From Tubiluchus corallicola (taxonomy: Eukaryota > Priapulida > Priapulimorpha > Priapulimorphida > Tubiluchidae): DNA of 64,000 bases. Positions 1 to 64,000 of this stretch are shown here, in pieces. Location of the stretch: the NCBI GenBank assembly GCA_030141605.1, contig JAQGDQ010000072.1, forward strand, positions 553,001 through 617,000, in the 5' to 3' direction. Made by a program: the position numbers and the translations under genes. Each line of letters opens with the position of its first letter. The stretch's first letter is position 1. The notes under the pieces were generated by a model. It saw only the letters and a program-made list of their open reading frames with translations. It made no database searches and was not told the DNA's origin.

Positions 1-670
1 TTATTAATTACTAGTACTAAAGGCAACTATACATTGATAAACTTCCTTAGTAACAAAAGATCAAGTAGTTACAACATTTAATTATTTACCACAGGCACAG
101 CAAGCGAAACTAGCAGGAAAAAAATGAAAACAAACGTGTATGTTTTTCCTAACATCAGAAACAATGTCATTATGTTATTAAAATTTTTTTCTGAGGATTG
201 AAAAAATAAAAAACCAATTTTTTGTCGTCATAAAACTATATGCTATTAGGGGCACTGCTGCTGTGCAGTGTGCAGTTGCTTGCAAGGTCTGCAAGATGCT
301 GTCACTAAGCAGCAGGTTTGTCTTTGTCTTTTCACAGCAAGCTTCACATTTTAAACAGCACCACCTACTAGAAACATCCAATAACGGGAAGCACTAATAT
401 ACACATAAAGTTATGTATAACGTGCTTACAACATACTATAAGATAGATTCTATACATGACTAGCTAAAACATAAATTAATTTCCAATAATGTAATAAAAT
501 TTCATGTACTACACAGCAAACATTGAATGTTCAAGTACACATGAAGTTACTAGCAAGTTTTCATAAATGTCAAGAATACAGTTTCAATTAATGATAACAA
601 GGGAATAATCTTAATGACAAGGATGGAACAGATACAATAAATTAAAAACCCCATAATGAAGAAAAAGAAA
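1..670. other. AT-rich sequence, no gene recognised
   Basis: Short open frames occur here, but none resembles a known family or has convincing splice sites. It may be downstream or intergenic sequence of a gene outside the window. Confidence 0.4.
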
Positions 671-985
671 CAGCATGACAATTTAATGGGAACTATTGGT
701 AGGGACTGAAAAACATCCAGCATGACAATTTAATGGGAACCATTGGTGGGGACTGAAACATCCAGCATGACAATTTAATGGGAACCATTGGTGCGGACTG
801 AAACATCCAGCATGACAATTTAATGGGAACCATTGGTGGGGACTGAAACATCCAGCATGACAATTTAATGGGAACCATTGGCAGGGACTGAAACATCCAG
901 CATGACAATCCAGTAGGAACTAATGGTGGGGACTGAAACATCCAGCATGACATTTCAGTAGGAAACAATGGTGGAAACTGACACA
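671..985. repeat. 45-bp minisatellite, seven units
   Basis: Seven head-to-tail copies of a unit of about 45 bp, each containing catgacaatttaatggga and a following gggactgaaacatccag. The middle units are nearly identical and the last two diverge (for example cagtaggaac in place of taatgggaac). Because 45 is a multiple of three, the array leaves a 15-residue periodic open frame on the minus strand. I treat that frame as a by-product, since it has no start context, no flanking exon and no known domain. Confidence 0.9.
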
Positions 986-2663
986 GGGTTTCTTTTATAC
1001 TGTGGGAGCTTTTCATTAAATAACTATGTCACATTTGCTAAAACTACAAGTGGTGGGTATCCCACTAATTAAGTATAACAAATGTAGTTACAAGAAAATT
1101 ATTAAGTCAATGATAAGTGTTCTGTTAAAACTTAGCTGCTCAGTGGCAAAGTCCTTTTTGTTCTCTTAGGAGTTGCCTTAGAATTCTATTACTATTTTAC
1201 TTACTCCTCATGCAACTTTTTTGCAAACAGAACAAAAATGCTTAGTACTTGGGTATGTGATGAGGATTATTATTAATGCGTATGTTTGAGAATTCTAGCC
1301 AATTTAAACAAAGCATGATGTTGCTGAAGTCTGTGAACAAATAAACATTGTCAGAGCATGTCAACTGAGCTGTAAACGGAATCCCAAAGATCATCACTAT
1401 TATTTACTTGATTTAACAAGAGTGTTACATGAACAACAAAGCAAACAGGGTTAAATCAGCCAATATAACAAACACTCATTCTGTTAGGCAAATTACAGAG
1501 ATTGCTGTTGTCTATCTAACAAAGTTATTAACTTACACAGTCACAGTAACTTATTGTTACTAAGCTAATGGTTAAGAACTGTCACAAGACGCAGCAACAC
1601 CTGCCACACTTTTAATCGTATGTGGCAACTCTACATACAAGAGATATAGGTAGTTGAAAAAAGCCTACTAAGAACAATATAATAAACCCTCATTATAACA
1701 AACTTCAGATATAACAGATTATTTCTAGTTGTCTGATACTCTCATTACACTGGACAATTAACGTCCTTTATAATGATGTCAATTAACTGTTTGAAACGAA
1801 ACCTCTGGTTGGTTTGTGATCTGCTGCTTGCTTACCTGGCATGATCTAATGTAAAATACACAGTCAAGAAACCAGAAGTTAATTACTCCTTATCAGCCTA
1901 GTCATGTAAGTAAACTGATGTGTGAAAACTGCTATTACAACTAGTTGCAAGCTAACAAAGAACTTTCTAAATTGTTGGTTCTTTTGCACTTTAACAAATA
2001 TAAAGGCCATCCAGCAAACTTAACAAAGTCAGACTGTGATAATTCACCTTTGGTATATTCTGCTATGTAATTGATTTAACATGTGTTAACAGAAACTGGG
2101 TCTGTAAAGCTATTTGTGCAAGAGTTCCTTCCACAGCAGCACCCTCCTTATCATTAAATCGGCAAATTCAAAAGCAACTATCTATTAGTTTAGTTCTTCA
2201 ATTCCCGGGTTAAATAGATAAAATTCTGCACACACTAGTCAGTCATACAGCAGTAGTAGGTAAAAATACACGATGGATAAGTTTATAGAATACTGTCCTG
2301 ATCACTTGAACTCGCTACAGAGGAACTTCACTGAGCATTTACACTAATCAAACAGTTAATAAGTGACTGAACAAAACATCCCTATTTACTGGTATTATTT
2401 TTCTAAATAAGATCAGCTTTATATAAGGGGGAGGGGGCATGTGCCTTGGATATAACAGACCAATGGTTATAATGGACAACCTTTCCCCCAATTAGTCTGT
2501 TATTATGACGGTTTACTATATTCAGCATAAACATGATGACAAAGAAAACTGAAAATGACACATACACAGTGCTTGCTGGAGCACTCTTGTGAGAATTAAC
2601 ATAAGTTTTACCTAATTTGCATTAGAATTCTTGCCGTGCTAATTGTTAAGCTCTAGTCAAATT
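986..2663. other. Intergenic or 3' flank of uridine phosphorylase
   Basis: No coding region recognised. The part nearest 2663 is probably the 3' untranslated region of the minus-strand uridine phosphorylase. The rest is unremarkable AT-rich DNA. Confidence 0.4.
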
Positions 2664-8038
<5,375 letters not shown>

Positions 8039-8391
8039 CTAAACAAATATGTAAAATTAGATTTAAATTGTACGAAACTAAGAAGTAAAACTTTATTAAA
8101 GATCCCCAAATAGAAAATTTCGTACTTATCACTTACAACTACATTGAGCAGTAAAAGCTGGATAGACTTTGTATGATACAGTAAGTCCTTGCTCAATGAA
8201 TCCCAGTTAACTGATGTTTTACTTTAATGATTTTGACACCTTTTTTCTCACTTAATGATACATGCCACTTTAGCAATGATTTTTTGCTTTACTGTTAGAA
8301 GAGAAATTTTGTTTGCTTTGCTTGCACTTTATAATGAAGCCCACTAGCAACTCAAATCAGCTCTAATTTGCCATCTGTTTTATTCATTGCA

Positions 8392-8652
8392 GGAAATACG
8401 GACATACTGTGACAATTTACTCAGGTGACACGTTCCCTTATACAGATAAACCTGTTTCGCCTGAAAAACTTCTGAAGATTGTTAGACGTATGTCTGGTAT
8501 CAAACCATACAGTCAACTCATTCACATTTATGTTTTCACTAAAACAACACCAGAAATTTCTCTGCGAGACTATGACATGACTACTGACCAGCGTGAAAAA
8601 ACAAAATCTACAATATCAGAAATAAAAACAGGACTTTTAAATGTATTAAAAT
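8392..8652 (+). other. Exon-like open frame of unknown identity
   Basis: An open plus-strand segment bounded by a good acceptor (ttcattgcag) before 8392 and a consensus donor (gtaagt) after 8652. Read in the frame starting KYGHTVTIYSGDTFPY it is open for about 87 codons and has a mixed, protein-like composition (SPEKLLKIVRRMSGI, QLIHIYVFTK). I do not recognise the family. It sits head-to-head with uridine phosphorylase, whose missing first exon must lie in or beyond this area on the other strand, so a plus-strand gene here would have to start within about 350 bp or overlap it. It may be an exon, a remnant or chance. Confidence 0.3.
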
Positions 8653-8674
8653 GTAAGTGAAAAAGGCAGAGAGA

Positions 8675-8757
8675 GAGCAAAAGATGAAGAGCGAGAGAGA
8701 GAGAGACAGAGAGACAGAGAGGGAGAGGGAGAGGGAGAGGGAGAGGGAGAGAGAGAG
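8675..8757. repeat. GA-rich microsatellite
   Basis: Impure (GA)n with gagaca and gagagg variants. It generates a spurious Arg/Glu-rich open frame that I discard. Confidence 0.9.
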
Positions 8758-9199
8758 ATCCTTACTGTTTTTCATGCTTTTCGTTACTCATCTTGCAGAA
8801 CCGATTACTTTCTTTGCGAAGCAACAATGGCAGCTCTAGCAATCTATTTTTCTAAAAATACAATTAGAAATAATGCTAAAGCTCAGCATAAGAATTAAAT
8901 ACTTGTTTGAAAGGGTTCCAAAAAGTATTTGAGAAAAAGGCAAAGGTGGAACAACTTTCAAATTCGGTGCATTCAGACCAATAAAAAAAATTTCAAATTA
9001 CTGCACAATTTATATTGCGAAATTTTCTAGCATTTTCCCAAAACATTAAAGTAGCACACACTTCCTAGACGCCTTGCCTTCCTGGTATCATATGAAATAC
9101 AAAAGGGCAAGAAATATATTAACCAAGATAATTAGAAAAAGTACAAGAAAATACTAATGAAAAATAGCTGAGACATAGCAAAAGACAGCCTAGTTTTTT

Positions 9200-11780
9200 A
9201 TGATTACTTGAGGAATAAGCGGAAGGTTATCAATGTGGTCAGACCATTGGTCGGTGAGAATGGTAGCAGTGTGGAAAATGATTTGCAAACAGCAATCACG
9301 TTAAATGGGTATATTTTATCTGTGTTCATGCGCGAGGATTGCAGGAATTTTCCAAGTCATGGGCAAATTTTTACAGGCAGTGAAGAAACTAGATTAAAAA
9401 CATTGGTCTTATTCCTGAGATTGTTGAAAAGTTCTTATGCAAATTAAAACCAGACAAGGATACAGGCACAGATGAAATAAATCCAGCAATATTGAAGCAA
9501 ATGGCATCAATGTTAGCTAATCCTTTGAGTTAGCTGTTCAACAAATCACTTTGTGAAACAAGTATACTTGAAAATTGGAGATTGGCCAATGTCACCCTTT
9601 GATTAAAAAGTGAAAAAAGCAATTTGTTCAGAAATATAGGCCTGTCAGCTTAACACCTCATGTTGGCAAGCTGATGTAATCTATTATAAAAGAACACACA
9701 CACTGAAAAACATTTGAGAGTAAACAATCTTATTAGGGGTTCTCAGCTTGGTTTTGCAAACTTAGCTTAGTGGTATATCATGACTTACAATCATATTGTA
9801 TTTTTGGAGAGTCACTCTGTTAGTTGGTGATGGTAAACGAGTAGATGCCATTTATTTACAAGGTTTCCCACAAACGGCTACTGTTGAAGTTGAGAACACA
9901 TGGTGTTGATGGAATGCTGTGGATTAAGCAATGACTAAGTGGAAGAAAAACAATGAGTGGTTGTAAAATATTACATATGTAACATGTAAAAAAATAAAAG
10001 AAATATGTCTTCATGGGGTGAAGTACTTAGTGAAGTTCCATGAAGTACTTAGTGGAGTTCCACAAAGATCTGTACTCGGGCCCGTTTTGTTTTTAATCTA
10101 CGTAAAATACATCGATGACAACATTTCCAGTGCTATTCTAAAATGAGCTGATGATACCAAGATTTTTTAAACAGTGAGTAGTTCTGAAGATCCCTTCAAC
10201 CATACAGGAAGACTTGAGCAAAATGTATGAGTTACTTGACAGGTAGATGCTGTTTAAAGTAGAAAAATGTGAATACATTTATTTTGGTTTTATAATATAA
10301 TAAGCATTAGGACTATTTTATGGGAGATGTAAGACTGGAGAGTACTGCTGAAATTAAAGATTTGGGAGTGTTAATAAATGAGCTGCTGAAGCCTAGCAGT
10401 CAGTGTGCAGAAGCAGTCATAAAGGCAAAGAGAACATTGGGCATGATAGAAAAGTCCTTTATCGAATTCTTGAAGAAGATTGGGAGGCGTAGCACAAGCC
10501 TGTCAACGCTTACAACCCTACTTACCATTGCCACCAATCATATTGCCATTTAGATAAGGTTGGTGGTCGTCAGTAAGTATCAGTATCTATGACCAGTATG
10601 GATACACAACATTAGTCATCAATTACTAAACTAATGTTGTGTTGTATATTCTGTTTAGTCACTCAGTGAAGAATTATGAAAAATGTTTTGAATCCTTTCC
10701 ATTGGGAATAAATTATAATTTTCTCCTTCAAGAATTACATTTGAATGTCAAACAAAATACGCAAGAACTAATATTACAAGAAAACATATATACGGCTAAA
10801 ATTCAAGCTTGTCGTCATTGTAAATCATGAATTTGTTCTCAATTTCTCTACGTTATTCAGGACCAATTACATTAATTATGGACAGACGACACTAAAAATA
10901 TATGGAAGAGCTTACTGCCTCGGTGATATTGAGGTCATGCAGAATATTATTAACTATGCTGACCAATTATGTTGCCAATGGCAAATGGAGCATTCAAGCT
11001 CTTGACTATTGGAAGGCATGATATCGCAGGTCGCACATAAAAAAGTGGCACATGGACAAAGCTCTAGAGAAATTATAAGTGTCATAGAAGAAAAAGTCTG
11101 GGCATCACCATCCACAGTATGCTTAAATTTCAAACTCATAACAATGTTGTTAATAAAGCACACGGAAGACTTTTCTTACCTTGATGGATCTAGAACGACC
11201 AAGCTATACAAGTAAATGGTTTGCCCTACATAGGATTATGGTGATGTGATATGGAGTCCAAGTTGTCAAGACATGAAAAGGAAAATTGAAAGCATACAAC
11301 GTTGAGCTACTAGACTCATAGCTACAGTTTCTCATTTATCATATGCTGCAAGACTTAAGAACCTGGGGCCTCACCACTCTGAAGTATAGATGCAAAAGAC
11401 AAGACTTAATTCAAACATTTCGGATCCTTAAAGGTACAGAAACCATCAACAGTAAAATATTTTTCCATGAACAAACATATCGTGGCACCAGGGGTCACTC
11501 CCACAAAATTAAGAAGAGAACAGTTCCCAAAAGGTGGAGCAGAAAAAGGGGTAAATTTACAATGCAAGCAATTAATAATGAAACATGATGCCTGACACTG
11601 TAGTTCAAGCCTCTAATCCTGCCCAGCTCAAGATTTGTCTCGATAGACATTGGAAATGCAATCCATAAAAATATATAGACCTTAGGTTGCCACAATGGTA
11701 ACAGGAACTCTGAAATTGAACTGTCCTGGAGAGGAATAAAATGTAAAAAGATCAAAGTTACAGCAGGCGCCAAATGATCC
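9200..11780 (+). mobile_element. Decayed CR1/L2-like LINE, reverse-transcriptase portion
   Basis: Stop-broken pieces of a non-LTR retrotransposon polymerase in order: a pre-RT linker (KLKPDKDTGTDEINPAILK, near 9440-9500), KYRPVSLTPHVGKLM near 9630, GVPQRSVLGPVLFLIYV near 10060, a damaged ADDTKIF active-site block near 10150, the post-RT segment DLGVLINELLKPSSQ near 10360 with AEAVIKAKRTLGMIE after it, and the C-terminal DYGDVIWSPS and RRATRLIATVSHLSYA blocks near 11230-11340, followed by LTTLKYRCKRQDLIQTFRILKG. The order and motifs are those of CR1/L2-type ORF2. Roughly 10560-11215 does not align with this protein and is probably an insertion or a rearranged piece. The element has no 5' part and cannot be active. 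Confidence 0.8.
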
Positions 11781-11879
11781 AATTTCATCTATATTTTTTC
11801 CTTTGTATATGCATGAATTATTGGATGTGTTACATAGATCTAATGCAGGTTTTTATTTATGTGAGGATTTAGTTATTTA

Positions 11880-11950
11880 TGGTTTTAGCCTTTGCTGATG
11901 ATCTTACTCTTTTTGCAGATGAAGAGCAAGGCATGAGTACAGTGGTGGCT
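11880..11950 (+). mobile_element. Second LINE fragment with FADD motif
   Basis: The frame reading LAFADDLTLFADEEQGM matches the catalytic (F/Y)ADD block of a LINE reverse transcriptase, different from the one just upstream. Only this short block is recognisable before the frame is lost. Confidence 0.5.
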
Positions 11951-13552
11951 TGTAGCTAAAATTAGTGGGGGTGCTGCTTCAGAAAATTTTTAGCCATTGT
12001 TTTGATACTGTGTAAAACGTAACAAACATAAGTAATTTTAAAATCATAGTTATATTTGAAGATCAGATGTTGAACGGTCTCTTTTCTTAACTGCAACTTT
12101 TTCCTCGAGAGACAACTGTGAAAAACTAAGCTGTTGTAGTTCACAAACAGTAAGTTTACCCTTTATCACATCCACGAATATGATGGTACACGGTAAGCAC
12201 GTGGCAAATGTCACTGTGTTAGAGACAGTACTTTTCTACCTAGCAGCCCATGCTAGTGTACTGCATGTTATTTCAGACAAGTGCGCATGGCTGCTTGTGC
12301 ACAACAGCCAAATACCACAGTGTTCGGGCTGTGAAGAAAACTTTACTTCCCTCATGTGCTCCGCTTCTGCACAAGTGTAAAAAAACTAAAGAAAAAAGAT
12401 TTATTATATTGAATATTATTGATAATGAGTGAAAATAGGGACTGCTGCAGTACCACAGTACCTATACATGAGCTGCTGAAATGAAAATAGTTGGAAAGAA
12501 AGGATTCCGGATTTGAGGAAGGCTATTGGTGCATTAAAGTATACGGGTATGTCCTCATATTCAAAAAGAGAAGTGGGCAGAACTGAATGGAAGTCTGAAT
12601 TTGTATCTAAGACAACATTTGGTTGTGTTGGTAGGACGTGTTATCAGAAAGAGGCAAACTTTAATGACAGTATGCAGGATGAATTGGCAAGATTGATATG
12701 GAAAACAAAAAAGTGTAATAGAACTGCCGTGTAAGAAAAGGTTGGTTTTTCATCCTTTGAAGAGAGAGAAGCGAATGCAACGCTTAATGAGTAATGACAG
12801 ATCGGTCAAAAGGTATATCCTTTGCAGTGTGTAGTAGGATAAGCTCTAAATGGGTTAGAAGAACACGTTTTAGCAGACAAATTTAATTTAGAAGTTTTTG
12901 GAAACATTTTGGCACTAGAAGAACTTTCACAGGATGGGTTGAGGAAAATAACTGATGCAAATTTTAGCAAAAAAGGTTATTGAAAAAAAGTGAGGGAAAA
13001 GTGCTTATAACTACGGCAGTATAAACTTGAATCATGTTCTACCACTATTATATATTTGAACAATAAATTATCTTATTTTGAAAGCTAGATGAATGATGTG
13101 TAATACCAAGTTGCTGGTGAAAGCAGGAATTGGTGCATTGGAGATTAATGGAAATCCACTATTTAGACAGATGATAGCTGAATGTGATAGACTTTGCAAG
13201 TGTGGTTTAGACTGGAAAATTTACATCATATTTTACTGTACTGTTCTTATTATGAAAATGAAAGAGGTTTGGTTATTTGGGAAGGAGTTTCAGATGAGGC
13301 CCGTATGAGTTGGGTGTTATTACAAAATATTGATTGTGATATAATGAAGAAACGTCATGAGATAGGAATAGTAAGCTTTGCCTAAGTTTATGTTTTTTTT
13401 TATTTCTGGCCGAGTAGCAGATTGACTACAACCTTCATACAAAAAGGTCTAGGCATTGAACTGAACTGAGCACACTTCATGACCACAGTGTGGTTACTTA
13501 TTTTCTTGTTTTAACAAAGTAAATAAGGAGAAGTGAAGAAGTACACAAGCTG
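11951..13552 (+). other. Probable retroelement debris, family not identified
   Basis: Several plus-strand pieces look protein-like but are broken by frameshifts and stops: 12513-12734 (WKSEFVSKTTFGCVGRTCY), about 12840-12990 (ALNGLEEHVLADKFNLEVFG then LSQDGLRKITDANFSKKGY) and 13093-13385 (ending MSWVLLQNIDCDIMKKRHE then IGIVSFA). The last piece ends at a stop followed by T-rich sequence, as the 3' end of an element ORF would. I infer one decayed element or gene copy but cannot name it. 11951-12500 shows nothing recognisable. Confidence 0.35.
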
Positions 13553-14301
13553 GGCGCTATTACACTTTCGCACCGCCTAGCTTTTCCTGGCCTATTGGTT
13601 CTTTTCACGCCTGCAGGCCAGAAAGCAGACCAACAGGCATAATATACACCATATTCCCATAATATTATTGCTTCTTACGCTTTATATATACACCATATTC
13701 CCATAATATACACCATATTCCCATAATATTATTGCTTCTTACGCTTTATAATTCCAGATTAAAATCATACATTACTTACCGCCGCCATTACGAAAAAAGC
13801 TCCACGTGAATAACCGTGTTTACACTACTAATGCGCAATCGCTCTCGCACAGTGACATAAGTGGCCCTTAACCTGTATTTTTAGTTTTTTTGCATAATTT
13901 ATGATTATTATGGTTGCAGCCACGGGAGTTTGTATCGTATTACAGTGTTCCCACATATTATTAGATTATAAAAGTAAAGGTTTTTTCTCTATTTCGTAAA
14001 TGCAATTAAGATGAAAGTGTGTCACGTGCCTTTTAAGCTAGGCCCTGATAATGCTTAAACTAGTACGAAATTCGTCACGTGACTACACACACAAACAAGA
14101 TATAGCGATACGCCCTGTATAGGTGTAGAACTGTGAATACCGCGTAATTATTGGTAATTATACCTAAATATATGATTAAATTACAATTAGATTAGCGGAA
14201 ACATTCACTGATGACGTAAGAATAATAGAATGATGACGTACGAGCCTAGAAGCGAGTAATAACCTAGAAAAAGCTAGGCGGTGCGAAAGTGTAATAGCGC
14301 C
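13553..14301 (-). mobile_element. Short inverted-repeat DNA element, copy 1
   Basis: Terminal inverted repeats begin GGCGCTATTACACTTTCGCA on both ends and run about 33 bp. Flanks cacaagct and cacaagcc form a likely 8-bp target duplication with one mismatch, plus one extra G at the left. The whole element is closely similar to 23038-23712 in reverse orientation, but carries an internal expansion of roughly 75 bp made of repeated ataccatattcccataatat-like units near 13650-13745. No transposase is present, so it is non-autonomous. An 8-bp duplication with GG-ending termini fits Merlin-like elements among others; the superfamily is unproven. On the minus strand it carries ATGGCGGCG followed by the donor GTAAGT (13788 downward). 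Confidence 0.9.
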
Positions 14302-15329
14302 CACAAGCCGTTATGCTTAACCTCTATTCTTGAACGGCAACGGTAATTAGGATTTTGTCTTCGCTGAAAATTTTTATTAACAACTGACACAAAATGACAG
14401 TTTTATTACTTTTAATTTTCAACCATAACACTAACAAATATTATTAATTTATAATAGTATACAACTTCAATGTTCTGCACTTTGACCAATAAAAAGTGTT
14501 TCTTGATAAAAATAGAATGTCTTTATAACCGACCTTAAAATGAGTCAACTACTTTTTCCTGCCTTGCTTTAAAGTCCAGAGTTCTGTAAAAAACAGTAAA
14601 TTCTAAGAACCAAACTTACCGACTTCGTTGTCTTTGACGGTCTGACCATAAAATCTCTAACAATGTAAATTTAGCCACGATTTCCAAACTCAGTTGCAAA
14701 CATACCAAGCATTCGATTCCACTTACGTCAAGGCGCACGTGAACTGTGACCATGGATCTCCAAAAATTTTTTGGAGAGGTTTGATGAAATGCAAACTAAA
14801 GTAGGGGTGGTTTTCGATTAGAGCGCGCTTTTTTCAGTTTGATTTCGAGTCGAATCTAACATTATAGATTCAAATAATTCAGCACGTCAGGTACATAATG
14901 TGTGACGTTCAGTTTGAAACATCGTGCAATCAGTACAATTCAACCACGATTTCTGTGCACAATTTTTAAACAAATTATTAGCGTTTCACTGCAAAACAAA
15001 AGTAAAGACAAGTCAAGTAACATAGCATGATCTTTGTGGGACCGTTCTTCCTTATTAGAGACCATTTTCGTGCACCGCAGAAAGTATTTCTGCCAGACAA
15101 TGCTAGTGGACCGATCAAGTACGCAAGCTTCCTGACTTCGCAAAGTTATAATCCAGGATTGCAGTATCAAGTGCCCGTCTTTGCACGGCAAATGGGACAG
15201 CAGTTATACTTATTTAAATTTATTGACAATTATTAAAATGAAATCAAATACAAAAAAAAACAATATTAAAAATTCGGGTGATAACGTCTACGCACTAATA
15301 CATAATTTTCCACACCACGTACACTTTAC
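14302..15329. other. Intergenic, nothing recognised
   Basis: No gene family recognised on either strand. Short open frames at 14940-15236 lack splice or domain support. Confidence 0.4.
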
Positions 15330-15684
15330 TAGGGGTGCACATTCTCAACTAGAAAGCGAATCGAGTCGAATCGAATTTGCGACTTCCGAATTCGAATCGA
15401 GTTTCAGTATTTGAAAGAATAGAGTTTGAAAGATTTTCGAACCATTAGTAAAAACTGGTCTTACAAAGATCATGCATATTACTTGATTTTGTTCTGCAGC
15501 AGAACAACTATTAGTTTGCTAAAAAGAGAAACTGCAGCTAAACTGTGCTAATTGCATGGTTTTTCAAACCTTTTTTGAGAAAGAACATATGTAGTTGAAG
15601 TGCTGAATTATTAAAAAAACTCGTTCGTATCGAATTCGAGCATTCGGATTCGATTCGAACTCGAACATTCGATGCTCACCCCTA
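15330..15684. mobile_element. hAT-like short inverted-repeat element
   Basis: Begins TAGGGGTGCACATTCTC and ends with the complement of TAGGGGTGAGCATCG, the (C/T)AGGGGTG-type terminus common in hAT elements. The interior near both ends is rich in ATTCGAATCGA-type self-complementary blocks, so most of the termini can fold back. A clear 8-bp target duplication was not seen (cactttac against ctatttgt, about half matching). A related, truncated copy lies at 25552-25885. Confidence 0.75.
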
Positions 15685-17248
15685 CTATTTGTTACCATTT
15701 TTCATTAATTACAGAAAAACAATCTTTAATGAACAGGCACAATGCATTAAGGTCAGCTTCAAACAATTGCCTTAATGTATTATAATCAGTGCTATATTTC
15801 ATTTTAACACGCTATAAAACAGGGCAATGACAAAAAACATGCTCTTCACCTTGAACACTTACTTTATCACATGGGCACACTCCCCTGTACCTAGGGACAA
15901 GAGCTCACCTACCGTTTTCGACATAATAAATCATGAGATGATAATTTTGCTCTAGTATAAGCTAACATACCATCTAAAAAAACATCGATATTCAAATTAG
16001 CGAACACTTCGTAAAGGTAATGTACTAAAGTACAACCAGTATTTGCAGCTATGTTAAAAGCTATGAACAATTGGCTATGATTATCAAAACTGCATAACTT
16101 CTGGCAGAAATTGACTTGACTGCGTAAAACCTAAGAACGAAAAGCTGTCGAATTAGCTTCAAAAACAGAAAGTTCGTTGCCGGTTGATCTGTGAACACCT
16201 AAGCAAGCTTTAATGCAGTCTATACACCTGACTTAACGGTGCTCCTGTTCATGTAAAGCATCGCCAACAAGATTACAGTAATTGCAAAAATCTTTATAGC
16301 AGTTGCTGTGAATATATAGTATCATAATTACGTATAACCAGTTAATTCAACCGATACTTGCAACAGTGTTAAAAACGAATAATGTACGCATATTTCAGAT
16401 TACAAATACACATTTACATTATCATCATGTGCTTTTAAACAACATTAAAGTAGCGGCAAAGTGGGGAGTGCACATTAGATGTACTACTAGTATAAATATC
16501 CTGGAAGACTCCAGATAAATGTTAGAGGTGTCTTCCATTTAGTCTAATTGGTACTACTGCACTATATTTACTAGACCCGATACAACAATTGCAACTACAA
16601 AAATAAATGGTAGATAATAAATTATATCATGCATGCTCCCAGAGTCAATTAACTAAACCTTCACACTGGCAAATCATTGATCTTAATTTATGCAAAACAT
16701 TTTTTCAGTACTACATAATTACTAAAGAAGTTTAAATCACGTTTTACAGTTTGCTTATTAAGCCTACTTCTTAATCCAGTTCACGCTCTACAAGTGGATT
16801 TTGTCCAAAGCCACAATGTAAGTCTAAACCAAAATGTCATAACTTTATAGTGGTTAAAAGTAATGATTTATGTACTTTAAACTAGCTTAAAATAATTTAG
16901 GTTTAGCATATTACTTACTATTATTCTCATACATCTTTTTTTAGCAGAATTTGATTTTTGAAGTATAAAAACATAAGGTAATGTAATAAAAATGTGATAA
17001 GCATCTACTTTAATGAGTAATTGATTATCATAGTGTAGGCCATTTACAAAATAGCACAAGCACCATTGACTTAAATAGAGAATTCTCATACATTTGCAAT
17101 ACATGTGCAGAGCGAAACTGCTAGACTTCAACAAACTGTGAGGCAAACAATGGATGCCATTTTGTAGAATACCAGTCCTTGAGTTTTTGAAGTTTTGATC
17201 AGTACACAGATTGACAATCTCTTTGTTGCACATGTATGGAATCCAAAT
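15685..17248. other. JAK 3' flank, nothing else recognised
   Basis: AT-rich sequence downstream of the minus-strand JAK gene. The part nearest 17248 is presumably 3' untranslated region. No other coding or repeat feature was recognised. Confidence 0.4.
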
Positions 17249-20200
17249 CTATGGGAATATACCTTTGTCTTTCTGCCAATCAAATGTTTCACTTGTTAGA
17301 TCAGAAAATGATGGACGTTCTTCAGGAAAAGCATTCCAACATCTTAGCATTGTTTTGTATATTCGATCAGGACAGTTATTTGGTTTTGCAAGACGGTCAC
17401 CACTTTCCATTTTTTTCTGATGTTCCTCTGGTGAGGAAGCGAGCTTTGGGAACTGTCCATTTGAATAGATTTCCCACAACGTAATCCCGTAACTAAACAC
17501 ATCTGCTTTTACCCCATGTTTTAGATCTTTGAAAACCTCTGGTGCATACCAATAGATTGGCAGTTTACGTTCTTTATGTAAAAAGCGATAATAATCTTTA
17601 CTCGACTCAGAAAACCTAGACAGGCCAAAGTCACTAATTTTAACGCATGTGTCAGTAAAAACTAACACATTTCGAGCAGATAAATCTCTATGCACCACAT
17701 TTCGAGAAGACAAATATTCCATACCCTTAGCTATGCAATGAGAAAAGGCCACTTTGTATTTAATACCTAAACCTCCATTGGCTTTATGCCTTTTCAGGTA
17801 CCCATCTAGGGATCCCTGCCGTGCGTATTCAGTTACAATAGCAATTATGTGTCCACCATCTAAAATGACACCTTCGAATTGCAAAACATTTGGATGCTGA
17901 AGCTTGCTCATCACCTTTACTTCATCCTTTAACTCATCGGGGCTTGTTCTCCCCTTAATAAGATATTTAACAGCAACTTCTTGGTGTTCATTTGTGCCAT
18001 CATTCCACATGTAATAATAAACATCACCAAATGCACCTTGTCCTATTTTCTTTTTACCAGATAAATCCACTTTAGGTATGTGCTTAATGTTCTCTAGTAA
18101 CTCGTCAATACTATTCTCAGTCATACCAGTACGCATCGGTAGGTAACTCACACCCATCTTACCAGCTTCACCATTGACAGTTCTTAATTGCAAAGTAGAT
18201 TGTTCCATTAACGTTGGGATAATGCTTGGATTTCTACCTGCTGGCAAGCTTTCACTCAACATAACAACCCTTTCATGAATACTGCGAAGGATTTTCATTG
18301 GACCAAGCCGTTCTGCCGGGTTCGCATTCCAACATTTTAGCAGCACATTTTCGTAAATTTCAGTATGATTGGAAAAATCTGGTTCGGGAAGACGGTTCTG
18401 AGTACGATAGAAACGAATAGCCTCAGAGCGATCAGTTGGCTCAGGTTCTTGAGCAAAAGAAAATATTTCCCAGAATGTTGTCGCACAGGCCCATATGTCA
18501 TCTTCTGCTTTAAGAGAAAGTGGGTTTTGCTGATTTTCTAAAGCTATCCAATGCACTCTATTGCGATAAGCACTTGGTAAACCAGGATCAGCTAATTTTA
18601 CTCTAAATGGACCTTGGCCTTCAACAACCATCACATTATTGAGTCGAATGTTTCCATGGACTATTTTCAACATGTCTAAATAGTTTAACGCTTTGGCAAT
18701 GCAACCGCATGCTTCAAAGAGTTGCAGCAGTAACTGGTCGTTTGGATAATGAAGAAGTTTCTCTTTATTACCACGGAGATACTTATCCAATGAACCAAGC
18801 ATCAAAGGTTCCATGACAAGCATCAGTGGGTGAAGACACACACCAAACACATGCACTAACTGTGCATCATGTGTATAAAGAAATCGATCGCAACCGCTTT
18901 GAAACTCCTGTGACAGTTGTAAAGAAATGTGTTCCTGTTTCAAATGTTTTACTGCCACTGGTATAGCTTGGCCATCAGCAATTCTCCAACGCGAATCTTT
19001 ATTGACAATGGAGAAACGTCCTTCAGCAACTGCATCTCGAGACCGCGAAAAGATGATATCATTGTATTTGATCAATGCTGGATCATCACTGCCACCATCA
19101 CGACAACACTGACTAGCAGGTGTACTTTCTTTATGCTTTTTACACAGTAAAACATCGCTATCATCATAATCACTAGGATGAATAAAAAGGTCTGGCATTA
19201 GTTTTTGTTTTGCTTGATCCATATAAAACTCCACCAGAGTGCGAATGTCAAGAAATTTTAAGCCATCCTGGCGGTATTCTAAAGCTACACTGCCATCTTG
19301 TAATCGTTCTATATCAAAACGTAATGGAGATTCAGGGCCATTCTCAGTAAGTCTTTCCAAAAAAAATTTGTCATACTCGGCAGGGCTTTGGCGCAATAAA
19401 TAAAAACCGGCTTTGCCGTGAGACTTCTCCTTCAGCTTATGTGTTGCAAATTTTACACTCACTGGTCCATGAACTCCCTTAAGTGCTGAATCTCTCAGTG
19501 AAGGTGTGATCAGCTGCGAACAAAGGTTATGAATGAAATTCTTTGTTAACCTGTAATAACCATCTACAATAGTGACAAATGACTCAGCAATAGCAAAAGA
19601 AGAAAATTTTAGCAAAGTTGGACAACCTTGAGAATGGCCAACTTCTACTCCAATGCTATCATCATCTTTGGATATGACTTTTAAGGTCAAGGTTATGAGT
19701 TCTTCTATCTCACAGACCTGCCTCCAATTTTTTGAGTTACACAATCTGATTCGTATGCCCGGTTGCTTAGGATGAAAAGGACTAATCTGAACAATCGCGG
19801 GCAAAAAATCATATTCAATTGCTGGTAAAGGTGACTGTGCTTGTGAAAATGTTCCACCCCGATTCTGCGTACCAAGTGTTCCATGACTAGCTTCAACCAC
19901 ATGATGCTCTTGAACGTAAAATATTTCCTGCAAGTAATCCATGTGAGAATCACCACTCAGAAGGTATCTTATGCAATGTTCTCTAAAATATGACTGAGGT
20001 TGATTCTCAGTTAACTTATTTACCTCTTCCAACTTCTGTTCCAGCTTCCTTTTCAATCCGTACTTGCGTAAAAATCCAAGCTCTGAAACAACATGTCTTG
20101 GAAGTACATCAAATATATTATGTTTCTTCAACAACTGCTTAACAGTAGGTATATTTTCATTTCTCATGACACCTAACAAGTCCATGAGAGCAAACCCAAA

Positions 20201-20788
20201 AGACGTCTTCTGCAGTTCATCCTGTGTTACTTTTCCCAAAGACACAGCGTCAATATGACCATGAAGCAAATCATAACGGCATTGACTAAACAGGTAATTG
20301 ACAACCTGTGGACTCAATTTTCTAAAGTCAAGTACTTTGCTTGTTGAGTCAAAGCGAAATGAATGCTCCTTTAAATTTGGCACCATAAAGCAAAACCTGA
20401 GCTGTAGCACTATTGCAGGTGCATCGTCCGAACTGTAGATCACATGACCAGGATGAATCCAGGCACCTTTACCTTCAACTTGTGGTTGATAAAGCTGAAA
20501 CAAATTCTTTTCCAAAGGTCCTACATTACACATTTCATGTTTTGCAGCTGAGATCAGTAACTCCTCAGCTGTCACACTAGGCTTCTTTACCTCTAATTTA
20601 AAAACATTTCCTTCTGCAGTAAATAGTTCAATAATAACAGTTGAGGATACACTTTTTCCGATTTTGCTGCGTTTATCATGTGCAGACTCGTCTGTGACAC
20701 TCTCCCTTGAACCTCGTGTTGTTGCTGAATAAGGTCCCGCATGTATTGCACTTACATCATTATTGGCCTCTGCCATTTTTTCTACCAT
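17249..20788 (-). CDS. JAK: Janus kinase (JAK), complete single-exon coding sequence
   Basis: Cytoplasmic tyrosine kinase that binds cytokine-type receptors and phosphorylates STATs. The 1,179 residues show the full JAK order: FERM (about 50-430); SH2-like (about 440-535) with GFYLLR, Arg466 being the phosphotyrosine-binding arginine; JH2 pseudokinase (about 570-845) with VAVK Lys614 kept, HGN at 711-713 in place of HRD, and DPG at 734-736 in place of DFG, the usual JAK pseudokinase state; and JH1 kinase (about 905-1175) with GQGAFG 916-921, Lys941, HRDLSARN from 1033, DFG 1053-1055, tandem activation-loop tyrosines 1066-1067 and WYAPE. All catalytic residues are intact. There are no introns in the coding part. 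An acceptor-like ttttttctag ending at 20805 suggests a spliced 5' leader. Met1 and Met5 are both possible starts. Confidence 0.97.
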   Translation of the reverse strand: MVEKMAEANNDVSAIHAGPYSATTRGSRESVTDESAHDKRSKIGKSVSSTVIIELFTAEGNVFKLEVKKPSVTAEELLISAAKHEMCNVGPLEKNLFQLYQPQVEGKGAWIHPGHVIYSSDDAPAIVLQLRFCFMVPNLKEHSFRFDSTSKVLDFRKLSPQVVNYLFSQCRYDLLHGHIDAVSLGKVTQDELQKTSFGFALMDLLGVMRNENIPTVKQLLKKHNIFDVLPRHVVSELGFLRKYGLKRKLEQKLEEVNKLTENQPQSYFREHCIRYLLSGDSHMDYLQEIFYVQEHHVVEASHGTLGTQNRGGTFSQAQSPLPAIEYDFLPAIVQISPFHPKQPGIRIRLCNSKNWRQVCEIEELITLTLKVISKDDDSIGVEVGHSQGCPTLLKFSSFAIAESFVTIVDGYYRLTKNFIHNLCSQLITPSLRDSALKGVHGPVSVKFATHKLKEKSHGKAGFYLLRQSPAEYDKFFLERLTENGPESPLRFDIERLQDGSVALEYRQDGLKFLDIRTLVEFYMDQAKQKLMPDLFIHPSDYDDSDVLLCKKHKESTPASQCCRDGGSDDPALIKYNDIIFSRSRDAVAEGRFSIVNKDSRWRIADGQAIPVAVKHLKQEHISLQLSQEFQSGCDRFLYTHDAQLVHVFGVCLHPLMLVMEPLMLGSLDKYLRGNKEKLLHYPNDQLLLQLFEACGCIAKALNYLDMLKIVHGNIRLNNVMVVEGQGPFRVKLADPGLPSAYRNRVHWIALENQQNPLSLKAEDDIWACATTFWEIFSFAQEPEPTDRSEAIRFYRTQNRLPEPDFSNHTEIYENVLLKCWNANPAERLGPMKILRSIHERVVMLSESLPAGRNPSIIPTLMEQSTLQLRTVNGEAGKMGVSYLPMRTGMTENSIDELLENIKHIPKVDLSGKKKIGQGAFGDVYYYMWNDGTNEHQEVAVKYLIKGRTSPDELKDEVKVMSKLQHPNVLQFEGVILDGGHIIAIVTEYARQGSLDGYLKRHKANGGLGIKYKVAFSHCIAKGMEYLSSRNVVHRDLSARNVLVFTDTCVKISDFGLSRFSESSKDYYRFLHKERKLPIYWYAPEVFKDLKHGVKADVFSYGITLWEIYSNGQFPKLASSPEEHQKKMESGDRLAKPNNCPDRIYKTMLRCWNAFPEERPSFSDLTSETFDWQKDKGIFP

Positions 20789-22090
20789 TAGCTTGCAGCA
20801 TAATCTAGAAAAAATATTTAATTACAGTCATTCCGACAAGGGTAAATTCTTAGTTTCATTAAAGAATGAAAAGTGCAGGAATACACGAACAACTTTTTTA
20901 GAAGGCACAGCTAGGCAGTGCCATGAGAAATAATAACTGATATTCATAGGTGTGATAACAATTTTTAACGTAATACACAGGAATTAATTCCAATAAAAAA
21001 GTTGATAACAAAAAAGTGTATTGGTTATAGATATATTTACAAAAAAATAATTTTACAGAAGTGAAACAGACCTAGCACACATACTAATACCATATTCATT
21101 TTTAATATTCAAATCAGAACTATTTAATAAAATATCCTAATGATCTGTTCCATTTCTGTTAAATTAACTTTTTTTAAATATATCTATAACCATTACATGT
21201 GTGTTTGTACAAAAAATGTATCGGTTATAAATATATTTAAATATTAAAACATACAAAGGGTGGGTTCTGCTTCTTCATACTAGAAACTTATAATCTCAGG
21301 CACAACACAGGGCAGTATAGTGGGGCTTCAGTTGTTCATTTTACCCTGAAGTTCTTGATGCTGTCACTTGTAACCTACTGAGGATTTGAAATTGCACCAA
21401 TCATGTATTATTGTGTTGTGTTATTGACCAGTTAACAAACAGTCCTACAAATGGCCACAATATAGCTGCAATTAAATGCATCATGCTCCATTTAGGCTTT
21501 GGCAATCCTCCTCTTCAGTATTCCCTTGATGGTACCCCTCTTATCCATGAAGTAATGAATATAATGACTTAAATGGGTTACAGTATCTAATTTGAAACTC
21601 CGAGCACATTGTAAAAACATAGTATCTAAGACATTTTGTATGGTAAATATATTTTTTTGGTGTTTCTTCAGTAAAAACAAAATGCATTTTTGACAGCTTA
21701 TGTGCATGCCTTGTAAGAGTACTGCTGAACAATGTGGTCCCCACACAATTAACAAGATGTAGACAACATTGAAAAGCTCCAGAGATATTCTTCTCGCAGG
21801 CTGCACCAATATGTCAATTTAAATTATATAAATGTTTCTTACTTAGAAAGACTACCCAGATCAAAATTGCATCGATTGGAATTAAGTTTTTCCTGTGATC
21901 TAAAGATCGTACACAAAATTTGTCTTAAAATGGTGGGTCTAAATTTGGATAATTTTTTTCCAGTATGCTTCAATCAAACGTGTAGTCACAACTTTAAACT
22001 GTTTACACCTTTTTCAAGATAAAATGTCTCAAAATTCTCATTTGCCAACGGAGTTGTAAATGGATTTGGAATGCTCTGGGTTGTTGTGTA
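20789..22090. other. JAK 5' region and upstream flank
   Basis: A probable 5' leader exon runs from 20804 to the ATG, after a pyrimidine-rich acceptor on the minus strand. Further up, a short motif around ttggttatagatatattta occurs near 21015, inverted near 21180, and in variant form near 21220, so the DNA can fold locally. A minus-strand open frame at 21492-21809 is not recognised. Confidence 0.4.
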
Positions 22091-22098
22091 GTCGATGC

Positions 22099-23901
22099 GG
22101 CACTCTATTAGAATCCAGGTTCCAGTCGATTTTCACCAAGCGATAACCTAGTCGATATGATTGCTTAGCGCAATATGACGATCTGCACTGCTCTCACAAT
22201 TGCTCGAAAACGGTCAGCGGGCAGTCAGCGTTTTTATGCCCAGTACGTCTGTGTATAGAATTATGGGAAAATAAACATTATTATTTATTTAATAATAGAG
22301 ATAATACTGAAACACTAAAAATGCCGATCATGACTCTATTCAATCAGAACGTTAGTTCGTTTGACTGAAAAAATAAATTGTTGGCTTAAATAACGTTTTT
22401 CAGTGGTTTTTTATATTATTATAAGTTATAGCACATATGTTGGCCCTATTAGGACCTAGCACTGAAAAGGGTTGGTCTGGCGAAAATGCGAAGCATATCC
22501 ATTTATTCAGCTGGATACCACTGTGCGATATGAAGTAAAATACTCTCCAAGTGTTTGAACCACTGGACTGAGTAGCAAAATAAAAATATTATAGCATTGA
22601 CTCAAAGCTTACACATTTTCCCATTGTCTTTCTTAACCTAAATTAACTTGCTATACAATTATTTTAATTTGCATCCAGCCCACCCTTGACTAAAATTTAA
22701 CAGGAAAAAGTTCTGCGTTTTAGAATTTAAGGTTTTTAACATTAAAAATTAAGTATGAAGAGTTCAAAGATACGTAAACGAAATGTTTATTAACATGACG
22801 GAGCAGCCCTGTGGAAATTTAAATCTGATAATGAAGATGACTATGATATTAATAATAATTGTTATTATGAAAAATTACTTAGCTATTTCAGAATGAACAC
22901 ACTTTTTGAAACAAAAATACTTAACGCTGCTTGTAGTAATTTAATTATTTATTCAGGTTAAAATACGTTTTATACGATCGAACGCATCAAAAATTGAGTC
23001 AAATATCTCCATTTTTTTGTTTTTTATAAAAACAAACGGCGCTATTACACTTTCGCACCGCCTAGCTTTTTCTAGGTTATTACTCGTTTCTAGGCTCGTA
23101 CGTCATCATTCTATTATTCTTACGTCATCAGTGAATGTTTCCGCTAATCTAATTGTAATTTAATCATATATTTAGGTATAATTACCAATAATTACGCTGT
23201 ATTCACAGTTCTACACCTATACAGGGCATATCGCTATCTTGTTTGTGTGTAGTCACGTGAATTTCGTACTAGTTTAAGCATTATCAGGGCCTAGCTTAAA
23301 AGGCACGTGACACACTTTCATCTTAATTGCATTTACGAAATAAAGAAAAGACCTTTACTTTTATAATCTAATATGTGGGAACACTGTAATACGATACAAA
23401 CTCCCGTGGCTGCAACCATAATAATCATAAATTATGCAAAGAAACTAAAACTACAGGTTAAGGGCCACATACGTCACTGTGCGAGAGCGATTGCGCATTA
23501 GTGGTGTAATCACGGTTATTCACGTGAAGCTTTTTGCGTAATGGCGGCGGTAAGTAATGTATGATTTTAATCTGGAATTATAAAGTGTAAGAAGCAATAA
23601 TATTATGGGAATATGGTGTATATTACGCCTGTTTGTCTGCTTTCTGGCCTGCAGGCGTGAAAAGAACCAATAGGCCAGGAAAAGCTAGGCGGTGCGAAAG
23701 TGTAATAGCGCCAAACAAACGGTAAACTTAATGAACTTTTATATTATATCAGTAGTATTATTACATTAACTTTAAGTCAGGGCTGATCAACCATTGTATC
23801 ATATGTGCAGCGTATCATCATCATATTGCGCTAAGCAATCATATTGAAATAAGCGATCGCTCGGCAAAAACCGAGCGGTATCTGGATTCTAATAAAGTGC
23901 C
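22099..23901. mobile_element. Inverted-repeat DNA element with perfect 8-bp duplication
   Basis: Ends are GGCACTCTATTAGAATCCAG on the left and the complement of GGCACTTTATTAGAATCCAG on the right. The inverted similarity continues in patches for about 100 bp, including an identical ATATGATTGCTTAGCGCAA block. Both sides are flanked by the same 8 bases, gtcgatgc (22091-22098 and 23902-23909). A different element (23038-23712) is inserted inside it. Without that insertion the element is about 1.1 kb and has no transposase frame, so it is non-autonomous. Confidence 0.9.
23038..23712 (+). mobile_element. Short inverted-repeat DNA element, copy 2 (nested)
   Basis: 675 bp with the same ends as copy 1 (GGCGCTATTACAC...), inserted into the element at 22099-23901 and flanked by the perfect 8-bp duplication aaacaaac (23030-23037 and 23713-23720). 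It is in the opposite orientation to copy 1 and lacks copy 1's internal expansion. On the plus strand it carries ATGGCGGCG followed by GTAAGT (23541-23555), a start codon plus splice donor pointing out of the element. Confidence 0.93.
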
Positions 23902-23909
23902 GTCGATGC

Positions 23910-24622
23910 TAGTATTAGTTTTTAGCAATCGATTAGCAAACGTTAATTTACTGCTTTTTTGTAACTTTATTCGAAACATGTGATATGACTGTTACAGGCC
24001 TAGCTCCTAACTCGTTACTGTAAATAACGTCATAAAGTGTAAATAATTTATAGTTAGTAACATTTTAAAGTGGGCTTTAATGAGATGTAACCAATTTTAG
24101 TGTATTGCTTTTATAGACTTGCATTATTTGTGCATCATAGGATCAGCATAAATGCACTTGCACCTCCTGATTTCCTTTTTTATGCTGTTTTACTGAATGC
24201 CCAATATAAAATAAAACTAAGCTATACAACTTTTCAGTTGGACCGAACTCAAGGAAATGGAGGGGAAACAGCACAAGTACCCTCCAACTATGCATTATCA
24301 CATGTATCCTAGAAAGTACAACTACAATCTCACTTCATTAGAACTAGAACTAAGTTAAGTAAGCATCAGTTCAGTAATTCATGAAACTAGTTCCCTAGGC
24401 TGACACTAACCGACTAGGTTACACAAGTTCACTTAGTAATTCTATTTCTACTTAACATATTAAATTAGAACCGCTACAAGTTCAACATTAACAACAATGA
24501 ACAGCGGTACCAAATAATATAATTACAGTGCACACATTCGACACTCGATTAGATTAGAAAGGATTACGTGACAAAAAACACAGATATTCACTATGATTCA
24601 ATTCAGCGTATTAGTTAACACC
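23910..24622. other. Intergenic, nothing recognised
   Basis: No gene or element recognised. One open frame (24100-24312) has no supporting features. Confidence 0.4.
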
Positions 24623-25412
24623 TGTAGGGCGCCGAGTGACCCACTAGCGGAAGTAGGACACTTCCGGTAAAACTATGTGGCTAAATTTGCGGAAAAGCAG
24701 TGTCGTACATGGGCAGCCCAAGTAGGACACTGGCAATTTCTGCCGAGAATTATGACATAATGAAACGTAAAACTAAATTTTTTTTAGAAAAAGTAACTAT
24801 AATAATGATGGACGCAGCTTGACAATTTACAATGTATCGTTTACAATAATATCATCACTATTATTAGCTCCATTAATATCATCATAATATTAAACTAAGT
24901 ATCTAACGCTTTAACGAGAGAAACTATGTAGGGCACATAACTCGCTAACCCGTTTGCTTAGTAGAAAACAATTATTTGTCCAAGAGAGAGTGAAAAGGAT
25001 TACCTGTCTGTGAAGCACGACAAAATAGAAAATGATATACCTTAGGCAAATGTTGGAATCGCCTTAAGAAGTGCGCTTATTTCACTTCAAAGAAGATTAA
25101 TATTGGCAAATATTAATTCTACTATCTCAGAATAAAATTCTTTTATTTTATCAGATGTATAATAAATTATTCAACGTGTACTGATGTTTTTAATTATTAT
25201 TATTATTACATAAACTAGGGAGAACGGTCCTGAACGGACGGTGTCAGTACGCTTAACGAACTCAATTCGCGACCTGTCTCTAGTGTCCTACTTGGGCAGC
25301 CCATGTACGACATGTCCTACTTGGGCTAACCCTTGTACGACGCGTCCTACTTGGGCTAGCCCATGTACGCCAATTGTCCTACTTCGGCTAGTGGTTTACT
25401 CGGCGCCCAACA
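24623..25412. mobile_element. Inverted-repeat element with tandem subterminal motifs
   Basis: Ends are TGTAGGGCGCCGAGT and the complement of TGTTGGGCGCCGAGT. Both ends then carry repeats of the motif CCCAAGTAGGACA with GTCGTACATGGGC between them, two units on the left and about four on the right. Subterminal motif arrays of this type usually bind a transposase. CACC next to each end could be a 4-bp target duplication, but this is weak. The AT-rich middle has no transposase frame. Confidence 0.75.
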
Positions 25413-25551
25413 CACCAATCAACATCGAACGGATCGCCATAGTAGTAAAGTAAGCCTTGCTTTCTAGTCATTTCATATCTATTACCAATTTGTCCACTTG
25501 CTACTACTGCGAAGAAGACGATGAGGATCGCGATTGAACCACGACGATATT

Positions 25552-25885
25552 AGGGCTGAGCATTCTCTACCGGAAAGCGAATTCTAATCGAATCGAATTT
25601 GTGTCTTTCGAATTCGAATCGTACTGAATTTCGGTATTTCCAAATCGAATTCTGTTTGAAAGATTTTCTAACAAGTTTTCGAACCACCAGTAAAAATCAG
25701 TCTTATAGGGACTACGCACATTATACAATCTTGTTCTGCAGTAAAATCACCAGTAATTTATTTAAAAGTTGGGCTCAGGAATCACAGCTAAATTGTGCTA
25801 ATTGCATGAAGTTTCTACGTTTTAATGACAAGGAACGTATGTGGTTGAAATACTGAATTATTCAAATTTATAATTATAAGTCGAA
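25552..25885. mobile_element. Truncated copy of the hAT-like element
   Basis: Starts agggctgagcattctc and follows the 15330-15684 element closely through attcgaatcg, gaaagattttc, gttctgcag and ctgaattatt, then loses similarity. The right terminus is missing. A (TA)n microsatellite lies shortly after. Confidence 0.75.
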
Positions 25886-25962
25886 TTTCAAATATGGCAT
25901 CTAGATTGTCATAATGGCCTCTCTCTGCTGTAAAATTGACTTTATTATAATAGTAATAATGT

Positions 25963-25963
25963 C

Positions 25964-26035
<72 letters not shown>

Positions 26036-26036
26036 T
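25963..26036. repeat. (TA)n followed by (CACATA)n microsatellite
   Basis: About 20 TA units pass directly into about six acacat units. This produces an artificial repetitive open frame on the minus strand, which I discard. Confidence 0.95.
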
Positions 26037-26049
26037 AGAATACCTTATC

Positions 26050-26480
26050 CAAAGAAATAAGGACCCAGATGGTAACTATCTGTAAACGTTGTGATCTGAT
26101 GTTGATTTTGAAGAAGCTCACAAGGTCTGCAGTCTCATGCCTTTACTCGAGAGTAGAAATTGAAGTGGGATCCAAATCAATAGCAATACATCTATCCTGA
26201 GTTGTTTCGAGAGCATTCTTGAGAATAGCATACTGGGTTGACCATACAACCGATGCATATTCGGGGTTGAACAACAGCTTTGCAGAGAGGAATAGTTACA
26301 GCTGCATTTCTCTAGTTTATTAATCATGCCAATACGACGGTTTGCTTTTGCAATGATATGATTCACAGGGCAATTTCATTTGAGGTCATTAGAAATCATT
26401 ACTCCCAAGTCTCTGGCTTTTTTACTCCCAAGTACAACCTTTTTCAGCTATTTGAGCATTATATAGAAAGTAAAGCGTAA
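26050..26480 (-). mobile_element. LINE reverse-transcriptase C-terminal fragment
   Basis: The minus strand reads in broken frames NHIIAKANRRIGMINKL, then a CKAVVQPRI-like segment and QYAILKNALETTQD-type sequence. This is the region after the RT active site in CR1/L2-like elements, where ANR.LG.I and a LVRP-like block are conserved. Only this piece remains. Confidence 0.6.
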
Positions 26481-26529
26481 TAAGGTTCTAAGGTTTTAAG
26501 ACAAATAACTTAGAACAATATACAGTAGT

Positions 26530-27152
26530 AGGATATGCAGCGTTAGATTCTTTGAAGTGCCAGAATATGATGACGAGAACGTGTATGATTTAGTAGTGAA
26601 CTTCTCCAATGGAGTTCTTAAGTTGGATCACCTTAATCAAGGCGCAATTGAAATATGCCATCGTACAGGGAACGTCAGTGGAAACAAACACAGAGCAAAG
26701 GATATGACTACAAACGAGATGTGATCTTAGCAGTACAAAATTTTGTGAGAGAAAGTAGGAAAACCACTTCCTCCCCTCAAAGTGTATGAAGACCTAACAG
26801 GACCTAATATGGAAGTTATGAGGGCAGCCCAAAATTAACGTGACAAGAAAAAGAATCAAAGGTGTATGGACGTCGGTTGGGAAGATTCTGATTAAGGATA
26901 ACAATAACAAGATTATTCGAGTATTTCATTTGGATGATCTACATAAAAGTACTGTTTTAATGAGGAGAAATGCTTGTCTGGACAATACACGGAGATGTTC
27001 AACGGTGGACACTCATCTTCTAAGAGCAGTTCTACGCCATTTAGGTGTAATGCTGTAGATCAACCCGTGAAACCAGTTACACCACCTAAGCCAGATATGT
27101 CGATTCTACCTAGGAGATCAACGCGTCAGAGTAGTCGTATTATTATAAAATG
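26530..27152 (+). mobile_element. LINE ORF1-like fragment
   Basis: The frame at about 26545-26720 reads VRFFEVPEYDDENVYDLVV then LNQGAIEICHRTGNV. This matches the RNA-binding ORF1 pattern of many LINEs (R.FG.PE...N...V..F and I...HR.G). It continues with frameshifts through 26840-27060 and ends near 27150 with a basic stretch before a stop. It probably belongs to the same insertion as the ORF2 below, separated by unrecognised sequence. Confidence 0.55.
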
Positions 27153-28270
27153 AACAATTACCTTGATAAAGTTATGAGACACTATAAATAGCTTAAAAAC
27201 GTAAATAAGATAAGAAATTATTTTTTCTACTAATTCTTGTTTATTTACCAAATGTAAAAAGTTTAGACTTCAAAAGCTACCAGTTCTCAAGTTCAATGTC
27301 ACATAGTTTTCACTAACTGTTGTTTGCATGTATACTTAGTGCTGATTGTTTATTTCCCTGTTTATTCTTCATTTTTCGTGATATTTGTTTTATTTGCTTT
27401 GTTATAAGACTTTTGTCTATAGGTGTACATATCATTAAGTCATGCTTAAGTGTGGGCATACACGTATGCTGTACATCTAAATAAAAGTATGTGATTGTGT
27501 GGCTGCGTGAATGTGTGCGTGCGCGCGTGTATGGATGTAGGCAAGCCATATATGTATGCAAATATAGTTCATCTGAAATGTGCACTCGTTCATGTATTAG
27601 AATGTACTAATATGTATATCAAGTATGCATCTTTTACTACTCAAGAAAATTTCAGTGCTTGTAGTTAGGCATTTACTTTAAACTTATAACCAGTAATTAA
27701 TTAACATAGCAAAAATGATTGTGCGATTTTGGTAAACATAATTTAATTGTAAGAGCAGTAATATTGTGACTTTTTAAATCTTATGATTTATACGTGCCGC
27801 TGATAAATTTCTATTGCATATCTAGGAAATAAAACTAATTGGCTTAATCAAAGAATTCGTTTTCCTTTCTTGTATTTATCAACGATGATCTTAATGAACT
27901 CTGATAAAATTACGATTGCATCTTAACACTAATTAAGTATTAGGCCTTTATTTCCGAATTGTACTTGCTTAAATCAGAGCGTATGCTAAATGTATAAACT
28001 TTTGCTAAACTAAATTATTTCATGTTTGCTGCTTATTCATACACTATCATTATCATAACTCCCAGCTTGAAAACATTGTTGATTTTGAGCTATATACCTA
28101 AACCTCAGAGTAGTAAATTTGATACACTGCATGACTTCTTGTTTTCGTGCTCGTGTAAACACATTACAACTACTCTATTTTTTATTGTTTTTTTTTCAGT
28201 TTTTTTCTGTTTTTTCTCTTTGCTTGTTTCTTGTCTTCCTTATTTCCCTTTTGTTTCTCTTATGCAGTGA
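27153..28270. other. LINE linker or flank, nothing recognised
   Basis: AT-rich sequence between the ORF1-like piece and the PHD-endonuclease piece. A T-rich tract lies near 28190-28240. No independent gene recognised. Confidence 0.35.
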
Positions 28271-30990
28271 CCACATCTCAAACTAACTGCATTAGTCCTG
28301 TGTGTAATAAAACCGTGAGGTATAACCAGCGTGGATTGTGTTGTGACTGCTGCAATAGATGGCTTCATCTGAAATGTGCTCACTTAACTGTAAAATGGTT
28401 ACGAAGCCTTGGCCGCAGAAACTGTTGGATGGTTTTGCACGTTTGTCTTCAGAACATCTGATAATCAGATGACGATTATAATCATGTTATAAGAAATTCG
28501 TTATTTGATTCTAGAATTTGTCATTATCACTATAATTTAGATCTTTTTCAAACAACACTAAATAGTGTGGACGCAAATTTGCCATTAGAGGATATTGATC
28601 CTGATATACATTTTTCAATCAAGTAGATTCTTTTCCAAAAAGTAAATACTACGACAATGAGCAATTTTTGTTTATGCATTCAAACATAAATTTTAACAAC
28701 GAAGTATCAATGATCCATCTGAATATAAGAAGTTTGTCTGCTAATTATGACCGCTTAACTGTGCTGCTGCAAATGTTACAAACACAATTCTCACTAATTG
28801 CGTTAACTGAAACATGGTTAAATGAAGATACAGAAAAAATGTTTAATTTACCCGGATATACTGTGGTGAATAGAAATAGGAAGAACGTTCATTAAATCAG
28901 ACATGTAGTTTGTACTGAGAAACGACTTAACATCAAACAGTTCTGACCTTGAAAGTATTTTAATTGAAATTCGTAAAGTTAAAGGCAAAAACGTAATAGT
29001 CGGCGTGATCTACAGGCAACCCGGATAAAATCCACAGACATTTGTTGAACAGTTAAATACTTAAACCATCAATAATAAATAAACAAAATAAGCAGTTATT
29101 TTTGTTAGGGGACTACAATATCAATTAATTAAATCACTCTTCGCATCAAGACACGGCTGAGTTTCTTGATACTTTTATTACTAATTATGTTTTTCCAGTT
29201 ATTACTTGTCCTATTCGAATTACAGCATACAGCTCTACAATAATTGATAATATTCTGACAAATGTTATACAGCATCAGTATAGAGCTGGCAATCTCTTAG
29301 TTGATATTGTAGTAGTAGATTGTAAGCTGCTTCAGGATTTGAAATTCTATATAATTGCATCTACATAAATTCTATATAACTCTATACAATCATATTATAT
29401 AATAATATAAATTCTATATAGATGTCACCAATCACTTACAAATTTTCTTAATTAATGATTTAAACATAGCAATATCTCAAACTAATAATATCGACACAGT
29501 AATATACAATAACCATGTGAAAAATAAATTAATAAGTGACATAGAATCAATTAACTGGAGGAAATATATAGAATTTCAGATCCCGAAGCAGCTTACAATC
29601 TATTTCTAGACAAATTTAATAAAGCTTACTTTAAAAATATAAAAACTACTGATGCATCCAAGAAAACTAATGTCATTAAAAATCCTTGGATAACTCCAGC
29701 CATATTTTAATAAAAATATGTTTAAAAACAGTATCACGCACCAAAATAAAATGTATAATTCATTAATCAAACGAACCTTAGACGCATGTGGAACCGACTA
29801 TAAACAATATCGCAATAAATTAAATAACATTATTAAAAATGCTAAATCAACTTATTATCAAAATATGTTAAACAATATTAAAGCCAATTTAGAAAAAAAC
29901 ATAAAGATGGGAAATTTGCATGTTGCATGCCAGGCACGAACAGCCCTTAATTCGTTTAAAAATTAATAATAAATTAATCACGGATCCTAAATCTACAGTA
30001 AATCATTTTAATGACCATTTTTCGCAGATTGGACAAAAATTAGCTGATAATATAAGAAAATGTTAATATCAACTATGAAACTTACTTAAGAGGCAATTAT
30101 CCTTCTACCTTTTTCTTTACACAAGTCACGGAATCTAATATTATAAGTATATGCAAGTCACCTGATCGAAATAAAAGAGCTGGTGGGGATAATTTGTGCC
30201 CCAAAGTTATTATAGATGTAATTGAATGTATCATTACCCATTTGACGCACATAATTAATAATTCACTTAAAACTGCCACTGTTCCTTCTAAGTTAAAAAG
30301 ATCAATTATTATCTTTATCTTCAAATCCAAAGATTCTATGGACATTAATAATCATAGACCTATTTCGCTGTTACCTTTTTTTAAAAAATATTGGAAAAAG
30401 TTGTTTACAATAAAATATTATCTCATTTGGATCATCAAAACATAATAAATAATAAGCAGTTTGGTTTTCGGAAAGAAACAGCTTAACTGAATTGGATTTC
30501 ATAAACATTGGAGAGAGTATAACTAAAATGCAATGAACAAAATAAAGTAACAGTAAGGATATTTTGTGACCTCTCTATGGCCTTTGTTACTGTTAATCAT
30601 AAAATACTTCTTGCTGAACTACATCATTACGGTCTTAGAGGGGTACCAAACGCAGGAACATCTGGTTATCTTCACGGGAGAATACAAGTGGTTCGACACA
30701 ATAATGTAATTTCAAATGAAATTACCACAAGGCTCAATTTTATGCTCACTGATATATGATATTTGATATTATTCACAAGTGACATAAAATATTCTTCAGA
30801 TCTGAATCCAGTTTGTTCAAATCTTCAAACTGTTGCAGTTTGCAGATGATACAAGCATATTCTTTGAATTAAATAAGACTGATAGTGTATGAAACTGTAA
30901 TTTATTACAGTATTGTGTAACAATTTTGATTTTACCATGTATTACACGTCATTATATTGTACTGAATGTGATAATAATAAAAACTTCAAA
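28271..30990 (+). mobile_element. PHD-endonuclease-RT LINE (CR1/L2-like), decayed
   Basis: Pieces in order: a PHD-type zinc finger (CNKTVRYNQRGLCCDCC then WLHLKCAHLT, about 28300-28390); an APE-type endonuclease (HLNIRSLSANYD, ALTETWLNEDTEK at 28700-28830; GDYNIN and a broken C-terminus to about 29310); a basic linker (29718-29966); and RT with NHRPISLLP near 30350, FCDLSMAFVTVNHKIL near 30570 and LQFADDTSIFFEL near 30840. It ends near 30985 with aataataataaaaacttcaa and an A-run, a LINE-like tail. Many stops and shifts make it inactive. The piece 29315-29352 is an inverted copy of 29564-29604. Confidence 0.85.
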
Positions 30991-31219
30991 CTTCAAAAAA
31001 AAACACTTCAATGGATTCTAAGTAATCTAAGTAAGGGCGTATTCTAAGTAAAGCACATTTACTTAGTGTCATCAACCATACAATCGGTAATATCATTAAT
31101 AAAAATAAGGAAGCAGTATGGGCCACTCAAGGTTTCTTGGGGGCTACCACTTATAACGGGGCGCCATTCAGTGGATACGCTTTGAGAACAACACGTTGGA
31201 AACGAATAGTAAGAAAGTA

Positions 31220-31343
31220 TCTTAGCAGTTTTGGTTTTTTCTTTCTATTTTGCACGTATGTTTATACGTATGTTTATATATATATATAAACATACGTATA
31301 AACATACGTGCAAAATAGAAAGAAAAAACCAAAACTGCTAAGA
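31220..31343. repeat. Perfect 124-bp palindrome
   Basis: Two 62-bp arms are exact reverse complements with no spacer (centre between 31281 and 31282). The arms contain cttagcagttttggtttttt and tgcacgtatgtttatacgta, meeting in tatatatata. The arm sequence is mixed, so this is not a simple-repeat effect. It could form a long hairpin in RNA or a cruciform in DNA, or could come from a local replication or assembly event. Confidence 0.95.
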
Positions 31344-31620
31344 CTGACAGGCGGTAGGGGTATAGACTTTCAACACGAAATACAATTTTAAGCGTAGAAG
31401 TACAATGTTATATATAAAAATAGCGATATCACTGTAAAAAAATTCATGGTAAGTTTTCACCGTAAGTTGGGGTCTAGACTTTCAACATAGATAATAAGTG
31501 AGATTTTACCATTCATATATTGGTAAACTAGTAAATAATGGGGTAGCATTATAATAAATATGGTTTGTTAAGTTCAACTTGAGTGGAAAGAAGTAGTATA
31601 AGATTTAGTTAGGTAGGCAG
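31344..31620. other. Spacer, nothing recognised
   Basis: No coding or repeat feature identified between the palindrome and the LINE fragment. Confidence 0.35.
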
Positions 31621-32300
31621 CTCCAAAGACTAGTTACATAGAGAAATAAACTTGTTTTTGTAATTTTAAATCAAGATAATTGAGTGATTTGGTTTTAAAA
31701 TCCTGGGGAATAGAATTCCAAATTCGTGGGCCTTGATACTTGAGCGAACATTGAGCTTTGGTTGTATTACATCTTTTGACACTATAAATATTGCTTGGTG
31801 CGAAATGTGTTTGGTAGTTATGCAAAGCTGAAGGTTCGCTCAAGTATGCATTAAATAGTTTTGGTAACTTACCATTCATAAACTTAAAGACAAATGTAAC
31901 CATTTCAAGGTTACAGATATCAGTTATTTTTAAAATTCTTAATTTGGCTATAATAAGGTTTCTGAAACCAGCAAAGCATACAGCTATTACAATTCTGTTT
32001 TGAGGTACAACAACATTCTGTACTATATATAATATTTTTTATATATTTTTGCATATTTTTTAGTTTGCATATTTAGGTAATGCCGAAGTTTGAAAAATGT
32101 CCCGTTGTTTTACTAATTTTAATCGTTATGTGTTTTATGTGTGCATTCCAGTTACAGTTACTATCGATAGAAACACCCAGATATTTTATATCATTGGATC
32201 TACTAATACTTATATTATTAACATTAATTTTAAAAATGTCTATATCAGCATTAGATTTTCGATTAGAAAAGAGAATAAACTTAGTAATGGATTAGCAACT
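31621..32300 (-). mobile_element. LINE C-terminal fragment
   Basis: The minus strand shows IKYLGVSIDSN-like sequence in broken frame near 32200, then an open 89-codon stretch (31634-31903) with LPKLFNAYLSEPSALHNYQT, a SNIYSVKRCNT block and YQGPRIWNSIPQDFK. These are the conserved post-RT and C-terminal segments of CR1/L2-type LINEs. The catalytic RT domain is absent. Confidence 0.75.
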
Positions 32301-32591
32301 TTACCAATTGTGCCATTTTCCCCTTGCCATTTTTACCAAATCAATTTTTTTCTATGCCATTTTTACTGCACACCCACCGGTACGTATTGTATTATAGTAT
32401 TTCACTTTAGTGAAATAATGTGAATTAATAAAAGACTTGTGTAACATCGTGTGACAATAAAACACGTTTGTAAATTATTTTTGCTTTTATAGATAAGTGT
32501 CAGGATTATTATTTCAATTTACAGAGCAAACATTTTACAGGACATTATAAAAAACAGTCTTTCAACAGACAACATTAACAAAATAGTAGTT

Positions 32592-32917
32592 TACCAAGGC
32601 GAGGTCTTCTCCAGTACTTGGGTAGGACCGGTCCTTCCTCCCGCACGTTGTAGTAATGCAGCAGTATTCTGTCTCCAATGGAAGTAGGCTAAGTTAGCGT
32701 CTCTCTCAGTGTACTTCGTAAGCAGCAGGTAGCCTTTTCCAGGAAATCTCCACAGCTTTCCATCAAACGGGCAGGACACAGAATAGGGATAATCTCCTGA
32801 GATCGGATAATAAGAAGATCATCTCCTCCGAGTTCCCACGCAGAACGGAAGCGATTTAGACCATCGAACATGAAGTCAAAGGTGACAGTATCTTCATCCA
32901 ACGTAAAGGTAATTAGG
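32592..32917 (-). pseudogene. Frameshifted gene fragment of unknown family
   Basis: After an acceptor-like ttcattacatag on the minus strand, the frame reads LITFTLDEDTVTFDFMFDGL and continues through LGGDDLLIIRS. One frameshift near 32795-32799 leads into YPYSVSCPFDGKLWRFPGKG, then LLLTKYTERDANLAYFHW, ending at a stop after EKTSPW. The two halves look like one protein interrupted by a single frameshift. The composition (Trp, Tyr, Gly, Asp) suggests a beta-rich extracellular or binding domain, but I do not recognise it. It could also be a real last exon with a sequencing error. Confidence 0.45.
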
Positions 32918-32929
32918 CTATGTAATGAA

Positions 32930-33695
32930 TGCCTAATTTAACAAATGTCTCTCAGTAATTGTGTAACTGACGAGGTTTCACCAGCAAAAGAAGAACATCG
33001 TTCACCAACGAATAAGAAGAACATAATAATGAACAAACCATCCATTTCTCGTTCAATCATCGCATGAAAGAAACCATGATATAGTTACATCTGACCATTT
33101 CTCAACACGGCCATTCTACTCTCTGCAGTACGTAGGCCAATACGTCTAATATCCAGGCCTCGAAAGCTAGCCGACCAATCAGAAACGAGTTCCGGGTGAA
33201 GTGACCTCAGTAGTACAGCGACGAAGCTTTCACATTTGTTCAAACAATGGGCATAATATTATCATGGAAAAAATGTTGCTAAACGTATTTTCGCTTAAAA
33301 AATATAAGTCATGTTGAAACGAAACGAATTTCATCTTCTTCTGCCTAATTACATATTTAAGGTAACTTAACAGAAAATGGCTTCATTTAATGGATAACTT
33401 CGTCAAAAATAATGCTACTCTTGACTAAAGATGGCAGCACAAGATTGGAACATTAAAATCAATACATCAATATTATCAATCGTTAGCTAAACAATTCGTG
33501 ATACCGTTTAGTGATATTTAATACTTAAAGTGAAAAATAATTAGTAACAGTAATCTGCTAGATGGGGGACCATCACAACTTGTAATAATAATAATGGTAA
33601 AGTCTGTCATGTAGTAGCAATAAGTCTATTCCACATTTCCTTGTGGTGTTTATATTATAAACAAATCACTGAAAAAGGCATACTTCGCTATGATA
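32930..33695. other. Intergenic, nothing recognised
   Basis: No gene or element identified in this stretch. Confidence 0.35.
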
Positions 33696-33698
33696 AGT

Positions 33699-33835
33699 AG
33701 TGTTGGTTCGTTACTTCGTGAAAAGTAATCTGCCGTAATTACTAATGACTTCGGAAAAATTGTAATGAAATTACTCATTACTGATTACTTGCAGCAAGTG
33801 TAATCCCTTACTGATTACGTAGTGTGCTAGTGTGA
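33699..33835. mobile_element. hAT-type terminus fragment
   Basis: tagtgttggttcgttacttc followed by repeated gtaat/attac words (taattacta, gtaatgaaattactcattac) is the pattern of a widespread class of hAT termini that start AGTGTTGG. I did not find the matching opposite end. Confidence 0.5.
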
Positions 33836-34169
33836 ATGATGCTTTCGCAAAAAGGGTGCATCTATTCGGATTATGCGCTTTAGTGAATCAGAACGTTGCT
33901 TCTGGCAAATGCCTAAATCTGTCATTAGGTTAATTCAATCTACAATTTTTTAGTAAAATTCACTGAAACACAAAGATGTTTAGATAACAGTTTTCTCCTT
34001 GCACTGCAATGTTATAGTTTTTCCGCATTTGCAAAAATAAGATAATGGCAATTTTGCTATTAATTTTGTCACAGCTTCTGCTTGCTAAGCTGACAACTGT
34101 ACACATTCAATAAGGTTCAGTCCTGTTACTTTGCCAGGGTCAGGGTATTTTAGTATTATATATTATTTA

Positions 34170-37100
34170 TTTAGGCACAAAGGTACAATAAAGAAAAAGC
34201 AAAAAAGCACATAAAGAACATATAAGATCGCGTGAACAATGAGGCCTTCACCAGCGTGCCAGGGCCAGCAGCAAGGAATTTAATCCCCAAACAGCAAACT
34301 GCCCGCTGGCCTGTACTAGTGAAGTGAACAGGAGAATCAGTGAAAGTGGATGATCATTAAAAAAGATAAAATGTATCAAAGTCAGATACAAAACTAAAAA
34401 AAAATGCACTTGAAAATAAACTGATTAAATATATATAAGGAAAGAACAAGTCACTCATTATGTTAACTTTATTTTACTGTTATCACTCAAACTTAGAAAA
34501 ATATAACAAAGAAAAACGCACAGAACTATCTATAAAGCATAAATTTATAATATAGTATCTGTGAATAGAAATTTTCAGGCGTGATAGTGCCGCCATTCAC
34601 TTGAAAATCATGACGCAACTGGGAGACTTCGTGACTTTTCGTAAGCGCGCGCTGCTTAAATTAATTCAAACTTCTGCAGCTTACCTAATATTATTTTTCT
34701 TGAAGACGAATGACGTCATTCGAAGAATAATGGGCATTGAAAATGGGAGTGCCCAAGCATGAAGTGATCGCGACTTTAAAGTGATTTTACTAGTTACACG
34801 AGGCGCTTATTGCAGTTTTATTACTAAATCCTTCTAACATTTTTCGCGAACATTGAAATAAGCCTAACCTCTTAGGAGGCTTGGCCTTTCGCAATTAATA
34901 AAATACACAATGATCAGATGTAAAATACAAAAAAAAATCAGATAAAAAAACGCACCTGAAAATTAATCGATTAGGAAAAGTGGAAGCTGTAGGAAAACCA
35001 TTGAATAAAACCATTGTGCAGGTAAAAAACATTAAAATAATAACCAATTGCCAAATTAGCACCTAAGTAAAAGAAAATTCGTTATTCAAGTAATAACTTA
35101 TTAATTCAGACAATGTTTTTGCTTCCTTTATGTCACTAGGAAGCTCATTCCGTAAGCACGAAAACCGATTAAAAAGGATGCCCATAATTAAATTCTACCA
35201 TTATTATTATGTAGCAAACGGTCCGAAAAACGTGAGGTTCTGTTGAAGGTCCAGCGATGGTGAACTAGATGGGAGAAACGATTGTTAAGTCTTTATACCC
35301 AAATACGACCGAGAATAGATCTCTGCGCTGTTTCAGCTCATCATTGAAAAAAAACCATCATTGTGAGGATTTTTCCTAAATTTCAAGCACCAGGTGGCGG
35401 TAAAGGGTCTGAGCGTAGTGATTGAGTATTTTTTGCTACACAGTACTTTGTTTCGACTTATTAGGCTCAAACTTTATGTATGCTTTTCTTAATTTGCAGA
35501 TTAAACGATAATACTACAAAAAAGTAGTTATAATCATTATATTACAATTAGCATTCAACCGACGATAGCAGGGTAATGTATCTGCTAGCCTTTCTCTTTA
35601 TGGGAAATTACCAATTTATGTCAATTTATGTTAAACTTTATTTCAATTTTATGGCATGCACAGTTAGTGTGTGGTGACCATACAAGTGCGCAGTATTCCA
35701 TGCACCATTCAGTGCATTATAAAGTTTAATATATGTCTGCACATTTACAGGCTGTAAAAACAAAACACAATGGCCACCTAGCACAAGAACTAATATTGTT
35801 CACATGCGGGTTCCGTGACAGATCATTGTAAAAATGCACACCTAAATATTTGTGTGTGCTTACCTCCTTACTTCCATTATTTTATCAAATATGTAGCATG
35901 TTCGGGCCAAGTACCCCGCGGACGATCAGGTGTTTTGTCTTGGATGGATTTAATAATATATTTTGTTAGACTGACTCCAGTCGTAAATACTGTATAGGTC
36001 GGACTGCAAAACTTCGGCATCTGTTGGATCCCTAATGGGTCTGTAAACAAAGGGTATCGTCCGCATACTGAAACGTGTCCATACCGATAGAAACTGTATG
36101 ATACAAATCGTTCGTGTATAAAACGAATAGTAAGGACCCCAAAAGAAAACACTGGCTTATGAAACACCAAATGTGACTGGGGTCTACTGGGAATAATTTT
36201 CCGGGTAAATTAGCGGTTGTAGTATGTTGCGCAAGAAACTAGTGACCTATTTGTTAATGTTACTACATATACCGAAACGCCTAAATATATCAAGCAGTTT
36301 ACCGTATCAAATGCTCTAGAGATGTCTATAAAGATTGCGTCGATACGAAGTGGACTACGTTCTTCTAAAACTCTGCGCCAATTGTCATATAGTACACTGA
36401 ATTGCAGCTTCCTAGCTCCCTAGACTAGACCCATTTAGAACGCCATACTGTGCTTTGCTAAGCATGTCAGCATGTCAACTGTGATCCTCTCCATCACTTT
36501 ACCAACCGAGTTGGTTATAGAGATAGGCTGACAATTTCCAAGAAAATTACTATCTTTGTCACACCTTTAAAAATACGGGTGAAATTACCTCTATTCCATT
36601 CTGCAGGAAGATAGCCAGCAGACAGATGCTCGCATTAAACAGTCTGCACAATGGAGATGCCAAACTAGCCTCACATTCATTTAGCATTTTATTGGGTATG
36701 GCGTCCGGCGATGCAGATTTCGATATATTTAAGTCATTTAATGTAGGGTGACGATTACACTTGTCAGCAACAATTTTTAATGGAACTGACTCAGTCATAT
36801 AAGTATAAAATAAGCCCAACCATATTTCATAAATGTCATCAAAATCCAAGTTGTCACTGTAACACAAGTCCCACGGTGCTAAATGTAACAAAGTGTTCAT
36901 GTGACCAAATTCGGCTCTTTATACATGTAAATCAGTTTCGAAATGTTCTTTCTTTGCTTGCAGCCAAGGTTTAGAACACATTCCACAGCTCTGTGATCAC
37001 AAGTAGGGCTTAAAATGTTATGAGCCACTGCTATAATGCTGACAGTAGAAACACCGCTGACACAGAATAAGTCCAGCGTGTTGCTCCTACTTTGGGCTTA

Positions 37101-37420
37101 ACAGCATTGAGGTGTCAGATAATATGGATCGGTGACCAGCTGCATCAAGTCAAGGTCATCTAGACAATTGATAATAACTTCGTCCACAGCATCATCTGGC
37201 ATGTAAGGCAGCTATTAAAAGTCTGCGTGACTGTTAGTCTCCCATGATCACAATTTGTTTATGATCATGTTTAATTATTTGTATTAAGTTAAGAAACTCT
37301 TCCAGTGCATTAATTTGTTCTAACTGGGCTTGTGGGCAGCCACTGGGAGGACGATAGTAGATCGTCTAAGTAGATAGCAGATCGATAGTTGATACTCTGT
37401 AAGATTTTCCTTGACTGGGC
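34170..37420 (-). mobile_element. Decayed LINE on the minus strand
   Basis: Order on the minus strand: endonuclease traces near 37420-37000; a pre-RT linker 36900-36559 with SASPDAIPNKMLNECEASLA then SPLCRLFNAS; RT traces near 36500-36270 (QPISITNSVGKVMERI, IDISRAFDTV); a decayed RT body to about 35870; EYCALVWSPHT near 35690; further C-terminal traces near 35200; and an AT-rich tail near 34170. All frames are broken. Motifs place it in the CR1/Jockey/I group of non-LTR elements without a finer assignment. Confidence 0.75.
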
Positions 37421-37599
37421 TTGGCTTTACTAAGCTATATTGTCTTACAGTATGTCTACAGTGCACGTAACCAAGCATTAAATGCTTGAAAACAATCAGC
37501 TACTGTAACAGCTGTAAAAGTTCTTATCAGCAGTCAGTCTGAATGTCAAATAAAGTCATTATTTCAGCAAAGTAATAAACCGCCGAGTGAAATGTGGAT

Positions 37600-38310
37600 A
37601 CAGGGAACGTAGGTAAAAATAGCACAGGTAAAATGACACAGGAAAAAATGGCACACTTATTAAAATATGTGTTTAGTGTTAGGGCTAAGGTGGGGGATAA
37701 TTAAAAAAAAAACATTCGCGAAGGTCTCAGAGGGAGTGTTTAGCACTTCTTTTTTATTATTTCCACCAAGACAAACAATTACGAGCTAGTTCCAGGTTTC
37801 GCAAATTGTGCAACGCCGTCTTTAACCTTTGCTTATGAATGTGTATGGCCTTACGAGATGACTTGGTATGTAAATACGTATAGATTTGCCAGTCTATTAC
37901 CATCGCCAAAATTAATGGTTAAAAAGGTAGATCAACGTTATGGTGAACATTCGTGCATTATTGAATATAAATCCATTTAATGAGCAAATATTTTGCGAGT
38001 CTTTTGCTGGTCTATATAATACCAGTACAGGTACATATTTGTATGTTTGCTTGTTTATCTTCATGTAATTTTTTTAATCAAAAGAATCAGATAATAAAGT
38101 TTGATTGTTTGGCTTTGGCGGAAATCTGTTTCTTACTGAGTGCATTCTAGTTTTATTATAGAAATCAACTGCATTAAAACAACATTATGCCATTTTTCCT
38201 ACTTTTCTATTTGTGCCATTTTTTCGGTGTCATTTCTTCCTGTGCTATTTTCACCGTCCCGTCCTGTGCCTATTTTCACCTACTGTTCGATTTATGCCAG
38301 TTTTGCCTAG
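37600..38310. mobile_element. Inverted-repeat element with AAAATAGCACAGG motifs
   Basis: The left part holds gtaggtaaaaatagcacagg, aaaatgacacagg and aaaaaatggcac. The right part holds the reverse complements of the same words (gtgccattttttcggtgtca, tgtgctattttcacc, cctattttcacctac). The two ends are therefore inverted copies built from degenerate short units. Similar words recur near 32305-32370. No transposase frame lies between them. Exact termini and target duplication are not clear. Confidence 0.6.
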
Positions 38311-38507
38311 ACGTGTAAAGAAAACATTTACGTGTTAGCTTACGACAAAGCAATAAACGTGAAACCATAATGGTACAACTAATTATCAACCATGGAAATG
38401 CCAGGCTCAAAATCATTCGAAAAATTTAATCTTATTAGTTACAATTGCTCACCAATCTAACACGAAAGGTTTTCCCGCTATAAGGAATGGACTGCCTTGG
38501 CCACTTA

Positions 38508-38582
38508 AGAATCTTGTGACCTAGTGGATGGTGTCTGCAATATGAGCAGAAGGTCTCTAGTTCAAATCCAGACCGCATTCCA
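38508..38582 (+). repeat. tRNA-like sequence (SINE head or tRNA pseudogene)
   Basis: tgacctagtggatgg resembles the tRNA A box and agttcaaatcc the B box at normal spacing. Between them, tctgc and gcaga form a perfect 5-bp anticodon stem with a 7-base loop, but the position that should be T33 is A. The T stem pairs 4 of 5 and the acceptor stem about 5 of 7. It is a degenerate tRNA, most likely a SINE promoter or pseudogene rather than a working gene. Confidence 0.45.
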
Positions 38583-38874
38583 ACTTTTTTCTTTTCGCGT
38601 CTTTCAAGTTTTGTATTACAATCTAATTAACTATGGGTTTGTAACATCATTAATAATAATTGTTACATTAATATTATAACAATTAATTGGTGCAACTGAG
38701 TTTGGAGTTTGTAAGTATGAAGAAACGAGCCACGTAAAATAAGTACTTAAAATTTATGGTATTTAAGTTACTTAAAACGTATTATGATGCTACAAATGTT
38801 CAGTGAAACATTCGTCAAATGAAACAAACATAAAATTTGACAACGTGTTCATGCAGATGTTATTATTACAGCAG

Positions 38875-39906
38875 TTATTCATTGCTAAAAAAATCATAAT
38901 CTAATATTTGCATATACTCTGCACACTCTCGTTCTATAAGTTTTATTTCATTTTTGCTCAGGATCTTCTTCCATTTGTTGATGTGAGATTCTGGATTTTT
39001 TCTCAGTGTGCTCAGCTCTTTGCTGTAAACTTCAAATAGACTATCATTAAAAGAATTCTCCTGTCCGTGAGCCACCCTCTCTAAAAACTCTGTTATATGT
39101 TGGCTATAAGAAAGCCCAGCGAAATTCATGATCTCTTTTGTCACATCCTCGAAATTTTTTACAAGTTCCTCATATCTGACAATCACCATGATGGATTTTG
39201 GGATTTCCTTCAGCATTGCTGTACGAAAATTTTCTAGCATGTCTGCACACAACTCTTTAACGGTAGAGATGACTTTCCCAAATCCCAGTGTTTTTCTCGA
39301 AGCAAACACGGCTCTGGGATCTCTGATTAAATAAATGATTTTGGTGGTGAAATGTTCTTCAAGCAACGGGAGCAGATCTTCAATGTGCAAACGCGTAGTT
39401 TTGACAACATTAAGCTTGTGTTTTGCACATATCTGACTGAGTACCTCTTCTGTCATTGAGGTTATAGAGTGACCACAGTTGGTTATTCGCACTGTTTCAA
39501 CTTCGTGGTCACAGTTGGCAGCTAAAGCCAATTTTCTGCTGCGGGCAAGGAACTTGAACCAGTTCACCCAGCCCAGCTCCTGCCAGTTCCTATTCATAAA
39601 AGCAACTTCGGTATAATTACATGTCGCAATATTTCTGATCACTTTTATAGCCTGAGATATAGTTTCATTTTTGTAAGGGCGCTGGCGGACCCTCCAGGGT
39701 GTGAGATCATTTGTTCGAAACCCTGATACAATTACTAGTGGTTCGTATAAATACAAGACGTCAGGATGATTGTTGAATATTTCTCCCAGCAAGCTAGATC
39801 CACTTCTATGATAAGCTACACCAAAATAAAAAATAATTAAATTTAATAATAAGTAATACAGACACCTAAACCTATGTGTGACTGGTAAACCTGTAAGATT
39901 GAACAT
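38875..39906 (-). CDS. Carbohydrate (Golgi-type) sulfotransferase
   Basis: Transfers sulfate from PAPS to a glycan, normally in the Golgi lumen. The 343-codon frame has the 5'-phosphosulfate loop HRSGSSLLGE at 33-42, followed by IFNNHPDVLYLYEPL as in CHST1/3-like enzymes, and the 3'-phosphate motif RDPRAVFASR at 195-204. Other family features are RYEELV near 244 and a C-terminal KWKKILSKNEI helix region. Residues 13-31 are hydrophobic and could be a signal anchor, but they directly abut the PAPS loop with no stem. An acceptor-like tattttggtgtag before 39815 suggests that these residues may be intron read-through and that an upstream exon is missing. It appears intact otherwise. The family is firm; the substrate is unknown. 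Confidence 0.9.
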   Translation of the reverse strand: MFNLTGLPVTHRFRCLYYLLLNLIIFYFGVAYHRSGSSLLGEIFNNHPDVLYLYEPLVIVSGFRTNDLTPWRVRQRPYKNETISQAIKVIRNIATCNYTEVAFMNRNWQELGWVNWFKFLARSRKLALAANCDHEVETVRITNCGHSITSMTEEVLSQICAKHKLNVVKTTRLHIEDLLPLLEEHFTTKIIYLIRDPRAVFASRKTLGFGKVISTVKELCADMLENFRTAMLKEIPKSIMVIVRYEELVKNFEDVTKEIMNFAGLSYSQHITEFLERVAHGQENSFNDSLFEVYSKELSTLRKNPESHINKWKKILSKNEIKLIERECAEYMQILDYDFFSNE

Positions 39907-39909
39907 TTA

Positions 39910-40660
39910 CCTCCAGTCCTAACACTGGAGCAATAATCACACCTCAAGCTTCAATTAATAGAGAAAAGTAGTAAACAAAAATTTAGCATATTCTTCTGCC
40001 GGGCACAGTTAGGTTTGAATGTGCACTGTAAATTTAAACTTTACAGTGAAATTTTTTAAATGGAAATGGGTTTTATTGGGAATCAATTTAGGGGGTTACT
40101 GGCTTCCATCTTGGAGCGTGCCGATCAGCATTAACAAATACTCATCAATGCTTGGTGCCTTCGATTATAATTACCAGAAGAAAATTCAGGTGTGGGGGAA
40201 TTTGCTCAGTATGTGATTATTAAATACCTGTATTTACTTTAGTTGTCTAAAATGTCAATTCCGGTCTAAAACAGCAATAATTCTTTGAAACGAAGTATTA
40301 TTTTTGTAAACGTGCATGAAGCGAGGCGTGCCATGTGGAAAATGACGTAATCTTCAAATTTTGTAGCCACCGCACGAATGTTGTGCTCTTATCTAGGGAC
40401 TTCATACGCAGCGTTCAACCAGAACAGTAAAAAAAATTACTTGATATAACCAATAGCGTCTGATTATCCTCTGATTTCGAGTGAAGCGTCTCTTTGGAAT
40501 GGATATCAACTTTCCTCTTTAAACGTTGAACTCCTTTTAACCACTCACCTATAAGGATTGAGGAATATAAACAATGTCTGTTATTTGTTTCTGTTTTCTG
40601 TTCTTAAATTAAATTTAGCTTAATTACTATAGTAAAAAATCAGCAGTACTTCACTTTAAA
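39910..40660. other. Upstream flank of sulfotransferase
   Basis: An open frame at 40019-40216 on the plus strand is unrecognised. No convincing upstream exon of the sulfotransferase was found. Confidence 0.35.
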
Positions 40661-40689
40661 TTCATTGGACCTAGTACTATGAAATTTAT

Positions 40690-42780
40690 CATTTAATTGA
40701 ACTGGATTATTAAAAAAGATTGGGTGTAGTTTTTTAACTGTTTTATACATATATGTATAAACTTCAAATAGGTATATATATATATATATACCTAAGTTAT
40801 AATTAAATAAATCATCAGCTAATAATATTTTACATTCTTTAAATGGGTGTTATCTATATGTGCCCTTCTAATTTGTTTATAAAGAATATGCAAAAATTTT
40901 CTTTGGGGTACATTTAGGTTAGCTAATTTTGAAATAAATGTTTTTCCCCAAAGAATGGAACAGTAATTAAGATAAGGAAGAATTAAGCTATTATATAATG
41001 TAATTGCCTTTCTGGGGATTAATTGCTTTTAACAAACATTCTATTTCATTTACTGTAACCGGTTTAAAGAAGTATGAGTCCATGTACTTCCCATTTAGAT
41101 AGTTTATTGTAGAATAATTTGCGGGGCGTATTTGTTCTGCTAATTTGTGACCTATCGTTGTAATCATTGAAAGCATCAACTACATTTTTTGTCTTTAGTT
41201 ATTAATTTGTTATCTATCTTTAATTTAACAACATGCGATTCTTTGTGCTTTTGCATAAGGTTTTTCATAGTATACCATGTTCGTTTAATGCCATTTTTAT
41301 GTTTCTCTAATTGGTTTTTGTAGTAATCTAATTTAGAAGTTTTGACTAGACCATTTACTTTGTTCCTGGGTGTTTTATAGTTGTCTATTGTTACATTATT
41401 TTTTCCTTTAACAAGATTACGATACATTCTGCTTTTCCTTTTAATGGAAATCAGCATGCCTTTTGTTATCCAGGGCTTTTTGAAATTGCTATTAAAGGAT
41501 ACAAATTTCTCTTTTACGTGGTTTTTATATGTATTTGAAATTATTTGAAAAAAAAACTGTTATATGGTTGTTCAGGATTATTGTTTGATAATACTGTAGT
41601 AAAGTCAGCAATTGAAAATTCATTTTAAAGTGATTCTTTTCTGTGAAATTGTATATAACTTGATTTCTGTAGATGTTACTAGTAAAGGGATTTGTTTGAT
41701 CTATTATAAGGAAAACAGGTAAGTGGTCTGTAATGTCATTTGAAAAACATTCTGCTTTACACGAGTCTTGAATTACGTTGGTAAAAATGTTATCTGTTAG
41801 GGTTGCAGAATGACTTGTTATCCTAGTAGGTCGAGTTATTGTCGGAATTAGAAACTTAGTAAATAATGGGTCTAAAAAATCATTTGTATCGTTGTGTTCT
41901 GCAAAGTTTAAAAGATTTATGTTTGTGTCACCTAAAATGAAAATTAGTTTGTTTTGATCATTTGGTTTGGTAATTGTATTGAAGAACGTGTCTGAGAATG
42001 GAATACGACTTTCACCTGGTGTTCTATATACTGAACCCAATCAATATATTTTTCCCGTTTGACACTGTAATCTCAATAAAAAGCATTTCAATATTTTCAT
42101 TGGTTACATTAAATCTTTACGAACTGTATACACAATGTCGTTTCTTACAAAGAGAGTAACCCCACCACCAGATTTATGCTTCCTATTCAAACCAAGAAAA
42201 TTATACCCAGGTAAATGAAATTCCAGGGTCCATTCAGCAGTTAACCACGTTTCAGTAAGTGCTATTACAGAAAATCTTTATTCGATTACCTTAAGAAATG
42301 CTGCTAGGTAATCAAAATTAGCTCTTAAACTTCTAATATTGAAATGTAAAAGAGACAATGGATTTTTGAATTTTAACTTGTAGAGTAGAGAGTGGAATTG
42401 ATCTTCTGAATAGTATTTACTACCTGTTAAATTAATATTGTGAGTAAAAAATCTATTGTCTGGGTCAATACTATCTATGGTTTCTTAATCGGATCCAAAA
42501 GAATTAGGAATTAATTCAAGTGAGTATTTTTCATTAAAAATAAAATTGAAATTAGTACTTTGGACTTGATGTAAAAATTCACTGTCATCTGAAATATTGT
42601 GGAAATGAAATATGGACTGCAGACACGGCGGACACAGCCAGCCATCATTATTTTAAATTATATTATCATAGTGATCAATTGTAAGTTCTGTACATTTTAA
42701 ATGCGTATAATTTTGACAGTGTCCACAAAAAAGACTCTTTTGGTTTATTCTCACGTTCCTGGCGCAATACATGGTACATG
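40690..42780 (-). mobile_element. PHD-endonuclease LINE with internal deletion
   Basis: Minus-strand order: a PHD finger (LFCGHCQNYTHLKC, WLCPPCLQSIF, about 42750-42600); endonuclease with SLLHFNIRSLRANFDYL near 42340, ALTETWLTAEW near 42250 and the open stretch 42040-41525 (ILGDTNINLLNF, TRPTRITSHSATLTDNIF); linker 41457-41176; and the start of RT 41179-40991 (LKAINPQKG). The frame then jumps directly to LPYLNYCSILWGKTF near 40970, a post-RT segment, so most of RT is deleted. It is the same family type as 28271-30990. A short (TA)n tract interrupts the tail near 40775. Confidence 0.85.
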
Positions 42781-44040
42781 TAGATATGACCATGGTTAAT
42801 GATGATGAAAATGATGTAATGTGATGATAAAAAATAAAAAAAAAAGTTAATGAGTATGGGGTCAGAAGTAAAAAAATGTGGGCATATGTGATAATCAGGA
42901 GTTGAAGAGTTTACATGGAACAGCCATGAATGATAATGTTTAAAAAGTTTCGATTCATAAATTTAATGTCATTACTATTATACAATAGTGTTTGAGGCCA
43001 CAACAAGAAACTTTACGAGAAATGTGTACGTATAAAAACATAAAGAAAATCGGCTAAGCAACACGTCTACATGTAAAATACTTATAGAAGTGCTAGCAGA
43101 CATGCACACACAAGCAATTAAAACACGCCCCGCTCTCCTCAACCACACGCTCTCGCACATGCACGAGCATATACATGCACACGAGTATTTAGCATAATTA
43201 TAGAAATATACAAGTAATTTATGTGTAAATGTAGGAACAGTACAATGTCTTTCAACGTATTAAGCAAAGTATGAAAGTATATACTACATAACGAACTACA
43301 AAACCGGTAATAGTATTTTATACATTCAAATGTTCAGGCAATCACTAGAAATATGCACGCATACACGTGGTACAAGGACACCTAATCAAAACGTACACAG
43401 CTACTGATAATGACGCACCGATTTAATGATACCTTCGCGGATCAAGAGATTTTCCGTTAGAATCAGAGTTTACATGACATTGATACACATAACAATTGTG
43501 CAGTAATATTCAGTGTGTACTAATCAAGTTTAGCAAACAGCGTACATTACTGTTGCATATACCTAAATGTTCAGTGCTTTCTCGGAGAATAATAAAATCT
43601 GAAACGGAATTTGCATAAAAATAAGCTATACTATAGGCGTATGACGGGATAATATGTTTAAGTTAAAGAAAATAACGAATGTAATGTTAAACTGAAGCCC
43701 GAGAAACTACAGAATCATAGGTATACGAAACGATAAACAAGCTAAACGTGTAATGATCACAGTTTATAATGTTCTGCTATTGATAGATTGTGTGAGTGGT
43801 TTAACAAAAGGCAACTATCTGCAGCGGCTTGCAAATGCGCTATTACACTTAGTGACGTAAACCCTTGATTACAACTTGATTAGGGTCCCTTCTTCTGCTT
43901 CTTCTTCTTCTTTGTGATACGTTAACTTCATCAAATTGAAGGCTCCAACACATAGCTGAGCTCTCAACTTGCGAATGTCATGTTAGCGTAAAACTTCAAA
44001 TAAAAAATAGTTTACAGTGGTGCATTAATAAGAGGCAGAA
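42781..44040. other. Intergenic, nothing firmly recognised
   Basis: No gene recognised. At 43837-43850 the 14 bases gcgctattacactt match the terminus of the elements at 13553 and 23038, without the rest of that element. A (CTT)n-like tract lies near 43895-43915. Confidence 0.4.
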
Positions 44041-44049
44041 ATATCCTAA

Positions 44050-46330
44050 AGCTCCTCAAGGTAGGTGCACCACACCCTACACCGTAAATCAACATGCGGT
44101 GGAGTACCTTAATCTAGTTTAGATCGAGTGTAGGACTGCCAAATTTGACTGTTAACTCTGGTAGGTGGTTCCATTCCTTCGTTGTGCGTGGGAAAAAAGA
44201 GTGAAAGTGATAATCGAAAGAAGAATATGGTATGTTGTATGAAAATGAATTCTCCGTGTACGTGAAGGAATAGTGTGACATTTTGGCTGGAGAGAGCTTT
44301 CAGGTAGTTGTGGATTTTGTAGAATATTATGAGCCTAACCATCCTGCGTCGCTCGGCTAGTGGGCACCAGTTCAGCTCTGTTGTCATGGCAGTCACACTT
44401 GATGTTAGCTCTTCTCTGAACTGAACCAACGGTGTCTGGATCCCAAATAGTCTAGCTATGTTCAAATGTCGGGTGCACAAGGCTCATGTATGCTCGCTCT
44501 TTAATCTGTATGTTTCTGTTTAATCAACATTTCGTTTTATATAAAGCCAAGAGTAGCGTTAGCTTTAGATGTAATCTGATCTACAAGTTAGTCCACCTGA
44601 CACGACGAGAGATATCGATACCAAGGTACTTGACTGAGGCCACATGCTTTAGCAGATGTTCCAGAAACATATATTGGTATCTCACTGGGCTCTGTTTCCT
44701 TGTTATACTAGTGACCTTATTCTTGTCAGGATGAAATTCCATCTTCCATTTGCTTGACCAAGCTATAAGATTATCCAGATCCACTTGAAGTATTCTAGCA
44801 TCTTGTTCATTACTTACTGCTAAGTCAACCATGGTGTCGTCAGCAAGCAGGTGCACTTTAAACCACAAACATCTGGCGATGTCATTTATGTAAAATAGGA
44901 ATAGGCACAGCCTAAGTGCGGATCATTGAGGAACTCGAGGTTTAACAGAGGATTTAGTGGAAGATGCAAATTCGACTACAACAGACTAAGTTCCATCACT
45001 CAGAAAGCTCCGTGACCAGCTGTTCACCATACCATCAATGCCATACGAGTAAACTTTCTCCATTGAATACCTATGGCTCTCCTTACCAAATGCCTTGGAG
45101 AAGTCAAGCACACAAAGGTCTGCCTGGAAGCCTAGCTGCATGTTTGTTGTTATATTATTGACCAGTTCGACCAGTTGTGTTTCACATGATCGATGGGCGC
45201 AGAAAATGTGTTATAATTGATAAAACATATTATGCCTATCAGTGTGATCCATAGTTTTAAATACGACACTAGTTAGGCTACTAGGACGGTAATTTGAACA
45301 AAGATATTTTTGACCTTTTTTAAAGATGAGGGTGACATTTGCATGCTTCCAATCTGTATGGACTACTCCAGATGATAATAATTTGTGAAAGATGTGAGTA
45401 AGTCAGCCAACTCATTACTCAGTTCCTTCAACACTCAATGACCTCAGGTTGTCAGGACCTGATGCTTTAGCGGGATTTAACTTCTTTAACAATTTTAATA
45501 TACCTGAAACTATTATACTGCGGGATAGATGGAACTGAGGGCATCACATGATTAATGAAGGTACCAGTCTCTCTCATAATGACACACTGGAATTGATTGT
45601 TCAAGGCTTCAGCTTTGCCCTTGCAATAAGTTTGCCACCTACATTTAAGGTAGCTTTATTGAAATCTATAGCTTTATGTTTGATAAATTCCCAAAAACGT
45701 TTCATTCCTAAAATTGTCTGACTACTGTGGAGTAATGATTTCGTTGATTTCATTCATTAATGTCCGTAGCGAATATTCTCTCTTATCAAAGCTAAAATTC
45801 TCTGCTCAGCTTGTGCACTGCCAGTACTAACTAATACTAGCTATTCTTACTAATAGAATATGCTCTATCTTTGTCGGGTTTTCTTTTTGAGTGCATTGTT
45901 GATCCACGGCTGACTGAGTTGTACCTTGTTAGTTCTGTGTGAGATTAATATGTTAATACCTCCGTGCAACTTGTCCTTCAGAAGGTTCCACAGTTCATCG
46001 GCTGTACGTACTGGTGCAATATTGAATATGGCAACTGATACCTGTTTGGTAAATTGTCGAAAACAATCCAGTTGACTTTATTATATAGTGGAATCGATGC
46101 CCAGCTTGTTCACTTCTTATATCACCAGAGCTTGAGAGGAGTACAAGGAGATGTCAAATATTGTCGACTTAAGAACTCTTGGTGTGGATTTATTCAACCC
46201 ACTTAAGTTAGCAAGCAGGCTAACTTCATCAAACCCTAACTTATTGGGCCCAATTTTAAAATCCACATCCAATATAATACCAGTAGCGATACATGACCTG
46301 TCACTAGTATGAAAAAGGTTTATAATAGTA
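44050..46330 (-). mobile_element. Decayed LINE on the minus strand
   Basis: From the 5' side: endonuclease and linker traces 46330-45900 (IGPNKLGFDEVSLLANLSGL, APVRTADELWNLLKDKL, QLSQPWINNALKKK); broken RT to about 44890; the catalytic block LADDTMVDLAVSNEQDARIL (44868 downward) then WSSKWKMEFHPDKN and VASVKYLGIDISRRV; and the C-terminal block TAMTTELNWCPLAERRRM then RLIIFYKIHNYLK near 44390-44290. This is a standard non-LTR ORF2 layout with many lesions. It differs from the PHD-type LINEs in this window. Confidence 0.8.
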
Positions 46331-46519
46331 ATCAGTAGTAACACAGAAAGCATAAATTCCTTCGTAGTATAAATCTTTAGCAAAATGCAACGCAGAATTA
46401 CATGGCATAGTCTAGCCCCATTTTCAGAAAAATGGAACCCTGGCGGCGTTTTTCTAAAAGTGAGCAACATAGCTAGTCTAGTCAATTTGACTATGCTGAA
46501 TCCAAAAAAGCTGTTCCAT

Positions 46520-48900
46520 CTCGAAAAATTAGCGAAAAAGTGTGAAAAATGCAAAAAACAAAATGGCCGCTAAGTTTTCGCACAATCAAGAGAAATTTCG
46601 TAAAATTAACATAAAGAAGCCATTATGAAATCTATTCCAGAGTAGTTGGATCTTCTTGAATCCAGAAAGCTGTTACTAGCCCCTGAATAACGCAAAGCAA
46701 GTCAAACAGCCCAATAAGTAAAAAACAAAATGGCCGACAGGATCCCGACATAATTGTCTAACAGAGCGGTGAAAATTCTGCACTACGTTAGAACCAATCA
46801 AGGTGATATGAGGCTCATCAAGCATCATCCAATATGGCTGCCATTTTGAAAATTATTGACAAAATAGATGTCTGTTTGCTAGTTTTGAAAGCCACATCCT
46901 ACTTGTTAGCACAGTTAATATAACGATTTTGTTGTCTAAATGTAGCTTTTCAGTTTCAAGGAATCAAGGAACCATAGGAAACACCTATGACCTCACCTTA
47001 GTTAGTATTTCAAGATAGCTGCCAAAATACTAGTAACTGCTTGTGTAATATATTAGCTATATTGCGTGACCTAAGGTAAATAGGATGGCCATCTCTATAT
47101 GTAGGCTTTAAATATGAAAGACTTAGGATAAGACCAATATGGTCAACATTTTCAAAATGGGTGAAAAGGTAGCTGTTGCTAGCTTATAAAAGCCATATCC
47201 TATGCTATATGAAAATGTGAATGCCATTGATCCTGAAAAAAATCACATCTGTAAGCAATCCATGCCAAAACTGTTTGCGACCAGACCACTCTTTGCACAG
47301 ATGGCGAGAAGAGGATGGCTTCATTCATCAAACAGAAGCGCTTTTAATTTAAGAAACACTACTAAAGCAGAACTTTCTAACTATTGCCTGAACTCATGTC
47401 TGCGCTGGGACGTTTTGCTGTACTCCTGTACGATGGTCCTAGGAGCTCATGTTTTTATTTTCTGCATGCATACCGACCTTAAATAAATATTTATGATATT
47501 ATCATCATGACAACGCTAGGACATTGATGTCAGTTTGCAAAGCATATAGAGGCTTGTTCACTAGAAAGGAAAGGTGTTTTGGTAACGATTCCCCCAACGT
47601 ATACCACACTGTTAGGGCACATCAGAAGAGTCGTATGTTGGGTAGGTGTTGACCCAGACATTGAACTCTGCCCTAGCACCAGATGTGGATTCCTTGACCT
47701 TGAAAAACTACATGTACACATCCAAATCATCACCTTATCTGCTTTGGCAACTGTGATGTAGCCTTGATATGCTAGCAATAGAGAGATCTTGTTGGCCATT
47801 TTGAAAGTGACTGCTGCACTGGACACTAATCTATAGCTTTTACTTTTGAAGCCCTGTATCTAGATTCCAGATGCCAAATCTACATATCTATATCTAAATT
47901 ATCAGCCTATCTGCCCTAGAACATGCAACATAGCTAATGTATTATACATGCAGCCATCTTGACCTTGAATATGACTTGATCCCAAAATAACTATTTTTAA
48001 CAAAACGGTGAAATTTTTTTATGTCTGAAAGTTACAAACTTTCCACAAAGCTAAAACCTATCAAACTGATTAATTTTGGATATGAGTCCAAACGAAAATC
48101 AGCCAATATTGTCACCATTTCAAAATGGCCTAGAAGCTGGAAGGCTGCTGCTAGTTTTTTAAAGCCGCATCTTAGCTGCTAGAGCAGATAAGTGTTTTTA
48201 AACGTTATATATAGGTGTAGATTGCTTGACTCATAAAACCTATATTTAAGTACCAAACTCGTCATCTTATCAGTTCTAATAGTTAAGATATAGGCCTAAC
48301 TTTTACATGCGAGCGAGCGATCTTATTGGTCATCTTCAAAATAGCACCCATATTGGGAGGATTTTTTGTTAAATCAATGTCCAATATTAGCCACCTTGAT
48401 TGTGCTAAATTTCATAACTTTTAGACCAAATGAGCAATTTTTAACGATTTTGCTGGACTATAATGTCGGGGACCCAGTGGCCATTTTCTTTTTTGCTTAT
48501 TTCTTATTGCATCCTGTTATTAGTCTACCCGTGTTTAGATGTCGAATTAATAAAAATGACTTGCTTTTTGCTTGTATAATGAATCTTTAGGTGAGACAGG
48601 TAATATAATTGATCAGCATAATTAAATTTTCTTTTTGTGTGGCGGCCATTTTGAAAACCGCGATAATTTTTGTAACAAAAATAATAGATGTCACATTGGT
48701 AAAGCTGGCTATGTTATCCACTTTTAGAAAAAATGCCCCCATAAATTTATAGAATCACTTTCAGGATTTGGACCAAGATAGCAAATGTTAGGTTCGCATA
48801 GATTTCACGTTCGCACAAGCGTGGTATACATCGCTGGACGCGGCAATATTGGCTAGAAATTTCAAGCCACTATCAGAGGTTGTTTTAGCTAAAATAAATC
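46520..48900. repeat. Degenerate tandem array, period about 310 bp
   Basis: The word pattern ccaatatggc.gccattttgaaaa recurs near 46835, 47140, 47785, 48105, 48325 and 48640. After several of these comes tgctagttttaaagccacatcct or a close variant (46875-46905, 47175-47200, 48150-48175). Spacings of about 305, 645, 320, 220 and 315 bp fit one unit of about 310 bp with one poorly kept unit and some indels. No open frame persists across units, so the short ORFs inside are chance. Confidence 0.6.
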
Positions 48901-50600
48901 AAATTCCATCGAAATCTGAATATTTAGTAAAAAGATACGATTTCTTGTTGTTAGAAGCGAGTCAGTTAGGCTTCAAAACTCCAATTTAGTAGAAAAATAA
49001 TTATAAATTTGTTGGAGGAACGTAGTCACACTACACAATCATTCAAAAACCTACTTCCCCTACTTCTACTGAAACATATAGGAAAAATAATATGGGTATT
49101 ACAGTTCCACCTAACTTAAAGTTCTTAAATTGTACAAATAAATTGTATATATTTATGTCAAGTGCACGCATGTATAGTCCAATATATGCTAACGAAGAAC
49201 GCATGTATAATCTAATATATACAATTATTGACTATCATTCTGATAATAATTGTGACATTAAAACTTACCGACGAACGTCTGATTAACAGCGTAATTAAAT
49301 ATAGATTGAAACTGCATTCCTAATAGTAAACACACACCAAAAAATATAAAGTTTTGCGTTCTGCACCTTCGGTTTAATAACTTTAAAGTCGCCATTAAAC
49401 GGAAATTGTCATTCATTCTGGACTCTTACGAATATTGTTCTTCTCATTTGTATGTTCCAAACTGACCTTTGATACATTGCACTGTAAGCGCTGGAGCAGA
49501 ACCGAAAGCTTCATCATACTCTAATGTGTATACAAGCCAATAGCTAAAATATTAAGCTACAGAAGTTAGTCGAATCAATAATTAACGCGAACCGAGCGGT
49601 TAATTTTACGCTGAAGAATAACCAGCTTACAGTATCTTATGCAGGCTCTTAGCAACAGTGTGTATTAATTAATACACGTAAAAGATCAATAGGCCTAGAT
49701 ATTTTGAATTGGATGAATGTAATGGATGAATTGGAACAAGTAATTTGTTCATAAAGCTGTCGAGATGGGTTTCCCGAATCACGCATCTTTCAGTCAAAAC
49801 TTTAATTTAAAGTTTGCACACCAGGATCATTTCTATAGCTGTTTCACTCTCAACTTGGTTTTTCCTCATTAAAAACAACGCTTGAGTTAGATCTTATTTT
49901 TCATGTCAAATTTTAATAAAATTTTGCCTTGGCAGGCACATAGGTAGGGCAACTCAGCTATCTTTGGGCAGAGCAAAATTATAACAGAAGTTTATTAAAA
50001 ATTCGGCAAACAAGCTTGATTGTTGGGCTGAAATTTTATACCTGACTCTAGAGGAAGGAAAGTTGTTACCTTCATGCAAGTAAGAGTAAATCGTTAGATC
50101 AAAACACTATCGGTATGTATTTGGAGAGAGAGTACACACCGTGTTTAGGGATATTAATTTGATAAACAAATTAATTGGTTATTGAAAAGCGTATTCACTT
50201 CGAAACGAGGCAATACGGCCATAAGTACTTGAGCGCCTGATTTTGTAAGTCTGCATTTTAGCAACAGATGGCAACACCTACACTCATCAATACCATCCAG
50301 CCAATCTGCTGAACATTGACGCACACTACAAGGCCCAATTTTGGTCGGCGAGAAAAATCTGATACATATTTTAGGTGACATTCATTGAATGCGTACCACG
50401 CCTCTAAGTTGCCCCTACTTATCAATAATGAATCTTAATTCTTGTCATTAGATATCGTTATGTTATGTAACACAATGTGTCACGTTAATGTGGTTCGCAA
50501 CACAAAATAAATGAGTGTAAATCGGAAAACGTTTTCCGCGCGAATTGTAAAGGAGAGCATCAAGTATGAGACAAAAGTTGCCCGAGATACATAGAAGAGC
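48901..50600. other. Intergenic, nothing recognised
   Basis: AT-rich sequence without a recognisable gene. A short open frame on the plus strand at 49092-49286 and one on the minus strand at 50154-50381 have no support. Confidence 0.35.
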
Positions 50601-50609
50601 TGAATCGTG

Positions 50610-53600
50610 TTAACCGTTCATAATGACAAGCAGTGATAAACATTTGACGGTTTACCAAATTAACGTAAACTATTTTTCCGTACGTTCCAAGCGTGCTCTT
50701 GACAATTACGTGAACCAAGCCAGGTATAATGTCATAGCCATACAAGAAACTAAAGTAGTAAATGATAGTGACTAATTAACTAATTACACACCGTTATTTA
50801 AAATCTCTAGACCATCCCGTGGCGGCTGTGCTTTGTTTGTTCATAATCAATACACGTGTTTGCAGAATCAGGAATTTAGAAGACAACTCAACTGACTCTC
50901 TGTGAGTTTTAATCCAGGTTAAAGGAGTAAATATCTTGGTAGCGTCTGTTTACATTCCTCCTGAGTCACCTAATCAACCGCAACAATTTCTCGCCTCGTT
51001 AGAAAAAGTTCATGATTATTCACAGAAACAATGTTTCTACGAGTATATGGCTGTGGGTGATTATAACGACAGAGATTTCTTGTGGGATAGCAAGACTAAT
51101 AACCATGGTAGCATTCTGACAAACTTCTTTATTAACTGTAATAGGTAGATGTGTATCATTCCGCCAAGATCAGAGACATTTAGTTCTTATAACGGCAAAG
51201 GTACCATAGACTTGATCATTTCATCTTCATCAGTGCACAATCGGCTAATAAAAAACGAGGTGCATAAAACCGTTGAACTTTTTACTGGCTCGCCAAACAT
51301 GGGCCACTTCCCAGTCAGTACTGATTTTGCCATTAAATTTCGTGAAACAAAGAACATTAAGGCCGTATATGATTTTAAATCTTGTAATTGGACAGTATGG
51401 TCCTCAAATTTAGAGGCTAAAATAAGGCAAGCTTTCCCACAAATTAATGAAATTGTGAATAATCGTGACCCAATTGAATTGTGGCGTGTTTTTAAAATAC
51501 TGTTGACTGAAACAAACGCAGAAACTTTGTCAACTGAAAGTATTTGTTCTCATTCAAAACCTTTTTGTCGCAACACTTGAGCAACTTATCTAATGAGCTA
51601 CGACAGCCGAGGAAGAATTACTTGAGATGCTCAAATTACACAAATAAATGGGCATACGAACAAGCAAAAAGTGTGTTTGAAGAGGAGCTGCAGGGAACTG
51701 CTGACAAGTGGTTTTATGAAAGACTGGCAGTGAATTTTGGAAATGCTACATAAAAGATCTTTTGTCCGAAGAGAACCCAAGATATCTGCATGCTAGAGCT
51801 AAGCGGGACAGTTTATACTGAAAAAGAGGGTATTTGTGATGTTTTGTATAGAAGTTTTTTAAGTGGCGACCATGTCTTAAATGCAGATTTTGATGGAAGA
51901 TGGAAACAATCAGTCATGGACGATTTATTGGATGTTTTTAATAATGCTATTAGCGTTGTAAATGAAAATTTTTTGAATTGTGATTTTACAATGTCTGAAA
52001 TTGTAACTGCTGTAAGGGAAACCTGGACTAGCAGTAAAAGTATTGATGCTGATGGTAATGGATGGCTGATACTGATAATCTTTCATCCATTAATGCTTAA
52101 GCATCTAGGGTTTTGGGCAAGGTGTGTGATTTTACATCTATCAAATTTAAGCTTGAATACAGGGGTGTGGCCATGGACCCAGTCTAAAATGATCTTTATA
52201 CGTAAAATAGGAAAAGAAAATTTCACAGACCCTTCAAGTTTTCGCCCTTTGTCAATTTCTTCGTACTTTGGTAAATTCACTGAACGATTAATAGCTAATA
52301 GATTAACACATTTCTTTTAGGAACATGATTTGATAGATGAAGAACAGGAAGGATTTGTGAAAAACCATAACACCAATAGGTATTTAGTGCGTTTAATTTC
52401 ATGCATTAAAGATAATCTATTACAAAATTTGCCCGGTTTAGCAGTTTGCTGTGATTTTCAACGAGCATTTGACAGTGTCTGGCTCGATGGACTTATGTAC
52501 AAATTCAGCAACGCAAACGTAAATGGTAAAATTCTACATTTAAAAAGAATTTTTTGTATAATAGGAGGGTAAATATGAGAATGGTGACTTCACTTCACAA
52601 TCATATAATTGCAAAGTAGGATTGCCACAAGGCTCTGTAATCTCCCCTTTATTGTTTATTTTTTATATTGCAGATATGTTTCGTGAAATTACTAGAGTTG
52701 ACAGTGTTGACTGTTTTAAGTACGCTGATGATGGTCCTATTTATGTAACTAGTGATAGTGACACAGAAACAATTAGGCTAGCTCACACCTGTTGTAATCT
52801 GCTCTATAACTGGTGTCATCGTTGACGTTTAATTTTAAACTATGCACCTGGTAAAACAGAAGTTATTCCTTTTTCTATGGATAATTTGACAGATAAATTA
52901 AATATTGGAAATGTTGACATAAATTACGTTAAAGACAGTACAATTTTGGGAGTTACCATAGATAACTCATTAACATTCAGTAAACACATTAATAATGTTA
53001 GAAAGAAGGCTTGGAACAGGTGGATGACAAATCGACGTAAACGTTATTTGTATAAAGGTTTTAGTTTGATGACAGTAATTGCATTGTTTAAGGCACTGGT
53101 ATTACCTATTATTTTATATGGTACCACTGCTTGGATGACTCGCAAACATGAGTCTCTTTGACGACCTAATTTATGACGTCATGAAAACTGTGAGGTTGTC
53201 GCTTCCACCCATCCCATGACAAGTTGGAGTTAATATTTGGATTACCGCCTTTAGAGATTATGTGGAAATGCTTAACAACGAAATTTATCTTAAAAACTTT
53301 ATCAATGCCGAACAGTGACCCTGTAACATTAAATTTGTTTCGACTAAATAACAGTCCTATACCTCTAAACAGGCACTTTTTACGTTTGGCTTTATTTGCG
53401 ATTAATGAATTTTTAAGAATAACCAAAGATTTTACTGCCGGAAATTTAGATTTACGAGAAATCCCCCAAGCAGTCATTAATATTAGTAAAAGTGATACTG
53501 ATATATTAGCAACATGGAAATGTAAGTGTCGCAACAGATATCTTTGTTGGGCATCTCCAGTTTATCCATATTCTTTACGTACAGCTCCCTTGAATATTCC

Positions 53601-53985
53601 AGTACAGAGAGGTAATAGAAAACTTGAGGTTTTAGCCTGCACATTTCTAACAGGTCAAGGCAATTTTAATGATTTTCTATTAATATTGGTTACGCAGACA
53701 ATAATATGTGCCAGTGTTTAGAGGGGAGGCAAACCCCACATTCTCTGCTGTTTCAATGTAAATTCGTAAGTCGCATTAAACGAGAAAACTGTGTACGCGT
53801 TTTACAGCGCCAGTATGTTAATTATATGTTAACTTGTCGTGATAATCTGATTTTAATTAACTTTGCCAATATTTTGTTAGATAATTTTATTTTGTCACTA
53901 ACCTAACGGGATTAATTAGTTTTAGAAAATTGTTATCAATGTCAGTTAGGAAGGTAATACTAATAATAATAATAATAATAAATCC
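50610..53985 (+). mobile_element. R1/I-type LINE, near full ORF2, ending in (TAA)n
   Basis: Order: endonuclease from about 50640 (YQINVNYFSVRSKRALDNYV, IAIQETK, VASVYIPPESPNQP, AVGDYNDRDFLW, GKGTIDLIISSSS at 51200); linker to 51750; RT at 51790-52850 with PSSFRPLSISSYFGKFTERL near 52240, CDFQRAFDSVWLDGL near 52450, GLPQGSVISPLLFIFY near 52620 and the catalytic YADD at about 52720; post-RT STILGVTIDNSLTFSKHI near 52940; and a C-terminal Cys/His motif (CQCLEG, HSLLFQC, about 53708-53757). The (TAA)n tail at 53955-53983 and C-terminal Cys/His motif fit the R1/I group. Lesions are few (about 8-10 stops or shifts), so it is the youngest-looking LINE here. Confidence 0.87.
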
Positions 53986-54586
<601 letters not shown>

Positions 54587-54636
54587 GTATTGCGTTTGGA
54601 TAAAAGCTATATATAACTTTTATCCAAACGCAATAC
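54587..54636. repeat. Perfect 20-bp-arm hairpin beside (TA)n
   Basis: gtattgcgtttggataaaag (54587-54606) and its exact complement (54617-54636) are separated by ctatatataa. The arms directly follow the (TA)n tract. Confidence 0.9.
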
Positions 54637-54639
54637 ATA

Positions 54640-56050
54640 CAAGATTAAGAGTAGGCGCTTCAAAACAGAATAATGATCTTAACACTTAACAGTCACGGAA
54701 GCACGGGTGGTACCGGCAGTATTACTAATCCAAGTTGTGCATGTAGTTATCATAGAGAAACTGTAAAACATTACATGCTCGATTTGTAGGCACTATAACA
54801 TGAGTAGAGTGAGCCTTGAAAGTAGGTTGTTACAATTATATCAAGAAAATTTATTTTCATGAGATATAAATAGTCTTTATACCCAGTCTAAACTCCCAAC
54901 ACGTTTTTCCTTCTTTCTGGCAATTGCGCACTAAAATATAATCATGACCAAAGCGTCACTTTACAATATAGTTCAGCAGCTTTTTGTTCATAAGGTTTTC
55001 AACTAAGTACCACAAATTAAGTAAGGTATATTTGATCAGTTAACAGCTGTATACCAAAGGTAGCAATAAAATAAAAATACGTTTATTAAAAAAGCTGCTG
55101 GCTTTCCGTTAATGTTAAACTATTAAAGAGCAAGGATAATAAATGAATGCGATTATGTAGGACATTCACGCATTATTGATATTATAACGAATCTCGGGTC
55201 CAGCGCGGATCCGTCTCAGGATGTATAGAGCGGCGTACAAGTTATGAGATATCATAACACACGAGAAAAGTTAAAAGATCCATAATACGAGTATAAAATA
55301 AACTTTATTGCATAAATAGCAGCTCCAAATCTTCGAAAAGAAGGACATGTGAGCAGACTTTTGTATAAAATTATCAAGTCTACAACATTCATCTTTACAG
55401 ACAGAAAAGCAAGGTTGAAATCGTCAAATTACGACATGCATTCTGCTTTATACAGGTACATTTGCATTACTGGGCTTCTCAACCATACCCATTACTAACG
55501 TTAGGGGTTGGTCAAAATCCGTCTTCGTAACACTACCGTCTCCTCAGTTTCCATTTGTTCACAAATGAGTTACAGCAAATGGTATTGAATTTTACTCCAG
55601 TTGAACCGAGCAAAATTCATTTAAAGTTCAACCAATCAGTTTAAGAAATTAATGCAAAGCTAAATAATTTTCTTCAGTTGTACAAAATGCAGGATAGTAC
55701 TTGATAAAATTTGAGATGTTAGTTATGAGCTTTTGTAAACAATACCACATCAAAACTAGTCAAAATTGCAGAAGTACAGTTTCAAGAAGAAATAATTCGA
55801 AAGTCTAAGTATGTAAAATCTCAACATACATGTAAGTATGCATTAAAATATGTAACAGTTAACTAGTCCAATTCCAACAGCATAAAAGTATGCGGAATGG
55901 CTCTCTGTTGTCCACGAAAACAGTTCAATGACCCACTTATTTGTGAACGCAGTGTAGCGCCATCTGTCGAGGCCATCCCAAAGAAAAAACAGTGCAGTAA
56001 ATTTTTAAACAGAAATCGCACTAGTAAACATGTGAACGTTGAGGCTTAAC
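54640..56050. other. Intergenic, nothing recognised
   Basis: No gene or element recognised. There is a stretch of mixed sequence around 55185-55215 with higher GC. Confidence 0.35.
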
Positions 56051-56054
56051 CTAA

Positions 56055-56525
56055 AAGTTGGTCATTCTCAGCTATCAGTTAATCAGCTACCACAATCTGG
56101 TCAAGATAACCCACTACAACTGCATCCTGGTCAACCAAGTGAACACGTACTACAACCTGGACAAGGCCACCCAGAGCAAAAACAGATGGTTAGTGACCAT
56201 AAGCCCTCCAGTAAGCAACGAGTTAAACGCTGTCCAGAAAAGTCATCAATTAATTATTAAAGGCTAATTTAAACGTTGTTAAGACCAAACAACAAAGTAA
56301 GCATTTACTGATGGGTGATAAAAACAATTCACCAACTAAGCAACTGCTAGAGCCTGAGAAGAACAATCCAACAAATAAACTGAACCTGTATCAAGGCCAA
56401 TCCCAAAGTCAGCACTCTAGTCAAAGCCACCTCAGTTAGCCACCAAAGCCTGGTCAGAATATATCTTTTTACAATCAGCCACAAAAGTCACCAGCTGAGC
56501 AGTCAAAGATTTGCCAGACTAGGTG
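56055..56525 (+). pseudogene. Decayed decapeptide-repeat coding sequence
   Basis: One frame at 56055-56260 gives repeated ten-residue units of the form (Q/H)(S/P)GQ....: QSGQDNPLQL, HPGQPSEHVL, QPGQGHPEQK. After an interruption the theme resumes at 56311-56523 (SPTKQLLEPEKNNPTNK, YQGQSQSQHSSQSHLS, stop, PPKPGQNISFYNQPQKSP). The 30-bp unit can be seen directly in the DNA (caatctggtcaag, catcctggtcaac, caacctggacaag). A Gln/Pro-rich secreted or adhesive protein is one possibility, but there is no signal peptide, and stops separate the parts. It may be a broken gene piece or two exons. Confidence 0.4.
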
Positions 56526-56566
56526 ACAAATTCGTGGTTGAGGCAACGCCATTACTGAGACGTGGC

Positions 56567-56575
56567 CACGGCAAG
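56567..56575. repeat. 9-bp target-site duplication, left copy
   Basis: cacggcaag directly precedes the left terminus GGTGAGGAC. The identical 9 bases follow the right terminus at 59831-59839. Confidence 0.85.
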
Positions 56576-56629
56576 GGTGAGGACTACTTTGCGTACTTCG
56601 CGTTGAGCGCACAGGATCATGGGTAAAAT

Positions 56630-57520
56630 GATGTTATTCGATGTGTAAACAAACCCTCGTGGCAAATTACATTATCGTCAGTTTCAACAACAATTTTAAT
56701 GGTGTAGAGTGCTGCTACTAATAAAAATGGTAAGAAATTGTAGCTGTAAACTAGTTGACAATTTTTCTGACAAGTAGAAACTGAGTTTTGCAAATCTCAG
56801 TTTGGAACGCTATTCAGTAAACTAAAATGCATTAGTGATTCATTCGTTAATTTAGTCTTGCATAACTAAAACTATAGATGCCTTCAAGTTACCAGAAGTT
56901 TCTAGTGACTAAAAGCTAAATATGGTACTCTCCATCTTTCTGGTGAAAGTGCAAAGTATTTTTTTTATAAATATGAAAGCTGAATAAGGAAACTTGTAAA
57001 AAACTCACATTATTATTATTTAATTCATATTTATACTCACATTCATATTATTTTTTTAATTTGCTATATTGGGTTCATTTTATTAGCTTTGTTTATTGTA
57101 AATATATACAGATTAGTACTAACTTTTTCAGGAATAAAAGTAATATACTAAGTGGTCCACTCACATAGCTTGGGTGGCATCAGTCATTTAATTTTACGGA
57201 AGGAAGAACAGCATGAGATAGTGGACATGTTGCCAACAGGAATATCCATTGACAAAATTGGACAACTTTGAAGCTAAAGTGTGTTGAGAGAGGAAATTTA
57301 CTTTTTACTGTACATAAAACATAAGTAGACATTGACAAGCTGCAAGCATCGACTTAGCATTATTGTAATTCAAAAGCTGTGTTACTGTTGTGGCAAACTG
57401 ATATGGTTGCAATTTTAACATGTGTAATATGAAGTCTGCTTTAGCTGTTCGTATTGTAAATGCTTGTCCAATTGTATGCGTAAATCAAACACTGTGACAT
57501 ACAATAGCAGTATTAACTAA
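56630..57520. other. Interior of the transposon, left part
   Basis: AT-rich, with no recognisable coding sequence. An atg followed by gtaaga near 56727-56735 on the plus strand is a possible but unsupported start-plus-donor. The part adjoining 57526 may be the 3' region of the GPCR transcript. Confidence 0.35.
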
Positions 57521-57525
57521 AATCT

Positions 57526-58230
57526 CTATAAGGATTTGAAATTTGGCTCCCCTGATTTACATATCAACATGTGTGCAAAACCTAGTTTAAAATGTTTGTG
57601 TTTCCAAGCATATATCAATGGATTGGCCATTGAGTTAATAAAAACCATAGCATAGCAAAAAAGCTCCACAGAGAAGTTTTCTTTTCTGTCCGTGGCATAC
57701 ATGAAAAACATGCCTGTTACATTAAGTGGCATCCAGCAAATTGCAAACGTCCCTGCAACGACGAACATTATCTTTGCAGACTTGATGTTTTGCAGTGGCT
57801 GAAAACTCTGTTGCGAAACTGGATTAATCTGTCTTTGGTGACGATTTGCAATTAACGTAATTCTTGCATAGCCAATGAAAACAAACAACATTGCTGTGAT
57901 ACCATATATGTCAAAATCAATGAAATGCATTGGATGTGTCATATTGTAAAAAGAACAAAAAACAAATCGTCTTGTCATGCGTTGCCCATACAAAATAATC
58001 AATCCAAGAAATGCTGCCCATATCCATGTTATAGCAATGAGAATAACAATGTGCGAAGACTGCATTTTTGAAAGGAAAAATGGATGTACTATTGCAATAT
58101 AACGTTCCGCCGTGATCACGATAAGGGTTGTGATTGAACATGTGCCACAAATAAGTGAGACCACCACAATAAATAGGCACTTATTTGCAGAAATAACATT
58201 CATGTGCAAGACGCCGTCTACAAGCATCAA
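57526..58230 (-). CDS. Class A (rhodopsin-type) GPCR, TM3-TM7 portion
   Basis: A membrane receptor frame of 234 codons without lesions. It begins just before TM3 and reads to a natural C-terminus. Class A landmarks are all present: Cys18 (position 3.25), exactly 25 residues before Arg43 of the ERY motif (42-44); Cys92 in the second extracellular loop, its disulfide partner; CWMP at 165-168 in TM6; NPLIY at 203-207 in TM7; then a basic helix-8 segment (HKHFKLGF). TM1 and TM2 are absent, and an in-frame stop lies just upstream of 58230. The frame opens with TTG-ATG; an acceptor-like gatgcttgtag would join at D5 in phase 1. It lies inside the transposon at 56576-59830. Whether it is a functional exon, a captured fragment or a truncated gene is unresolved, and the ligand is unknown. 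Confidence 0.8.
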   Translation of the reverse strand: MMLVDGVLHMNVISANKCLFIVVVSLICGTCSITTLIVITAERYIAIVHPFFLSKMQSSHIVILIAITWIWAAFLGLIILYGQRMTRRFVFCSFYNMTHPMHFIDFDIYGITAMLFVFIGYARITLIANRHQRQINPVSQQSFQPLQNIKSAKIMFVVAGTFAICWMPLNVTGMFFMYATDRKENFSVELFCYAMVFINSMANPLIYAWKHKHFKLGFAHMLICKSGEPNFKSL

Positions 58231-59588
58231 TCACCCACTGACGAATTAAGCAACAGTCAATTCGACATTGTTTGCAACTTTTTATATTTCAGAATAGCAG
58301 TGACAACAAGCATATTTAGAACAACTCATAAACTGCAATAACCTAAGTAATTCACTAATGATTCCACATGCATAGCAAACATGCATTAGCATTCCAGCTA
58401 CATAAGTATTGGCAGCAGTTATTATAAAATGTGTGTGATCCATTATAAAATATTCTAGAGGCTACCAGCAATAACACAAATAAACCAAGACAGCAAGTGT
58501 AGTATTCCTTTGTGTGCTGCTTTGTAAATACAAATAACTGCTGGTTTTACTAGTCTACTAGAAAACATGTATACAAGAAACTACATTACAGATAGCTGAA
58601 AAATATCTGAAAAATGAAATAATCATGAGCCATTTATCTTTTGTGTGGGAAAGAATTGTAAACTTGTAAAAACTTATGTTAACTCTCTCTGCTATTTTCT
58701 TATGTGAGGAAAAACTTTTCATTAGTAAGGGTCAGTATAACAGTAAAAATTTCACAACTGCAGTCATTTAAAATCGAAGACCACAAAATTATTTGTGAAT
58801 AAGACAAGAGTGAGCTGCCAAAAACTGCTCTTAATAAACTAAGACAACAGAAATAGTGGCACACTTTTGCAAACAGCAAAAACAAATGTTTCTTTATGTG
58901 CAAAAGACAACATTGTACTGACAAAGAACATTTGCACAGAACCCGATGTAGGTCATACCAAAGTATATAAATTATTTAAGGATACATGTGCAAATAAAGT
59001 TTAACAGGTAAGTGCATGTTCTTTCCACACTGGACTTTGACTTTCATTGGTTCTGCATCATTGCATCATAAAGTTCTTATTTTCCAAAATAGGAGTTTTA
59101 AAAGCAAAAGTCTGTCTCACTAATCAATATCATTTGGCTATATAACATGCAGATATAGGTACTATGCTAAACGTGCAGTATTTTAGTAGTTCACAACTTT
59201 CAACACCAGGTTAGCACTTATTTTTCATATCATATGCAGTTTCATATCATGTCATAGTAGTTTTTCTTATCATATGCAGTGTTTATGAATATAGGCCCCT
59301 GAATGACTATTAATATAGTAGTACTATTATAACAGAATTCAGACAACAAAATTCAAAAGACTCTGCATAATTCGATTCTCTGTAATTCAGAATATCGTTC
59401 ATCTCAGACAGATTCAATAGTATGGACTTCTTTTTTTATATCTTAATGCTTAAAGCAATTTAGGCCAACACTGCCTTTCAATTCAAAATATTTTACTAAT
59501 TATTATTAACATATAATTTGCAAACGCCTGCCATGTGCCACAACTCACTTGGCTATGACACTATAGTACTCCCAGACTAGACACTTAC
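58231..59588 (-). other. Interval between first-exon candidate and GPCR frame
   Basis: I searched the minus strand for a TM1-TM2 exon (GN..V and L..AD motifs) and saw none. The open frame at 58700-58924 does not look like a receptor. It is probably intron if the two flanking exons belong together. Confidence 0.4.
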
Positions 59589-59721
59589 CGACGTCATCGC
59601 TAAATCGCTTCTGCTGCGACTCAACTACATAATGAGTTGTAGTATCCAATTCATGTTGTTTGATCACTCGAACGCAATCAATCACATCGGATACTACAAC
59701 AGTCTTGTATGCAGCAGCCAT
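59589..59721 (-). CDS. Candidate first coding exon of unknown gene
   Basis: Just inside the transposon's right terminus, the minus strand has ATG at 59721 (context gaacagaaaATGG) and 44 open codons starting MAAAYKTVVVSDVIDCVRVI and ending QKRFSDDV, then G and a consensus donor GTAAGT (59588-59583). The exon ends in phase 1. The composition is protein-like with no low complexity, but I do not recognise the family. It could be the N-terminus of the element's own gene or of a captured host gene. The GPCR frame at 57526-58230 has an acceptor-like site in the matching phase. Confidence 0.5.
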
Positions 59722-59830
59722 TTTCTGTTCTTGGTTGAATTTCGCGCGTACCCATAGTCGTGTGCGCAAAATCCGAATCATGCCCACAATTCTGTGCGCT
59801 CAACGCGAAGTACGGAAAGTAGTCCTCACC

Positions 59831-59839
59831 CACGGCAAG
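59831..59839. repeat. 9-bp target-site duplication, right copy
   Basis: cacggcaag immediately after the right terminus, identical to 56567-56575. Confidence 0.85.
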
Positions 59840-61150
59840 CGGCCACCGAAGGAAAAACCGTTAATGACGTCATTAAAATCGGATACATACTAAGTAGATG
59901 ACATACTAAATAGTGCAACATTATAATTTAGAAATTTATGTAAGTATCTAAATCTGTGCAATAATCAAACTTAAAAAAATAAAACAAGAAGTTACAACTG
60001 TTTCTACTTTTAGATGTGCACATATCAGTTAAAATCTTCCGTTTGTTGTAAATGTCTAACTGTAAATTTAGCATTTGCTGTGTTTGTAAAACTACCAAAA
60101 AAATAAAAAAACGTTCGTTTCGTAAAAAATAAAACAAGAACATTAAATTATGTAATTTTTTCATGTATTTTTTAATAATAAAGTTATAAATTACGCACAG
60201 ATTTTCGGAAATGCACAATGCTTACGTCTATGATTTGCTGATTAACCCATTTTGCAATCAGGAAAATACGCAGTTTAGTTTAGTTTATGGCTTTGCAAGT
60301 CAGATAAAAACAACTATTTGATTAACTTTAAATAAGGAGAAAACAAAATGTTTCTCGCCAGTTTTTATAAATCTCAAATGTGGTCAAAATTAATTCAAAT
60401 GTGGTCAAAACTTACGTTATACATCAATGTAATATTAACTAATTCTGCGCTATTTTTCTGGTTATAATCATGGTTAAAAGATGCTTTTGGGACTTATGTG
60501 ACTCGGGCATTCAACATAAGGGTCGTTTATGAATAGAACAGCCAAATTTATTCCATTTCCGTAGCCTGACAAACGGAAAAATGCAAAAACTGAATAAATC
60601 TTGCAGACGATCACATGATCAGTTAACATAGAAAAATACATCGCAGGCTTGTTGTTCGTATGTTTAAAGGCAAGAGAGACTTAATATTTTTGTTGCTCAT
60701 TTATTGTAAAGCAAGGCTAACTGGCTTAGTTTCTTTATTATACTTATGTCTCTGTATTTTGTAGTGCTTTGAAACTTCGTTTCTACATTCTGTTTAAATT
60801 GAAAAGTCATTTTTTGGCTACTTGAAGTGTTAATTTCGTGTAAAAATAGCTGCTGCTCTGCAAATTGGTGTTTATGAAAAAGTGCAATCAGTTTATCTGC
60901 TGTTAGACATTAGTTGCGACTGTCATGTTGTTTAGTTTAGTTTAGCTTAGATAGTTGTTGTCAAGCGTGAGCTGTTGTCCCGAATGCTGCTCAGCGTGCT
61001 GACGAGACTAATATGTTTGACGTCAAATAGGAGGAGGAGTTGTAAGCGAAGGATTAGGGTGCGTAAGGTTACAACTTTTGCTCTGTTTCTACGAAGTGTT
61101 GTGCCTTCGTCACTCTATGATAACTAATCTTGGGTTTGCTGATTCCCCAA
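59840..61150. other. Intergenic or retroelement 3' flank
   Basis: No gene recognised. The mixed-composition part near 60955-61130 could be the long terminal repeat or 3' untranslated part of the Ty3/Gypsy remnant that follows, but I could not find a matching second copy. Confidence 0.35.
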
Positions 61151-62830
61151 TCTCTGTCCCCTGGCGCTTCTTCTCACACAGGTAAACATCTTTGCCATTT
61201 TTCAACTCTGGGAGGATTCTTGTACTTCTGTTGAAACTTTCCAATGATTGTTGCACATGATTTCTTCCTTGGAGTGAACTTATAGTCGCCTGATATATTT
61301 ATAATCGAAATGAAGTCTTGGGATTTGCGTTTTAAGTTAACGCCCCATCGGTTCAGATGACGAACGTACATTTTGCAAAGGAGTAGTTTGACACTCCAAC
61401 AGGGCTAAGTATGAACCCTCTCGTGTTGACTTGCTAAGGATTGTCTTTAACGCGCAACTCTCTGGAAATCTGCTTCACCGGTACTTTGTGGATATTTCGG
61501 CTAATTAGTTACTGATGTGAGTCCGCACGTCTTTGTAAATTGCCGAAATTCATGGCAGTCGTTGTCACTAGGGATGATCTCGGGTATGCAATTTTGACTT
61601 GAGATGGTGATGGTTTCTTTGACTTCCAGTGACTCAAGTTTCCGAAGTTCAATGTACCAAGAACAGTAGTCAACAATGAGACTTCCTTTCAAACTGAAAA
61701 AGGTCACATCCGACTTTTTGGAAAGAGTTTTTAGGGAACTTTTCAGGCATTAATGATTCCTTCTGCAAAGGTTGATGTTTTGCACGCGTATGGCATTTTT
61801 AAATCATGTTCTCGATTTGGGCAGATATCCCTGACCAATATGCTAAAGAACGTGCTAGGCTGTGACATTTGTTATTGCCTAAGTGTCCTTCGTTTATCTT
61901 GTCCAGTCTAGTAGAATTTCCAGTCTCATGGATCTGGGTATGACTAAACGATTGTCAAACATGAGATGGTTATCATTTCTACTCAAGCGCTTCTGCTCTG
62001 ACCAGTATGGTTGTAGGCTGGAGTGAAGAGCATAACCTGGCCAACCGTGCTTTACGTAGTTGATGATTTCCTGAAGCTCTTCATCTTTTTGCTGTTTTTG
62101 AATCTCTAACAGTTTTGCTCTTGAAGCTGGGATTCCTCGACTGTTTGAGTTGCAAAATCCTTCTATAAAGATCAGGTCACAAGTCATCCTTATCAGGTGT
62201 GCCTGGCTGAGGATATCGGCAGAAGTCTGGTCTTTCCCAGGTACGTGTTCTATTGTGTAACTGAAACCCATCAAACATAGTCTGAACCTCATAATTCTAG
62301 GAAACATTTTACACAAATCATAGGTACTAAGCAAGGGCATAAGCGGTTCTTTGGTTTCTTGCGATGCGGACCTTCATGTCTTGGATGTGGAGTCTGGACT
62401 TCTCCCAAGCCCAGGTAGTAGCAAGGAGTAGCTTCTTTTTGAATGACGGCATATCGTTTCTCCATTTCAGTCAAGGAACGTGAAGCATAACCAATGCCAT
62501 CAAGTTCTTGAAGAGTATGGTACCTTAAATCATAGTTAAACATGCAGAGTCTGTTTGTGAGTTGGCCTACTCAGGCTTAGCTTAGAGTTGGATGAGCTAT
62601 ATGCCCTTTGGTAGTTACCACATCTACTACATTTTGCATCATTTGCTAAACATTTATCTCTCAGATGAAATTTTCCAACCCAATTCGAACAATTTGCAAT
62701 GGGTTTATTTACTGGGTCTGGTACCTTAGTGTTTACAGCCTCTACTTTCATCTGTGAAGTGGCTCCACGTAACTTGTCTTTTTTTGCTTTTCGGCCTCGT
62801 GTTGTCTGGCAAACATAAGCTTCAAAGAGC
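61150..62830 (-). mobile_element. Ty3/Gypsy retrotransposon remnant, internally deleted
   Basis: Minus-strand order: a gag-type CCHC-like segment near 62690-62620 (CSNWVGKFHLRDKC, KCSRCGNYQR); then directly RNase H (GIGYASRSLTEMEKRYAVIQ near 62500, SYTIEHVPGKDQTSADILSQ near 62240); the integrase zinc-binding region (FDNRLVIPRSMRL, then HLGNNKC and further Cys, 61960-61820); broken integrase core (PSDNDCHEFRQFTKTCGL near 61560); and a LLECQTTPLQNVRSSSEP-like C-terminal part near 61400. Protease and reverse transcriptase are missing between gag and RNase H. Frames are broken throughout, so it is inactive. Confidence 0.82.
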
Positions 62831-64000
62831 TTTTAGACCGAATGTCTACAACTCCATAACAGAGACTATTATTATCAAGTATAATTTAGCCGTTGCTTCG
62901 TGAGAGCAGTTTTTTATGAACCAATGCAAAATGCAGCAAACTTTTACTGTCCTGAAGGAATTAAAGACTTGCTGTCAGTTAGTATAATGGTTGACTGTAG
63001 AAGTGTATTATAGAGCTGCGTGTAACCTACTATAGCAAACCAAAATTTCTCAATGTTACTTGAACAGATGTTGTGTGTTCCACATTACTTATGTTTAGCA
63101 TAATATGGCCTTATAAGACAAAGCTAAAGAAGTTAATGGTGGCTAAACTAAAGGCTGGCTTTAGGTAGATAAGATAGTATAGATTGTGCAGATCAAGTGG
63201 AATGTGAAATGCGCGATAATTTTGCGTTTTAACTAAAGAAGTAATAATTATTATTGTTGACTGCGCTCATAAAGCTTCTTGACAAACCAAACTATTTTTA
63301 CATGAAGTATATCTTTTGTAAATAAATTTGTACAAACTCTGGAAAAAATTTTTATTGTGGGATAGTCAGCCAAATAAGATGGTCGACAGTTGAGCAGAAG
63401 GTGCTGATACGCATGTCATGGCGTACGTGTGAAGAAAACGTAAAAAAACAGTAGTAAAAGTGAAATTATAGACTTAAGTAACTCGCACGGTATCTAATAT
63501 TCATTGTGCTTCATGCCGGTTGTCATTACAGAACAGGTGCTGAAGTGAAAAATGCACCTGCCCATCAACCCACTGAACCAACGGTTTTTATACCTGGTAT
63601 TCAATACCACTATGCAGTGGCTTCGTATGGACGAGACGACCACAATGTAGAGGGGTGAGTTATAAATAAATGGCATTTTACCCTCTTAGCAGTATAGTTG
63701 AATCTCTCAAATAGACATTATTCTACATTCTCTACATTGGTAGTCTTAGCATTTTTATCATATATAAATTAAATTTTTACAAATTGTAAACAAAATGAAC
63801 CAAATCTTGCTCAGCCCTAGATATAGATCGCAACGCAGTGGAAAATAGAAATTGGTTGCTTGTTCTCTAACTTTTCATCTGATGCTCGTGGAGAATGCCC
63901 GTTAGTACAAAAAACAAGACATACCGGCTTTTACAACATACACGATCATGCGCATGGTGGGATTCTGGGCAACATTATGATTTTATGAATCAGGCCATAC
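62831..64000. other. Terminal stretch, nothing recognised
   Basis: No gene family or repeat recognised. The 5' end of the Ty3/Gypsy element may lie at the left side of this stretch. A short open frame at 63494-63676 has no support. Confidence 0.35.

Follow-up and report, generated by a model that had tools for sequence, protein, structure and literature searches.

Among the closest described relatives of the locus reported here are the Pack-MULEs of rice, reportedly described by Jiang et al. in 2004. Published work describes MULEs as elements with 8-11 bp target duplications and additional host-derived ORFs (PMC6446971). Our element resembles the rice Pack-MULEs in its MULE termini, in the long duplications around host gene sequence and in its multicopy spread (PMC6431247, PMC6446971), and it shares with plant Pack-MULEs the absence of transposase from the copy under study, whereas it differs from them in its animal host, in the 5.6 kb with two receptor genes held by its longest copy, and in sister copies where the cargo still has pieces of transposase next to it. 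Captures of genes by TIR transposons of animals are also in the literature (PMC8277862, PMC5225508), and thus the kind of event is known. About 20% of the derivatives of Muta1 in Aedes aegypti contain host gene sequence, for example 276 bp of a kinase gene; Muta1NA3 and the other host-fragment derivatives are animal MULE derivatives like ours, but hold a fragment between termini, whereas the present case offers whole genes, GPCR-free copies and both breakpoints (PMC5225508). Drosophila Ssk-FB4 is likewise a multicopy host-gene capture; the element is MULE-like, its 9-10 bp duplications are distinct, and one breakpoint shows a 2-bp microhomology. The difference is that Ssk-FB4 is expressed and reported to be under positive selection (PMC8277862). 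Turmoil-1 of C. elegans, another animal DNA transposon with transduplicated coding fragments, differs in that its fragments lie within its inverted repeats and come from other genes (PMC2572040). A survey of 370 animal Pack-TIRs states that none of its 100 reference genomes yielded a Pack-MULE (PMC8277862), and the available portions of three MULE papers hold no comparable case (PMC13359780, PMC8616336, PMC10015627). The first-pass annotation of this DNA knew of no description of receptor genes captured by animal cut-and-paste elements, and no description of a MULE with captured GPCR genes was found among the matches listed from open-licence PMC papers.

The window is the whole 64-kb stretch of contig C984 that was analysed, in the Tubiluchus corallicola genome (343.5 Mb, 2344 contigs). 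Its positions 56576-59830 hold a 3255-bp transposon, which we interpret with high confidence as a transposase-less internal-deletion derivative of a MULE that had earlier taken up a portion of a class A GPCR cluster of the host. The features are listed below in window coordinates.

56567..56575, unstranded: left target site duplication CACGGCAAG, seen in the sequence and as a variant single copy at the empty sites C1198 and C403
56576..56623, plus strand: left terminal inverted repeat, 48 bp, 44/48 identity to the right terminus
56576..57416, plus strand: the MULE's own left part, common to the GPCR-free copies C1890, C2055, C2011 and C1891
57411..57416, unstranded: left capture junction AATTTT, microhomology of MULE and host array, located by aligning host genes and MULE copies that lack the GPCR
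57411..59171, minus strand: captured host block of receptor 3' flank, receptor fragment and upstream flank, best C2286 matches 88-91% identical (one C2286 array match extends to 59183)
57526..58230, minus strand: class A GPCR fragment, end of TM2 to TM7, 234 open codons, Pfam 7tm_1 1.4e-25
58231..58232, minus strand: scar of a 22-bp deletion in TM2, also in copy C1868b
58257..58259, minus strand: TGA at parental codon 55, TGG in four intact genes and TGA in 3/3 element copies compared
58320..58324, unstranded: joint at which about 380 bp of parental sequence is missing (start codon and most of TM1), from comparison with the parental genes
59170..59183, unstranded: joint of captured block and MULE right part; the transposase region is absent in the window copy, and larger copies hold transposase pieces there
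59171..59830, minus strand: the MULE's own right part, from sequence comparison
59589..59721, minus strand: putative first transposase exon (MAAAYKTVVV...), with a GTAAGT donor after it
59783..59830, minus strand: right terminal inverted repeat, 48 bp, 44/48 identity to the left terminus
59831..59839, unstranded: right target site duplication CACGGCAAG, seen in the sequence

Elsewhere in the window, the minus strand carries a 1190-aa intronless frame of JAK type with FERM, SH2 and two kinase stretches (17249-20821), which is a retrocopy or an intronless gene, and a sulfotransferase-like single-exon frame of 343 aa (38875-39906). A 45-bp tandem repeat is present seven times at 671-985 and is open throughout in one frame, and several LINE-like pieces of reverse-transcriptase-like frames were read by eye between 30056 and 53721.

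The termini are flush with the 9-bp duplication on both sides and the duplication is perfect, so that the terminal structure reported in the first-pass annotation, down to the 44 identical positions, is reproduced in full. CACGGCAAG occurs twice on the plus strand of the 64-kb window, on both flanks of the element, and a single time on the minus strand. With 75 bp of the left end as query, the genome gave at least 26 matches, both element ends counted, and the terminus is a genomic repeat; all counts from genome searches given here are lower bounds. No match to the terminus was found in viral contigs or prokaryote genomes, and none to the receptor in viral contigs. Perfect flush 9-bp duplications, within the 8-11 bp typical of MULEs, are present at five of the nine loci with both ends examined, namely the window, C420 (ATGTGTAAG), C1915 (GAAGTGCTC), C698 (CACACACAC, within a CA repeat) and C666 (GAATCAAAG, in a 343-bp short form). 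The two flanks of C1809 match at 6 of 9 bases, and no duplication was seen at C1522, at C1833, where the outermost bases differ from the terminus, or at C1868, where one end is degraded. The terminal inverted repeats of four other copies counted are identical at 42-45 of 48 positions. C1833 and C1820 show 100% identity across 11,201 bp and were therefore counted as one locus; they are probably a single locus assembled twice. The large MULE copy at C1833 also contains a tandem array with a period of about 82 bp (C1833:86688-87719), as judged from self-matches, and the C1868 copy is damaged, with a LINE-like insert in its left part in addition to its degraded far terminus.

The joined flanks of the window element match C1198 and C403 continuously across the joint, with 72 and 71% identity, and each of these sites has a single variant of the target word (7/9 and 6/9 bases, respectively). 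Because a repeat of coding-like character forms the target (it reads RGRGKRPPKE in C1198), the two sites read as paralogous and not allelic empty sites; the search for sites with one copy of the target was thus successful within the same genome, but for related places and not for the locus itself. One frame of the joined flanks (window 56530-56575 and 59840-59960) reads RGHGKRPPKE, and the repeat is AT-hook-like.

Membership in the MULEs is further indicated by transposase remains in the sister copies C698, C1915 and C1833, one of which (C1833) holds a fragment of the ZSWIM1-3 RNaseH-like domain (PF21056, 7.9e-10, above the cut-off) whose resemblance to the MULE domain PF10551 is weak (0.011, below the cut-off), and another of which (C1915) holds a SWIM finger (PF04434, 7.8e-6). 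Among the matches listed, the catalytic fragment is present only at C1833/C1820, while the 131-aa SWIM-bearing frame is represented by pieces at least at C1915, C1903, C698 (with a piece that does not span the finger itself) and three C1616 positions; C1890 has a further, weak match. Searching the genome with these two fragments returned no complete transposase and no complete DDE. PF10551 matches at least seven other places in the genome, none of them on contigs where this MULE family was seen. The window copy has no transposase beyond the candidate first exon, the peptide of which has a near-identical counterpart in C698. Thus, as in a Pack-MULE, host gene sequence lies between MULE termini, its host parent is located elsewhere, and the transposase gene is absent from the window copy.

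The 234-aa frame at 57526-58230 on the minus strand belongs to the class A (rhodopsin-like) GPCR family by its 7tm_1 match, and a protein search of the genome with it (1e-10; 150 of 739 candidates scored) gave at least 145 matches. Among the matches listed, the closest receptors outside elements are three tandem genes, g1-g3, on C2286, with 86-87% amino acid identity, and the next members of the family reach only 46-47%. These are the full-length parents that the first-pass annotation had suggested looking for: intact, single-exon genes that are complete from start to stop at 308, 305 and 305 aa. The nearest solved structures are GPR119 and adenosine A2A receptors (7.1e-18 for the fragment, 2.8e-23 for g1), which identifies the family but assigns no ligand.

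The carried receptor is not intact. The window copy has lost the start codon together with most of TM1 and a portion of TM2, so that seven TM helices in one open frame are not present, and the frame once described as lesion-free is so only from the end of TM2 onward, with the 22-bp deletion and an in-frame TGA upstream. A full-length receptor with TM1-TM2 in another exon was considered and rejected, as the parents are single-exon genes and the missing part is deleted. Parental codon 55 is TGA in the window, C1833 and C1868b, and TGG in g1, g2, g3 and C1868a; since all three element copies compared carry this stop, the most simple explanation is that the receptor was probably already broken before it spread. 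This comparison covered four intact genes and three element copies, and left out C485 and five deletion copies with partial frames. W142 shows a different pattern, being TGA in C1833 and C1868b and TGG in the window, which conflicts with the two deletions that the window and C1868b have in common and does not fit a simple tree. The dN/dS values are 0.48-0.76 between element copies versus 0.31-0.48 between host genes. Nonsynonymous changes account for 26/35 (p 0.45), 23/33 (p 0.24) and 28/42 (p 0.10) of the differences in element pairs, against a neutral expectation of 0.76, and for 34/60 (p 0.0006), 32/54 (p 0.004) and, for g1-g2, 26/39 (p 0.11) in host pairs, two of three of which look constrained. 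Hence, the nonsynonymous-share test saw no selection on the carried frame between element copies. The comparison of the window with g1 departs from neutrality (32/54, p 0.004), but includes host divergence before capture. In a substitution-only simulation, the 234-codon frame stayed open in 42-30% of runs at 25-35 random changes. The window copy probably has no receptor role.

It is very unlikely that the element is instead a living MULE-GPCR fusion, in which the transposase first exon would be spliced to the receptor and a partial receptor expressed. The proposed splice would run from a phase-1 donor after 59589 to a phase-1 acceptor TAG/AC upstream of TM3 (exon from 58217), and donor and acceptor do lie on one strand with matching phase; however, phase agreement is expected by chance in one of three cases, the acceptor was picked by eye, and the changes in the element copies look neutral. 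A receptor with five helices is also unlikely to fold. That animal Pack-TIRs are partly transcribed, frequently as chimeras (PMC8277862), speaks in favor of such a fusion.

The capture itself can be followed through four GPCR-free copies of the same MULE, C1890, C2055, C2011 and C1891 (the last three examined over 1 kb each), whose contigs are absent from the at least 145 GPCR matches listed. These copies align with the element up to about ...GGTTGCAATTTT and then continue in MULE sequence that is common to C1890, C2011 and C1891, and to C2055 for about 85 bp, whereas in the GPCR copies the receptor gene's 3' flank comes next. The host genes read AATTTTAACATG (g2) and GTTTAACATG (g1) at this joint; therefore, a microhomology of a few bases marks the left junction. 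On the right, C1868, C698 and C1915 exit the host block at ...GCACCTG/TGAGTC and rejoin the C1890 sequence; in C698, this point and the stop codon of the transposase are 23 bp apart. The two capture points are 325 bp apart in C1890, and because the GPCR-free copies retain the pre-capture sequence, both breakpoints are resolved. In a 407-column tree, C1890 groups among the GPCR copies with support of 0.69-0.89, and thus its lack of GPCR sequence could in principle be secondary; however, its gap sequence is common to C2011 and C1891. The same breakpoints make it highly improbable that a MULE inserted beside a GPCR gene carried the gene along by end bypass, using a far terminus and requiring no internal gap repair. 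Host genes would likewise end up between MULE termini in this way, but it predicts host DNA adjoining one terminus, whereas MULE sequence flanks the captured block on both sides and is continuous with the GPCR-free copies at both breakpoints.

The longest captured block (C1868:9928-15521, 5.6 kb) is colinear with C2286:679350-685188 at 86-88% identity and carries two receptor genes, of which C1868a is intact (305 aa) and C1868b is broken. The first receptor in the block matches g1 best (89%). The donor is not one exact gene, as the receptor part is closest to g1 and the block order fits g3-g2. The high identity of element and array would also be expected if the C2286 array derived from element copies and the receptors had originated in the transposon, but we consider this extremely unlikely. 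Similarity of C2286 to the element is confined to the captured part, with no match to the MULE's own parts and no terminus match among the at least 26 listed; its genes are intact and stand within the large GPCR set, and the element copies compared have a derived stop in common. That the locus is an ordinary host receptor gene whose ends resemble inverted repeats by chance, a reading in which only the open TM3-TM7 frame fits, can practically be dismissed in view of the number of terminus matches, the flush duplications at five loci, the related empty sites, the transposase remains in sister copies and the existence of GPCR-free copies.

Gene capture by a cut-and-paste element, as first proposed, is thus upheld by the parental array, the GPCR-free copies and the duplications. 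The left junction is identical by alignment at eight loci (the window, C1868, C1833, C1522, C698, C1915, C420 and C1809, with 9 bp absent at the joint itself in C1833), and a genome search match crosses it at C485. Because at least nine distinct loci have it in common, the history reads as one capture followed by transposition and internal deletions. The interiors of other copies contain this GPCR block or pieces of the transposase. Two losses are common to the window and C1868b, namely the 22-bp deletion and that of the start codon with most of TM1. A deletion that removed TM3-TM7 save the last codons has one and the same left edge in C1522, C698, C1915, C420 and C1809; four of these copies resume at one place, 624 bp on, and C1522 resumes farther. 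The window copy also lost the transposase and the second receptor gene. The suggested spread of a receptor fragment therefore holds as a past event, but not for an intact receptor.

We infer that the element broke directly after the stop codon of its transposase, that the repair copied in a multi-kb stretch of the GPCR array, and that a short microhomology joined the captured block, with about 325 bp of MULE replaced. The transposase gene would not have been interrupted, and thus the first carrier could have moved itself. The carrier would then have transposed and lost parts of its cargo and transposase, with the receptor pieces decaying about neutrally. Difficulties for this explanation are the missing duplications at 4 of 9 loci, the lack of a complete transposase, the W142 conflict and the inexact donor. 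A bolder version, which we regard as unlikely, is that a self-mobile MULE, by gap repair behind its stop codon, took up a two-gene receptor block with its transposase unharmed, and that C1868a would be a working receptor gene at a new locus made by that element. The intact C1868a (C1868:11324-12241) sits in a damaged MULE copy outside the parental array. Paired with host genes, it shows signs of constraint (p 0.014, 0.018 and a value printed as 0.0), although this constraint may predate the capture.

The window element is a real, well-resolved and new animal member of the Pack-MULE kind. Since the carried receptor piece is a decaying remnant, it is an unusually readable case of known gene capture and not a new type of element. 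How TIR elements pick up genes is described as an open question, for which gap filling and fork switching have both been proposed (PMC8277862). A single genome here contains the donor array, elements free of GPCR sequence, the longest capture and shortened descendants, so that each step and its place in the order are legible to the base, in this case in an animal MULE. With genes of a tandem GPCR cluster as cargo, such capture is also a route for moving receptor genes off their array.
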